Assembly (NCBI GenBank): GCA_017534705.1
Contig: JAFXVU010000062.1
Coordinates: 1 to 47,036, forward strand
Origin: Bacteroidaceae bacterium
GTDB lineage: Bacteria; Bacteroidota; Bacteroidia; Bacteroidales; Bacteroidaceae
DNA: 47,036 bases
Reading direction: 5' to 3'
Position numbers and translations under genes: made by a program. The notes under the pieces were generated by a model. The model did not search any database and was not told the DNA's origin. It worked only from the letters and a program-made list of their open reading frames with translations. Below, piece by piece: positions 1 through 47,036 of the stretch (position 1 is the stretch's first letter; each line of letters opens with the position of its first letter).

Positions 1-1
1 C

Positions 2-142
2 TTCATCAATCCTGTGTACCGAGTGGAGAAAGATGCCAATGGCGAGATTTCCGACATCAAGTTGGATTATACCGAGGCCTACGACCATCAGATGCTCCGC
101 TACAGCAGCGACTACGCCACTTTGCCTTACGTGAACGAATAG
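2..142 (+). CDS. C-terminal end of an unidentified protein (5' partial)
   Basis: An open frame enters from the left edge and stops with TAG, giving the last 46 residues of a protein. The piece is rich in tyrosine and acidic residues (for example YTEAYDHQMLRYSSDY) and ends in LPYVNE. It has no membrane segment and no motif I can tie to a family. It is followed after 51 bp by a gene on the same strand, so the two could share a transcript. I do not recognise the protein; a secreted hydrolase or peptidase tail is possible but cannot be shown from this much. Confidence 0.6.
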   Translation, partial: FINPVYRVEKDANGEISDIKLDYTEAYDHQMLRYSSDYATLPYVNE

Positions 143-193
143 TCAGGCAAGCCCCGACTTCCCCGACACCACCATCAACAATCAATTTAGGCG

Positions 194-859
194 ATGACAG
201 AACAGACCCGAGAGAAAATCCGCGAACTGAAAAAGGAGTTCCGTGCCAACATGAATGGCATGGCGTCCACATCCATGCGCGACGCTGGCATTGGTTATCG
301 TCTGAACTTCGGCATCGAACTGCCCCGTCTACAAGCCATTGCCAGCGAGTTTGAACCCGACCATGAACTGGCTCAGGAACTGTGGAAAGAAGATGTCCGC
401 GAATCAAAGATTGTCGCCACCTTGCTGCAACCCGTCACGACTTTCTATCCCGAAATCGCAGACATCTGGGTAGAGAGCATCTCTACGGCAGAGATGGCTG
501 GCATTGTGAGCGTGAACTTGTTCCAGCATCTTCCCTATGCTTTGCCGAAGGCATTCCAGTGGATGGCCTCAGAAGGCGAGTTTGTGCAGATGTGCGGTTA
601 CCATACCATCATCCGCTTGATGCGCAAGGAGGAACTTCCCGGCCGATTGGCAGAGGAACTGGTCGACCATGCCCTAAGTACCATAAGTTGGCTCTCCAAC
701 CCCTCTCCTCTCCGCGATGTTGCTTGGAAGGCTTTGTTGCAATTCGCCTCTTTGTCGGAGTCGGGATGGCGCTATACCTTGGAAGCCTTAAGGGCTTCTG
801 GCTTTGACAGGGTGGCTGAATTGCGTCCTTATCTGGAGTATCTTGAGAATGAAGGATAA
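194..859 (+). CDS. DNA alkylation repair protein, AlkD-like HEAT-repeat family
   Basis: The 221-residue all-helical protein resembles the DNA alkylation repair family (AlkC/AlkD type), whose members use HEAT-like repeats to wrap around DNA and remove positively charged alkylated bases without flipping them out. The family signature is the stretch around residues 60-78 (ELWKEDVRESKIVATLLQ), which matches the usual pattern of Trp, Arg-Glu and small residues. Further helical repeats follow to the end. The length fits the short AlkD class of about 220-240. The ATG is preceded by a purine-poor leader, so the start is taken from the fit to the family. It lies between the upstream partial gene and the Fur-family gene, with no obvious functional link to either. 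Family membership is fairly secure; glycosylase activity on a given lesion is inferred. Confidence 0.8.
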   Translation: MTEQTREKIRELKKEFRANMNGMASTSMRDAGIGYRLNFGIELPRLQAIASEFEPDHELAQELWKEDVRESKIVATLLQPVTTFYPEIADIWVESISTAEMAGIVSVNLFQHLPYALPKAFQWMASEGEFVQMCGYHTIIRLMRKEELPGRLAEELVDHALSTISWLSNPSPLRDVAWKALLQFASLSESGWRYTLEALRASGFDRVAELRPYLEYLENEG

Positions 860-875
860 AAAACAGGCCCAATAG

Positions 876-906
876 TTTGTTCTATCGTGTAAAAGTGGTA
901 AATTTG
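876..906 (+). promoter_or_regulatory. Bacteroidota-type promoter for the Fur-family gene and purA
   Basis: TTTG at 876-879, a 19 bp spacer and TAAATTTG at 899-906 match the phylum's -33/-7 consensus exactly. Transcription would begin only about 10 bases before the ATG at 922, an unusually short leader. Confidence 0.75.
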
Positions 907-921
907 TAATTTGGAACAGAT

Positions 922-1500
922 ATGGCTCCGATTAAGGACATAGATGAGAGCGCGTTGAAAGAGGAAGCGCGGAAGAAGCTGACAGACTACATGTCGGAAC
1001 ATCACCAGCGCAAGACGCCAGAACGTTATGCCGTGCTCGATGCCGTTTATTCCTTCGACGGGTTGTTTGATGCCGACCAGCTTTACCAGCGTCTGGAGGG
1101 GCAGTTCAGGGTAAGTCGGGCATCCATCTACACCACCCTTGACTTGCTTGCGAGGATAGGTCTGGTGGTGCGCAACCAGATGCCCTCAAAGGTGTATTAC
1201 GAGCGAAACATCCCAGGGCAGGTCCACTTCTATAAAGCCTGCACTGAATGTGGCAAGCTGGAACGCTTCAGCAACGACAGCATGGGCAGGCTTCTCAAGG
1301 AGATGTCTGTCAAACGTTTTCACCCATCTATGTACTCGTTGACCGTCTCGGGGCTCTGTAGCAAATGCCTGTCCAATATCAATCGGCGAAAAAAGAGGCT
1401 CGACAAGAAGAAATCTTCTAAGCCTAAGGCTGATGCCGTGGCGAAAAGTGGGGTGAAGGAACAAGGAAAAACTCCAATAAAAGAGAAAATAAACAAATAA
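922..1500 (+). CDS. Fur-family transcriptional regulator with lysine-rich tail
   Basis: The 192-residue protein is a metal-dependent repressor of the Fur/PerR/Zur group. A winged-helix DNA-binding part (about residues 20-90, with KTPERYAVLDAVY and SRASIYTTLDLLARIG) is followed by a dimerisation part holding two cysteine pairs, C107/C110 and C146/C149, which normally carry structural zinc. The usual HHHxxC cluster is reduced to a single His (H102) five residues before C107, so the regulatory metal site may differ from textbook Fur. Residues 152-192 form a lysine-rich tail that most relatives of 130-150 residues lack. purA starts 31 bp downstream without a visible terminator, so co-transcription is likely. 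If the promoter call is right, the leader is very short; a later ATG at codon 23 is a possible alternative start. The ligand and targets cannot be told from the sequence. Confidence 0.88.
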   Translation: MAPIKDIDESALKEEARKKLTDYMSEHHQRKTPERYAVLDAVYSFDGLFDADQLYQRLEGQFRVSRASIYTTLDLLARIGLVVRNQMPSKVYYERNIPGQVHFYKACTECGKLERFSNDSMGRLLKEMSVKRFHPSMYSLTVSGLCSKCLSNINRRKKRLDKKKSSKPKADAVAKSGVKEQGKTPIKEKINK

Positions 1501-1531
1501 AATATAACACAACAACACATAATCATTCAAC

Positions 1532-2806
1532 ATGGAAAAAATTGATGTACTCCTGGGTCTGCAGTGGGGTGACGAAGGCAAAGGCAAGGTAGTCGATGTG
1601 CTTACCCCAAAGTATGATGTAGTGGCACGTTTTCAAGGTGGCCCGAATGCGGGTCATACCCTTGAGTTCGAAGGTGAGAAATACGTCTTGCGCTCTATTC
1701 CCTCTGGAATATTCCAAGGCGACAAGATTAATATTATTGGCAATGGAGTGGTGCTTGCACCCGACCTCTTCATGGAAGAGGCACAGGCATTGGAGAAGTC
1801 TGGTCATGAACTCAAATCGCGTCTTCACATCTCCAAGAAAGCACACCTCATCATGCCTACACATCGTATCCTCGACCAGGCTTACGAGGCGCAGAAAGGC
1901 AAGAACAAAGTCGGTACCACAGGTAAAGGCATAGGTCCGACCTATACCGACAAAGTGAGCCGCAATGGTCTTCGCGTGGGAGATATCCTCGATAATTTCG
2001 AGGCGAAATACGCAGCCCACAAAGCACGCCACGAGCAGATGCTCCGCGCCTTGGACTTCACGGACTATGATATCACTGAAGTGGAGAAGAAATGGTTCGA
2101 GGGCATAGAATATCTCCGTCAGTTCCCCTTGGTGGACAGCGAACACGAAATCAACGCCTTGCTCAAAGCCAACAAGAGCGTTCTCTGCGAGGGTGCACAA
2201 GGTACGATGCTCGACATTGATTTCGGTTCCTATCCCTTTGTGACCTCGTCCAACACCATTTGTGCTGGTGCTTGCACAGGACTGGGTGTGGGACCCAACA
2301 AGATAGGCGATGTCTATGGCATCATCAAGGCTTACTGCACCCGTGTGGGCGCAGGTCCTTTCCCCACAGAACTGTTTGACGAGACAGGTGCTAAAATCCG
2401 CGCTATCGGCCATGAGTATGGCGCTGTCACAGGTCGTGAGCGCCGTTGTGGTTGGATTGACCTGGTGGCACTGAAATATGCCATCATCATCAATGGTGTG
2501 ACTAAACTCATCATGATGAAGAGCGACGTGCTCGACGGATTTCCTACAGTGAAGGCTTGTGTGGCCTACAAACTCAAGAATGGCGAGGTAATCGACTACT
2601 TCCCCTACGACATCAGCGACGGCATAGAACCCGTTTACAAGGAACTGCCAGGCTGGAACCTTAACCTCTCTGAGGTGAAGAGCGAGGATGAGTTCCCACA
2701 GACTTTCAAAGACTATATTGCCTTCCTGGAGCAGGAATTGGAAACCCCCATCGCCATCGTTTCTGTAGGACCCGACAGGGCTCAGACGATTATTCGTGAG
2801 AAATAA
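1532..2806 (+). CDS. purA: Adenylosuccinate synthetase
   Basis: This enzyme joins IMP and aspartate using GTP to form adenylosuccinate, the first committed step from IMP to AMP, in the cytoplasm. The 424 residues match the family's usual length. The GTP-binding P-loop WGDEGKGK is at residues 12-19, followed by GGPNAGHT, the GTTGKGIGPTYTDK segment near 130 and the GAQGTMLDIDFG segment near 225, all hallmark motifs. It follows the Fur-family gene by 31 bp on the same strand, and the pair probably forms one transcript. Other purine genes in the window (purE and purL) are at separate sites. Identification is secure. Confidence 0.97.
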   Translation: MEKIDVLLGLQWGDEGKGKVVDVLTPKYDVVARFQGGPNAGHTLEFEGEKYVLRSIPSGIFQGDKINIIGNGVVLAPDLFMEEAQALEKSGHELKSRLHISKKAHLIMPTHRILDQAYEAQKGKNKVGTTGKGIGPTYTDKVSRNGLRVGDILDNFEAKYAAHKARHEQMLRALDFTDYDITEVEKKWFEGIEYLRQFPLVDSEHEINALLKANKSVLCEGAQGTMLDIDFGSYPFVTSSNTICAGACTGLGVGPNKIGDVYGIIKAYCTRVGAGPFPTELFDETGAKIRAIGHEYGAVTGRERRCGWIDLVALKYAIIINGVTKLIMMKSDVLDGFPTVKACVAYKLKNGEVIDYFPYDISDGIEPVYKELPGWNLNLSEVKSEDEFPQTFKDYIAFLEQELETPIAIVSVGPDRAQTIIREK

Positions 2807-2903
2807 TTGAAGATTGGTGATAGATTCTGTGGGCTAAAGGCATCTTTATAGAGTAGGGAATTTGTATTGACACTATTAGATAATTTCATTAATCATATTA
2901 CTT

Positions 2904-3611
2904 ATGGGAATATCATTAGGAAGTACAGCCATTTACTGGATTCTGTTCATCGGAATCGCATTGGTGAGTTGGTTGGTTCAGGCCAATCTGCAGCGGAAGT
3001 TCAAGAAATACTCCCAGGTTCGTTCCTTCAGTGGTCTGACCGGCCGCGAAGTGGCGTTGAAAATGCTCTATGAGAACGGCATTACAGATGTTCAGGTGAC
3101 CAGCACATCGGGCATGCTGACCGACCATTATAATCCCGCCACCAAGACGGTGAATCTAAGTGAGGGTGTCTATTCGAGCAATAGTGTGATGGCCGCTGCT
3201 GTGGCCGCACATGAATGTGGCCATGCCATACAGCATGCACGCGCCTACGCACCGCTGACACTTCGCTCGAAATTGGTGCCGGCGGTGTCGTACGCTTCTA
3301 GTTTCATGACTTGGGTGTTGCTTGCTGGCATGCTTTTGCTGAGTTGGACAGGTAATTCTACCGTGTTGCTGATAGGCATTATCCTTTTCTCCTTGACCAC
3401 ACTCTTTGCTTTCGTCACTTTGCCTGTGGAAATCGATGCCAGTCGCAGGGCACTGAAATGGCTGGAGCAGAGCGGTATGACCAGCGGCTCAACCCATGCC
3501 GCTGCTACTGATGCGCTCAAGGCTGCTGCCTATACTTACGTCGTGGCCGCCCTCAGCTCACTCGCTACACTCATCTACTACATCATGGTTTATCTCGGGG
3601 GCAGGAAATGA
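2904..3611 (+). CDS. YugP-type neutral zinc metallopeptidase, membrane-bound
   Basis: The 235-residue membrane protein has the zinc protease motif HECGH at residues 103-107 (context AAHECGHAIQH) and a later EIDAS motif near residue 178 that should supply the third ligand, as in the YugP family (Pfam Zn_peptidase_2). A membrane segment lies at the N-terminus (about 8-26), two more around 130-175 flank the second metal motif, and another is near the C-terminus. The protease part is therefore probably held at the inner membrane. Natural substrates of the family are poorly known. The gene stands alone between purA and rpoN; no strong Bacteroidota promoter was seen in the 97 bp before it. The family call is good; the role is open. 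Confidence 0.88.
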   Translation: MGISLGSTAIYWILFIGIALVSWLVQANLQRKFKKYSQVRSFSGLTGREVALKMLYENGITDVQVTSTSGMLTDHYNPATKTVNLSEGVYSSNSVMAAAVAAHECGHAIQHARAYAPLTLRSKLVPAVSYASSFMTWVLLAGMLLLSWTGNSTVLLIGIILFSLTTLFAFVTLPVEIDASRRALKWLEQSGMTSGSTHAAATDALKAAAYTYVVAALSSLATLIYYIMVYLGGRK

Positions 3612-3657
3612 CTCCAAAAAAGATGAGATGATGTCTTTTCGGGATATATCTCTCACA

Positions 3658-3697
3658 ATAGCAAATTAAATCCACATTGCTGGAGTTAATTTGCTAT
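3658..3697. repeat. Perfect 12-bp inverted repeat upstream of rpoN
   Basis: ATAGCAAATTAA at 3658-3669 is mirrored by TTAATTTGCTAT at 3686-3697, with a 16-nt spacer. It sits 38 bp before the rpoN ATG. The stem is AT-rich with no T-run after it, so an operator fits better than a terminator. The right arm runs into TATATTCG (3694-3701), a 7-of-8 match to the phylum's -7 box. Confidence 0.6.
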
Positions 3698-3734
3698 ATT
3701 CGCATCAATTGTATTCAATAAATCATAACTCGTC

Positions 3735-5294
3735 ATGCCAAACAAACAACAACAGACACAGGTTCAGGGACAGGAGATGGTCCAAAAGCAGAAACTCACC
3801 CAACAGCAACTGCTTCTGGTTCGCCTTACCGAACTTCCCCTGACCAGTCTAGAGGAGAGAGTGAAGGATGAAGTTGACACTAACGATGCCCTTGAGGCAG
3901 GACGCATAGACGATGTCGAAGGAGGTGAAGGCAACGATGGAGGGGGTGTAGATGATGGATATGATGTGGACACCGAAGACACGGCAGACGAGGGGTACAC
4001 ACCAGAGGAAATCATGGAGACACTTGATCCCAATGGAAATGAAATAGGCAATTATTCCGATGATGATGTAAATATCGCTAATCATGGCGTTGAGAAAAAC
4101 TCGGAAGTGCCGATTGGCGACACAGGTTCGTTCATCGAGGATATGTTAACACAGATTGGTGAGTACGACGTGGATGAGGATACTCGGTATCTGTTAGAGT
4201 ATCTTATCGGTTCGCTCAACAACAACGGGTTTATCGAAAAGTCGCTCTTCGACATCTCTAATGAATTAGCTTTCTACCACAACCGGGATGTGTCGGAGAA
4301 AGAAGTGGAGCGTGCCTTGCATATCCTTCAGCAGTTCGATCCACCAGGCATCGGCGCTCGCGACCTCAGGGAGTGCCTTCTCCTTCAGATAGACAGGATT
4401 CTCTCTCAACTTCCTAAGGCAGAGAATGATACTGTGCAAAAAAAACGTTCTTTGCTTGAACTTGAGCGGAAGGTTCTGTCCGACTACTACACTCCCTTTG
4501 TCAACAAAAACTTCGACAAGATAATGGAAGGTCTTGGCCTCACTTCTGGGGAGATGAGTGCCGTTGTTGAAGGTGTGTCCCACCTCAACCCACGTCCAGG
4601 TATAGCCCTTAATGAATCGGCGTCTGACACAGTGATGACCGTGATCCCTGACTTCATCATCGAGATAGAGGAAGGTGAAGTTCGCATGAGGCTCAATGAG
4701 GGGAATATCCCTCCGCTCCATATCAGACGAGACTACATCGATAAACTTAAGAATTGCGAGAAGAGTGGTAAAACGTTGCCCCCGTGGGAAAAAGAGGGTT
4801 ACGCTTACATGAAGCAGAACGCTGACTCTGCCAAGATGTTCATTGAGGCCATCAACCAACGACGCCACACGCTCTATAAGACCATGAAGGCCATCATCGA
4901 ACTGCAGAAGGAGTTCTTCCTCACGCAGGATGACGACCAACTCCGTCCTATGATTCTTCAAGATGTGGCCAACCGCGCCAAACTCGATATTTCGACGGTG
5001 TCACGTGTCTGCAACAGCAAGTACGCCACCATCGATGGCTGTGTGTATCCGCTCAAACATTTCTTTAGTAGGGCGCGCACCAATGCCGAGGGCGAGGATA
5101 TCAACATCAGAAAGGTGAAAAACGAGATTCAGCGCTTAGTGGATGAAGAAGACAAAAGCAAACCGTTGCCAGATGAGGCCATCACCGAGATGCTCAAAGC
5201 CCTTAACTACAATGTGAGTCGTCGTACTGTGGCCAAATACCGCGACCAAATGAATATACCCAAAGCAAGACTCAGAAAGGAGATAACGACGTGA
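3735..5294 (+). CDS. rpoN: RNA polymerase sigma-54 factor
   Basis: This sigma factor directs RNA polymerase to -24/-12 promoters that need an AAA+ activator. Region I, rich in Gln and Leu, lies at residues 1-45 (for example KQKLTQQQLLLVRLTELPL). It is followed by a strongly acidic Asp/Gly/Glu linker (about 46-125), the core-binding domain (about 130-320) and the DNA-binding domain. The RpoN box SRRTVAKYRD is at 495-504, close to the C-terminus as usual. The 519 residues are slightly above the family average because of the acidic linker. The stop codon overlaps the GTG start of the next gene by four bases, so the two are translationally coupled. A 12-bp inverted repeat just upstream is a candidate control site. 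Identification is secure. Confidence 0.97.
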   Translation: MPNKQQQTQVQGQEMVQKQKLTQQQLLLVRLTELPLTSLEERVKDEVDTNDALEAGRIDDVEGGEGNDGGGVDDGYDVDTEDTADEGYTPEEIMETLDPNGNEIGNYSDDDVNIANHGVEKNSEVPIGDTGSFIEDMLTQIGEYDVDEDTRYLLEYLIGSLNNNGFIEKSLFDISNELAFYHNRDVSEKEVERALHILQQFDPPGIGARDLRECLLLQIDRILSQLPKAENDTVQKKRSLLELERKVLSDYYTPFVNKNFDKIMEGLGLTSGEMSAVVEGVSHLNPRPGIALNESASDTVMTVIPDFIIEIEEGEVRMRLNEGNIPPLHIRRDYIDKLKNCEKSGKTLPPWEKEGYAYMKQNADSAKMFIEAINQRRHTLYKTMKAIIELQKEFFLTQDDDQLRPMILQDVANRAKLDISTVSRVCNSKYATIDGCVYPLKHFFSRARTNAEGEDINIRKVKNEIQRLVDEEDKSKPLPDEAITEMLKALNYNVSRRTVAKYRDQMNIPKARLRKEITT

Positions 5295-5917
5295 CCGACA
5301 AACAGCAAATACAGATGGCGAGGCTACTCTCGATGGTGTTTTCACCATTCTATGTGCCTGTGTGGTCGCTGATAGGGCTTTTTATGTTCAGTCATCTCAA
5401 GCTCTTTCCGCTCTACTACAAGTTGTTTGTTCTCCTCGTGGTCTTTTGCTTCACAGTGCTTGTACCTTGGTTGAGCATCCGTGTCTTCCAGCATACCAAC
5501 AGGTTGTCGCGCTGGCAGATGGGACACCGTAGGAACCTTCACGTGTCGTACGTTCTGACCCTTATTTCATACGCCACATGTCTGCTCCTTATGTACAAGA
5601 CCCACGTGCCCTTGCTTATCCGCAACATCGTGGTGGCAGCCTTGGTCGCGCAGGTCATTTGCACCCTTATCAACCTCAAATGGAAAATCAGTATCCACAT
5701 GGTGGGTATGGGTGGACTGACGGGTGTGGATTTCGCATTGAGCAACCTCTTTTTCTTCAACCCCCTTCTTCCAGGATGTATCTTGATTCTGCTCTCAGGA
5801 TTGGTGGGTTCCAGTCGCATGGTTCTCCGTCAGCACAGTCTGCTGCAAGTGGTGGTAGGCTTTGCTGTCGGTTTTGTTTGCGCCATGCTCTTCACGCTAT
5901 CCACTTGGATGGTGTAG
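5291..5917 (+). CDS. PAP2-like phosphatase family membrane protein
   Basis: The 208-residue protein has about six membrane segments and a C-terminal part (SSRMVLRQHSLLQVVVGFAVGF) resembling the last motif of PAP2-type lipid phosphatases, where Arg and His act in catalysis. The middle motif is reduced to KISIHMVGMGGLTG, with His in place but without the usual SGH pattern, so activity on isoprenoid or phospholipid phosphates is uncertain. The frame begins at a GTG overlapping the rpoN stop (GTGA); the first ATG is eight codons further on. The coupling to rpoN and the order rpoN, this gene, purE, ispG are, as I recall, common in Bacteroidales. An undecaprenyl or other lipid-phosphate role is an inference from fold only. 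Confidence 0.72.
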   Translation: MTDKQQIQMARLLSMVFSPFYVPVWSLIGLFMFSHLKLFPLYYKLFVLLVVFCFTVLVPWLSIRVFQHTNRLSRWQMGHRRNLHVSYVLTLISYATCLLLMYKTHVPLLIRNIVVAALVAQVICTLINLKWKISIHMVGMGGLTGVDFALSNLFFFNPLLPGCILILLSGLVGSSRMVLRQHSLLQVVVGFAVGFVCAMLFTLSTWMV

Positions 5918-6026
5918 GAAGTGTAGTACATTCCGAAACTCGGCGTCTTTAGGCTTTCTTGTTTATTTTGTAAATGAAAAATGCAAAATAAACTATATGA
6001 GTTGGCTTTTTTTCCACTTTTTATTG

Positions 6027-6034
6027 TACCTTTG
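6027..6034 (+). promoter_or_regulatory. Probable -7 element of the purE-ispG promoter
   Basis: TACCTTTG matches TAnnTTTG. Only a weak -33 (TTGG near 6002) is found, 22 bp upstream. The leader to the purE ATG would be about 70 nt. Confidence 0.5.
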
Positions 6035-6113
6035 TCGAAAATCCGCCATTGTGTGGAATCAGAAGCAAGTATCAGCAGACTGAATTTTTAGTAAATGCAT
6101 ATTATATAACACA

Positions 6114-6623
6114 ATGACTCCTTTAGTATCACTTATCATGGGCAGCACTTCCGACCTTCCGATTATGGAGAAGGCTGCCAAATTGCTTGACGAACTTCAA
6201 GTACCGTTTGAAATCAATGCTCTTTCCGCTCATCGCACTCCTGATGCCGTAGAACGTTTCGCTCACGACGCTCAGACACGCGGTATCAAGGTCATCATCG
6301 CTGGTGCTGGCATGGCAGCCGCACTCCCTGGCGTGATAGCTGCCAACACCGCTTTGCCCGTTATTGGTGTGCCCATCAAGGGTTCATGTCTTGACGGTAT
6401 GGACGCGTTGTTGTCGATAGTTCAGATGCCTCCAGGTATTCCTGTAGCCACAGTGGGTGTGAACGCCGCTCAGAATGCCGCCATTCTCGCTGTGCAAATT
6501 ATTTCTTTGACCGACCCATTGGTGGCCGACCGTTTCACTGAATACAAGGCCAGTCTGCGCAAGAAGGTTGAGAAAGCCAATTCAGAACTATCAGAGTTGA
6601 AATTCCAGTACAAGACCAACTAA
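6114..6623 (+). CDS. purE: 5-(carboxyamino)imidazole ribonucleotide mutase
   Basis: PurE moves the carboxyl group of N5-CAIR to carbon 4, giving CAIR in purine synthesis. The 169 residues are typical of the class I mutase. Visible motifs are GSTSDLP (10-16), SAHRTP with the catalytic His40, and an AGMAAALPGVIA loop with the GVPIKGSCLDGMDALLSIVQMP signature. The gene starts after a candidate promoter in a 196 bp gap and is followed after 12 bp by ispG, so the two probably share a transcript. A purK partner is not in the window. Identification is secure. Confidence 0.96.
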   Translation: MTPLVSLIMGSTSDLPIMEKAAKLLDELQVPFEINALSAHRTPDAVERFAHDAQTRGIKVIIAGAGMAAALPGVIAANTALPVIGVPIKGSCLDGMDALLSIVQMPPGIPVATVGVNAAQNAAILAVQIISLTDPLVADRFTEYKASLRKKVEKANSELSELKFQYKTN

Positions 6624-6635
6624 TCTTTTCCTGGC

Positions 6636-8033
6636 ATGAACTTGTTCAATTATTCACGAAGGAAATCATCGGAAGTGAGGATAGGCGGCACACCGCTTGG
6701 TGGCTCCAACCCCATCAGACTGCAGTCGATGACGAACACCTCCACACTTGACACCCAAGCCTGCATCGAACAGGCCAAGCGTATTGTGGATGCTGGAGGT
6801 GAGTATGTACGTCTGACCACCCAGGGCATCCGTGAGGCAGAGAACCTCAAGAACATCAGCGAGGGCTTGCGGCAGGATGGATACAATGTCCCTTTGGTCG
6901 CTGATGTGCATTTCAATGCCGCTGTAGCCGATGTGGCTGCCCTTTATGCCGACAAGGTAAGGGTCAATCCCGGCAATTACGTTGATCCGGGACGCAAGTT
7001 CCTGCATATCGAATACACCGACGAGGAATATGCCGCTGAGTTGCAGAAGATTGAGGAGCGTTTCGTGCCATTCCTCAACATCTGCAAGGAGCATCATCGT
7101 GCCATTCGTATAGGCGTGAACCATGGTTCACTCTCCGACCGCATCATGAGCCGTTATGGAGACACTCCAGAAGGTATGGTGGAGTCGTGCATGGAGTTCC
7201 TCCGTATCTGCGTGAAGGAGAAGTTCAGCGACGTGGTCATCTCTATCAAGGCAAGCAACACGGTGGTGATGGTCCGCACGGTGCGCTTGCTTGTGGCTCA
7301 GATGGATAAGGAAGGTATGGCTTTCCCCTTGCATCTCGGTGTGACTGAGGCTGGCGAGGGTGAGGACGGACGCATCAAGAGTGCCGTCGGAATTGGAGCT
7401 TTGCTCTGTGAAGGTATCGGCGACACCATTCGTGTTTCGCTTTCCGAGGCTCCTGAACGCGAAATCCCCGTGGCTAGGCGTTTGGTCGATTCCATCGAGG
7501 AATGTGCAAAGTTGCGCCATGAAGCCAAGGCTGCAATAGCGGACGACACAGTGACGATTGAACTGCATGAAACGGACTGGGAACTCCTGCAACTGAAGGC
7601 CGCCATGGCTGTGGGTGCGCTCTTCATCGACGGCTTGGCTCATCAACTGGTCATCAAAAACGACGGTTTCAACGAGGAAAAACTGACAGACCTGGCTGAT
7701 TCCATCCTACAGGCAGCCCGAGTGAAGTTCACCAAGACTGAGTACATTTCTTGTCCTGGCTGCGGACGCACACTCTACGATCTGGAATCCACGATAGCGC
7801 GCATCAAGGCTGCCACTTCTCACCTCAAGAGCCTGAAAATCGCCATTATGGGTTGCATCGTGAATGGTCCTGGCGAGATGGCCGATGCAGATTATGGCTA
7901 TGTTGGCGCCGGGGTGGGGAAGGTGAGTCTTTACCGTAAAAAGGAATGTGTGGAGAAGAATATCCCTGCCGAAGAAGCGGTTGACCATCTGCTAAAATTG
8001 ATAGAAGACGATAAAAAATCTCTAGAGAGTTAG
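6636..8033 (+). CDS. ispG: 4-hydroxy-3-methylbut-2-enyl diphosphate synthase, shortened three-domain type
   Basis: IspG is an iron-sulfur enzyme converting MEcPP to HMBPP in the MEP isoprenoid pathway. The first 285 residues resemble the large plant/Chlamydia/Bacteroidota class (IRIGVNHGSLSDRIM, LHLGVTEAGEGEDGR, GDTIRVSLSEAPEREI) rather than the short E. coli class. The iron-sulfur domain is complete: C373, C376 (SCPGCGRTLYDL), C407 and E414 (GCIVNGPGE). Between them, large-class proteins carry a middle domain (A*) of a few hundred residues. Here only about 80 remain (residues 286-365), aligning by eye with the end of that domain (AVGALFIDGLAHQLVI). The total is 465 residues, against about 600 expected from memory for Bacteroides and 372 in E. 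coli. The frame is unbroken, so this looks like a stable deletion. Confidence 0.94.
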   Translation: MNLFNYSRRKSSEVRIGGTPLGGSNPIRLQSMTNTSTLDTQACIEQAKRIVDAGGEYVRLTTQGIREAENLKNISEGLRQDGYNVPLVADVHFNAAVADVAALYADKVRVNPGNYVDPGRKFLHIEYTDEEYAAELQKIEERFVPFLNICKEHHRAIRIGVNHGSLSDRIMSRYGDTPEGMVESCMEFLRICVKEKFSDVVISIKASNTVVMVRTVRLLVAQMDKEGMAFPLHLGVTEAGEGEDGRIKSAVGIGALLCEGIGDTIRVSLSEAPEREIPVARRLVDSIEECAKLRHEAKAAIADDTVTIELHETDWELLQLKAAMAVGALFIDGLAHQLVIKNDGFNEEKLTDLADSILQAARVKFTKTEYISCPGCGRTLYDLESTIARIKAATSHLKSLKIAIMGCIVNGPGEMADADYGYVGAGVGKVSLYRKKECVEKNIPAEEAVDHLLKLIEDDKKSLES

Positions 8034-8053
8034 ATTTTTTAAGTAAAACTCAG

Positions 8054-8061
8054 TATCTTTG
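8054..8061 (+). promoter_or_regulatory. -7 element of the outer-membrane protein gene
   Basis: TATCTTTG matches TAnnTTTG, shortly after the ispG stop. No clear TTTG at the -33 position. The leader would be about 80 nt. Confidence 0.55.
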
Positions 8062-8145
8062 CAAACAGTAGGAATGCGATGTGTCGCTTCCTCATCAAAT
8101 CACACGGAAATTGAGACATCAATAACAAACTAAAAACAATACGCT

Positions 8146-8772
8146 ATGAAGAAGATTTTGTCCATTACATTGTTTGCTGTGGCTATGGTAGTAGCCATGC
8201 CAGCTAACGCACAGTTGAAGTTCGGTCTCAAGGGAGGTCTGAACATTAACAAGGTGAGTTTCTCACAGTCTGATATCAAGTCGGACAACCGAACGGGTTT
8301 CTTTGTAGGTCCAACTGCGCAATTCACCACTCCTCTCGGTATTGCTGTTGATGGTTCTGTGCTCTTTGACCAAAGGAACCTGAAAATGGAAGAAGGTGGC
8401 GCTGAGATGACTAAGCACCTCAACTACATCGACATTCCCATCAATGTACGCTATCAAGTAGGACTTGGCTCATTGGCAGGCGTATATTTCGCTACAGGTC
8501 CACAGTTCTCTTTCAACCTCGACGGCAAGACCTATGACCTTAAGGACTTGGGCGAGACAACCCGTCAGTATGAACTGAAGAAATCTGAGTTCGGTTGGAA
8601 TCTTGGCGCTGGTGTGCGTCTGCTTGGCCATCTTGAGATAGGTTACAATTATTGCTTCCCATTGGGCGAGACTTCGGAGATTAAGGATGGCAGCGCCGTT
8701 TCTACTGGCAAGAAAGTGTTCAAGTCGTTCAAGAACCAAACACATCAGGTGTCTGTGGCTTATATCTTCTAA
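8146..8772 (+). CDS. Outer-membrane beta-barrel protein (porin-like, OMP_b-brl_2 type)
   Basis: The 208-residue protein opens with a clear signal peptide (MKKILSITLFAVAMVVA) and a likely signal peptidase I site after AMPANA at residue 22-23. The mature part alternates polar and hydrophobic residues in about eight strands (LKFGLKGGLNINKV, GIAVDGSVLFDQ, YFATGPQFSFNL, VRLLGHLEIGYNY) and ends in an aromatic VAYIF, the usual barrel assembly signal. This matches small Bacteroidota barrel proteins annotated as porin family or outer membrane beta-barrel domain proteins. The substrate or role is unknown. It has its own promoter element and a strong terminator, so it is a single-gene transcript. Confidence 0.85.
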   Translation: MKKILSITLFAVAMVVAMPANAQLKFGLKGGLNINKVSFSQSDIKSDNRTGFFVGPTAQFTTPLGIAVDGSVLFDQRNLKMEEGGAEMTKHLNYIDIPINVRYQVGLGSLAGVYFATGPQFSFNLDGKTYDLKDLGETTRQYELKKSEFGWNLGAGVRLLGHLEIGYNYCFPLGETSEIKDGSAVSTGKKVFKSFKNQTHQVSVAYIF

Positions 8773-8789
8773 TCCTTTTTTTGACCTGA

Positions 8790-8839
8790 GAACAAGCGCC
8801 GTTGAAAGTCAGGAACTTTCCACGGCGCTTGTTCTTTTT
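8790..8839 (+). terminator. Intrinsic terminator after the outer-membrane protein gene
   Basis: A 19-bp stem with one mismatch (8790-8808 pairing with 8816-8834, GC-rich core GCGCCG/CGGCGC), a 7-nt loop and TTTTT at 8835-8839. On the plus strand it ends the barrel-protein transcript. Confidence 0.9.
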
Positions 8840-8903
8840 GGGAATCTATAGGCAATTCTAGGATAAGAATATCTAGGCGTTAACCTGATGTCTTTATGGA
8901 ATC

Positions 8904-10607
8904 CTAAATCGCCTTCTTCTCGTTGGCGTGAATGCAGATATCGACAATGTTGATGACATAGTCGCAGAGTTTCTCGCTCTCACAGACGATGTTGAGGTAC
9001 TGTGTGCCTATCTCGTAGGTATAGACGCCATTGTTCACGTCGAGCACGTTCTGGCTCTTGAGCTGGGTGCGGTAGTGGTTGATTTCGTTCTCCAGGTTGT
9101 ACGATTCACGGATAACCTTGGAATTGCGGTCGCCATCGAGAATCTTCTGCATGTTGTCGATGGCCTCGTCGCAGAGCTCAAACATGGCCTTGATGTGTCC
9201 TTGCTGCTTTTCGTTGAAGGCAATCTTCTTCTCGCGGTTGTTGCTGATTTCCTTGGCGAGGTGGTAGCAACTGTCGCCAATGCTCTCTATTTCGCTGATT
9301 TGCCTGAGCATATCGCGTATCTTCAGTTTGGACTCAGAACTCAACCTGCCTTCCGACACGAGGTTGAGGTATCTCGCTATCTCCAACTCCATGTTGTCGC
9401 TGATGGTCTCGTATTTCTCCACCCTTGCGAATTGCTTGCTGAATTCCTTATCCTCAGTGATTTCAGTGAGGTTGGCTGTGATGCCGAACATCTTGCGCAT
9501 GCGTTCTGAAAACAAGCTGATTTCCTTCTTGGCTGCAATGATGGAAAGCTCGGCAGTGGAAAGAATACCGCCAGAGATGAACTGAAGTCTGTAGTCATCG
9601 CCCGACTCGTCTTTCTTGTCGGGGATAATCATGCAGACGAGCTTTTCAATGGGTTTGATACACCAGATGAGTATCAATACGTTGCAGACATTGAAACTGG
9701 TGTGGAAGGCCGCTAGCACGGCATTGAGTATAGACTTGTCGGCGATGGGGGCTGTCGGGTCGTAACCTACGATGGAGCAGACGAAGCGAACAAAATAGGT
9801 ATAAATGCAGAGCACCCAGATAACACCGAAGACGTTGAAAATTAAGTGGGCCATAGCGGCGCGTCTGGCTTGGGTGCTTGCCGACATGGCAACGATGTTT
9901 GATGTGATGGTCGTACCGATGTTCTCACCCATCACCAATGCGATACCCATATATATATCGAGGGCTCCTGTGGAGCAGAGTGTCATGGTGATGGCCATGA
10001 TGGCAGCCGAACTCTGTACAGCGCAAGTGAGCAATCCACCGATGAGCAGGAAGAGCAAGTAGGAACCGTATCCCCATCCCGACAAGGAACCGAAGAAATT
10101 GAGGACGGCTTCGTTCTCACCGAGGTTCATGCTCTTGGCATTGGCGCTGAGGGTGGTGAGACCCAGCAGCATAAGGCTCAATCCCATGATGAACTCACCG
10201 ATGTTCTTGTGTTTGTTCTTGCTGGAATAAATCAATGCCATGGCGACGGTAATGGCGGCATAAACTACGAACACCATGTAGTTGCCACTTCCTCCCAATA
10301 CCATAATCCATGCTGTGGCCGTGGTACCGATGTTGGCACCCATGATGACTGATATGGCTTGTGCCAATGTGAGAATGCCTGCATTGACGAAGCTCACGGT
10401 CATCACCGTTGTGGCTGTGGAAGACTGGATGGAGGTGGTGATGAAAGCACCGGTTAACAGTCCAGTGAACCTGTTGGTGGTCATCGCTCCCAATACTTTT
10501 CGCAGCTGGCTACCAGCCATTTTCTGCAAGCCTTCGCTCATCACTTTCATACCGTACATGAGCAGGGCCACCGAACCAATAAGGGTCAAAAATGGTAAAT
10601 AATCCAT
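8904..10607 (-). CDS. Na+/phosphate cotransporter family protein with PhoU-like domain
   Basis: A sodium-driven phosphate transporter of the NptA/YjbB class. The N-terminal half holds about nine membrane segments in two inverted Na_Pi_cotrans repeats, each with the glutamine-serine-serine signature (TSIQSSTATT and AVQSSAAIM). The last 200 or so residues form a soluble helical PhoU-like domain probably facing the cytoplasm. I use the ATG giving MDYLPFLTLIG (567 residues); the frame stays open 24 codons further upstream, but that extension is Phe/Ser/Arg-rich and unlike family starts. The gene is transcribed alone, convergent with the outer-membrane protein gene and divergent from the nucleoside kinase. 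Phosphate as substrate is inferred from the family. Confidence 0.9.
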   Translation of the reverse strand: MDYLPFLTLIGSVALLMYGMKVMSEGLQKMAGSQLRKVLGAMTTNRFTGLLTGAFITTSIQSSTATTVMTVSFVNAGILTLAQAISVIMGANIGTTATAWIMVLGGSGNYMVFVVYAAITVAMALIYSSKNKHKNIGEFIMGLSLMLLGLTTLSANAKSMNLGENEAVLNFFGSLSGWGYGSYLLFLLIGGLLTCAVQSSAAIMAITMTLCSTGALDIYMGIALVMGENIGTTITSNIVAMSASTQARRAAMAHLIFNVFGVIWVLCIYTYFVRFVCSIVGYDPTAPIADKSILNAVLAAFHTSFNVCNVLILIWCIKPIEKLVCMIIPDKKDESGDDYRLQFISGGILSTAELSIIAAKKEISLFSERMRKMFGITANLTEITEDKEFSKQFARVEKYETISDNMELEIARYLNLVSEGRLSSESKLKIRDMLRQISEIESIGDSCYHLAKEISNNREKKIAFNEKQQGHIKAMFELCDEAIDNMQKILDGDRNSKVIRESYNLENEINHYRTQLKSQNVLDVNNGVYTYEIGTQYLNIVCESEKLCDYVINIVDICIHANEKKAI

Positions 10608-10657
10608 AAAAAGAAAATATTTTTCAGAATAAATAGATCTGTGTGAGAAAAAAATTG

Positions 10658-10665
10658 TATTTTTG
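10658..10665 (+). promoter_or_regulatory. Candidate -7 element of the nucleoside kinase gene
   Basis: TATTTTTG matches TAnnTTTG about 95 bp before the ATG at 10761. The surroundings are AT-rich and no -33 TTTG is correctly spaced, so support is limited. Confidence 0.35.
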
Positions 10666-10760
10666 AACACGCAAGTCATACGCTGTTTTCAGAGTAACAG
10701 GTACTTGTCGTTGGTGTTTATCCTACAATTTTACTTGATTAACCTTTATATAAGTTTTTT

Positions 10761-12419
10761 ATGATACAAATACTTTGCAAAAATACTAAAAAAACTGGTA
10801 ATTTTGAATTTGGAACGACTATTTTTGATATTTATAACAAATTCGGTGTACAATTACCTTATCCTCCCCTCTGTGCATACGTCAATAATCGTGTTGAGGG
10901 GCTTGATTACAGAGTCTATAAGAACAAGCAGGTGGAGTTTCTCGACTACACTCGCTATAATGGCATGAAGGTTTATGTACGTTCACTCTTCATGGTGCTG
11001 ATGAAAGCAGTTGATGATGTGTATGGTGACGAGGAGGGCAAACTCGATTTCGAGGCAACGGTGTCGAACGGCTATTTCTTCAAACTTGATATCGGGCGTG
11101 ATGTGACACTTCAGGATGTGGAACGCCTGAAAATTCGTATGCACGAAATTGTGGCGGCTGACATGCCTTTTGTCCATTACACACTGACTGCTGAAGAGGC
11201 TATCCCGCTCTTCCGTAAATATAAGTTGGAGAGCAAAGCGCTGTTGATGGAGAGTTTGGGCCATATTTATTATGAGTACTATAAACTGGGCGACACCATC
11301 GACCTTGATTATGGTCCGTTGGTGCCGAGCACAGGCTATCTGAAGTTGTTTGACTTGGTGAAATACTACGACGGTATTTTTCTCCGAGTGCCAGAGGAAG
11401 AACATCCTGACCGTCTCTGCGACATTGTGCGTCAGGACAAGATGCTAGCCAATTTCAAGGACACACACAAACTTTTGCGCATCACGGGCTTGAGTACAGT
11501 GGGTGAGCTTAATCGAGTCATCGAACGTGGAGAGGCAGGTACGCTCATCAAAGTGGCCGAGGCTTTGCAAGAGAAGAAAATAGCCAGAATTGCCGATGAA
11601 ATCATCAATAGAGGCAATGTGAAGATAGTGTTGATAGCTGGTCCGTCGTCGAGTGGAAAGACCACTTTCAGCAAGCGTCTGTCTGTGCAATTAGCGGCTT
11701 CGGGTATACGTCCTTTCGCCATTTCGCTGGATGATTACTTTGTGGACCGCGACCACACTCCTTTGGATGAGAAGGGTGAATACGACTATGAGTCGATTTA
11801 TGCACTTGACCTGCCTTTCTTCAACCAACAACTCAAGCAGATACTGGCAGGCGAGGATGTGTCGTTGCCAACCTACAATTTTGTCACTGGTGAGCGTGAG
11901 TTCAAGGGTAAGCATGTGCAGCTTACCGACAATATGATATTGGTGCTTGAGGGCATTCATGGACTCAATCCTCTGCTCACTAGCGAGATTCCCCCTGAGC
12001 AGAAATACAAGGTCTTTGTCTCGGCTTTGACGGGCATTAAACTTGATAAGCAGCATTTCATCTCGACCACCGACAATCGTCTGGTGCGCCGTATCGTGAG
12101 GGATTTCCGCTATCGTGGTGTGTCGGCTGTCGATACCATCAAGCGCTGGCCTTCTGTCAGATTGGGTGAGGAGAAATGGATTATGCCGTTCTCAGAGCAC
12201 GCAGATGTGATGTTCAACAGTGCATTGCTGTTTGAGTTGGCGGTTTTCAAGAACTATGCCTTGTCAATCATCGAGAATGTACGTGAGGATGTACCTCAAT
12301 ACTCTGAAGCGCATCATCTGAAGCATTTCCTCCGTTGCTTCAAGGCATTGCCCGAACAAGAACTGCCTCCCACTTCGCTCTTGCGAGAGTTCCTTGGAGG
12401 CAGCACCTTCAATTATTGA
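10761..12419 (+). CDS. Nucleoside kinase with TGS/ThrRS-like N-terminus (uridine kinase family)
   Basis: The 552-residue protein joins an N-terminal TGS-like segment (about 1-75) and a region resembling the editing-associated domain of threonyl-tRNA synthetase (about 80-270) to a C-terminal phosphoribulokinase/uridine kinase domain. The kinase P-loop GPSSSGKTT is at 293-301, followed by SLDDYFVDRDHTP and YDYESIYALDLP, typical of uridine kinases. The family is widespread in Bacteroidota and Firmicutes and is annotated as nucleoside kinase; the natural substrate is not settled. The stop lies only 7 bp from the stop of the convergent HD-domain gene, with no terminator between them. The family call is strong; substrate is uncertain. 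Confidence 0.88.
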   Translation: MIQILCKNTKKTGNFEFGTTIFDIYNKFGVQLPYPPLCAYVNNRVEGLDYRVYKNKQVEFLDYTRYNGMKVYVRSLFMVLMKAVDDVYGDEEGKLDFEATVSNGYFFKLDIGRDVTLQDVERLKIRMHEIVAADMPFVHYTLTAEEAIPLFRKYKLESKALLMESLGHIYYEYYKLGDTIDLDYGPLVPSTGYLKLFDLVKYYDGIFLRVPEEEHPDRLCDIVRQDKMLANFKDTHKLLRITGLSTVGELNRVIERGEAGTLIKVAEALQEKKIARIADEIINRGNVKIVLIAGPSSSGKTTFSKRLSVQLAASGIRPFAISLDDYFVDRDHTPLDEKGEYDYESIYALDLPFFNQQLKQILAGEDVSLPTYNFVTGEREFKGKHVQLTDNMILVLEGIHGLNPLLTSEIPPEQKYKVFVSALTGIKLDKQHFISTTDNRLVRRIVRDFRYRGVSAVDTIKRWPSVRLGEEKWIMPFSEHADVMFNSALLFELAVFKNYALSIIENVREDVPQYSEAHHLKHFLRCFKALPEQELPPTSLLREFLGGSTFNY

Positions 12420-12426
12420 TGTAAGA

Positions 12427-14892
12427 TTACCATTTGATGCGTCCGTTGGGGTCTGCTTCTTCCTCTATCTCGTCATCGTTGGGAGTGGATGTAGGGGCAG
12501 ACCTCTGATTGGTAACAACTATTCCGTTGTCTGCTTCGGGCAAGGGTTTGGTGTCGCCCAAATCGTTTGTGCCTTCTGTTTTGCCTTGTTGGCCATCGCC
12601 CTCGTTGTCGGCTTGGTTGCTGGCATTGGACGCATTGCTCTCGTTTGTGTCCATGGTGTCGGCTTGGGCATTGTTGCCGTTATTAGGTTCGTTGTTGCCT
12701 GAGTCGGTCTCTTTGTTCTCCGATTTATCCTTGGCTTCTGCCTCGTCGAGTGCTTTTGCGGTGGCCAGTGCGGTCTTGCCGTTCTCGTCGAGGTTGCTTT
12801 CTATTTGCTTCTTAGAGGTCTCGTTGAGTTCAGGATACACGATTCTGGAATGGTAGATGATTTTCAGCCTTTCCTTGAAGGTGGCTTTGGCAATGGAGAT
12901 GTCCTTGAAAGTGAGGGGCGATTCGAGAAAGAATCCCTCAGCGACCTGTCCGTCGATGATGCGGTCGACAAACTTGCTGATGCTATCCTCGGTGTATTCA
13001 CTGATGCTTCTTGACGCTGCCTCTATGGCATCGGACATCATCAGAATGGCTTCCTCCTTGGTTGACGGGTTGGGACCAGGATAGGTGAAAGGCTTCTCGT
13101 CAATGTCCTCATCGGGATGGGCGTTTTTGAAGGTGTTGTAGAAAAATTTTGCCTTACCCTTGCCGTGGTGAGTGAGTATGAAGCGCTTGATGATGTTGGG
13201 CAGGTGATGCTTGTCTGCCAGTTCAACTCCGTCAGTGACATGCCTGATGATGATTTGTGCGCTCTGCTGCGGTTCCATTCCCTCGAACTTGCTTGTCCCC
13301 GACGGCATGTTCTCTGTAAAATAGGATGGATTCATCATCTTGCCGATGTCGTGATACATGGCTCCTGTTCGAGCCAATTGGGTGTCGGCTCCTATCTTTT
13401 TCGCTACTTCCGACACCAGGTTGGCAACTTGCAAAGAGTGCTGGTAGGTGCCAGGGGCTTTTGTCGTGAGTTCCTGCAGGAGTTTGCTGTTGGGGTTGAC
13501 CAGTTCCACCAAGGTGACATCGGATGTCATGCCGAACACCTTCTCAAGGAACCAGAGCAGGGGGTAGGCGAAGAGAAGGAGGATACCGTTGGCGAAGAAA
13601 TAGATGAAGTATCTCATCTCCACTTTGTCCACGTTGTTCTCATGCAGCAAGGTGTAGGCTGTGTAGATGGTGCAGTAGGTGAGCACCACAAGTCCCGCGG
13701 TCTGCATCAGCTGGGCGCGGCTTGAGAGCTCGCTGAGACTGAAAATCGCCACCATTCCCGCCAGTAATTGGAAAATGACGAAATCGTAGGAGTAGTGGAG
13801 GAAAGACGAGATGATGAGCACCATGGAAACATGTACCAGAAAGGCTGTTCTCGAGTCCATGAAGACTCGTATCATGAGAGGTACCATGACAAAGGGCACA
13901 ATGGCAACGTTGAGCAAACTGTACTGCACCATCAGTTCGGCGATGATGATGAAGAAAGTCATCAAAGCGAAAGGCATGATGGACGTACGCATCTGGTCGA
14001 GGTAGTCGGAACGGTACTGCATGAGGTAGGTCAGCAACATGACGATGATGATGATGACGAATGTGGCCTGTCCCAGAATGATGATGTAGTTGGAGTTCGA
14101 CTGCTTGTGTTTGACCACTACCTGCCTATAGGATTCCAATTTGTTGTAGATGGCTGGTGTCACCACGTCGCCACGGTCCACAATCTTCTCTCCAACCCTG
14201 ACCATACCGAGGGTGGTGGATACATTCCTGCCCAGTTCTTCGCGCTCCTCAAGTGATTTAGTTTCGTTATAGGTGATGTTTTCCTGGAGAAGGCGGGTGA
14301 TGTCGAAGAGTTGTAACAATGGACGTCTGTAGTGAGCTGTATCGTAGCTCATGATAAACTCATAGGCCTTTCTTGGTGAGAACAATTCCTTGACTTGCAC
14401 ATGTTTGGCAGTGTTGCCAGATATCAGTCTCACTGTCTTGATTTCCTCTTCCTTCAAGTAGTTGTAGTTCTCAGTGGAAACCAGATAGTGAGCGTAAATG
14501 GTATCGAGAATTGTGGCGATGTGTTTTTTATAGAGCACCACCTCCTCGGGTGTCAGCCTGTCGTTTGTCACCACCATCTCTGAAAGCACTTGTTTGGCAT
14601 TAGTTGCCGCTTGTTCATTGATGTCGTAGTAAGGTTGGAAAGCGCGCATCACACTGTCAAGCTCCTGTTTCACGAGTGTGCTGTCCTTGGAGATGGGAAA
14701 CGAGTAGTTGGCAATCAGGGTGGAGTAGAGCCAGGGATAGTTCACCTCATAGTTGTAGTTGAACTGGGAATCGCGTGGCATGAAGAACAAAATCAGCAAA
14801 GTGGTGGCCATCACAATAAAGATGGAATTGATGACCTTCAGCGCTTTCTTGTTCGGGCTTTTCTTCCTTGGTGTTACTCTTGCTGGTGCCAT
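12427..14892 (-). CDS. HD-domain membrane phosphodiesterase, PgpH family (putative c-di-AMP hydrolase)
   Basis: An 821-residue membrane protein of the 7TMR-HDED/PgpH type, known in Firmicutes to hydrolyse cyclic di-AMP. Order: an N-terminal membrane anchor (about 17-38), an extracytoplasmic 7TMR-HDED domain (about 40-265), seven membrane segments (about 268-450) and a cytoplasmic HD domain with H514/D515 in YHDIGKMMNP plus later metal-site residues (ILTHHGKGK). Residues 700-821 form a tail very rich in Asn, Asp, Glu, Gln and Ser, probably disordered, ending GRIKW; typical relatives stop soon after the HD domain. The gene follows thrC by 73 bp on the same strand, with a repeat array in the gap. 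The signalling substrate is inferred from the family, and no c-di-AMP synthase gene is in the window. Confidence 0.88.
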   Translation of the reverse strand: MAPARVTPRKKSPNKKALKVINSIFIVMATTLLILFFMPRDSQFNYNYEVNYPWLYSTLIANYSFPISKDSTLVKQELDSVMRAFQPYYDINEQAATNAKQVLSEMVVTNDRLTPEEVVLYKKHIATILDTIYAHYLVSTENYNYLKEEEIKTVRLISGNTAKHVQVKELFSPRKAYEFIMSYDTAHYRRPLLQLFDITRLLQENITYNETKSLEEREELGRNVSTTLGMVRVGEKIVDRGDVVTPAIYNKLESYRQVVVKHKQSNSNYIIILGQATFVIIIIVMLLTYLMQYRSDYLDQMRTSIMPFALMTFFIIIAELMVQYSLLNVAIVPFVMVPLMIRVFMDSRTAFLVHVSMVLIISSFLHYSYDFVIFQLLAGMVAIFSLSELSSRAQLMQTAGLVVLTYCTIYTAYTLLHENNVDKVEMRYFIYFFANGILLLFAYPLLWFLEKVFGMTSDVTLVELVNPNSKLLQELTTKAPGTYQHSLQVANLVSEVAKKIGADTQLARTGAMYHDIGKMMNPSYFTENMPSGTSKFEGMEPQQSAQIIIRHVTDGVELADKHHLPNIIKRFILTHHGKGKAKFFYNTFKNAHPDEDIDEKPFTYPGPNPSTKEEAILMMSDAIEAASRSISEYTEDSISKFVDRIIDGQVAEGFFLESPLTFKDISIAKATFKERLKIIYHSRIVYPELNETSKKQIESNLDENGKTALATAKALDEAEAKDKSENKETDSGNNEPNNGNNAQADTMDTNESNASNASNQADNEGDGQQGKTEGTNDLGDTKPLPEADNGIVVTNQRSAPTSTPNDDEIEEEADPNGRIKW

Positions 14893-14938
14893 AATCGTTT
14901 GCGTTTTAGAGTGGTTGGTGGATTCTTTAAGGTTTTTC

Positions 14939-14990
14939 CTGGGAACCTAGGATTTCTAGGATTTCCTAGATTTTCCTAGGATTTCCTAGA
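14939..14990 (-). repeat. Array of 9-10 bp CTAGGAAATC-type repeats at the thrC stop codon
   Basis: CTAG occurs at 14947, 14956, 14966, 14976 and 14986, at steps of 9, 10, 10 and 10 bp, with a degenerate copy (CTGG) at 14939. On the minus strand the unit reads CTAGGAAATC. The thrC TAG stop (14966-14968) is one of these CTAGs, so the last residues of ThrC (LLGNPRKI) are encoded by the array. Confidence 0.8.
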
Positions 14991-16279
14991 AGGAAAGCCT
15001 TGAAGTCGCTGAATGCTTTGGACATAGGCACAGACTCCTTGGTTCCTTTCATGAATGCGGCGAGTGTGGCGGGTATGTCAACTTTTTGGTTGATGACCGA
15101 CTGAACGGTGTCGAGGAACTTGGCAGGGTGTGCTGTCTCAAGGAAGACGCCTGTTTCACCTGCTTCCAGACCTTCGGCCAATGCCCTGTAGCCGCATGCA
15201 CCGTGTGGGTCGCAAAGATAGTGATTTTTTTTGTAAACTTCGCAAATAGTTTGACGGATTTGTTCGTCAGAGTATGTGGCGCCACTGATTTCGGCTGTGA
15301 TTTTGTCATGATCTCCTTTGTAGAGGTCATAAATGCGCGCGAAGTTGCTTGGGTCGCCCACGTCCATGGCATTGGCGATGGTCTGAATGGATGGCCGCGG
15401 GTTGTAAACTCCTGTCTGCAGATACTGATAGAAGATGTCGTTGGCGTTGTTGGCGGCAATGAAACGCTTGACAGGCAGTCCCATGTGCATTCCGAATATT
15501 CCGGAGGTGATGTTGCCGAAGTTGCCGCTTGGCACACAAATCACCAGATTGTCGGCCTTCCCCAGGCGTTTCATTTGGGCGTAGGCATAGAAATAGTAGA
15601 AAGACTGAGGCAGGAACCTGGCCACATTGATGGAGTTGGCCGATGTGAGTTTCATCTTCTTGTTGAGTTCCTCGTCCATAAATGCTGATTTCACCAGTGC
15701 CTGGCAGTCGTCGAACACGCCGTCAACCTCTATGGCTGTGATGTTCTGTCCTAATGTGGTGAACTGGCACTCCTGAATGGGGCTTACCTTTCCCTTGGGA
15801 TAGAGTACGTAGACATGTATGCCTTCTACACCGAGGAAGCCGTTGGCCACAGCCGACCCCGTGTCGCCAGAGGTGGCTACCAGTACGTTGACCTGTTGCT
15901 TACCCTCTTGGTGGATGAAATAACTGAGCAGACGGGCCATAAATCGGGCTCCGACATCCTTGAAGGCGAGGGTGGGGCCATGAAAGAGTTCCAGACTGTA
16001 GATGTTGTCGCTGACCTTTACCACAGGGCAATCGAACGCCAGGGTATCATAAACGATACGCTTCAGGTCGTCGGCGGGTACATCCTCGCCGAAGAAGGCG
16101 TCTGCCACTTGGTAGGCTATTTCTTGGAATGATAGGTCTTGGATGTTGTTGAAGAATTCTTGTGGCAGTTGCTTGATGCGTTCGGGCATGTAGAGACCTC
16201 TGTCCTCTGCCAGTCCTTTCACCACTGCCTTGTGCAAGGAGGCGAGTGGCGCTTTTTGGTTTGTGGAGTAGTATTGCAT
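14966..16279 (-). CDS. thrC: Threonine synthase
   Basis: ThrC converts O-phosphohomoserine to threonine with pyridoxal phosphate. The 437-residue protein begins MQYYSTNQKAPLASLHKAV like the E. coli/yeast-type synthases. The PLP lysine lies in the segment FHGPTLAFKDVGARF (about residues 104-118), and a glycine-rich phosphate loop is at VATSGDTGSAVANGF. It is the last gene of the thrA-kinase-thrC series, 18 bp after its upstream neighbour, which supports co-regulated threonine synthesis. Its last eight or so codons and stop lie in a repeat array, so the C-terminal end may vary between strains. Identification is secure. Confidence 0.96.
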   Translation of the reverse strand: MQYYSTNQKAPLASLHKAVVKGLAEDRGLYMPERIKQLPQEFFNNIQDLSFQEIAYQVADAFFGEDVPADDLKRIVYDTLAFDCPVVKVSDNIYSLELFHGPTLAFKDVGARFMARLLSYFIHQEGKQQVNVLVATSGDTGSAVANGFLGVEGIHVYVLYPKGKVSPIQECQFTTLGQNITAIEVDGVFDDCQALVKSAFMDEELNKKMKLTSANSINVARFLPQSFYYFYAYAQMKRLGKADNLVICVPSGNFGNITSGIFGMHMGLPVKRFIAANNANDIFYQYLQTGVYNPRPSIQTIANAMDVGDPSNFARIYDLYKGDHDKITAEISGATYSDEQIRQTICEVYKKNHYLCDPHGACGYRALAEGLEAGETGVFLETAHPAKFLDTVQSVINQKVDIPATLAAFMKGTKESVPMSKAFSDFKAFLLGNPRKI

Positions 16280-16297
16280 ATTTTGGTTTGTTGTTAT

Positions 16298-17512
16298 TCA
16301 GTTGATGGACATCAGTGCTTTCATGAACTCGTCCTTGTGGAGCAGACCGTAGTAGCCTTGTTGGCAAGCGTCCTCGTCAAAGGTCTGCACGCTGTCGGGC
16401 TCCAGCCCTGGCGCGTGGATGAGGAAAGGTACGGGCTCATTGGTGTGGGTGCGGTGGTGTACTGGGGTGGGGTGGTCGGGCAGAACTGCAATGGCCACAG
16501 GCTCCTTCCAATCTTTTACAGCCTCAAAGATGGGACCTACAACCCTTCGGTCAAGGTCCTCGATAGTCTGCAGTTTGAGCTGAATGTTGCCGTCATGTCC
16601 AGCTTCATCGCTTGCCTCGATATGGAGATACACGAAATCGTCGGTTTTCAAGGCTTCGATGGCGGCTTGAGCCTTGCCTTCGTAGTTGGTGTCGGCCAGG
16701 CCAGTGGCTCCTTCCACCTCTATGCACCTCAATCCAGCATAGTGACCGATGCCTCGTATGAGGTCCACCGCAGTGATGACTGCACCTCGCTTAAGCTGAG
16801 GATAGGTCACCGACAGCGGCTCCATTTTGGGACGATAGCCTCCGGCCCATGGCCAGATACTGTTGGCTGGGTCTTTGCCCTCAGCCATGCGTCGGATGTT
16901 GAGCGGGTGGTTGGACAGCAGTTTCTGCGATTGGAGTATGAGATGGTTGATGAGGTCGGCAGTAGGTTGTGCTTCAGGTACTTCCGCAGTAACGAGCAAA
17001 GGCATGAATGCCTGTCCGGGAACATCGTGAGGTGGAGTGCACTTGATGCGTTTGTCGCCTCCTTTGATGACAAGCAGATGACGGTATTGTATGCCAGTAT
17101 GGAACTGCACCTTTTCGCTGCCTAACTTCTCCTGCAGGAACTTGATGAGAACATCGGCCTCCTCTGTGGCGAGATGTCCTGCGGAATGGTTTTTGATGTG
17201 GTCGCCCTCGATGCAGATGAGATTGCAGCGGATAGCCATGTCGTCATCGGCCAGTTCCACTCCTATGCTGGCTGCTTCAAGCGGTCCGCGACCCTCATAC
17301 ACCTTGTATTGGTCGTAGCCGAGTATGGAAGAGTTGGCCACTTCGCTGCCAGGGTGGAAACCCTCGGGTACTGTACTGAGCATCCCTGTCCGTCCGTTCT
17401 TGGCCAGCAAGTCCATGTAAGGTGTGCTGGCGTATTGGAGCAGGGTTTTTCCTCCCAGTTCCTCGTTGTGCCAGTCGGCCATTCCGTCGCCGAGTATGAT
17501 GATGTGTTTCAT
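16298..17512 (-). CDS. Putative homoserine kinase of the phosphoglycerate mutase-like (apgM) family
   Basis: The 404-residue protein belongs to the alkaline-phosphatase superfamily branch of archaeal-type cofactor-independent phosphoglycerate mutases. It begins MKHIIILGDGMADW, with the metal-binding D9, and has the nucleophile Ser in SEVANSSILGYDQ (residues 56-68), the GRGPLEAASIG segment, YLHIEASDEAGHDG near 295-308 and LPDHPTPVHHRTHTNEPVPF near 345-364. It lies between thrA (7 bp) and thrC (18 bp) on the same strand, and no GHMP-type thrB is present. Members in threonine operons lacking thrB are proposed homoserine kinases (TIGR02535). Genetic evidence in Bacteroides, as I recall, supports this. 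Automatic annotation often says phosphoglycerate mutase; I judge homoserine kinase more likely here because of the operon. Confidence 0.85.
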   Translation of the reverse strand: MKHIIILGDGMADWHNEELGGKTLLQYASTPYMDLLAKNGRTGMLSTVPEGFHPGSEVANSSILGYDQYKVYEGRGPLEAASIGVELADDDMAIRCNLICIEGDHIKNHSAGHLATEEADVLIKFLQEKLGSEKVQFHTGIQYRHLLVIKGGDKRIKCTPPHDVPGQAFMPLLVTAEVPEAQPTADLINHLILQSQKLLSNHPLNIRRMAEGKDPANSIWPWAGGYRPKMEPLSVTYPQLKRGAVITAVDLIRGIGHYAGLRCIEVEGATGLADTNYEGKAQAAIEALKTDDFVYLHIEASDEAGHDGNIQLKLQTIEDLDRRVVGPIFEAVKDWKEPVAIAVLPDHPTPVHHRTHTNEPVPFLIHAPGLEPDSVQTFDEDACQQGYYGLLHKDEFMKALMSIN

Positions 17513-17519
17513 TGCTTTG

Positions 17520-19958
17520 TCAGATGTTGGCTATGCTCATGATGTCGGCGAAGACACCTGCTGCAGTGACGCTTGCTCCTGCACCGTAGCCTTGGATGAG
17601 CATGGGGTATTCTTTGTAGCGCTCTGTGTTGAGCATGATGATGTTGTTGCTGCCTTCGAGGTCGTAGAAGGGATGGTGGCTGTCCACCTCCTGCAACGAC
17701 ACCGACGCCTTGCCGTTCTCCAATTTCGCTACGAATTTCCAGCGCTTGCCTTCTTGCTCCAGGCGTTTGCGACGGGTTTCGAAGTCGTGGTCGAGCAGGG
17801 GCAGTTTCTGCCAGAACTCATCGAGGGTTCCCTCGAAGATGTCGTCTGGCACAAACAGATGTTTCTCCACGTCATTTTGGTTGACTTTGTAACCTGCCTC
17901 GCGCGACAGGATGACGAGTTTGCGTATCACGTCCTTGCCACTGAGGTCAATACGTGGGTCGGGCTCGGAGTATCCGTTGTCTTTGGCCAGACGGACCGTC
18001 TCGCTGAAAGGTATGTCGGCGGAGATGGTGTTGAATATATAGTTAAGTGTTCCGCTGAGCACAGCTTCTATCTTGAGTATCTTATCGCCACTGTTGATGA
18101 GGTCGTTGATGGTGTTGATGATGGGCAGTCCGGCTCCCACGTTGGTCTCGAACAGATATTTCACACCACGTTTGCGCGCGGTCTGCTTGAGCAGTGCATA
18201 GTTGCCATAGTCTGATGAAGCAGCGATTTTGTTCGCTGCCACCACAGAGATGTTGTGCTCGAAGAAGTCGTTGTAGATGCTTGCTACTTCAGGGCTGGCT
18301 GTGCAATCGACGAAGACGGAGTTGAAGATGTTCATGCCGATGACTTCCTCCTTGAGCCGTTTGATGTTGCTGGGCAGGCTTTCCTTCAGTCTTGCCTTGT
18401 ATCCCTTCAGCTCCAGACCATCGCGGTTGAACATGGCAAAGTGTCCGCTTGCGATACCCACGACATTGAGTTTGAGTCCTCGCTCTTGCATCAGCCTTTC
18501 CCGCTGCGAGTCGATTTGCTGGATGAGGCTGTTGCCCACAGTTCCCACACCGCAGATGAAAAGGTTGAGCACTTGGTATTCAGAAAGGAAGAAACTGTCG
18601 TGGATGACGTTGAGCGTCTTTCTCAGCGACTTGCTTTCCACCACGAAGGAGATGTTGGTCTCGGACGCACCTTGAGCGCAAGCGATGACACTGATACCAT
18701 TTCTTCCGAGTGTGCCGAAAAGCTTACCGGCGATACCTGGGGTGTGCTTCATGTTCTCGCCCACCACGGCTACTGTGGCGAGTTGGCTCTCGAGTTGCAT
18801 CTTGAACATGGCACCCATCTCTATCTCCTTGGCGAACTCTTGGTTGAGCACTTCGCACGCCAGATGGGCGTCCTCGTTCCTCACACCGATGGAGGTGCTG
18901 TTCTCCGAAGATGCCTGACTCACCATGAACACACTGATACCGTTGTCGGCCAACGTGGTGAAGATTCGACGGTTCACACCAATCACACCCACCATGGAGA
19001 GACCGGAAACGGTGATAAGACTGGTGTCGTTGATGGATGATATACCTTTGATGGCCTGTGTGGAATCATCGCTGTCTTTCTCAATGATTGTTCCTTTGGC
19101 CTCAGGGTTAAAGGTGTTCTTGATGAGGATGGGGATATTCTTCTGGCATACAGGATAGATGGTGGGGGGATAGACCACCTTGGCGCCGAAGTTGCACAAT
19201 TCCATGGCCTCCACGTAACTCAGTTTGTTAATGGTGTACGCGGTGTTGATGACCCTTGGGTCGGCGGTCATGAAACCGTCAACGTCGGTCCATATCTCCA
19301 AAACCTTGGCATTGAGGATGGCGGCCAGGATGCTGGCGGTGTAGTCGGAACCACCGCGTCCAAGGTTGGTGGTCTCACCGCTTTCAGCGTCGGTGGAGAT
19401 GAAACCAGGTACAAGAGCCACAGACTCATGCATACCGAATTCAGCGAAAGCCTCTTTCACCAGTTTGGTCGTGAGGTCGGTGTCGAGCAGGTTCTTGTTC
19501 TGTTTGCTGGTGGTCTTGATGAATTCCCTGGCATCATACCATTTGGCGTTGTTGATGAGGGTGGCGCAGATTTTAGAGGATATGCGCTCTCCATAACTCA
19601 CAATGGCATTTGAGGTCTTGGGCGAGAGGTCGCGGATGAGATAGACGCCTTGAAAGATGCTCTTCAGTTCGTTGAGCAGTTTGTCCACACTCTCAAGCAG
19701 ACGTTCGCGCTGGCCGCCATTGGTGATGATTTCGCGTATCATCTTGTGGTGGCGTTCCACCATTTCGTTGTACGACTGCAAGTACGACAAGTCGCCCTGC
19801 TGGGCCATCTTGGATGTGTTGATGAGTTTGTCGGTGATGCCGCCAAGAGCGGATACTACCACGATAACGGGTTCGTTTTGCGCCTCAACGATTTTCTTGA
19901 CGTTGAGGATGCTTTCTGCTGAGCCCACGGAGGTGCCTCCGAATTTCAGTACTTTCAT
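17520..19958 (-). CDS. thrA: Bifunctional aspartate kinase/homoserine dehydrogenase
   Basis: ThrA catalyses the first and third steps of threonine synthesis: phosphorylation of aspartate and NAD(P)H reduction of aspartate semialdehyde. The kinase half (about 1-290) begins MKVLKFGGTSVGSAESI and contains the TNLGRGGSDYTASILAA substrate loop. Two ACT regulatory segments follow (about 310-460). The dehydrogenase half starts near FICGVGTVGNSLIQQID, a Rossmann dinucleotide motif, and includes the catalytic AVLSGTLNYIFNTIS segment. At 812 residues it is full length. It leads the operon thrA-kinase-thrC and has a well-matched promoter upstream. ACT domains imply feedback control by threonine or a related amino acid. 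Identification is secure. Confidence 0.97.
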   Translation of the reverse strand: MKVLKFGGTSVGSAESILNVKKIVEAQNEPVIVVVSALGGITDKLINTSKMAQQGDLSYLQSYNEMVERHHKMIREIITNGGQRERLLESVDKLLNELKSIFQGVYLIRDLSPKTSNAIVSYGERISSKICATLINNAKWYDAREFIKTTSKQNKNLLDTDLTTKLVKEAFAEFGMHESVALVPGFISTDAESGETTNLGRGGSDYTASILAAILNAKVLEIWTDVDGFMTADPRVINTAYTINKLSYVEAMELCNFGAKVVYPPTIYPVCQKNIPILIKNTFNPEAKGTIIEKDSDDSTQAIKGISSINDTSLITVSGLSMVGVIGVNRRIFTTLADNGISVFMVSQASSENSTSIGVRNEDAHLACEVLNQEFAKEIEMGAMFKMQLESQLATVAVVGENMKHTPGIAGKLFGTLGRNGISVIACAQGASETNISFVVESKSLRKTLNVIHDSFFLSEYQVLNLFICGVGTVGNSLIQQIDSQRERLMQERGLKLNVVGIASGHFAMFNRDGLELKGYKARLKESLPSNIKRLKEEVIGMNIFNSVFVDCTASPEVASIYNDFFEHNISVVAANKIAASSDYGNYALLKQTARKRGVKYLFETNVGAGLPIINTINDLINSGDKILKIEAVLSGTLNYIFNTISADIPFSETVRLAKDNGYSEPDPRIDLSGKDVIRKLVILSREAGYKVNQNDVEKHLFVPDDIFEGTLDEFWQKLPLLDHDFETRRKRLEQEGKRWKFVAKLENGKASVSLQEVDSHHPFYDLEGSNNIIMLNTERYKEYPMLIQGYGAGASVTAAGVFADIMSIANI

Positions 19959-20030
19959 TATATTGTTCGTTTTTTCTTTTCTGTGTTTGTACGTGAAGAA
20001 CTGCGCCTTCTATTATTTGCTTGCAAACTG

Positions 20031-20061
20031 CAAAATTACGCTTTTTCAACCACTTTTCAAA
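20031..20061 (-). promoter_or_regulatory. Promoter of the thrA-kinase-thrC operon
   Basis: On the minus strand, TTTG (20061-20058), 19 bp and TAATTTTG (20038-20031) match the Bacteroidota consensus exactly. The leader to the thrA ATG is about 65 nt. Confidence 0.8.
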
Positions 20062-20185
20062 CCAATTTGACAGAAAAGCATCCTTTCAACCGTAAAATCG
20101 TTTTTTTCCGTGTTCGTTTTATCTTTTGCGACATCTTGTCTTTTCTGTTTCTTTCTAGTTCTGCTCTTTGCGCTGGTATGGTGAC

Positions 20186-20218
20186 TTTAAACATATCGGG
20201 GACATTTATATGTTTAAA
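20186..20218. repeat. Perfect 11-bp inverted repeat upstream of the ftsX promoter
   Basis: TTTAAACATAT (20186-20196) and ATATGTTTAAA (20208-20218) are exact mirror copies separated by 11 nt, so their centres are 22 bp (about two helix turns) apart. A further half-copy GTTTAAA lies at 20221-20227, just before the ftsX -33 element. This layout suggests a dimeric regulator binding site. Confidence 0.6.
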
Positions 20219-20231
20219 AAGTTTAAATTAC

Positions 20232-20262
20232 TTGACATCGGGGTCAAAATGTTGTAATTTTG
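20232..20262 (+). promoter_or_regulatory. Promoter of the ftsX gene cluster
   Basis: TTG at 20232-20234 (preceded by C instead of T), 20 bp and a perfect TAATTTTG at 20255-20262. Leader about 22 nt to the ATG at 20291. Confidence 0.7.
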
Positions 20263-20290
20263 CATGAAATTAGGTTTATTATAGCTTGTA

Positions 20291-21166
20291 ATGTCTAAGA
20301 AATCAAACGCTCCTGGTATTTTCAATACCCAATTCATCACGTCCTGCCTGAGTATTAGTCTGGTGCTCATTCTTCTTGGCACCATTGTCTTCTTTGTCTT
20401 CACAGCAAAGAATTTGTCGGACTATATGCGTGAGAACATCAACATCAGCTTGCTGCTTGACGATAGGATGGACGAGAAGACCATCAACGCTTTTAAGGCA
20501 GAGCTCGAGGCTCGTCCTTACGTGAAATCGCTTGAGTATATTTCGAAAGAACAGGGACTTGAGACTGTCAAGGCTGAGATGGGCGCTGATCCTTCCGAGT
20601 TTCTCGGATTTAATCCTATTACGGCTTCCTTCGAGGTCAAACTCAAGTCGGAATACGCCAATAATGACAGCATACAGCGCATACTCGATGAAATGAAGAT
20701 GAACAGCAATGTAGTGGATGTGCTTTATCAGAAAGACCTCATCAACTCCGTGAACAACAACATACGGAAAATCAGCATCATCATGTTGATTATTGCCGCT
20801 TTGTTCACTTATATTTCATTTGCGTTGATTAACAACACTGTCAGACTCTCGATTTTCTCTCAGCGGTTTGTCATCAACACCATGAAACTGGTGGGTGCCA
20901 GTTGGTGGTTCATCCGCAAACCATTCCTTAAACGCGGACTGTTGCTGGGTGTCATTTCTGCCACTATAGCCACGGTTTTCCTCTATTTCGGAATTAAGTT
21001 TCTGAAAGAGCAAGAACCTCAACTTGGTAATGTCATCACAAATGAGATAATGACGGTTGTGGCTCTCTGTGTCTATGCTTTCGGCCTCGTCATCACGTTC
21101 TGCTGCATTTATTTCTCGCTTGGCAAATACTTGAGAATGAGCAGTAACACCCTTTACCACATTTGA
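20291..21166 (+). CDS. ftsX: Cell division ABC-transporter-like permease FtsX
   Basis: FtsX works with the ATPase FtsE at the division septum, where it transmits a signal across the inner membrane to activate peptidoglycan hydrolases. The 291-residue protein has a first membrane segment (about 18-38), a long periplasmic domain (about 40-165, including RMDEKTINAFKAELE) and three more membrane segments in the C-terminal half, the typical four-segment layout. The conserved cytoplasmic loop NTMKLVGASWWFIRKPF is present. ftsE is not in the window, so it must be encoded elsewhere, as is usual in Bacteroidota. It leads a same-strand series with DUF3098, uppP and truB. Confidence is high. Confidence 0.93.
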   Translation: MSKKSNAPGIFNTQFITSCLSISLVLILLGTIVFFVFTAKNLSDYMRENINISLLLDDRMDEKTINAFKAELEARPYVKSLEYISKEQGLETVKAEMGADPSEFLGFNPITASFEVKLKSEYANNDSIQRILDEMKMNSNVVDVLYQKDLINSVNNNIRKISIIMLIIAALFTYISFALINNTVRLSIFSQRFVINTMKLVGASWWFIRKPFLKRGLLLGVISATIATVFLYFGIKFLKEQEPQLGNVITNEIMTVVALCVYAFGLVITFCCIYFSLGKYLRMSSNTLYHI

Positions 21167-21225
21167 GGAAAGATCGTCAGTGAATTGAAACAAAGTAAAA
21201 AAACAAAAAATAATAGCATATATCA

Positions 21226-21477
21226 ATGGACAAGCGCAATTACGCATTCGGGAAGATTAACTATATACTTCTCGTAGTAGGACTACTTATCGTAGTGACA
21301 GGATTATTCCTCATGTCGGGTTCGGGAACCACTGAGGAGGCTTTCAATCCCGACATTTTCAGTAGCAGGCGGATAGACTTGGCACCCATGGTTTGCCTTG
21401 CGGGCTTTGTGTTCATCGTCTTCGGCATTCTCTTTCCGAGCCGCGACTTGAAGAAAAACAAAGAGGAACAGGCTTAA
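21226..21477 (+). CDS. DUF3098 small membrane protein
   Basis: An 83-residue protein with two membrane segments (about 12-31 and 53-70) joined by a short polar loop (GSGTTEEAFNPDIFSSRRI), followed by a charged C-terminus. The sequence, and its position between ftsX and uppP, match the DUF3098 family of Bacteroidota. Function is unknown; the neighbours suggest a link to cell division or envelope growth. It lies 59 bp after ftsX and 222 bp before uppP. The 222 bp gap shows no convincing promoter or terminator. Confidence 0.88.
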   Translation: MDKRNYAFGKINYILLVVGLLIVVTGLFLMSGSGTTEEAFNPDIFSSRRIDLAPMVCLAGFVFIVFGILFPSRDLKKNKEEQA

Positions 21478-21699
21478 CTATTCCAAGACCCTAAAGGACA
21501 GGATATTTGTGGCATCTGTTGTCACGTTACTCATTTTCTCCTAGTAACAATGGTAAGCTCTTGGATGTTATGTGATATGCACAGGACTATAGAACTTTAA
21601 TGTTTCTTAACTCTTAATTCTTAATTAAGTAGTATCGTCCAGCACGAAAGTGCTTAACTCCCCCTTTAACTCCCTTTTGTTACAATATCATTATTTATC

Positions 21700-22569
21700 A
21701 TGCAGGATTTATCAACATTAGAAACCATTATTATCGCTATAGTGGAGGGACTGACAGAGTTTCTGCCCGTATCTTCCACAGGTCACATGATTATCACCCA
21801 GAAACTTCTGGGAGTGGAAGAAGGCAATCCTTTTATCCATGCTTTCACTTTCATCATCCAGTTTGGTGCCATCCTTTCTGTGGTGTGCCTCTATTGGAAA
21901 CGTTTCTTCCAAATGAACCATACACCGGCACCTGAGGGCGCATCTGCTTTCGGTCGTTTGAAGCACAAGTTCAATTTCTATTGGTTGCTCTTTGTCGGAG
22001 TGGTTCCAGCGATAGTTATCGGCTTGGCCGCCAAGAAGTCGGGATTGCTCGACTGGTTGCTCGACAGCGTATGGGTCGTTGCCATCATGTTGGTGGTAGG
22101 AGGTGTGTTCATGTTGTTCTGTGACCGTCTGTTCGAGAACAAGATGAAGGAGAAGAACGATGTGACGGAGCGTCGTGCTTTCAACATCGGACTTTTCCAG
22201 TGTATATCCGTCATCCCTGGTGTGTCGCGTTCGATGGCCACCATTGTGGGTGGTATGGCGCAGGGACTCACCCGCAAGCGTGCCGCTGAGTTCTCTTTCT
22301 TCCTTGCCGTGCCGACGATGGCAGGTGCCACACTCCTCGACCTTGTCGATTTGATGAAGGAAGACGGTGCCTGGGCTACGTCGGGCAACATCGCCATGTT
22401 GGTGCTTGGTTGTGTGGTGGCCTTTGTCGTGGCTTTGCTCGCAATGAAATGGTTCGTCGGATTCGTGTCGAAATATGGATTCAAAGCCTTCGGTATTTAT
22501 CGTATCATCGTCGGCGCAATTATATTGGTGATGCTTCTATGTGGGCAGTCACTGGCAATGGTAGATTGA
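21700..22569 (+). CDS. uppP: Undecaprenyl-diphosphatase
   Basis: UppP (BacA) removes a phosphate from undecaprenyl diphosphate, recycling the lipid carrier of peptidoglycan and surface polysaccharides. The 289-residue membrane protein has about eight membrane segments and both signature motifs: EGLTEFLPVSSTGHMII (residues 16-32, with catalytic Glu, Ser and His) and PGVSRSMATIVGG (about 166-178, with the essential Arg). The active site faces the periplasm. The gene lies one base before truB, so the two are probably co-translated. Overproduction is known to raise bacitracin tolerance. Identification is secure. Confidence 0.96.
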   Translation: MQDLSTLETIIIAIVEGLTEFLPVSSTGHMIITQKLLGVEEGNPFIHAFTFIIQFGAILSVVCLYWKRFFQMNHTPAPEGASAFGRLKHKFNFYWLLFVGVVPAIVIGLAAKKSGLLDWLLDSVWVVAIMLVVGGVFMLFCDRLFENKMKEKNDVTERRAFNIGLFQCISVIPGVSRSMATIVGGMAQGLTRKRAAEFSFFLAVPTMAGATLLDLVDLMKEDGAWATSGNIAMLVLGCVVAFVVALLAMKWFVGFVSKYGFKAFGIYRIIVGAIILVMLLCGQSLAMVD

Positions 22570-22570
22570 T

Positions 22571-23317
22571 ATGATGGATTTCGAGGCAGGGGAGGTCATT
22601 TGTTTCGACAAGCCATACGGATGGACATCCTTTGATGTGGTGGCTCGCGTCCGTGGCATAGTCAGACGCTACCTCGGTGTGAAGAAAATCAAGGTTGGAC
22701 ATGCTGGCACACTCGACCCATTGGCCACGGGTGTCCTGATTGTCTGCACTGGTAAGGCCACCAAGACCATCGACACCTTGCAGGCTGAGACTAAGGAATA
22801 TGTAGCCACTCTGAAATTGGGTGCCACTACTCCATCCTTTGACAAGGAAACGGCCGAAGATGCCACTTTCCCTACTGACCACATCACACTGGAGGGTGTG
22901 CAAAAGGCACTGAAACAGTTCGTAGGAACGATAGAGCAGATTCCGCCCGCCTATTCGGCTCTCAAGGTAGATGGAGAGAGGTCATACAAACTGGCGCGCA
23001 AAGGAGAGGAAGTGACACTGAAGCCCAAGACACTCGTCATTGATGAAATCGAACTGGTGGATTTCGGTCATGAGGAGAATTCTGGCGAGGACTACCTTCG
23101 ACTGGTGATTCGGGTGGTGTGCAGTAAAGGCACTTATATCCGTGCTTTGGCCCGCGACATCGGCGAGGCTTTGGGCAGTGGTGCCTATCTCACCGCCTTG
23201 CGTCGTACACGCATAGGCGATAAACGTATAGAAGATTGTACGACGGTGGAAGCATTTGAGAAAATGGTGGATACGCTACCGTCAATGAGCATGGAAAAAA
23301 TAAATCAAAAAATATAG
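22571..23317 (+). CDS. truB: tRNA pseudouridine-55 synthase
   Basis: TruB changes uridine 55 of the tRNA T-loop to pseudouridine. The 248-residue protein contains the motif KVGHAGTLDPLATGVL, with the catalytic Asp49, and the later motifs PPAYSALKVDGERSYKLAR and VVCSKGTYIRALARDIG. It starts one base after the uppP stop and ends five bases before queA, so both flanking genes are probably on its transcript. The C-terminal PUA domain of E. coli TruB is not obvious, as in many bacterial versions of this length. Two ATGs in a row make the exact start ambiguous by one codon. Identification is secure. Confidence 0.96.
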   Translation: MMDFEAGEVICFDKPYGWTSFDVVARVRGIVRRYLGVKKIKVGHAGTLDPLATGVLIVCTGKATKTIDTLQAETKEYVATLKLGATTPSFDKETAEDATFPTDHITLEGVQKALKQFVGTIEQIPPAYSALKVDGERSYKLARKGEEVTLKPKTLVIDEIELVDFGHEENSGEDYLRLVIRVVCSKGTYIRALARDIGEALGSGAYLTALRRTRIGDKRIEDCTTVEAFEKMVDTLPSMSMEKINQKI

Positions 23318-23322
23318 TAGTT

Positions 23323-24429
23323 ATGAAATTGTCACAGTTTGATTTTAATTATCCTCCTGAAAAGATTGCCCTCTACCCCCGAGGACGTCATTTCAATCCA
23401 GAGGAGGATGAAATGGATGATTACCTCCGTGACACACGGGAGGACTCGAAGATGATGGTTGTACATAAGAGCACCGGCGAAATTGAGGATCGCACTGTTC
23501 GTGACATCCTGGAATATTTTGGCGACAAGGATGTGTTCATCTTCAACGACACCCGTGTTTTCCCTGCACGTCTTTATGGTACTAAAGAGAAGACGCAGGC
23601 TCAAATAGAGGTCTTTTTGCTGCGTGAGTTGAAGGAAGGGCTCCGCTACTGGGATGTGCTCGTTGACCCCGCCCGAAAGATTCGTATTGGCAACAAACTC
23701 TATTTCGGTGAGGACGAGTCGATGGTGGCAGAAGTAATCGACAACACCACTTCACGCGGACGCACTCTCCGTTTCCTCTACGACGGCACCCATGATGAGT
23801 TCAAGCAGGCGCTCTACAGCCTGGGTGAGGCACCAATTCCTGACGATGTGAGAAGTTTACGCAAGGCGGATGCCAACGATATGGAGCGTTTCCAGACCAT
23901 CTTCGCCCGTAATGAAGGTGCCGTTACTGCTCCGACTGCAGGTCTACATTTCTCCAAACAATTGATGAAACGAATGGAAATCAAGGGAATAGAGTCGGCT
24001 TACATCACACTGCACTGCGGTCTCGGCAACTTCCGTAGGATAGATGTGGAAGACTTGACAAAACATAAGACTGATGGTGAGCAGATGTTTGTCACGAAAG
24101 AAGCGTGCGACATCGTCAACCGCGCCAAGGATGGTGGACATAAGGTGTGTGTGGTAGGAACCACTACCATGAGGGCTGTGGAAACAGCTGTCAGCACTTA
24201 CGGTCACCTCAAGGAATTCGAGGGATGGACCAACAAATTCATCTTCCCACCATACGAGTTTTCCCTTGCTGATGCCATGCTTTCCAATTTCCAGCAACCT
24301 CTTTCTGTCATGCTGATGATGCAATGTGCTTACGGAGGTTACGACCTTGTGATGCGCGCTTACGAGCATGCTCTTGAAGGTGACTACCTCTTCGGTACTT
24401 ACGGTGACGCAATGCTCTTGATTGACTGA
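23323..24429 (+). CDS. queA: S-adenosylmethionine:tRNA ribosyltransferase-isomerase
   Basis: QueA transfers and rearranges the ribosyl part of SAM onto 7-aminomethyl-7-deazaguanine in tRNA, giving epoxyqueuosine in the queuosine pathway. The 368 residues include FDFNYPPEKIALYP at the start, FNDTRVFPARLYG, VTAPTAGLHFSKQLM and the C-terminal FIFPPYEF and YGDAMLLI motifs, all typical. A loop of charged residues (about 22-45, PRGRHFNPEEDEMDDYLRD) appears longer than in E. coli. It starts five bases after truB and shares one base with folK (TGATG), so translation is coupled. Other queuosine genes are not in the window. Identification is secure. Confidence 0.95.
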   Translation: MKLSQFDFNYPPEKIALYPRGRHFNPEEDEMDDYLRDTREDSKMMVVHKSTGEIEDRTVRDILEYFGDKDVFIFNDTRVFPARLYGTKEKTQAQIEVFLLRELKEGLRYWDVLVDPARKIRIGNKLYFGEDESMVAEVIDNTTSRGRTLRFLYDGTHDEFKQALYSLGEAPIPDDVRSLRKADANDMERFQTIFARNEGAVTAPTAGLHFSKQLMKRMEIKGIESAYITLHCGLGNFRRIDVEDLTKHKTDGEQMFVTKEACDIVNRAKDGGHKVCVVGTTTMRAVETAVSTYGHLKEFEGWTNKFIFPPYEFSLADAMLSNFQQPLSVMLMMQCAYGGYDLVMRAYEHALEGDYLFGTYGDAMLLID

Positions 24430-24893
24430 TGATTGTCTTTCTTGGCCTCGGTACGAATCTTGGTTCGAAAGAGGACAATCTCTCACGAACCATAGAAGAA
24501 ATACAGAGGCGGATTGGGCCAGTTAAGGCCCAATCCGCTTTTGTGAAGACCTCTCCATGGGGATTCGAGTCTGACAATGCATTTCTTAATGCCGTGGTGG
24601 CTGTTGACACCAACCTTGAACCTTTCGCGCTGCTCGACACCACCCAGGAGATAGAACGCCTGATGGGACGGAAAAACAAGTCTGTGGATGGTGAATACCA
24701 CGACAGGTTGATAGATATCGACATCTTGGTTTATGGCGATTCTTACATCAACACTCCGCGACTGACTGTCCCGCATCCTCTTTTGTCAAAGCGATTGTTT
24801 GTACTCGAACCACTCGCTGAGATTGCTCCAACACTCAGACCTCCACTCTGCGGATTCACTGTGGAGGAAATGATAAAACAACTAACTTATTGA
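24429..24893 (+). CDS. folK: 2-amino-4-hydroxy-6-hydroxymethyldihydropteridine pyrophosphokinase
   Basis: FolK transfers diphosphate from ATP to 6-hydroxymethyl-7,8-dihydropterin, a step in folate synthesis. The 154-residue protein shows the standard pattern: FLGLGTNLGSKEDNL at the start, SPWGFESDNAFLNAVVAVDT, and the signature DRLIDIDILVYGD (about residues 92-104) with TVPHPLLSKRLFVLEPL after it. The start overlaps the queA stop by one base. A perfect 12-bp hairpin followed by TTTT lies inside the coding region (24509-24542, codons 27-38), which could cause early termination. The GH115 gene begins 8 bp after its stop. Identification is secure. Confidence 0.95.
   Translation: MIVFLGLGTNLGSKEDNLSRTIEEIQRRIGPVKAQSAFVKTSPWGFESDNAFLNAVVAVDTNLEPFALLDTTQEIERLMGRKNKSVDGEYHDRLIDIDILVYGDSYINTPRLTVPHPLLSKRLFVLEPLAEIAPTLRPPLCGFTVEEMIKQLTY
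24509..24542 (+). terminator. Terminator-like hairpin inside folK
   Basis: GCGGATTGGGCC (24509-24520) pairs perfectly with GGCCCAATCCGC (24527-24538) around the 6-nt loop AGTTAA, followed by TTTT (24539-24542). It looks like an intrinsic terminator or attenuator but lies within the folK reading frame, 80 bases after its start. Confidence 0.55.
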
Positions 24894-24901
24894 ACTACAC
24901 T

Positions 24902-27223
24902 ATGAAAAAAATCCTTTTGTTAATCCTTTTCTTTTCGTACTTCATCAACTCTTTTTCCAAAGATTTCAGCGTATACCAAGGGGAATGTCAACTTGTGACC
25001 GACATCGCCTCGGAGCATCAGGTGGTGAATACAGCGTTTGATATGCTCAAGAACGACTGGTACGCAGTTTTCGGCAAGTCTTTCAGCACCAGTGCACAGT
25101 CACGGCTTATCGTCGGTACGGTGAACCGTAGCAATGCCTTGAAGGGGGTGGATGTGGATTTCAAATGCCTCAAAGGCAAGACACAGGCCTTTCTTTTGGT
25201 TGTGACCAAGGACGGTGATTTGGTCGTGGCGGGCAGTGACCCTCACGGCACAGCTTACGGCATCATGCAACTGTCGCGCCTCATTGGTGTGTCGCCATGG
25301 GAATGGTGGGCTGACTGTACGCCACAGCATCTCGAATCATTCAACCTGTCAGAGGGATATACAGATTTCCAGTCGCCCAAGGTGGAGTATCGAGGTATCT
25401 TCATCAACGACGAGGACTGGGGACTGATGCCTTGGAGTTGCCAGACTAACGAACCGGCGGAGAAGGGTGTCATAGGTCCTAAGACCACTGCACGTATCTT
25501 CGAACTGCTCTTGCGTCTGCGTGCCAATCTCTATTGGCCGCCCATGCATGATGTGTCTTATCCTTTCTTCATGACTAAAGGAAACCGTGAGGTGGCAGAG
25601 AAGTTCGGCATATATGTGGGAACCTCTCACTGTGAGCCGATGGCCAGCAATTCTTTCGGGGAATGGCATAAGAGGGGCAATGGCGACTATAATTACTTGA
25701 AGAACAGGGAGGGCATTCTTCAGTTCTGGACTGACAGGGTGAAGGATGTGGCCAATCAGGAGATTATCTACACTTTGGGGTTACGTGGTATCCACGATGG
25801 TCCAATGGAAGGTGCGAAGACTGCTGCCGAGCAGAAAGATGTGCTTGTGGATGTGCTCCGCGACCAGCGCGCTATTCTCAAGGAGTATGTGAATAAGGAC
25901 GTGAAACAGATACCACAGGTCTTTATACCCTATAAGGAGGTGCTTGAAGCCTATAAGATGGGCTTGCAGGTGCCTGACGACATCACCTTGATGTGGTGCG
26001 ACGACAACTATGGCTTTATCCGTCATTTCCCGACTGCCAAGGAACGTAAGCGCAAAGGTGGAAACGGCGTGTATTATCATGTGTCGTATTGGGGACGTCC
26101 ACACGATTACCTGTGGCTCGGCACTTTCTCCCCGTCTCTGCTTTTTCAGCAGATGGGCAAGGCGTATGATGAAGGCATACAGCGGATGTGGGTGCTGAAT
26201 GTAGGCGACATCAAACCTGCTGAATATCAGATAGAACTGTTCATGGACATGGCATGGAACATCGACAAGGTAAGGGAACAGGGAATAGCCCGGCACCTCG
26301 ACACCTTTCTTGCCCGTGAGTTTGGTGAAGGCTTAGGTCATCGGTTGGGCGATGTCATGCGCGAGCATTACCGTCTGGCCTTTATCTGTCGTCCTGAGTT
26401 CTTGGGACATACCCGTACGGAGGAGAGTGACCCTAAGTTTAAGATTGTCAGTGATATGCCTTGGGGGGAGAACTTCATAAAGAATAGACTGGCCGACTAC
26501 CGGAACATCAGCGACGCCGTACAGCAGATGGAGAATGAGGTGCCTCAGAATCGACGTACTGCCTTTTTCCACTTGGTGCGCTATCCCGTGCAGGCCGCGA
26601 CCCAGATGAATGAAAAGATGCTGACCGCTCAGTTGGCGCGTCATGGCAAGGCTAAATTCCATAACGCCGACTTGGCCTATGACAGTATCGTGGTGCTGAC
26701 TGCACGCTACAACCAAGGCAAGTGGAAGGGCATCATGGACATGCATCCCCGTGAACTCTCCGTCTTCGACCCTGTGCAAAGAGTCAAGTTCGACTCTCCG
26801 TTGACAGAGGAACCAACACCATTGTATAAGTTCAACGGCCTTGATGCCACATCTGGCTCTCCCGTCGATTGCTATGGACTTGGTTACGAAGGCAAGGCTG
26901 CTGAGGTTCTGAAAGGTGAAACTATCGGTTTCGACTGTCCCAAGGCCGTAGGTAAGACCGTGAAGGTCGAAGTGCGTCTGTTGCCAAATCATCCCATGGA
27001 AGACAATGCCCAACTGCGTGTGGCTGTGGATATTGATGGCAAGGATGTAAAGGTTCTTGAATATCAGACCCAAGGCCGTAGCGAGACATGGAAACTGAAC
27101 ATCCTACGCAACCAAGCCATCGTAGAGGCGGCGTTTACTGTATCGGATACCAGCATCACTCCCCATCTGAACATCAAAGCCCTTGACAAAGGTGTGGTGG
27201 TCGACCAAGTACTGGTCTGGTGA
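24902..27223 (+). CDS. Glycoside hydrolase family 115 (xylan alpha-1,2-glucuronidase)
   Basis: The 773-residue protein matches GH115, enzymes that remove (4-O-methyl-)glucuronic acid from inner and terminal xylose units of glucuronoxylan. It starts with a signal peptide (MKKILLLILFFSYFINSFS), so it should act in the periplasm or at the cell surface. Family landmarks include WEWWADCTPQ, the run YRGIFINDEDWGLMPW, LRLRANLYWPPMHD, TLGLRGIHDGPM, DDNYGFIRHFP and VLNVGDIKPAEYQIELFMDMAW. A beta-sandwich-like C-terminal part (about 640-773) follows the helical region. The ATG at 24902 is chosen over an in-frame TTG at 24890 because it starts the signal peptide. It follows folK by 8 bp but has no functional link to it; its natural partners are the convergent GH43 and symporter genes. 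No SusC/SusD pair is near. Confidence 0.92.
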   Translation: MKKILLLILFFSYFINSFSKDFSVYQGECQLVTDIASEHQVVNTAFDMLKNDWYAVFGKSFSTSAQSRLIVGTVNRSNALKGVDVDFKCLKGKTQAFLLVVTKDGDLVVAGSDPHGTAYGIMQLSRLIGVSPWEWWADCTPQHLESFNLSEGYTDFQSPKVEYRGIFINDEDWGLMPWSCQTNEPAEKGVIGPKTTARIFELLLRLRANLYWPPMHDVSYPFFMTKGNREVAEKFGIYVGTSHCEPMASNSFGEWHKRGNGDYNYLKNREGILQFWTDRVKDVANQEIIYTLGLRGIHDGPMEGAKTAAEQKDVLVDVLRDQRAILKEYVNKDVKQIPQVFIPYKEVLEAYKMGLQVPDDITLMWCDDNYGFIRHFPTAKERKRKGGNGVYYHVSYWGRPHDYLWLGTFSPSLLFQQMGKAYDEGIQRMWVLNVGDIKPAEYQIELFMDMAWNIDKVREQGIARHLDTFLAREFGEGLGHRLGDVMREHYRLAFICRPEFLGHTRTEESDPKFKIVSDMPWGENFIKNRLADYRNISDAVQQMENEVPQNRRTAFFHLVRYPVQAATQMNEKMLTAQLARHGKAKFHNADLAYDSIVVLTARYNQGKWKGIMDMHPRELSVFDPVQRVKFDSPLTEEPTPLYKFNGLDATSGSPVDCYGLGYEGKAAEVLKGETIGFDCPKAVGKTVKVEVRLLPNHPMEDNAQLRVAVDIDGKDVKVLEYQTQGRSETWKLNILRNQAIVEAAFTVSDTSITPHLNIKALDKGVVVDQVLVW

Positions 27224-27319
27224 TAACGAAAGCGGCGTCCATCGCACCTCATGCGACCTTTTCCATACACCTTGTAAGGGTCTTTTCAATAACCCATAAA
27301 CCTTCATAAGCCTTCAATA

Positions 27320-27349
27320 AAAAACACGGTCCCGAAAGACCGTGTTTTT
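27320..27349. terminator. Bidirectional terminator between GH115 and the GPH symporter
   Basis: A perfect 12-bp stem: AAAAACACGGTC (27320-27331), loop CCGAAA and GACCGTGTTTTT (27338-27349). The A-run and T-run at its ends let it serve both convergent genes. Before it (27256-27314) are loosely spaced CCTT motifs. Confidence 0.9.
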
Positions 27350-27386
27350 CTTGAGATTATCCTAAAATTGCACAGGATTTCTATGT

Positions 27387-28793
27387 TTATTCTTTGCTGC
27401 GTGCCTCAATTTCAGTGTTGATCTTGTCGATGACCTCGTCGGTGAGTTCATACTTGGAGATAATCCACATGGCGAGGGCAAGCAGGATGGCGGGGATGAC
27501 ACATACCAACCAGAGGATACCTTCCTCAGCGAACGGAGTCTGGTCAATCACCTCGCTGTTGTAGCCAACATAAGCCAAAACTGCAGGACCAACAATGCTT
27601 CCGAAGGTCATACCAGCCTTGAAGAACAATCCCGTCAAAGCGTTTACAATACCTGAGATACGACGGCCTGTGGTGTATTCACCGTAGGAAATCACCTCGG
27701 GAACCAATGCCCACATATAACCTGTAGCCACAATCACACCAGTACTCTTGATGAACTGAGCCACATAGACCATCATCATACTTGGATGCTCCATCTTGGA
27801 AATGAAATAGAGCATCGCCATACCGACGATAGCGGCACCAAGGAAAAGATAGAACATGTTCTTTTTTCCAACCATGCGCTTGAACCATGGCACAAGCGGC
27901 ATGAAGATGAATGCAGGTATAGAACCCAAAGCCATGAATATTGACAGTTCCTGAGCCGAACCATGCAGGTTGCTGTTGATGAAATAAGCTCCAGCGGCAT
28001 TACCGACTGACATCATCGCAAAAGCAGTGATGAAGAAGAAGGCAAGCACACGCAAAGGACGGTTGCGAAGGAACTCCATCCAAAGGTCACTGACTTTCAC
28101 GTCCTCTGTGGCTTTTGCATCCATCACCACACGCTCCTTGCACTGCGAGAAGCAGAACAAAAGCAGGCAGAATCCCACAATGGCATAAATGGTCATGGTG
28201 GTGAACCATGCCTTGGGGTCTTTAGGAAGGCTGTCGGATGGTGCACCGGCAAGCAAAGCGATGAACAAAGGAAGACCGGAGTTGACAGCCAGACCACCTA
28301 CATTGGCCATGAACATACGCACGGAGGTGAGGATGGTAATCTCGTTGGTGTCGCGGGTCAGTGAGGAGTTCAATGCTCCGTAAGGTACGTTGATAAACGT
28401 GTAGAGCAGCTGCATGGACACGTAGGTCACGTATGCGTAAATCAGAGACGGAGCGAAACCATTGTAGAAGCACAGAATGGCGAATCCCGAAAGTGGAATA
28501 CCCACATAAAGCAGATACGAACGGTATTTTCCAAAGCGTGGATTACTCTTGTCAATCAATGCGCCCACAATGGGGTCCCAAATCACGTTAGCGACATTAC
28601 CCACAAGGAACATGACAGCCACCGCCGAGGGAGTAAGTCCGTAGATGTCGGTGTAGAAGAACAGAAGGTAAGTGCAGATGACCTGGAAAATAAGGTTCTG
28701 GGCCAAGTCACCGCTACCGAAACCTATGCGCTGCACCCATGAAAGTTTATAGAAGCCTTTGGCTTCCTGAGCTGTATTTGCTGCTGTTGCCAT
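27387..28793 (-). CDS. Glycoside-pentoside-hexuronide (GPH) family sugar:cation symporter
   Basis: The 468-residue inner membrane protein has about twelve membrane segments and the family motif DPIVGALIDKSNPRFGKYRSYLL (spanning residues about 73-95), which marks GPH symporters such as MelB and the xyloside transporter XynP. It probably imports xylose-containing or glucuronate-containing oligosaccharides with Na+ or H+. The gene follows GH43 by 13 bp on the same strand, in one operon, and is convergent with GH115. The family is certain; the substrate is inferred from the neighbours. Confidence 0.9.
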   Translation of the reverse strand: MATAANTAQEAKGFYKLSWVQRIGFGSGDLAQNLIFQVICTYLLFFYTDIYGLTPSAVAVMFLVGNVANVIWDPIVGALIDKSNPRFGKYRSYLLYVGIPLSGFAILCFYNGFAPSLIYAYVTYVSMQLLYTFINVPYGALNSSLTRDTNEITILTSVRMFMANVGGLAVNSGLPLFIALLAGAPSDSLPKDPKAWFTTMTIYAIVGFCLLLFCFSQCKERVVMDAKATEDVKVSDLWMEFLRNRPLRVLAFFFITAFAMMSVGNAAGAYFINSNLHGSAQELSIFMALGSIPAFIFMPLVPWFKRMVGKKNMFYLFLGAAIVGMAMLYFISKMEHPSMMMVYVAQFIKSTGVIVATGYMWALVPEVISYGEYTTGRRISGIVNALTGLFFKAGMTFGSIVGPAVLAYVGYNSEVIDQTPFAEEGILWLVCVIPAILLALAMWIISKYELTDEVIDKINTEIEARSKE

Positions 28794-28806
28794 AGTCTGT
28801 TCTCGT

Positions 28807-29772
28807 TTAATCGGATATCACTTTCTGAATTGTTCCGTCCTCATTGTAGTGCAGTTCTGCAACCTTGAGGCTTCTGAGCCATGTTACGCCATCAGATGGT
28901 ACACAGTCATGATGGAAGAGATACCACTTGCCCTTGTACTCGCAGACGGAGTGGTGGGTAGTCCATCCCACAACGGGGTCGAGCAACACGCCCTTGAACG
29001 TGAATGGTCCGTAGGGGTTGTCACCAATGGCGTAGCAAAGGAAATGGGTGTCGCCTGTGGAATAGGTGAAATAATATTTGCCTTGGTACTTATGCATCCA
29101 GGAAGCCTCGAAGAAACGGTAAGGGTTGTTGGCCTTAAGTGGCTCACCCTGGTCATCTACAACAAGTACTGGACGTGGTGCCTCGGCGAATTGCAACACA
29201 TCGTCGGTCATCTTGGCCACACGAGATGGCAGGGCATCCTCACCGCCCTCGGGCAGATGCTCGTTGGGCAATGCCTTGTTGTTCTTATAGCGTTGCAGTT
29301 GTCCACCCCAGATGCCACCGAAATAGACATAGATGCTGCCGTCGTCGTCCTTGAAAGCGCAGGGGTCGATGGAGTAAGAACCGCGGATGGGGTCGCCCTG
29401 TGGCTTGAAGGGACCTTCGGGTTTGTCAGCAACAGCCACACCGAGGTGGAAGATGTCGGTTTTGTCTTTGGCGCAGTAGATGAGGTAGTACTTACCGTCT
29501 TTCTCCACCACATCGTTATCCCACAACTGACGACCTGCCCATGGAATGTCCTCCAGAGCGAGAATCACGCCGTGGTCGGTTGTCTCACCGTTCTCAACAT
29601 CCTCAATCGAGAGCACGTGGTAGTCCTTCATCTCGAAATGACCGCCATCGTCGTCCTCTGCAGCGCCTGAATCCCAGTCGTGCGATGGATAAATGAATAC
29701 TTTGCCATTGAAAACATTTGCCGCGGGGTCTGCCATGTAGTCCTGCGGGAATAGATACCTTGCTTTTTCCAT
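28807..29772 (-). CDS. Glycoside hydrolase family 43 (likely beta-xylosidase/arabinofuranosidase)
   Basis: The 321-residue protein is a single five-bladed beta-propeller of GH43. The three catalytic acids can be placed: D15 in MADPAANVF (base), D136 in YSIDPCAF (pKa modulator) and E222 in RFFEASWMHK (acid). No signal peptide is present, so it should act in the cytoplasm on imported oligosaccharides. It begins the operon with the GPH symporter, and a good -7 element lies upstream. The sequence looks closest to GH43 subfamily 1, which would favour xylosidase or arabinofuranosidase activity, but the exact linkage cannot be fixed by eye. Confidence 0.9.
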   Translation of the reverse strand: MEKARYLFPQDYMADPAANVFNGKVFIYPSHDWDSGAAEDDDGGHFEMKDYHVLSIEDVENGETTDHGVILALEDIPWAGRQLWDNDVVEKDGKYYLIYCAKDKTDIFHLGVAVADKPEGPFKPQGDPIRGSYSIDPCAFKDDDGSIYVYFGGIWGGQLQRYKNNKALPNEHLPEGGEDALPSRVAKMTDDVLQFAEAPRPVLVVDDQGEPLKANNPYRFFEASWMHKYQGKYYFTYSTGDTHFLCYAIGDNPYGPFTFKGVLLDPVVGWTTHHSVCEYKGKWYLFHHDCVPSDGVTWLRSLKVAELHYNEDGTIQKVISD

Positions 29773-29832
29773 ATTCTGTTAGTTTTTAATGTGAATCTTC
29801 TATGGTTGATTGATTGTCTCTTATTTCAACTG

Positions 29833-29840
29833 CAAATATA
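29833..29840 (-). promoter_or_regulatory. -7 element of the GH43-GPH operon
   Basis: Reads TATATTTG on the minus strand, matching TAnnTTTG. No TTTG at the -33 position, which would suit a promoter needing an activator. Leader about 55-60 nt. Confidence 0.55.
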
Positions 29841-29976
29841 AATAAAAAAAACCATGGAGAGGCTTTTCTTTTATTATAAAAATGATAAAAGATGTGGTAT
29901 GTTTCGTGAATTGAAAATCATGTTACGATTGTTGTAGGTCATGTAGCCTGTATTCTTGCTTTGAACGTAAAGAAAA

Positions 29977-30008
29977 TTTGCAGTAGTCATGGAAAATGAC
30001 TAATTTTG
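29977..30008 (+). promoter_or_regulatory. Promoter of the acyltransferase gene
   Basis: TTTG (29977-29980), 20 bp and TAATTTTG (30001-30008), an exact match to the Bacteroidota consensus. The leader is about 105 nt. Confidence 0.8.
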
Positions 30009-30047
30009 CACAAAATTTCACTTTAAGTCCCTCTTGTGCCAACCTTT

Positions 30048-30085
30048 TTAAGGTGTTTATAGAGCATCATTTCTGTACACCTTAA
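30048..30085 (+). repeat. Inverted repeat in the acyltransferase leader
   Basis: TTAAGGTGT (30048-30056) and ACACCTTAA (30077-30085) form a 9-bp stem around a 20-nt loop, 34 bases before the ATG. It could fold in RNA or bind a regulator as DNA. Confidence 0.45.
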
Positions 30086-30119
30086 GGTGACATTTTAATG
30101 TGATTGTACATGAATCCGT

Positions 30120-31136
30120 ATGAAAGCAGAATATGATCAGGAAAGACTATATTGGATAGATGCCATAAGGTCTTTTGCGTGCATTTGCGTGGTGACTACG
30201 CATGCGGCTATCGCAGGTAATTACAGAGACACTATTGCTGTGGCTTTCTTTAATTATTATTCCATGGCTGGTGCGTCGATACTATTCTTCATGATTTCCG
30301 GCGCATTGATTCTGTACAAACCCAAACCTGTGGTGCCATTTCTCAAGACAAGGTTCAGCAGGGTGTTTTTCCCCATGGTGGTGTGGTCGATTGTCTCACT
30401 TACTGTGAAATGGTTGAGGGGAAAACTCACTTTTACAGGTTTCCTCGTACATCTTGCCCATATCCCCTTTTGGCCACAAGTAAGTACCTACTGGTTCATC
30501 TATGTCATCTTGGGAATCTATTTGCTGACACCTATTCTTGCCAATTGGTTGACGAAGGCTTCTCGGCGTGATGTGGAAATCTATCTTGGAATATGGGGCT
30601 TGACACTCCTTCTTCCATATGTCAAATACCTTGATCGGGATTTCCTTCACATCGTGGATTTCGACCATGGTTATCTTTACCAGTTTTACGGTTTTACAGG
30701 GTATGCTCTCATGGGATACTATCTGAGAAAATATGTGGATGTCCGTAATAAGCGCAAGTTTGCATTGCTTTTTGTAGCAGCCTTGGCCTTGCCTATGGCG
30801 ATGTATCTATTGGTTAAAGTCAATCACTATATTATTACAGATAGGATGTCGTTTCATGTGCTTTGCCTGACGGTGTGCTACTTCTCATTCATCAAGCAAC
30901 TAAAAATGAGTAAGCGCTTGTCGCTCCTGTTTTACGACTTTGCTCAGCACAGTTTTGGCATCTATCTGGTCCACATCATTCTGATGAAGTATTTAGTTAA
31001 GCCTATTGTAGTCCAATGGGCTGTCAGCAACTGGATACAGATTCCTGTGGTCATCTTTTCCACTGTGGTTGTTTCCTATATTGTGGTACATCTGCTGTCG
31101 AAACTTCCTTATAGCAAATATGTAGTGGGATTGTGA
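30120..31136 (+). CDS. Acyltransferase family 3 membrane protein
   Basis: The 338-residue inner membrane protein has about ten membrane segments and the pattern of acyltransferase family 3 (OafA/WecH-like), which acylates sugars of surface polysaccharides or related molecules. The N-terminal RLYWIDAIRSFACICVVTTHAA carries the conserved Arg near the first helix and the His of the active site (H28). Other landmarks are MISGALILYKP and YWFIYVILGIYLLTPIL. The position next to a polysaccharide deacetylase gene suggests cell-surface glycan modification, but they are convergent and not an operon. The acceptor is unknown. Confidence 0.88.
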   Translation: MKAEYDQERLYWIDAIRSFACICVVTTHAAIAGNYRDTIAVAFFNYYSMAGASILFFMISGALILYKPKPVVPFLKTRFSRVFFPMVVWSIVSLTVKWLRGKLTFTGFLVHLAHIPFWPQVSTYWFIYVILGIYLLTPILANWLTKASRRDVEIYLGIWGLTLLLPYVKYLDRDFLHIVDFDHGYLYQFYGFTGYALMGYYLRKYVDVRNKRKFALLFVAALALPMAMYLLVKVNHYIITDRMSFHVLCLTVCYFSFIKQLKMSKRLSLLFYDFAQHSFGIYLVHIILMKYLVKPIVVQWAVSNWIQIPVVIFSTVVVSYIVVHLLSKLPYSKYVVGL

Positions 31137-31171
31137 AACTTGATGGACAATGGTGGAAGTCATGAACAAAA

Positions 31172-31207
31172 AAGCCGTCACTTATTTCAAGTGACGGCTT
31201 CTTTTTT
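31172..31207. terminator. Bidirectional terminator overlapping the deacetylase stop
   Basis: AAGCCGTCACTT (31172-31183) pairs perfectly with AAGTGACGGCTT (31189-31200), followed by CTTTTTT; an A-run before the stem supplies the T-run in the other direction. The left arm reaches the deacetylase stop and the right arm covers its last four codons. Confidence 0.9.
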
Positions 31208-31823
31208 GGTCTTCCGGGAAGATTTTGAACTCGTAGCCTTGCTCCCTGAGCCATTCTATCGACCGTGGGAGCGCAGTCTTTAGTTTGTCGATGCTCTTGA
31301 GTGAGTCGTGGAAAGTGATGATTGAACCTGGACGAGAGTATTTCTTCACGTTCTCAAACACTTCGTCGGCGGTGAGAAGATTACTGTAGTCGCGTGTCAC
31401 CACATCCCACATCACAATCACATAGTGATTTCTCAGCCTCAAGTACTGCGATGGCTTCATCCATCCATGTGGAGGGCGGAAGAGGTCGGAACCAATGATA
31501 TGGTAGGCTTTGTTGGCGTTCCAAAGGTACTTGGAACTTCTCCATCTCAATCCGCCAATATGATTATAGGTGTGGTTGCCCAGACGATGCCCTCGTCTCT
31601 TGATGTCCTCGTACAGCTCGGGGTATTTCCTTACATTGTCGCCCACCATGAAGAAAGTGGCTTTCACGCCGTAATGGTCGAGCGTGTCGAGTATCCAAGG
31701 GGTGGCCTCGGGTATGGGACCATCATCAAAGGTCAGATATACTGCCCTATCTGATGGATCCATACGCCATATCGCACTTGGATATAACCAACGAAGGAAC
31801 ATTGTGGGCTGTTCAATCAGCAT
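31182..31823 (-). CDS. Polysaccharide deacetylase family protein (NodB domain)
   Basis: The 213-residue protein is a CE4-type deacetylase that uses a metal ion to remove acetyl groups from glycans. Motif 1 is TFDDGP (D33/D34 region), motif 2 HTYNH gives H84 and H88, motif 3 is RPPHGW and the last motif is ITFHDS near residue 168. The two Asp and two His needed for metal binding and catalysis are all present. No signal peptide is visible, so a cytoplasmic or membrane-associated location is likely. An ATG at codon 8 is an alternative start. The substrate is unknown. Confidence 0.9.
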   Translation of the reverse strand: MLIEQPTMFLRWLYPSAIWRMDPSDRAVYLTFDDGPIPEATPWILDTLDHYGVKATFFMVGDNVRKYPELYEDIKRRGHRLGNHTYNHIGGLRWRSSKYLWNANKAYHIIGSDLFRPPHGWMKPSQYLRLRNHYVIVMWDVVTRDYSNLLTADEVFENVKKYSRPGSIITFHDSLKSIDKLKTALPRSIEWLREQGYEFKIFPEDQKRSRHLK

Positions 31824-31904
31824 GTTGTTGTTATATTGATGGGTTGGTCAGTTTTCCCATGAATCATCAGGGCTTATTGAATTCTCGTGGTAAGCGGGGC
31901 TGGC

Positions 31905-34900
31905 TTAATAGGCTGCTCCTGCACCTGTGCGTGCTTGATAGGTTTGGAAAAGCGTTTGCACAAGACTGTCGTAATCGCTCGCTTTTTTCTTGAACGATGC
32001 GATTTGAGAATCAGAATAAGGGTTACCAGCCGCGTCTGCACCTTCTTCTGCCAGTGTCTCATAGGTCTTGCGAATCTGCTCAATGGTGTAGAGGCAGTTC
32101 ATGGCATCTTGCGATGCACCTGCGAAGCGAGAAGGAGAGAGCGAGTAGTAATAACGGAGGTATTCCTGTGAATTCTTGATTAGCGCGTCGTTGATTTTGT
32201 TGCCTTCTTCCACCATGCCGCAGAGCAGTGAAGCCCTGCCAAGGTCGAGCGACCCGCCAGCCAGCGTGTGAGGCACATTATAGTCTGGCAGCTCCTTGCT
32301 CACCTTGTTAAGGGCGATACGAGCTCGTTCCACGTCGCCTTCTTCCACCAAAGTGTTGATGAGCAGAGAGAACCAGCGGCGATGGGTCAGACACATGCGC
32401 ATCACTGTCTCATCCACATACAGTCCCTCCTGGCTCATGTTGCCATAATGGTACTTGTTGACCATGTTGTCGAACATCTTGTCTGCATCCACGATGGTGC
32501 TTGACGGAGCGTTTTCCTCGAAGGTGAATGGAGTTATTCTGTATGCCAGACCCTCTTGGACGAAGTTGCGGAAGAGGTGTCCATAGTTGCTTGAACCCAC
32601 AGTCGTCGCCATGTAGAGCGGACGGCTGAAGTTGGTCTGGGAAATCATCTCCAATACCATCATCAGGTTCTTGTATACCGACCTAGTGGCCGACAGGTCG
32701 ATGACCATTCTGTCGGGGATGCTGTCGGGAATCATCATGCCACTCTTTCGCACGGCCTCCTTGTCGACGGTGACATAGACTGTGTCGGAGGGGAAGTTGC
32801 GGAATTGGTCAGTGAGGTTGGGGTTAAGGATGACGTTGTGAATGATGGTCTTGAGCTCGAATGGCTGCTCGCCGAACAGCGACTTCGCTGTTTCGGGGTC
32901 TTCCTTATACATGCGGAGAACGAATTCCTTATACGGCATCTCGCCCAACTCGGTCATGATGGTGGGGTTCACGTCTGTCACCTCGTTTTTGCCGCTGGCA
33001 TACTGCAAGCGTGTCCAGTCGATAGGCAATGGTGTGGATTGACCCTCGCCCTCGTAAGCAGGGCGTTTCATCTGGTCGATGTACCAGTCGGTGTTGAGGT
33101 AGGAAAGGTTGCACACTCTGACATCGGTGCGGTTGCCCTCGGTGTCCTCGTTATACCAGAGGGGGAAGGTGTCGTTGTCACCATTCGTGTAAATCACGCC
33201 GTTGTGTGGTATGGTCTCAAGGTAGTTGAGTCCGAAGTCGCGGCAGACGTAGCGGTCGCTGCGGTCGTGGTCGTCCCAAGTTTGGCTCACCATCTGCACA
33301 GGTACCGCAATGGCTGGTATCACGCTAATAAGTGAAGCGGCCAAGGCTGCCGTACGTGATCCTGGGCGCTTGCTGAGCATGTTGCTGAGCCAGTCGTAGA
33401 TGGCGGTTATGCCCAGTCCGCACCAAATAGCGAATGCGTAGAACGAACCGGCATAGGCATAGTCACGTTCACGTGGTTGTACAGGAGTCTGGTTGAGGTA
33501 GACCACGATGGCGATTCCCGTAAGGAAGAAGAGGAAGAACACCACCCAGAACTGTTGTACGCCTTTGTCGCCCTTGAACGATTGCCAGAACAGTCCCAGC
33601 AAACCGAGAATGAGCGGCAGGAAGTAGAACACGTTGTGTCCCTTGTTGTTTTGGAGGTCGGAAGGCAGGAGGCTCTGGTCTCCAAGGCGCAGGTTATCGA
33701 TGAACGGTATGCCACTGACCCATTGGCCATGTTCTAGTTCTCCATTGCTCTGGATGTCATTCTGTCGACCGACAAAGTTCCACATGAAGTATCTGAGATA
33801 CATGAAATTCAATTGATAGGAGAAGAAGAACCTGAGGTTGTCGGCTTGAGACGGCATTTTAATCTGCATGTTCTGTCCTGCACGGTTGTAGTTGACCATG
33901 TGGCCTTCAACTCCGCCGAGCCAGTCTTCATAGTCACGGGCGTGTCCTTCGTCGTAGATGCGGGGGAATATCATCATCTGGTTAGAAGGATAAACGTAGG
34001 ACAATTTGTCGCGTATCTTGATGTACTTGTCTGGCTCATCGGGATTCTCCTTGTCCTGACGCTGCCACACTTCGCCTTTCGACTTGGTGTTGTACATATA
34101 GTAACCATTGTCGGTCAGTTTCAATTCCGGCTTGGAGGTATATGCCTGACCATAGAGCAGTGGACGGTCGCCGTACTGCTCACGGTTGAGGTACTCTTGC
34201 AGTGCGAAGGCATCCTCGGGTGAGTTTTGGTCCATAGGCGGGTTGGCACCAGAGCGGATGACAACTATAGCATAGGAAGAATAGCCCACGGTGATGAGGG
34301 TCATACAGAGCACAGCCGTGTTGAGTACACGTGCGTTGAGTGCCTTGAGCTTGAACACGACTATGGCGATGGCAGCAAGGATGATGAGGCCGATGAAGAA
34401 ACTCGACATGGTGGTGCCTGTCATAAAGGGTACACCCAGCATGAACACAGAGGCAAGGAACGAAATTTTCATCCGGACATCGCTTCTGTCGGTATAGCTC
34501 TCATAAAGCGCCCAAGCAAGTGTAATGACCAACAGCGTGAGGTAAATGTAGAAACCAGTGTTGAACGGACAGCCGAATTCGTTGACGAACATCAGTTCGG
34601 ACCATGCGCCCATCTTTACGATACCAGGGATAATACCCCAGAGTACCACTGCTATGATGACGAAGGAAAGCAACAGCACAAGCAGTGAACCTTTGACATT
34701 GGGGTTCTTGCCTTTCTTGTAGTAGAATACCAGCACGATGGCAGGGATACAAAGCAAGTTGAGCAGGTGGACACCGATGGAAATACCAGCCAGATAGGCG
34801 ATGAGTACCAGCCAACGGTCACTATGGGGTTCATCGGCATTGTCCTCCCATTTGAGGATGAGCCAGAACACAAGGGCAGTCATGAAAGATGAGAATGCAT

Positions 34901-35339
34901 AAACCTCACCTTCTACTGCGCTGAACCAGAAGGTGTCGCTCCAAGTATAAATCAGCGCACCTGCCACACCGCTTGCCATGATGGCCACAGTCTTGGCTAT
35001 GGACATATTCTCACTCTTGTCGTGAATCAGCACACGTGCCAAATGGGTGATGCTCCAGAAAAGGAAGAGTATGCAGCCGGCACTGAGCATGGCCGACATG
35101 GTGTTGACCATCTTGGCCACTTGGGTGGCATCCGAGGCGAAAAGGGTGAACAATTTGCCTAAGAGCATGAAGAAAGGTGCGCCAGGTGGGTGACCAACCT
35201 CAAACTTGTAGGCTGTGGTGATAAATTCCGGGCAGTCCCAGAAACTTGCCGTTGGCTCTATTGTAGAGCAATAGGTGAAGGCGGCAATCAGAAAGATGAA
35301 CCAACCCATAAGGTTGTTCACGATCTTGTAAACTCTCAT
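31905..35339 (-). CDS. DUF2723 large membrane protein (GT-C-like)
   Basis: This 1144-residue protein has a N-terminal membrane region with about a dozen segments carrying the DUF2723 domain (WFIFLIAAFTYCSTIEPTA; FWDCPEFITTAYKFEVGHPPGAP near residues 33-55). A large soluble part (about 680-1144) follows, with helical repeats near the end. DUF2723 is related to protein O-mannosyltransferases, so a role as a GT-C glycosyltransferase using a lipid-linked sugar at the outer face of the inner membrane is plausible but unproven. The Asp in FWDCPEF is a candidate catalytic residue by analogy. The gene is alone, with a -7 element about 120 bp upstream. Confidence 0.9.
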   Translation of the reverse strand: MRVYKIVNNLMGWFIFLIAAFTYCSTIEPTASFWDCPEFITTAYKFEVGHPPGAPFFMLLGKLFTLFASDATQVAKMVNTMSAMLSAGCILFLFWSITHLARVLIHDKSENMSIAKTVAIMASGVAGALIYTWSDTFWFSAVEGEVYAFSSFMTALVFWLILKWEDNADEPHSDRWLVLIAYLAGISIGVHLLNLLCIPAIVLVFYYKKGKNPNVKGSLLVLLLSFVIIAVVLWGIIPGIVKMGAWSELMFVNEFGCPFNTGFYIYLTLLVITLAWALYESYTDRSDVRMKISFLASVFMLGVPFMTGTTMSSFFIGLIILAAIAIVVFKLKALNARVLNTAVLCMTLITVGYSSYAIVVIRSGANPPMDQNSPEDAFALQEYLNREQYGDRPLLYGQAYTSKPELKLTDNGYYMYNTKSKGEVWQRQDKENPDEPDKYIKIRDKLSYVYPSNQMMIFPRIYDEGHARDYEDWLGGVEGHMVNYNRAGQNMQIKMPSQADNLRFFFSYQLNFMYLRYFMWNFVGRQNDIQSNGELEHGQWVSGIPFIDNLRLGDQSLLPSDLQNNKGHNVFYFLPLILGLLGLFWQSFKGDKGVQQFWVVFFLFFLTGIAIVVYLNQTPVQPRERDYAYAGSFYAFAIWCGLGITAIYDWLSNMLSKRPGSRTAALAASLISVIPAIAVPVQMVSQTWDDHDRSDRYVCRDFGLNYLETIPHNGVIYTNGDNDTFPLWYNEDTEGNRTDVRVCNLSYLNTDWYIDQMKRPAYEGEGQSTPLPIDWTRLQYASGKNEVTDVNPTIMTELGEMPYKEFVLRMYKEDPETAKSLFGEQPFELKTIIHNVILNPNLTDQFRNFPSDTVYVTVDKEAVRKSGMMIPDSIPDRMVIDLSATRSVYKNLMMVLEMISQTNFSRPLYMATTVGSSNYGHLFRNFVQEGLAYRITPFTFEENAPSSTIVDADKMFDNMVNKYHYGNMSQEGLYVDETVMRMCLTHRRWFSLLINTLVEEGDVERARIALNKVSKELPDYNVPHTLAGGSLDLGRASLLCGMVEEGNKINDALIKNSQEYLRYYYSLSPSRFAGASQDAMNCLYTIEQIRKTYETLAEEGADAAGNPYSDSQIASFKKKASDYDSLVQTLFQTYQARTGAGAAY

Positions 35340-35459
35340 CTTGTATTATTATAGTGTTTAGTTGTTTTTGCTCAGGCAAAAAACTGGTGTCGTTTGGCAC
35401 CAGCACCATCGGGAAAGGTTGATGAAAGCAGAATATGCGACAAAAACTCTTTCAGCAGA

Positions 35460-35467
35460 CAAAGTTA
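35460..35467 (-). promoter_or_regulatory. -7 element of the DUF2723 gene
   Basis: Reads TAACTTTG on the minus strand. No clear -33 TTTG. The leader of about 115 nt includes a small hairpin with CTGGTG/CACCAG arms near 35385-35404. Confidence 0.45.
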
Positions 35468-35553
35468 CGCATATTTTCGCAATCATCAGCATTCCTTATT
35501 GTTATTAAAACTAAAATAGAGTCTTTTTGTAGCGTTAAACGAAGTTCAACTCC

Positions 35554-36117
35554 CTATTTCCCATTGTTGTCCTCGCTTTGACGCTGGAAGAAAGAGAAAT
35601 TCACCGAACCGTATTCCCTGTGGTCGATGAGATGGGGGATATCGGAAAAGTCGTTGCTTTTGCCATGTTCCAGAATGAAGAGGCCATCGTCGGCAAGTAG
35701 TCCGCTCTGCAACACAGCGACTGGTAGTTCTGCGATAGAAGGCAATGCGTAGGGTGGGTCGGCGAAGATGATGTCGAACGTATTATGGCAGTGCTGCAGA
35801 TACTTGAACACATCACCCATGACCACCGTCCAGGCTTTGTCACCGATTTCGTGGGCTACACGGCTGATGAATTGATAGTGCCGGTGGTCTTTCTCAACCG
35901 ACACCACTTTTCCGCAACCCCGTGAGAGGAACTCCAGACTCATGCTACCTGTACCCGCAAAGAGGTCGAGCACAGTCGGGTGGGCATCGAAATCCACATA
36001 GACGTTTTGGAGGATGTTGAAAAGATTCTCCTTGGCGAAATCGGTGGTGGGACGTGCCTTGAAACTGCGTGGCACCTCAAAGTGCCTGTGCTTGTATTTT
36101 CCTGAAATCACTCTCAT
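35554..36117 (-). CDS. rsmD: 16S rRNA (guanine-966-N2)-methyltransferase
   Basis: RsmD methylates G966 of 16S rRNA with SAM. The 187-residue protein has the start MRVISGKYKHR typical of the family, the SAM loop DLFAGTGSMS (51-60) and the catalytic DPPY (120-123). The frame is open 60 codons upstream of this ATG, but that part overlaps the preceding gene and does not resemble the family, so I use 36117. It lies 16 bp after the DUF3822 gene, and the two are probably co-transcribed. Identification is secure. Confidence 0.95.
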   Translation of the reverse strand: MRVISGKYKHRHFEVPRSFKARPTTDFAKENLFNILQNVYVDFDAHPTVLDLFAGTGSMSLEFLSRGCGKVVSVEKDHRHYQFISRVAHEIGDKAWTVVMGDVFKYLQHCHNTFDIIFADPPYALPSIAELPVAVLQSGLLADDGLFILEHGKSNDFSDIPHLIDHREYGSVNFSFFQRQSEDNNGK

Positions 36118-36133
36118 GGCTGAATAACTATGT

Positions 36134-36952
36134 TCAGAATCCGCATACGAGCAGCGTCTGCAAGTCGTAGGGAATGACACTGTTGCCTTGGGTGAGTTTG
36201 CTGCTGAAATCGTCCTCGCGGTTAATGAGTTCCACCGACTTGATGTATGAGGCGATGGAAGTTGTGAGTTGCTGTGCCATGTCGTTGTCACCCACAACGT
36301 GAAGCATGTCGGTCAGCTGGTCCATTTCCAGTTGTTTCCATACGTTGAGGATGAAGTACTGGTAATCGATGGCGTGTGCCGACTCAAACGTGTTGACAAA
36401 TAACAGTCTCCCGTGTTCGAAAACGAACAAGGTCATCTCGCGTTCATGGATGTAGGCATACATCTTCAGCATCTTGCCTCCCGCACTCCTTTCAGCGAAG
36501 AACTCCGCCAGAGTGCTTGCTGAGGCGTAAAACCTTGCGCGTGGGAAGTCATCGGTAATGAGCTGGTGCACATTCTTGTCGAGCCCGAAGATGATGGCGA
36601 GGCCTTGTCGACGAAGGATGTTGAAACTCACATGCTTCGTCTCGTCCTTGGGGAAGTTGAAGGCATAGATGTCGTTGATGTCCTCGCTTTTGAACGCTGT
36701 GGTTGGTACCACAGTGAAATGCGGGCTGGTCACCATCACATTCACCCGCTGATACTCTTCTTTCAACAGCGGCTCATTCAGAAGTGCGTCCTTGAGGTTG
36801 GCGGCCATGGATATCGTAGGCCTCACCTTGTACTTGCTGTAAACGTAGTGAGGCTCCTCCGATGGGGCGTATATACAAAAAGAAAGTCCATTCGTACTGA
36901 TGCGAATGGACAGACTTTTATTGCTGATGTTATTATTCCCAGTTACCTGCAT
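36134..36952 (-). CDS. DUF3822 family protein
   Basis: A 272-residue soluble protein of the DUF3822 family. A sequence typical of its start is SLSIRISTNGLSFCIYAPS, and a second half (about residues 130-250, including YAYIHEREMTLFVFEHGRLLFVNTF) resembles the actin-like ASKHA fold suggested for the family. Function is unknown. Its genomic partner across Bacteroidota is rsmD, as here. The start is taken at the ATG at 36952, which overlaps the upstream gene by 20 bp; an earlier ATG at 36979 would lengthen the overlap to 47 bp. Confidence 0.82.
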   Translation of the reverse strand: MQVTGNNNISNKSLSIRISTNGLSFCIYAPSEEPHYVYSKYKVRPTISMAANLKDALLNEPLLKEEYQRVNVMVTSPHFTVVPTTAFKSEDINDIYAFNFPKDETKHVSFNILRRQGLAIIFGLDKNVHQLITDDFPRARFYASASTLAEFFAERSAGGKMLKMYAYIHEREMTLFVFEHGRLLFVNTFESAHAIDYQYFILNVWKQLEMDQLTDMLHVVGDNDMAQQLTTSIASYIKSVELINREDDFSSKLTQGNSVIPYDLQTLLVCGF

Positions 36953-37619
36953 TCTTGTTGGTTGGATCTTGTAAGTCACCCATTCTCAGACCGTACCATT
37001 CACCCTTAGAATCATCTGCATTGTCTTCAAAGAGATCGGCCTTGTTCTTGCCCGACTTCTTCATGTCGGCTTTCAGGTTCTTCAGTTTCTTGGCGTCCAT
37101 GCCGTAGAGATAGTCATCAAGTGATGCGCGAACCTCCATAAGCACGTCCCATTCATTGCTCTTAAGGTTGAAAGCGGCCTTCTTTCTCAGCTGGATGGTA
37201 GCACCCTCTTTGCCAACAGGCACATACTTGAGCGAGTCGGGATTTGGTATGCCCAGCAGTTCTGCTGCCGATACCCATACGGTGTCGCGCTTGATGATGC
37301 CCTTGCGGATAGCCTCGGCCTCTGTCATACCGGATTCGAGTTGGTCGTCTGACAGTTCGCCCTGCTTCACAATGTGGTCAACTGCGCGGTCGTTCTTCAC
37401 GAAGTCAATGAGAGAGTCGATGTCGCCACAGTACTCAGGGTGACCACTCATCTTGAACTTCTCCTCTGCGTCGCGGATTTGCATCAGTCTGGCTTTAACC
37501 AGATTCTCACGAGCTGCTTTCTCTTCATCGAAAGCAATGTCATTGTAGATGCTTGCATAGCAAGCGTAGCACAGTGCAAGTGCACATAATGCCAGGATAA
37601 TGTTGATAATTTTCCTCAT
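36933..37619 (-). CDS. Hypothetical membrane-anchored protein
   Basis: A 228-residue protein not assigned to a family. It has a N-terminal membrane anchor or signal (about residues 4-24, IINIILALCALALCYACYA), then a charged helix (DEEKAARENLVKARLMQIRDAEEKF) somewhat like the start of type II pseudopilins. A mixed domain (about 85-180) follows, and then a Lys/Asp-rich tail. It probably faces the periplasm. Its stop overlaps the start of DUF3822, so both belong to one operon with rsmD. The resemblance to pseudopilins is weak, and I give it no function. Confidence 0.75.
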   Translation of the reverse strand: MRKIINIILALCALALCYACYASIYNDIAFDEEKAARENLVKARLMQIRDAEEKFKMSGHPEYCGDIDSLIDFVKNDRAVDHIVKQGELSDDQLESGMTEAEAIRKGIIKRDTVWVSAAELLGIPNPDSLKYVPVGKEGATIQLRKKAAFNLKSNEWDVLMEVRASLDDYLYGMDAKKLKNLKADMKKSGKNKADLFEDNADDSKGEWYGLRMGDLQDPTNKNAGNWE

Positions 37620-37659
37620 GATATGTGTGTTTATTTTTATTTTTATTAATTTCGTTTCG

Positions 37660-37667
37660 CAAAAATA
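37660..37667 (-). promoter_or_regulatory. -7 element of the hypothetical-DUF3822-rsmD operon
   Basis: Reads TATTTTTG on the minus strand, about 40 bp before the first ATG. The region is AT-rich and no -33 is seen. On the other strand TATATTCG (37690-37697) may serve the helicase gene. Confidence 0.4.
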
Positions 37668-37719
37668 ACTTTTTTTGATTTAATCTCGTTATATTCGCAC
37701 AACTTTTTTTCAAAAATCG

Positions 37720-39162
37720 ATGATAATAGACTATTTAAGTGGCGAAATTGAACTTTCTTTGGGTTTTAAAACCACAAATGAGCAACATTTGCTGATTCAT
37801 GAGTTGTCAGATTTTGTGTTGTCGGATGATTTTAATTCTGTGTTCATCCTTCGAGGTTATGCTGGCACAGGAAAGACATCTGTGGTGAGTGCTTTGGTGA
37901 AAACGATGACAAGGTTGGAGCGTTCCTGTGTGCTTATGGCACCAACTGGAAGGGCGGCAAAAGTCCTTTCGTTAAGTGCAGGTCATCCAGCCTATACCAT
38001 CCATAGGCGTATCTACCGACAGCAGTCCAAGGAATACGATGCCAGTTTCACTGTCGGTCTCAACAGCATGAAGCAGACTTTGTTTGTCGTTGACGAGGCG
38101 TCAATGATTTCCAATGAACAGCAAGGCGTGGCGTCGTATGGTACTGGCAGGTTGCTCGACGACCTCATTCAGTTCGTCTACTCCAGTCCAGGTTGCCGTT
38201 TGCTGCTGATAGGCGACACAGCCCAGTTGCCGCCAGTGGGTTCGTTGGAGAGTGTGGCGTTGAACGACACCTTCGTCGCTGGTTATGGCCTCCATGTTCG
38301 CAGTTTCACCCTCCGCCGGGTGGTGCGTCAGGCATCGACGTCGGGTGTGCTTTGGAATGCCACTAACCTCCGTACTGCCCTCGATGCCGGAGAAGTGGCA
38401 GCGTTTCCTAAAGTCAGGTTCTCTGGTTTCAGCGACATTAAAAATATCCCGGGCAATGAACTGATAGAGGAACTGACTAGTTGTTATGACAAAGTGGGGC
38501 ATGACGATACTATTGTTGTCTGTCGGTCCAACAAACTTGCCAATATATATAATAAAGGTGTACGTTATCAGATTCTCGGCCGTGAGGCAGAATTGGAGTC
38601 TGGCGACATGCTGATGGTGGCGAAGAACAATTATTACTGGCCATCGCTTGATGTGGATGAGCATGGAAAGTGTCAGGCACCGATGGACTATATCGCTAAT
38701 GGCGACATCGTACGTGTGGTCAGAGTATGGAACGAACGTGAGTTTTATGGCTTCCGTTTTGCGTCGGCCATCATTCGTATGCCTGATTATGATGACTATG
38801 AGCTAGAAGTGAACGTCATTCTCGACACCTTGCAGTCGGAGGCACCAGCCCTGAACCGTGAGCAGAACGAAACGCTCTTCAATGAGGTGCTGCAAGATTA
38901 TGCGCATCTTTCTACCAAGAAAGAAAGGCTTGAGGGTGTGATGAGCGACCCTTATTATAATGCCTTGCAGATAAAATATGCCTACGCAGTGACCTGCCAT
39001 AAGGCGCAAGGCGGGCAATGGCGTAGGGTTTTTGTGGATCAGGGCTACATCACTGAAGATATGATGGGCATCGACTATTTCCGTTGGCTCTACACCGCTG
39101 TCACTCGTTCCTCCGAACGTCTCTATCTGGTGAATTGGAAAAGCGTGCAAACACAGGACTAG
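37720..39162 (+). CDS. RecD-like ATP-dependent DNA helicase
   Basis: A 480-residue superfamily 1 helicase. Walker A is GYAGTGKT (46-53), followed by APTGRAAKVL (motif Ia), VVDEASMI (motif II, about 123-130), GDTAQLPPVGS (motif III), and the C-terminal YAYAVTCHKAQGGQW and YTAVTRSSERLYLV (motifs V and VI). It lacks the N-terminal extension of RecD2, so it is a compact form. It may take part in repair or recombination. It diverges from the rsmD operon across 100 bp. Family is secure; the exact role is not. Confidence 0.9.
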   Translation: MIIDYLSGEIELSLGFKTTNEQHLLIHELSDFVLSDDFNSVFILRGYAGTGKTSVVSALVKTMTRLERSCVLMAPTGRAAKVLSLSAGHPAYTIHRRIYRQQSKEYDASFTVGLNSMKQTLFVVDEASMISNEQQGVASYGTGRLLDDLIQFVYSSPGCRLLLIGDTAQLPPVGSLESVALNDTFVAGYGLHVRSFTLRRVVRQASTSGVLWNATNLRTALDAGEVAAFPKVRFSGFSDIKNIPGNELIEELTSCYDKVGHDDTIVVCRSNKLANIYNKGVRYQILGREAELESGDMLMVAKNNYYWPSLDVDEHGKCQAPMDYIANGDIVRVVRVWNEREFYGFRFASAIIRMPDYDDYELEVNVILDTLQSEAPALNREQNETLFNEVLQDYAHLSTKKERLEGVMSDPYYNALQIKYAYAVTCHKAQGGQWRRVFVDQGYITEDMMGIDYFRWLYTAVTRSSERLYLVNWKSVQTQD

Positions 39163-39317
39163 TTCGTCGTATTTGGCATCTGTTGTTGGCATACTTGCTA
39201 TAAAAGCGATATATTTTTGATGAAAAGATAATTTTTTTTTATTTTTCACGTTTTATATTATAAGTACATGGATACTTTTCGCTATCTTGCATTATCTAAA
39301 TCAGAACGACACAAATT

Positions 39318-40397
39318 ATGAGCGATAATAACTACTGTGTGATATTGGCTGGTGGTATAGGTTTGCGCCTATGGCCGAGTAGCCGACAGGATCGCCCTAA
39401 ACAGTTTATCGATTTCATCGGTATGGGCGAATCACTCCTACAATATACATATCGACGTTTCCGGTCTTTCATGAAGAACGAAAACATTCTTGTGGTTACC
39501 AACCGAAATTATTATGACTTGGTACGCGAGCAATTGCCCGACCTGCCTGAAGGGAATGCCCTCTTCGAACCCATACGCCGCAACACTGTGGCCAGTGTGC
39601 TGTGGGCGGCCATGAAAGTTCGTGAGCTTAATCCTGATGCCAATATGGTCATCACGCCTGTCGACCAGATGATTTCCAATACCGACATTTTCCAGAATAG
39701 CATCCTCAGAGGGCTTGATTATGTCGGTAAGCACAAGTCGTTGCTTACCTTAGGTGTGATGCCCACTCGTCCCGACACCAATTATGGCTATATCCAGATG
39801 AATGAAAAGATGGAAGAAGACATTTTCTCTGTACGCACATTCACCGAGAAGCCAGAACTGGAATTCGCCACACTTTTTGTCGAGAACAAGGAGTTTCTTT
39901 GGAACACAGGTCTGTTCATTTGGAACGCTGATACCTTTATCCAGACCGTGAGGAAATACGTCCCTGAGTATAACCTGTTCATTGATCATTGGAACGACGA
40001 TTATTTCAAAGCCAAGAGTGAGGCAGAACTTTCTGAAGCATTCTCGTTGATTCCCAGTGAGGCTGTGGAAACCGGTGTGCTTGAGAAGGCTGACAATGTA
40101 GATGTGATGTTGTGCCACTTCGGCTGGGCCGACATAGGTACTTGGGATTCGCTCTACAACACTTTGCCCAAGGACCGCAACCATAATGTGGTCATCAATT
40201 CGAAAGCGATGATGTATGGATGCAACAACTGTATCGTGAAACTTCCAAGTGGCAAGGTTGCCATGTTGCAGGACCTCGATGGCTATATTGTTGCTGAGGA
40301 GGGTGATGTGCTGGTGATTTGCAAACGGGAAGACCAGGGCGGTATCCGGCGCTTTGTCAATGACCTTCAGCTGAATCTTGGAGAGGAGTATGTATAG
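39318..40397 (+). CDS. manC: Mannose-1-phosphate guanylyltransferase
   Basis: The enzyme makes GDP-mannose from mannose-1-phosphate and GTP, feeding GDP-fucose and mannose-containing surface glycans. The 359 residues form the nucleotidyltransferase domain with the signature GGIGLRLWPSSRQDRPKQF (12-30), followed by the ITPVDQMI, TNYGYIQ and FTEKPE motifs and WNTGLFIW. Unlike the long bifunctional ManC, no C-terminal isomerase domain is present. No strong promoter was found in the 155 bp before it. The gene is alone between the helicase and the aquaporin. Confidence 0.93.
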   Translation: MSDNNYCVILAGGIGLRLWPSSRQDRPKQFIDFIGMGESLLQYTYRRFRSFMKNENILVVTNRNYYDLVREQLPDLPEGNALFEPIRRNTVASVLWAAMKVRELNPDANMVITPVDQMISNTDIFQNSILRGLDYVGKHKSLLTLGVMPTRPDTNYGYIQMNEKMEEDIFSVRTFTEKPELEFATLFVENKEFLWNTGLFIWNADTFIQTVRKYVPEYNLFIDHWNDDYFKAKSEAELSEAFSLIPSEAVETGVLEKADNVDVMLCHFGWADIGTWDSLYNTLPKDRNHNVVINSKAMMYGCNNCIVKLPSGKVAMLQDLDGYIVAEEGDVLVICKREDQGGIRRFVNDLQLNLGEEYV

Positions 40398-40458
40398 CGT
40401 TCCATAGAAACATTTTCAAGAGAATAATTGTTTCGGTGAACAAATATTTAGCAAAAAG

Positions 40459-40489
40459 TTTGGGCTTATTCCTTTTTTTAGTAATTTTG
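40459..40489 (+). promoter_or_regulatory. Promoter of the aquaporin gene
   Basis: TTTG (40459-40462), 19 bp and TAATTTTG (40482-40489) match the Bacteroidota consensus exactly. Leader about 55 nt. Confidence 0.8.
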
Positions 40490-40550
40490 TAAAAATAAAA
40501 TTATAGAAGCTTTAACAACAAATTGTTTATTAACTTAAAATCATTTCATT

Positions 40551-41225
40551 ATGAAAAAGTACTTTGCTGAAATGGTGGGTACGTTCGTGCTCACATTCTT
40601 GGGATGCGGTACAGCTGTGAGTCTGGCTTGCGGCAGTGATACTGCATCTGTTGTCGGTACAGCCATTGCTTTTGGTTTGTCAGTTGTGGCTATGGCCTAC
40701 ACTATTGGTGGTGTCTCTGGTTGCCACATCAACCCTGCCATCACTCTTGGTGTTCTTTGCATCGGTCGTATGACCACTAAGGATGCCGTTGGCTACTGGA
40801 TTGGTCAGTTCATTGGTGGTATTCTTGCTGCTGCTTGCCTCGCCGCTATCGTAGGTATGGCACCTGAACTTGCTGAAGGCACTAAGACTGGAGCCAACGC
40901 ATGCCCGAATGGCAATATTGCTCTTGGTCTTGTGGTTGAGATTGTGCTCACCGCTTTGTTTGTGCTTGTTGTACTCGGTGCTACCGCTAAGACAAATGGT
41001 GCCACCAACAATTTCGCAGGTTTGGCTATCGGTCTTAGCCTTATCCTTATCCACCTCGTAGGCATCCATTATACTGGCACAAGCGTGAATCCAGCCCGTT
41101 CGTTCGGCCCCGCTCTCTTCGAGGGTGGTGACGCTCTGTCTCAAGTATGGGTATTCATCGTTGGCCCATGCATTGGTGGTCTTTTGGCTGCTCTGATTTG
41201 GAAGGGCATCGACACGAAGGAATAA
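40551..41225 (+). CDS. Aquaporin, MIP family (AqpZ-like)
   Basis: A 224-residue channel with six membrane segments and two half-helices carrying NPA motifs: N61-P62-A63 (CHINPAITLG) and N180-P181-A182 (TSVNPARSFGPAL). The Arg after the second NPA (R183) and the His two helices earlier (H168 or H173 region) fit a water-selective filter, as in AqpZ, rather than a glycerol facilitator. It sits in the inner membrane and equalises water flow. It has its own promoter and terminator. Water selectivity is inferred. Confidence 0.92.
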   Translation: MKKYFAEMVGTFVLTFLGCGTAVSLACGSDTASVVGTAIAFGLSVVAMAYTIGGVSGCHINPAITLGVLCIGRMTTKDAVGYWIGQFIGGILAAACLAAIVGMAPELAEGTKTGANACPNGNIALGLVVEIVLTALFVLVVLGATAKTNGATNNFAGLAIGLSLILIHLVGIHYTGTSVNPARSFGPALFEGGDALSQVWVFIVGPCIGGLLAALIWKGIDTKE

Positions 41226-41246
41226 GAGATATTCCCCTCTATCATA

Positions 41247-41279
41247 AAGGCGCTTGCAAAAACCTTGCAAGCGCCTTTT
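41247..41279 (+). terminator. Intrinsic terminator after the aquaporin gene
   Basis: AAGGCGCTTGCAA (41247-41259) pairs perfectly with TTGCAAGCGCCTT (41265-41277), with the loop AAACC, then TT and a further GGTTTTT. A GC-rich 13-bp stem. Confidence 0.9.
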
Positions 41280-41284
41280 GGTTT

Positions 41285-41338
41285 TTCTGAATACTCGGAG
41301 TACTCGGGCAATTCAGACTATTCCGAAACCTCAGGTTC
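41285..41338 (-). repeat. Six-unit array of degenerate 9-bp repeats at the end of the hypothetical gene
   Basis: The motif YTCnGR recurs at 41285, 41294, 41303, 41312, 41321 and 41330, exactly 9 bp apart. The TAG stop of the neighbouring gene (41318-41320) lies inside. In the gene's frame, the units read as tripeptides of the type x-S-E or x-P-E on both sides of the stop. Confidence 0.85.
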
Positions 41339-41842
41339 TTTGGATGGTGCTGTGCTGCAGGCATCCTTAATGGCTATGACAACATTTTGAGCCCAGTTGG
41401 CATCGTTGCCTGTATGTATGCGGACAAGTGGTTGGTTCTTGTCTTTTGTTGCGATGAGAATTTGGTAGTCGGCTGGAAGATAGGGAATCATGGCATTGTT
41501 GAAGGTCATATCTACAATGTCGGCCTTGGGTATTTCTCTTTGGTCGTAAACCAGCTTATCGTGATAGACCAGTATAGCACCTTGTGGTTCTTCTGCATGG
41601 GTGGGGTCGGTGACGATGATGTCATCGGGTTGTCCATACTTTGCAATAAGGCTGTCGATTGTCGGAATCTCCTCTGGTATAGGTTCTTTCCTGTTTTTCA
41701 TCTCACTCCACCAGATGATGGATGCGATAACAAGAACGAAAAGACTGAAAGCTAACATAGTGGCTTGGCCTGTGATGAGCCAAATGGTGATTCCGCCAAT
41801 GGCGAAGAGTCCCAAAATGATGTAGTTGCTTGCTTTTTTCAT
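41318..41842 (-). CDS. Hypothetical two-helix membrane protein
   Basis: The 174-residue protein has two membrane segments (about 6-23 and 28-45) followed by a soluble domain of about 120 residues that starts with a proline-rich linker (KEPIPEEIPTID) and contains VYHDKLVYDQREIPKADIVDMTFNN, suggesting a PH-like or bacterial PH-domain beta fold. I do not recognise the family. The C-terminus (PSKEPEVSE) is encoded within a 9-bp repeat array, and a related array lies upstream of its start. It is 97 bp from dprA on the same strand. Confidence 0.75.
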   Translation of the reverse strand: MKKASNYIILGLFAIGGITIWLITGQATMLAFSLFVLVIASIIWWSEMKNRKEPIPEEIPTIDSLIAKYGQPDDIIVTDPTHAEEPQGAILVYHDKLVYDQREIPKADIVDMTFNNAMIPYLPADYQILIATKDKNQPLVRIHTGNDANWAQNVVIAIKDACSTAPSKEPEVSE

Positions 41843-41885
41843 AATAATGAGTTTTGGGAGGGGATGTTTCTGGCTTTTTAAGAGT

Positions 41886-41912
41886 GTTCCGAGTTTTCAG
41901 AATGTTCAGATT
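41886..41912 (-). repeat. Short 9-bp repeat array downstream of dprA
   Basis: Three units at 41886, 41895 and 41904 (plus strand GTTCCGAGT, TTTCAGAAT, GTTCAGATT) with 9-bp spacing. The core (TCnGAA on the minus strand) is the same as in the array at 41285-41338, on the other side of the hypothetical gene. It starts 28 bp after the dprA stop. Confidence 0.7.
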
Positions 41913-41939
41913 ATAGTGATGGGTTGAAATGGCTTTGCT

Positions 41940-43052
41940 TCAGGATAGTTTGTAGCGGTTGCCGCCAAGAACCTTCACTACTCCTTTGAATTCCAGTTCC
42001 AGCAACGATGACATCAATTTGTCGTAAGACAAACCTGTAGCCACCACCAAACTGTTGACCATTACATCGTCCTTGTCTTTCATGTAGTTCACAATGGTCT
42101 GTTCTTCCTCCGTGAGGTCGAGGAAGAGCTCCATTTGGCGGTGTTGGTTACTGGTCTTGGGGTTGGTCCATTGCAAGAGGTCGAGCAAGTCATCGGCACT
42201 GGTGATGAGCGATGCCATGCTCTTACGTATCAACTTGTGGCATCCAGCACTGTAAGGATTGTCCACCTTTCCAGGGAAAGCGGCTACCGTACGGTTGTAA
42301 GAGAAAGCAATGTCGGCCGTAATCAAGGCACCGCCTTTCTCGGCGCTTTCCACCACGATAGTGGCGTCGCTCATACCTGCTACGATGCGGTTGCGACGCA
42401 CGAAATTGCCTTTGGAGATGAGGCAATGGCTCATGTATTCAGTCAGCAATCCACCTTGGCGCACCATCTGAGAGGCTGTGTGCCGGTGAAGGGTGGGGTA
42501 GATGGTGTCGAGTCCATGGGCAAGCACACCCACAGTGTTCATGTTGTTGAGGAGGGCGGTTCGGTGTGCCGCGATATCCACTCCGTAGGCCAGACCGCTG
42601 ACAATCAAAGTGTCAGGGTATATTTCCGAGATGTCGTGGATGAGACGTTCGCAGAGCGACCGCCCGTATTCCGTGCAGTTGCGGGTTCCTACGATGCTGA
42701 TGACCTTAGCTGTGTTGAGGTCGCTGTTGCCCAAGTAATAGACAATCAGTGGTGCATCCTCGCATTCTGCCAGACGCAGAGGGTAGCCTTCTTCGCCTAT
42801 CACCAAGGGTTTGATGTGGTTTTTCTCAATGAAACTTAGTTCTTCCTCTGCTCTGGCAAGGGGTTGGGACACATTGCCCAGAATCTCTCGGATACGAGGG
42901 TTGGCATCGGGAATGATGTCAAGGATGTCGTTGCGATGCTCGAAGATGGCTGTTGCCGACCCCACACGCTTGTAGAGCTGGCAGGCGTTGTTGAGGCCAA
43001 GTCCAGACAGACCGCTGAGGGTCATGACGTTGATGAGCTCGCTGGTGTCCAT
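41940..43052 (-). CDS. dprA: DNA-processing protein DprA
   Basis: DprA loads RecA onto incoming single-stranded DNA during natural transformation. The 370-residue protein has an N-terminal helix-hairpin-helix/SAM-like segment (about 1-70, LSGLSGLGLNNACQLYKRVG), a central Rossmann domain with ISIVGTRNCTEYGRSLCERL (about 118-137), SGLAYGVDIAAHRTALL and GALITADIAFSYNRTVAAFPG, and a C-terminal winged-helix-like segment. The presence of dprA alone does not prove competence; many non-competent bacteria keep it. It ends 28 bp before a repeat array. Confidence 0.95.
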   Translation of the reverse strand: MDTSELINVMTLSGLSGLGLNNACQLYKRVGSATAIFEHRNDILDIIPDANPRIREILGNVSQPLARAEEELSFIEKNHIKPLVIGEEGYPLRLAECEDAPLIVYYLGNSDLNTAKVISIVGTRNCTEYGRSLCERLIHDISEIYPDTLIVSGLAYGVDIAAHRTALLNNMNTVGVLAHGLDTIYPTLHRHTASQMVRQGGLLTEYMSHCLISKGNFVRRNRIVAGMSDATIVVESAEKGGALITADIAFSYNRTVAAFPGKVDNPYSAGCHKLIRKSMASLITSADDLLDLLQWTNPKTSNQHRQMELFLDLTEEEQTIVNYMKDKDDVMVNSLVVATGLSYDKLMSSLLELEFKGVVKVLGGNRYKLS

Positions 43053-43079
43053 AAGGGTGTATAAGGTCTTTAGGTCGAT

Positions 43080-43484
43080 TTATTGGAAGAATGGCGCGAA
43101 CACGTCGTTAAGTAGTGGGCTGTCTGCCAACTTCCCATTAATAAGGCATACAGTATCCACCTGTGCCTTGACCACTACTTTCATGTCGGGCAGGCGGAAG
43201 ATGTCTTGCATGAAGATATAGCGGATGCCCTCTTTCTTCAGGTACAGTTTAGAGACGAACTCGTCGCCACTGCGCAAAGGTGTCTTGAACTGCATGTTCA
43301 GTCGGGCTACCACAGCGTCTGTACCTTGCTCATGTAGTTTGGCGAAACTGATACCGTGTGCAAGAAGGAACTCATGACGTGTGTGCTCAATATAGTGTTG
43401 GTAGTTGGCATTGTTGACAATGCCTTGAAGGTCGCATTCGTAGTCGCGGACCTTCATTTGCAATTCGAATATGTAGTCTGCCAT
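43080..43484 (-). CDS. Acyl-CoA thioesterase, 4-hydroxybenzoyl-CoA thioesterase (YbgC) family
   Basis: The 134-residue hot-dog fold protein carries DYECDLQGIVNNANYQHYIEHTR (residues 14-36), the family motif with the catalytic Asp18. It should hydrolyse acyl-CoA esters in the cytoplasm. The frame is open 41 codons further up, but that part is His/Pro-rich and overlaps the transporter gene, so I use the ATG at 43484. It starts 15 bp after the transporter gene's stop and 28 bp before dprA. The natural substrate is unknown. Confidence 0.88.
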   Translation of the reverse strand: MADYIFELQMKVRDYECDLQGIVNNANYQHYIEHTRHEFLLAHGISFAKLHEQGTDAVVARLNMQFKTPLRSGDEFVSKLYLKKEGIRYIFMQDIFRLPDMKVVVKAQVDTVCLINGKLADSPLLNDVFAPFFQ

Positions 43485-43498
43485 GTGAGTGTTGTTTT

Positions 43499-44077
43499 TT
43501 AGTAGATGAGTAGGCCGGCCAGTCCACAGAGCACAATCATGAATATGGGGTTGATTTTGAACAGGCGTGTGCCTATGAAGGCAAAACCGAATATGATGAC
43601 GCTGCACCAGAAAACGTATGGCGAGTCAGTGACACTGCCAAAGTTGTCCTTGGTCATGAGCAGCAGGGCGGCTGCGGCAATCAACCCCACAATGGCAGGC
43701 CGAAGTGTGGAGAAGATATCTTTGACCCAGCGTGCGTTCTTGTGTCTGAACAAAAAGCTGCTGATGGAGACCATCAACAAGAAAGGAAGCCACAAAACAG
43801 ACAAGGAAGCGATGACGGCACCAATTACCCCCATCCAGGCGGGGTAACCAGCAGGGTCGTTCACTACGGCTGTGTATCCCACGTAGGTGGCAGCATTGAT
43901 GCCTATAGGACCAGGGGTCATTTGGCTGATGGCCACGATGTCGGTGAATTCACTCATCGTCATCCATTGGTGTTTCACCACCACCTCGTTCTGTATCAGG
44001 GAGAGCATGGCGTAGCCTCCACCGAAATTGAAGATGCCAATCTTCGAGAACACCAGGAATAATTTCAGGAATACCAT
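43499..44077 (-). CDS. Chromate transporter-type (CHR) half-size protein 2
   Basis: A 192-residue membrane protein of the CHR family, with FSKIGIFNFGGGYAMLSLIQ (about 10-29) and ISQMTPGPIGINAATYVGY (about 51-69), the two family motifs. It has about six membrane segments. CHR proteins are exporters of chromate and possibly sulfate; single-domain CHR proteins usually work in pairs with opposite topology. It is encoded 3 bp after its partner. In gut bacteria the natural substrate is not known to be chromate. Confidence 0.9.
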   Translation of the reverse strand: MVFLKLFLVFSKIGIFNFGGGYAMLSLIQNEVVVKHQWMTMSEFTDIVAISQMTPGPIGINAATYVGYTAVVNDPAGYPAWMGVIGAVIASLSVLWLPFLLMVSISSFLFRHKNARWVKDIFSTLRPAIVGLIAAAALLLMTKDNFGSVTDSPYVFWCSVIIFGFAFIGTRLFKINPIFMIVLCGLAGLLIY

Positions 44078-44080
44078 TTG

Positions 44081-44650
44081 TCAGTCTTTTTGGGGTTGGT
44101 CTTCTTTCTTTTCTTGTTTTCTCTTGTATCTTCCATAGACAAAGCCAGATAAGGCCGCTACAAAAATGATGTAGATGGGCGACACATCGAAACACTTAAT
44201 CAAAACGGCCGCTACAACGGGAATCCATAAGTTTCGCTTGTTGAGACGGGCTGACTTGGCCATGGTGAACACTGGTGCGGCGATTAATGCCACCACAGCA
44301 GGACGAATGCCCATGAACATCTTCTCCACCCATCTGATGGATTTGAACTGCTGGAAAAACATGGCTATCAGCAAAATCATCAACACAGATGGAACTACTA
44401 CGCCGAGCGTGGCCACTACACCGCCCGTTTTACCTCCTATCTTATAGCCTACATGGCTCGCCATGTTCGCGGCAAACACTCCTGGAGAGGTCTGTGACAC
44501 GATGATGACATCGAGGAATTCCTCTTTAGTCAACCAATGTTTCTTATCCACAATCTCGCTTTCCATCAAAGGCACCATAGCGAAACCTCCACCAAGGGTG
44601 AAGGTTCCGATTTTGGCGAAAGACAGAAACATCTCTGTATTTAAAGACAT
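44081..44650 (-). CDS. Chromate transporter-type (CHR) half-size protein 1
   Basis: A 189-residue membrane protein, the paired CHR subunit, with FAKIGTFTLGGGFAMVPLMESEIV (about 11-34) and VSQTSPGVFAANMASHVGY (about 51-69). The C-terminal end is highly charged (YKRKQEKKEDQPQKD), placing it in the cytoplasm. Together with the next gene it should form a heterodimeric transporter. The gene follows purL across a 57 bp gap that contains a repeat array. Substrate as for its partner. Confidence 0.9.
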   Translation of the reverse strand: MSLNTEMFLSFAKIGTFTLGGGFAMVPLMESEIVDKKHWLTKEEFLDVIIVSQTSPGVFAANMASHVGYKIGGKTGGVVATLGVVVPSVLMILLIAMFFQQFKSIRWVEKMFMGIRPAVVALIAAPVFTMAKSARLNKRNLWIPVVAAVLIKCFDVSPIYIIFVAALSGFVYGRYKRKQEKKEDQPQKD

Positions 44651-44672
44651 CGATTTACGCTGTTTTTTAGGG

Positions 44673-44708
44673 CTTTAAAGCCTTTAGGGACTTTAAGGTC
44701 TTTGCAAT
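44673..44708 (-). repeat. Four-unit 9-bp repeat array behind purL
   Basis: CTTTA/G recurs at 44673, 44682, 44691 and 44700 with exact 9-bp spacing (plus strand units CTTTAAAGC, CTTTAGGGA, CTTTAAGGT, CTTTGCAAT). The last base of the array is part of the purL stop codon (44708-44710). The core sequence differs from those of the other arrays. Confidence 0.8.
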
Positions 44709-47036
44709 TAGCCTTTAATGGCCTCAATCCATTTGCGGGCATTGACGAAAGCTTCTATCCATGGAGTCACTTGGTCGCTGTTGCGGCGGTTGAGTGGGTA
44801 GTAAGCTGATTGCCAAGGGAAGATGGCGCGTTCGGGGTGAGGCATCATGGCCAGATGGCGTCCATCGGGACTGGCCACACCTGCCACGTCATAGTCACTG
44901 CCGTTGGGGTTGCCGGGGTAGCCAGAATAGTTGTACTTCGCCACTACGTTGTATTTGTCCTCGCTGTATGGCAAGGAGAAGCGACCTTCACCGTGAGCCA
45001 CCCATAGACCGAGTTTGCTGCCGCTCAACGAACCAAGCATGACGCTGTTGTTCTGAGGAATGGCAAGACTGATGAACTCGCTTTCGAACTTATGTGAAAC
45101 ATTGTGGAGCATCCGAGCCTTGTCTTTGTGTTCGGGATTGATAAGCCCCAGTTCTATCATCAACTGACAGCCATTGCAGATGCCAAGTGAGAGGGTGTCC
45201 TTACGGGCATAGAACGCATCGAGAGCCGCCTTGGCCTTGGGGTTGAAAAGGAAGGCGCCTGCCCATCCCTTGGCGCTGCCGAGAACGTCGGAATTGCTGA
45301 AACCACCACAGAACACAATCATGTTGATGTCCTCCAACGTCTCTCGTCCGCTGACCAAGTCGGTCATCATCACGTCTTTCACGTCGAAGCCGGCCAGATA
45401 GAGTGAGTAAGCCATCTCTCGCTCACCATTGGTGCCTTTCTCGCGGATAATGGCAGCCTTTATGCCCGTCGGCTTGCGGCGGTCGGGATTGATGCCATAT
45501 TGTTTGAATTTACCTGTGAAACTGGTGTTGAACTTCATTTCCACTGGCTGGTTCTTGTAGTTCTTGAAACGCTCGTCTGCCATGCCATTGAAACTCTGCT
45601 TGGTGTCGAGGCGGTGGGAAGTGGAGTACCAGATGTCGCGAAGGCTGTCGATGTCGAGCAACAGATGGCGGCCGTCCTTCACCACGCGCATCTTGCGGTC
45701 GTCGATTGGATGGCCAATGGAGCAATAGCCCACCTCCAAGTTCTCAAGAATCTTCTTCACCTCGTGCTTGTCGTCGTTCTTGATTTGAATCACTACCCCG
45801 GGATTCTCTGCGAAGAGAATTTTCACAAGGTCGTTCTCCTTGATGCCCTTGAGGTCGATATGTAAACCGCCCTTGGTGTTGGCGAAAGTCATCTCAAGCA
45901 GGGTGGTGATAAGACCTCCGGCGCTGATGTCGTGACCTGCAAGAATCAGCCCCTTGTCAATCAAGGTTTGTATAGCTTCAAATGCATTGCAGAAATATTG
46001 AGGGTTCTTTACGGTAGGTACGTCGCTGCCAACTTTGCCTAAGCTCTGGGCAAAAGCGGAACCTCCGAGATGATAGGTGTCGAAACTGAAGTCGATATGA
46101 TAAAGTGTGGTGTCTGTGTTGTTGACCAGGACGGGTGAAACGACTTTCTTCACGTCGGACACCTCGCCACCAGCACTCACGATGACAGTACCAGGACTTA
46201 CAATCTTCTTTCCATCAGGATATTGCTGGCTCATGGACAATGAGTCCTTGCCTGTAGGCACGTTGATCTGCAAAGCGCAGCAGAAGTCGGAGAGGGCTTT
46301 CACACCAGCGTACAAACGGGCGTCCTCACCTTTCTGAGAACGGCAGGGCCACATCCAGTTGGCGCTGAGCGACACGCTGTCGAGACCCTCTGCGAAAGGT
46401 GCCCATACCACGTTGGTGAGTGCCTCTGCCACCGACAACACACTGCCTGCAGCAGGGTCGGCAAGACCGGCTTGGGGAGCATGTCCGATAGCAGTGGCAA
46501 TACCTTTTTCGCCACGGAAGTCAAGTGCCACCACACCGCAGTCAGACAATGGCAACTGCAACTCGCCTTGGCACTGCTGACGGGCAATCTTGCCAGTCAC
46601 CGAACGGTCCACTTTGTTGGTGAGCCAGTCTTTGCAAGCCACAGCCTCTAGTTGCAGCACTTGTTCCAGGTATTGCTCGATGTCCGCCTCGTTGTAGGCC
46701 ACATCTTCGTATTTGCGTTCCACGGTCTCGTCCCTCATAAAGGTCTTGGGCGAGTGGCCGAACATCTGTGCAACTTCCAAATCAAACGGACGTACCCCGT
46801 CGCCTTGTTCGAAGGCAAAGTGAGCGTCGCCTGTGGTCTCGCCGACCACGTACAGCGGAGCGCGCTCGCGTTCGGCTATCTTGCGCACATGGTCGATGTG
46901 CTTCTCGTCAATGAGAAGGCCCATACGCTCCTGGCTTTCGTTGGCAATGATTTCTTTCGACGACAGAGTGGTGTCGCCAATGGGCAGTTTGGTCATGTCA
47001 ATAAGACCGCCACATTCTTCCACCAGCTCTGACAAG
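44708..47036 (-). CDS. purL: Phosphoribosylformylglycinamidine synthase, C-terminal part (5' partial)
   Basis: PurL makes FGAM from FGAR, glutamine and ATP in purine synthesis. The visible 776 or so residues are the C-terminal portion of the large single-chain form (about 1,200-1,300 residues): the second AIRS-like half with ATP/Mg binding segments (GLADPAAGSVLSVAEALTN, WMWPCRSQKGEDARLY, AGHDISAGGLITTLLEMTF) and the glutamine amidotransferase domain with the nucleophilic Cys in LGICNGCQLM and the His/Glu pair in MMPHPERAIFPW. The gene starts beyond the right edge; the TTG at 47035 is not a real start. Identification is secure. Confidence 0.96.
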   Translation of the reverse strand, partial: LSELVEECGGLIDMTKLPIGDTTLSSKEIIANESQERMGLLIDEKHIDHVRKIAERERAPLYVVGETTGDAHFAFEQGDGVRPFDLEVAQMFGHSPKTFMRDETVERKYEDVAYNEADIEQYLEQVLQLEAVACKDWLTNKVDRSVTGKIARQQCQGELQLPLSDCGVVALDFRGEKGIATAIGHAPQAGLADPAAGSVLSVAEALTNVVWAPFAEGLDSVSLSANWMWPCRSQKGEDARLYAGVKALSDFCCALQINVPTGKDSLSMSQQYPDGKKIVSPGTVIVSAGGEVSDVKKVVSPVLVNNTDTTLYHIDFSFDTYHLGGSAFAQSLGKVGSDVPTVKNPQYFCNAFEAIQTLIDKGLILAGHDISAGGLITTLLEMTFANTKGGLHIDLKGIKENDLVKILFAENPGVVIQIKNDDKHEVKKILENLEVGYCSIGHPIDDRKMRVVKDGRHLLLDIDSLRDIWYSTSHRLDTKQSFNGMADERFKNYKNQPVEMKFNTSFTGKFKQYGINPDRRKPTGIKAAIIREKGTNGEREMAYSLYLAGFDVKDVMMTDLVSGRETLEDINMIVFCGGFSNSDVLGSAKGWAGAFLFNPKAKAALDAFYARKDTLSLGICNGCQLMIELGLINPEHKDKARMLHNVSHKFESEFISLAIPQNNSVMLGSLSGSKLGLWVAHGEGRFSLPYSEDKYNVVAKYNYSGYPGNPNGSDYDVAGVASPDGRHLAMMPHPERAIFPWQSAYYPLNRRNSDQVTPWIEAFVNARKWIEAIKG

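Follow-up and report, generated by a model that had tools for sequence, protein, structure and literature searches.

The window, that is, the whole stretch of 47,036 nucleotides that was analyzed, carries a short tandem array across the stop codon of a minus-strand gene for a hypothetical protein, next to a convergently oriented aquaporin gene. The genes are simple ORF calls made without a trained gene finder. The features at this locus are as follows.

40551-41225, plus strand: aquaporin (MIP) gene, whose 3' end faces that of the hypothetical gene (Pfam PF00230, 4.8e-54)
41246-41279, no strand assigned: terminator-like hairpin with a T-run, in the spacer that separates the aquaporin gene from the convergent hypothetical gene; seen in the sequence and adjoining the focal array
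41285-41338, no strand assigned: focal array of six 9-bp YTCNGR units (sequence, pattern search and profile score)
41285, plus strand: unit TTCTGAATA
41294, plus strand: unit CTCGGAGTA
41303, plus strand: unit CTCGGGCAA
41312, plus strand: unit TTCAGACTA
41321, plus strand: unit TTCCGAAAC
41330, plus strand: unit CTCAGGTTC
41318-41320, minus strand: TAG stop of the hypothetical gene, within the fourth unit (ORF list; the SE-TAG ending is also found in the congeners G002 and G003)
41318-41842, minus strand: hypothetical membrane-protein-like gene of 174 aa, with the C-terminus EPEVSE encoded by the last two units; no Pfam match
41878-41911, no strand assigned: second TTCNGA array, between the dprA-like and hypothetical genes and upstream of the latter (pattern search; profile score 31)
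41940-43052, minus strand: dprA-like gene, upstream of the hypothetical gene (Pfam PF02481, 1.7e-69)

As described in the first-pass annotation, six YTCNGR units follow one another at a spacing of exactly 9 bp and span the TAG of the hypothetical gene. Inspection of the sequence also bore out that two of the units form the C-terminus of the protein and that the array, translated from the minus strand in the frame of the gene, reads EPE VSE stop-SE LPE YSE YSE. In a profile search, the array was scored at 47 as a 7-unit array at 41276-41338. It is not listed by Tandem Repeats Finder, because its units have only five of the nine positions in common (the core YTC-N-GR). Exact three-unit matches in the window were confined to the focal array (four, overlapping) and to positions 41887-41910; with up to two mismatches there were 15 matches as compared with 3.2 +/- 1.7 expected, a number that none of 100 shuffles reached. 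No Rfam 15 covariance model gave a hit at gathering score in the window, and a search for tRNAs returned nothing. The first-pass annotation was silent on the similar array upstream of the hypothetical gene (41878-41911). Elsewhere in the window, at 14946-14989, 4.5 copies of CCTAGGATTT form a period-10 array with a palindromic core and a spacer, which resembles the 9-bp arrays.

The focal array is a member of a dispersed, mainly non-coding family of arrays. The first-pass annotation had suggested searching the whole genome for the same 9-bp phase, and such arrays were found. G000, the genome of the gut-type bacterium to which the window belongs, has 274 contigs and 3.33 Mb; the three-unit pattern matched it 74 times as compared with 10 for the reversed pattern, and four units with up to two mismatches had 224 as compared with 22 for the reversed control, counts that include overlapping matches and palindromic units on both strands. 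The samples used were 398 kb of G000 (window included), 800 kb of G106, which is the richest relative found, and smaller pieces of other genomes. In samples of about 400 kb, the short-range distances between TTCNGA motifs in the non-coding DNA of G106 were only 9, 18, 27 and 36 bp, with 48 pairs at 9 bp and zero at the other distances from 5 to 17 bp; the distances in G000 likewise fell on 9, 18, 27 and 36 bp, with 15 pairs at 9 bp. When 323 units were combined into a profile, the consensus was TTCNG(A/g)(A/g)TA, which has a free centre base and is self-complementary. This self-complementarity explains why matches are found on the two strands with an offset of one base; arrays of this type can be written as (TTCNGAATA)n. 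The small number of units, their low identity and their omission by Tandem Repeats Finder might suggest a chance pattern or an isolated local duplication, which the first-pass annotation would have accepted had relatives lacked length variation and the genome lacked similar arrays. Length variation and similar arrays were both found, and the genome-wide excess and the strict 9-bp phase refute this reading, to which we assign a negligible probability.

Among the 201 genomes of the bacterial family, 38 had a strict three-unit match and few were rich: G106 (34), G000 (20), G147 (17), G102 (12) and G180 (9), counting overlapping matches on both strands. The distribution across species is patchy, and array-rich genomes sit beside congeners with zero matches. 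The arrays occupy the interval from a stop codon to the following gene, often directly past the stop, and most of the gene pairs concerned are tandem or convergent. For G106 and G000 taken together, an array was present in 10 of the 87 convergent, 23 of the 396 tandem and 3 of the 93 divergent spacers (convergent versus divergent, p = 0.04). This position is compatible either with tolerance at gene ends or with a role at the 3' end.

The family is not the only one of its kind. A sequence-blind scan of spacers revealed strong period-7 and period-9 peaks in several genomes, and the other 9-bp families include TCTAGANNN, CTATAGNNN, TCCGGANNN and TAACTTCGN. In equivalent positions between genes there are arrays of TCTAGANNN, CTATAGNNN, TCCGGANNN and the 7-bp TTAAGAR, and these families come and go from one congener to the next. 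Matches to TCTAGANNN per strand numbered 45 in G000, 126 in G001 and 0 in both G002 and G003, and those to TTAAGAR 145 in G001, 101 in G002, 92 in G003, 23 in G000 and 0 in G106. In G000, TCTAGANNN arrays were observed in the spacers L107:6474-6554, L117:4732-4793 and L106:7424-7494. Palindromes of six bases were contained in 22 of 59 distinct 9-bp units, as compared with 10.3 expected and a maximum of 19 in 500 shuffles; in the same kind of comparison they were not over-represented in the 7-bp units.

Orthologous places in G002 and/or G003 were available for eleven further array sites of G000. At L112, L117, L119, L108 and L116 the array is common to the orthologous spacers, with substitutions and small length differences, among them an apparent 9-bp difference between G000 and G002 at L117. 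The array is absent from G002 at L110 and L121, and G003 has alternative 9-bp arrays, ACTAGTNNN at L115 and L121 and a TCCGGANNN-like one at L110. Thus, orthologous spacers gain, lose and exchange arrays among congeners.

Three orthologs of the hypothetical gene, with identities ranging over 86, 71 and 59%, were found in congeners: G001 (an uncultured Bacteroides sp., locus L014), G002 (uncultured Bacteroidales RUG11857, locus L013) and G003. In two of them, G002 and G003, the gene is five codons shorter than the focal gene and ends with SE-TAG-TTCAAAAAGC, so that a single unit, TCTGAATAG, is followed by the hairpin shared with the aquaporin gene, and the array is lacking. The equivalent of the hairpin at 41246-41279 is thus present in both genomes without the array. 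By manual count, the distance from the focal gene to the stop of the aquaporin gene exceeds that of the ortholog by about 28 bp. The alignment of orthologs that the first-pass annotation had called for yielded different unit numbers among congeners. At the second array (41878-41911), the spacer of G002 is about 70 bp shorter and has no array, and a short TTAGGCN array precedes the hypothetical gene in G003. In G001, 7-bp TTAAGAR/TTTAGRC arrays lie on either side of the gene (L014:4879-4925 and L014:5491-5560), and the first of them starts from the stop codon that ends the dprA-like gene.

Given SE-TAG and a single TCTGAATAG without an array in two congeners, the TAG would most simply be ancestral and predate the array, and the Tyr-like TAT and TAC codons past it would most simply be non-coding copies of the repeat. 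This contradicts one of the two options in the first-pass annotation, namely that a change from Tyr to stop had cut off a tail of tripeptide repeats. Such a coding tail (SE-x) would agree with the frame of the units and has a parallel in the acidic 9-bp repeat at L104:1759-1855, which is in frame, forms the C-terminal tail of a gyrase-A-like protein (named from its sequence, without a family search) and is coding in G000, G002 and G003. However, the orthologs in G002 and G003 stop at SE-TAG and have no tail, and the family is mainly non-coding, which makes a lost tail very improbable at the focal gene. An open frame through the array in the orthologs was ruled out, as G002 and G003 end at SE-TAG without the array. 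The direction of change is better read in reverse: the stop-bearing TCTGAATAG may have been duplicated, and copies past the stop would be free to drift to TTG, TAC or TAT, with the caveat that the register is ambiguous. A MAFFT alignment sets the old TAG opposite the focal TAT, which would put the old stop into a unit further downstream and make the current TAG part of a newer copy. The alignment register within a tandem repeat is ambiguous, and an ancestor with a long coding tail is not required under either register. The array thus appears to be repeat DNA between genes rather than a cut-off protein tail.

Could the arrays then be functional elements? The unit could be a protein-binding dyad or, at the RNA level, a 3' hairpin serving stability or insulation, with the core under selection. 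In the profile the core is conserved and the centre base is nearly uniform in distribution, the arrays are close to gene 3' ends, and a number of arrays in G106 form long hairpins in which the centre bases are complementary, although any self-complementary unit folds in this manner. Furthermore, in arrays common to G000 and G002, changes were found at 36 of 212 core positions as compared with 73 of 212 centre and spacer positions (17% versus 34%, nominal p = 6e-5). A twofold contrast is, however, expected without selection because arrays were chosen by their intact cores in G000, and what was observed is about what this ascertainment alone would give. Permutation of the centre bases barely altered the folding energy, with mean z-scores of -0.38 +/- 0.21 for sense, -0.26 +/- 0.19 for antisense and -0.26 +/- 0.21 for convergent arrays; the effect was weak and overall not significant, and selection for RNA pairing thus has left little sign. 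The closest congeners also lack an array at the focal gene, and equivalent spacers hold different cores. We regard a functional role as possible but rather unlikely. For the view in the first-pass annotation that a DNA-level array had grown into the gene, the genome-wide, mainly non-coding family and the congener spacers with no array or another one speak in its favor; any action of the array at the DNA or RNA level would be putative.

Alternatively, the arrays might be mobile or copied elements that spread among spacers in the manner of REP or MITE sequences. REP elements are intergenic and hairpin-forming, scarce in divergent promoters, and are built on a defined palindrome that starts from a GTAG head and is associated with a RAYT transposase. 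The arrays are similarly intergenic, hairpin-forming and scarce between divergent genes, but REP elements are single palindromes and do not form a tandem array. Spreading would account for the same core at unrelated loci, for several G106 arrays that are preceded by TTGANAG repeats of 7 bp and have CTCCGAAAA at their end, and for an array in G147 that is repeated together with its flank. Against this, comparison of the focal site with the array-free orthologs showed no terminal repeats or target duplications, the arrays are variable in length and there are several different cores; we find such mobility improbable. The succession of a 7-bp and then a 9-bp array was seen in only part of the G106 arrays. 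Long composite elements of (CGAAGTTAA)n ending in CGACGATA are present in many copies in G106, with inverse (ATAACTTCR)n arrays nearby (L091:6828-7482, L146:578-1076). At L164:7264-7420 in G147, three tandem copies spaced at 56 bp each comprise a TTCNGA array and the flanking sequence TTTTTAGGGCGCTA.

Given the weak fold effect of the centre bases and a substitution contrast that ascertainment explains, we therefore favor local duplication or template switching and place a functional role second. We think it probable that these are hairpin-prone short arrays that were born by local tandem duplication and are tolerated at gene ends, with no need for a regulatory role. The unit that holds the stop of the gene (TCTGAATAG) would have existed beforehand and then been tandemly duplicated in the G000 lineage, so that the copy nearest the gene still terminates it and the copies past the stop would be non-coding. 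Growth on the gene side would have added about five codons; the one-copy orthologs are observed directly, and the order of events is what we infer. The unit is palindromic and prone to form hairpins, and slippage or template switching in it was likely the engine; arrays may persist where they are least harmful. Neither a coding role past the TAG nor a specific regulatory role would be necessary. Local duplication alone admittedly does not explain the same core at unrelated loci in many and distant genera, for which recurrent seeds, dispersal or selection is needed, and the growth on the gene side is 15 bp, which is no multiple of 9. A more speculative idea, which we consider unlikely, is an active and undescribed process in the Bacteroidales that builds and replaces species-specific arrays of 9-mers (and 7-mers) with palindromic cores in spacers, the core (TTCNGAA, TCTAGA, CTATAG, TCCGGA or ACTAGT) being chosen by a cellular factor that reads or copies it.

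Among known systems, the short tandemly repeated repetitive (STRR) sequences of filamentous cyanobacteria are the closest kind; these lie between genes, form hairpins, have no known function and usually have a 7-bp unit (PMC2670836). Short head-to-tail units at a fixed period and many dispersed intergenic copies in the genome are found in both, whereas the arrays studied here have a 9-bp unit with a palindromic core and free bases, and a host in the Bacteroidales. The 7-bp arrays TTAAGAR and TTGANAG of the same genomes are a nearer match to STRR than the 9-bp arrays. In the mycobacterial MPTR, a conserved core of 10 bp is likewise parted by variable spacer bases, 5 bp in length (PMC3914561), but these occur in the coding 3' ends of PPE genes, whereas the present arrays are mainly in spacers, 9 bp long and palindromic. 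The nearest described bacteroidete repeat is BrickBuilt, a MITE-minisatellite of Porphyromonas gingivalis with a 23-nt unit, leader, tail and terminal inverted repeats (PMC4596501). It resembles our arrays as an intergenic tandem repeat in the Bacteroidales with length variation and stem-loops, but no such unit, leader or tail was seen here, and comparison with the orthologs that lack the array revealed neither terminal inverted repeats nor a target-site duplication at the focal site. In the literature on intergenic repeats of Bacteroidetes and Prevotella, in which few subscription journals were covered, we found no description of these arrays and nothing matching beyond BrickBuilt; a literature search with the array sequence strings gave no match.

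Bacteria have been described as poor overall in short tandem repeats, with a high density in the Bacteroidota, including within genes (PMC12699852). Our findings indicate that the spacers of several species are rich in imperfect arrays with 7- and 9-bp units, which vary between species of one genus and offer a natural test of how such repeats arise. Units this imperfect can escape repeat finders, as the focal array did. They also call for caution, since an "in-frame" tripeptide repeat that continues after a stop can be nothing but spacer DNA. Finally, a TTCNGA array of about 20 units was observed where contigs C146 and C132 end (L065:993-1187, L063:1-100), which have sequence in common there, so the assembly probably broke at this array.
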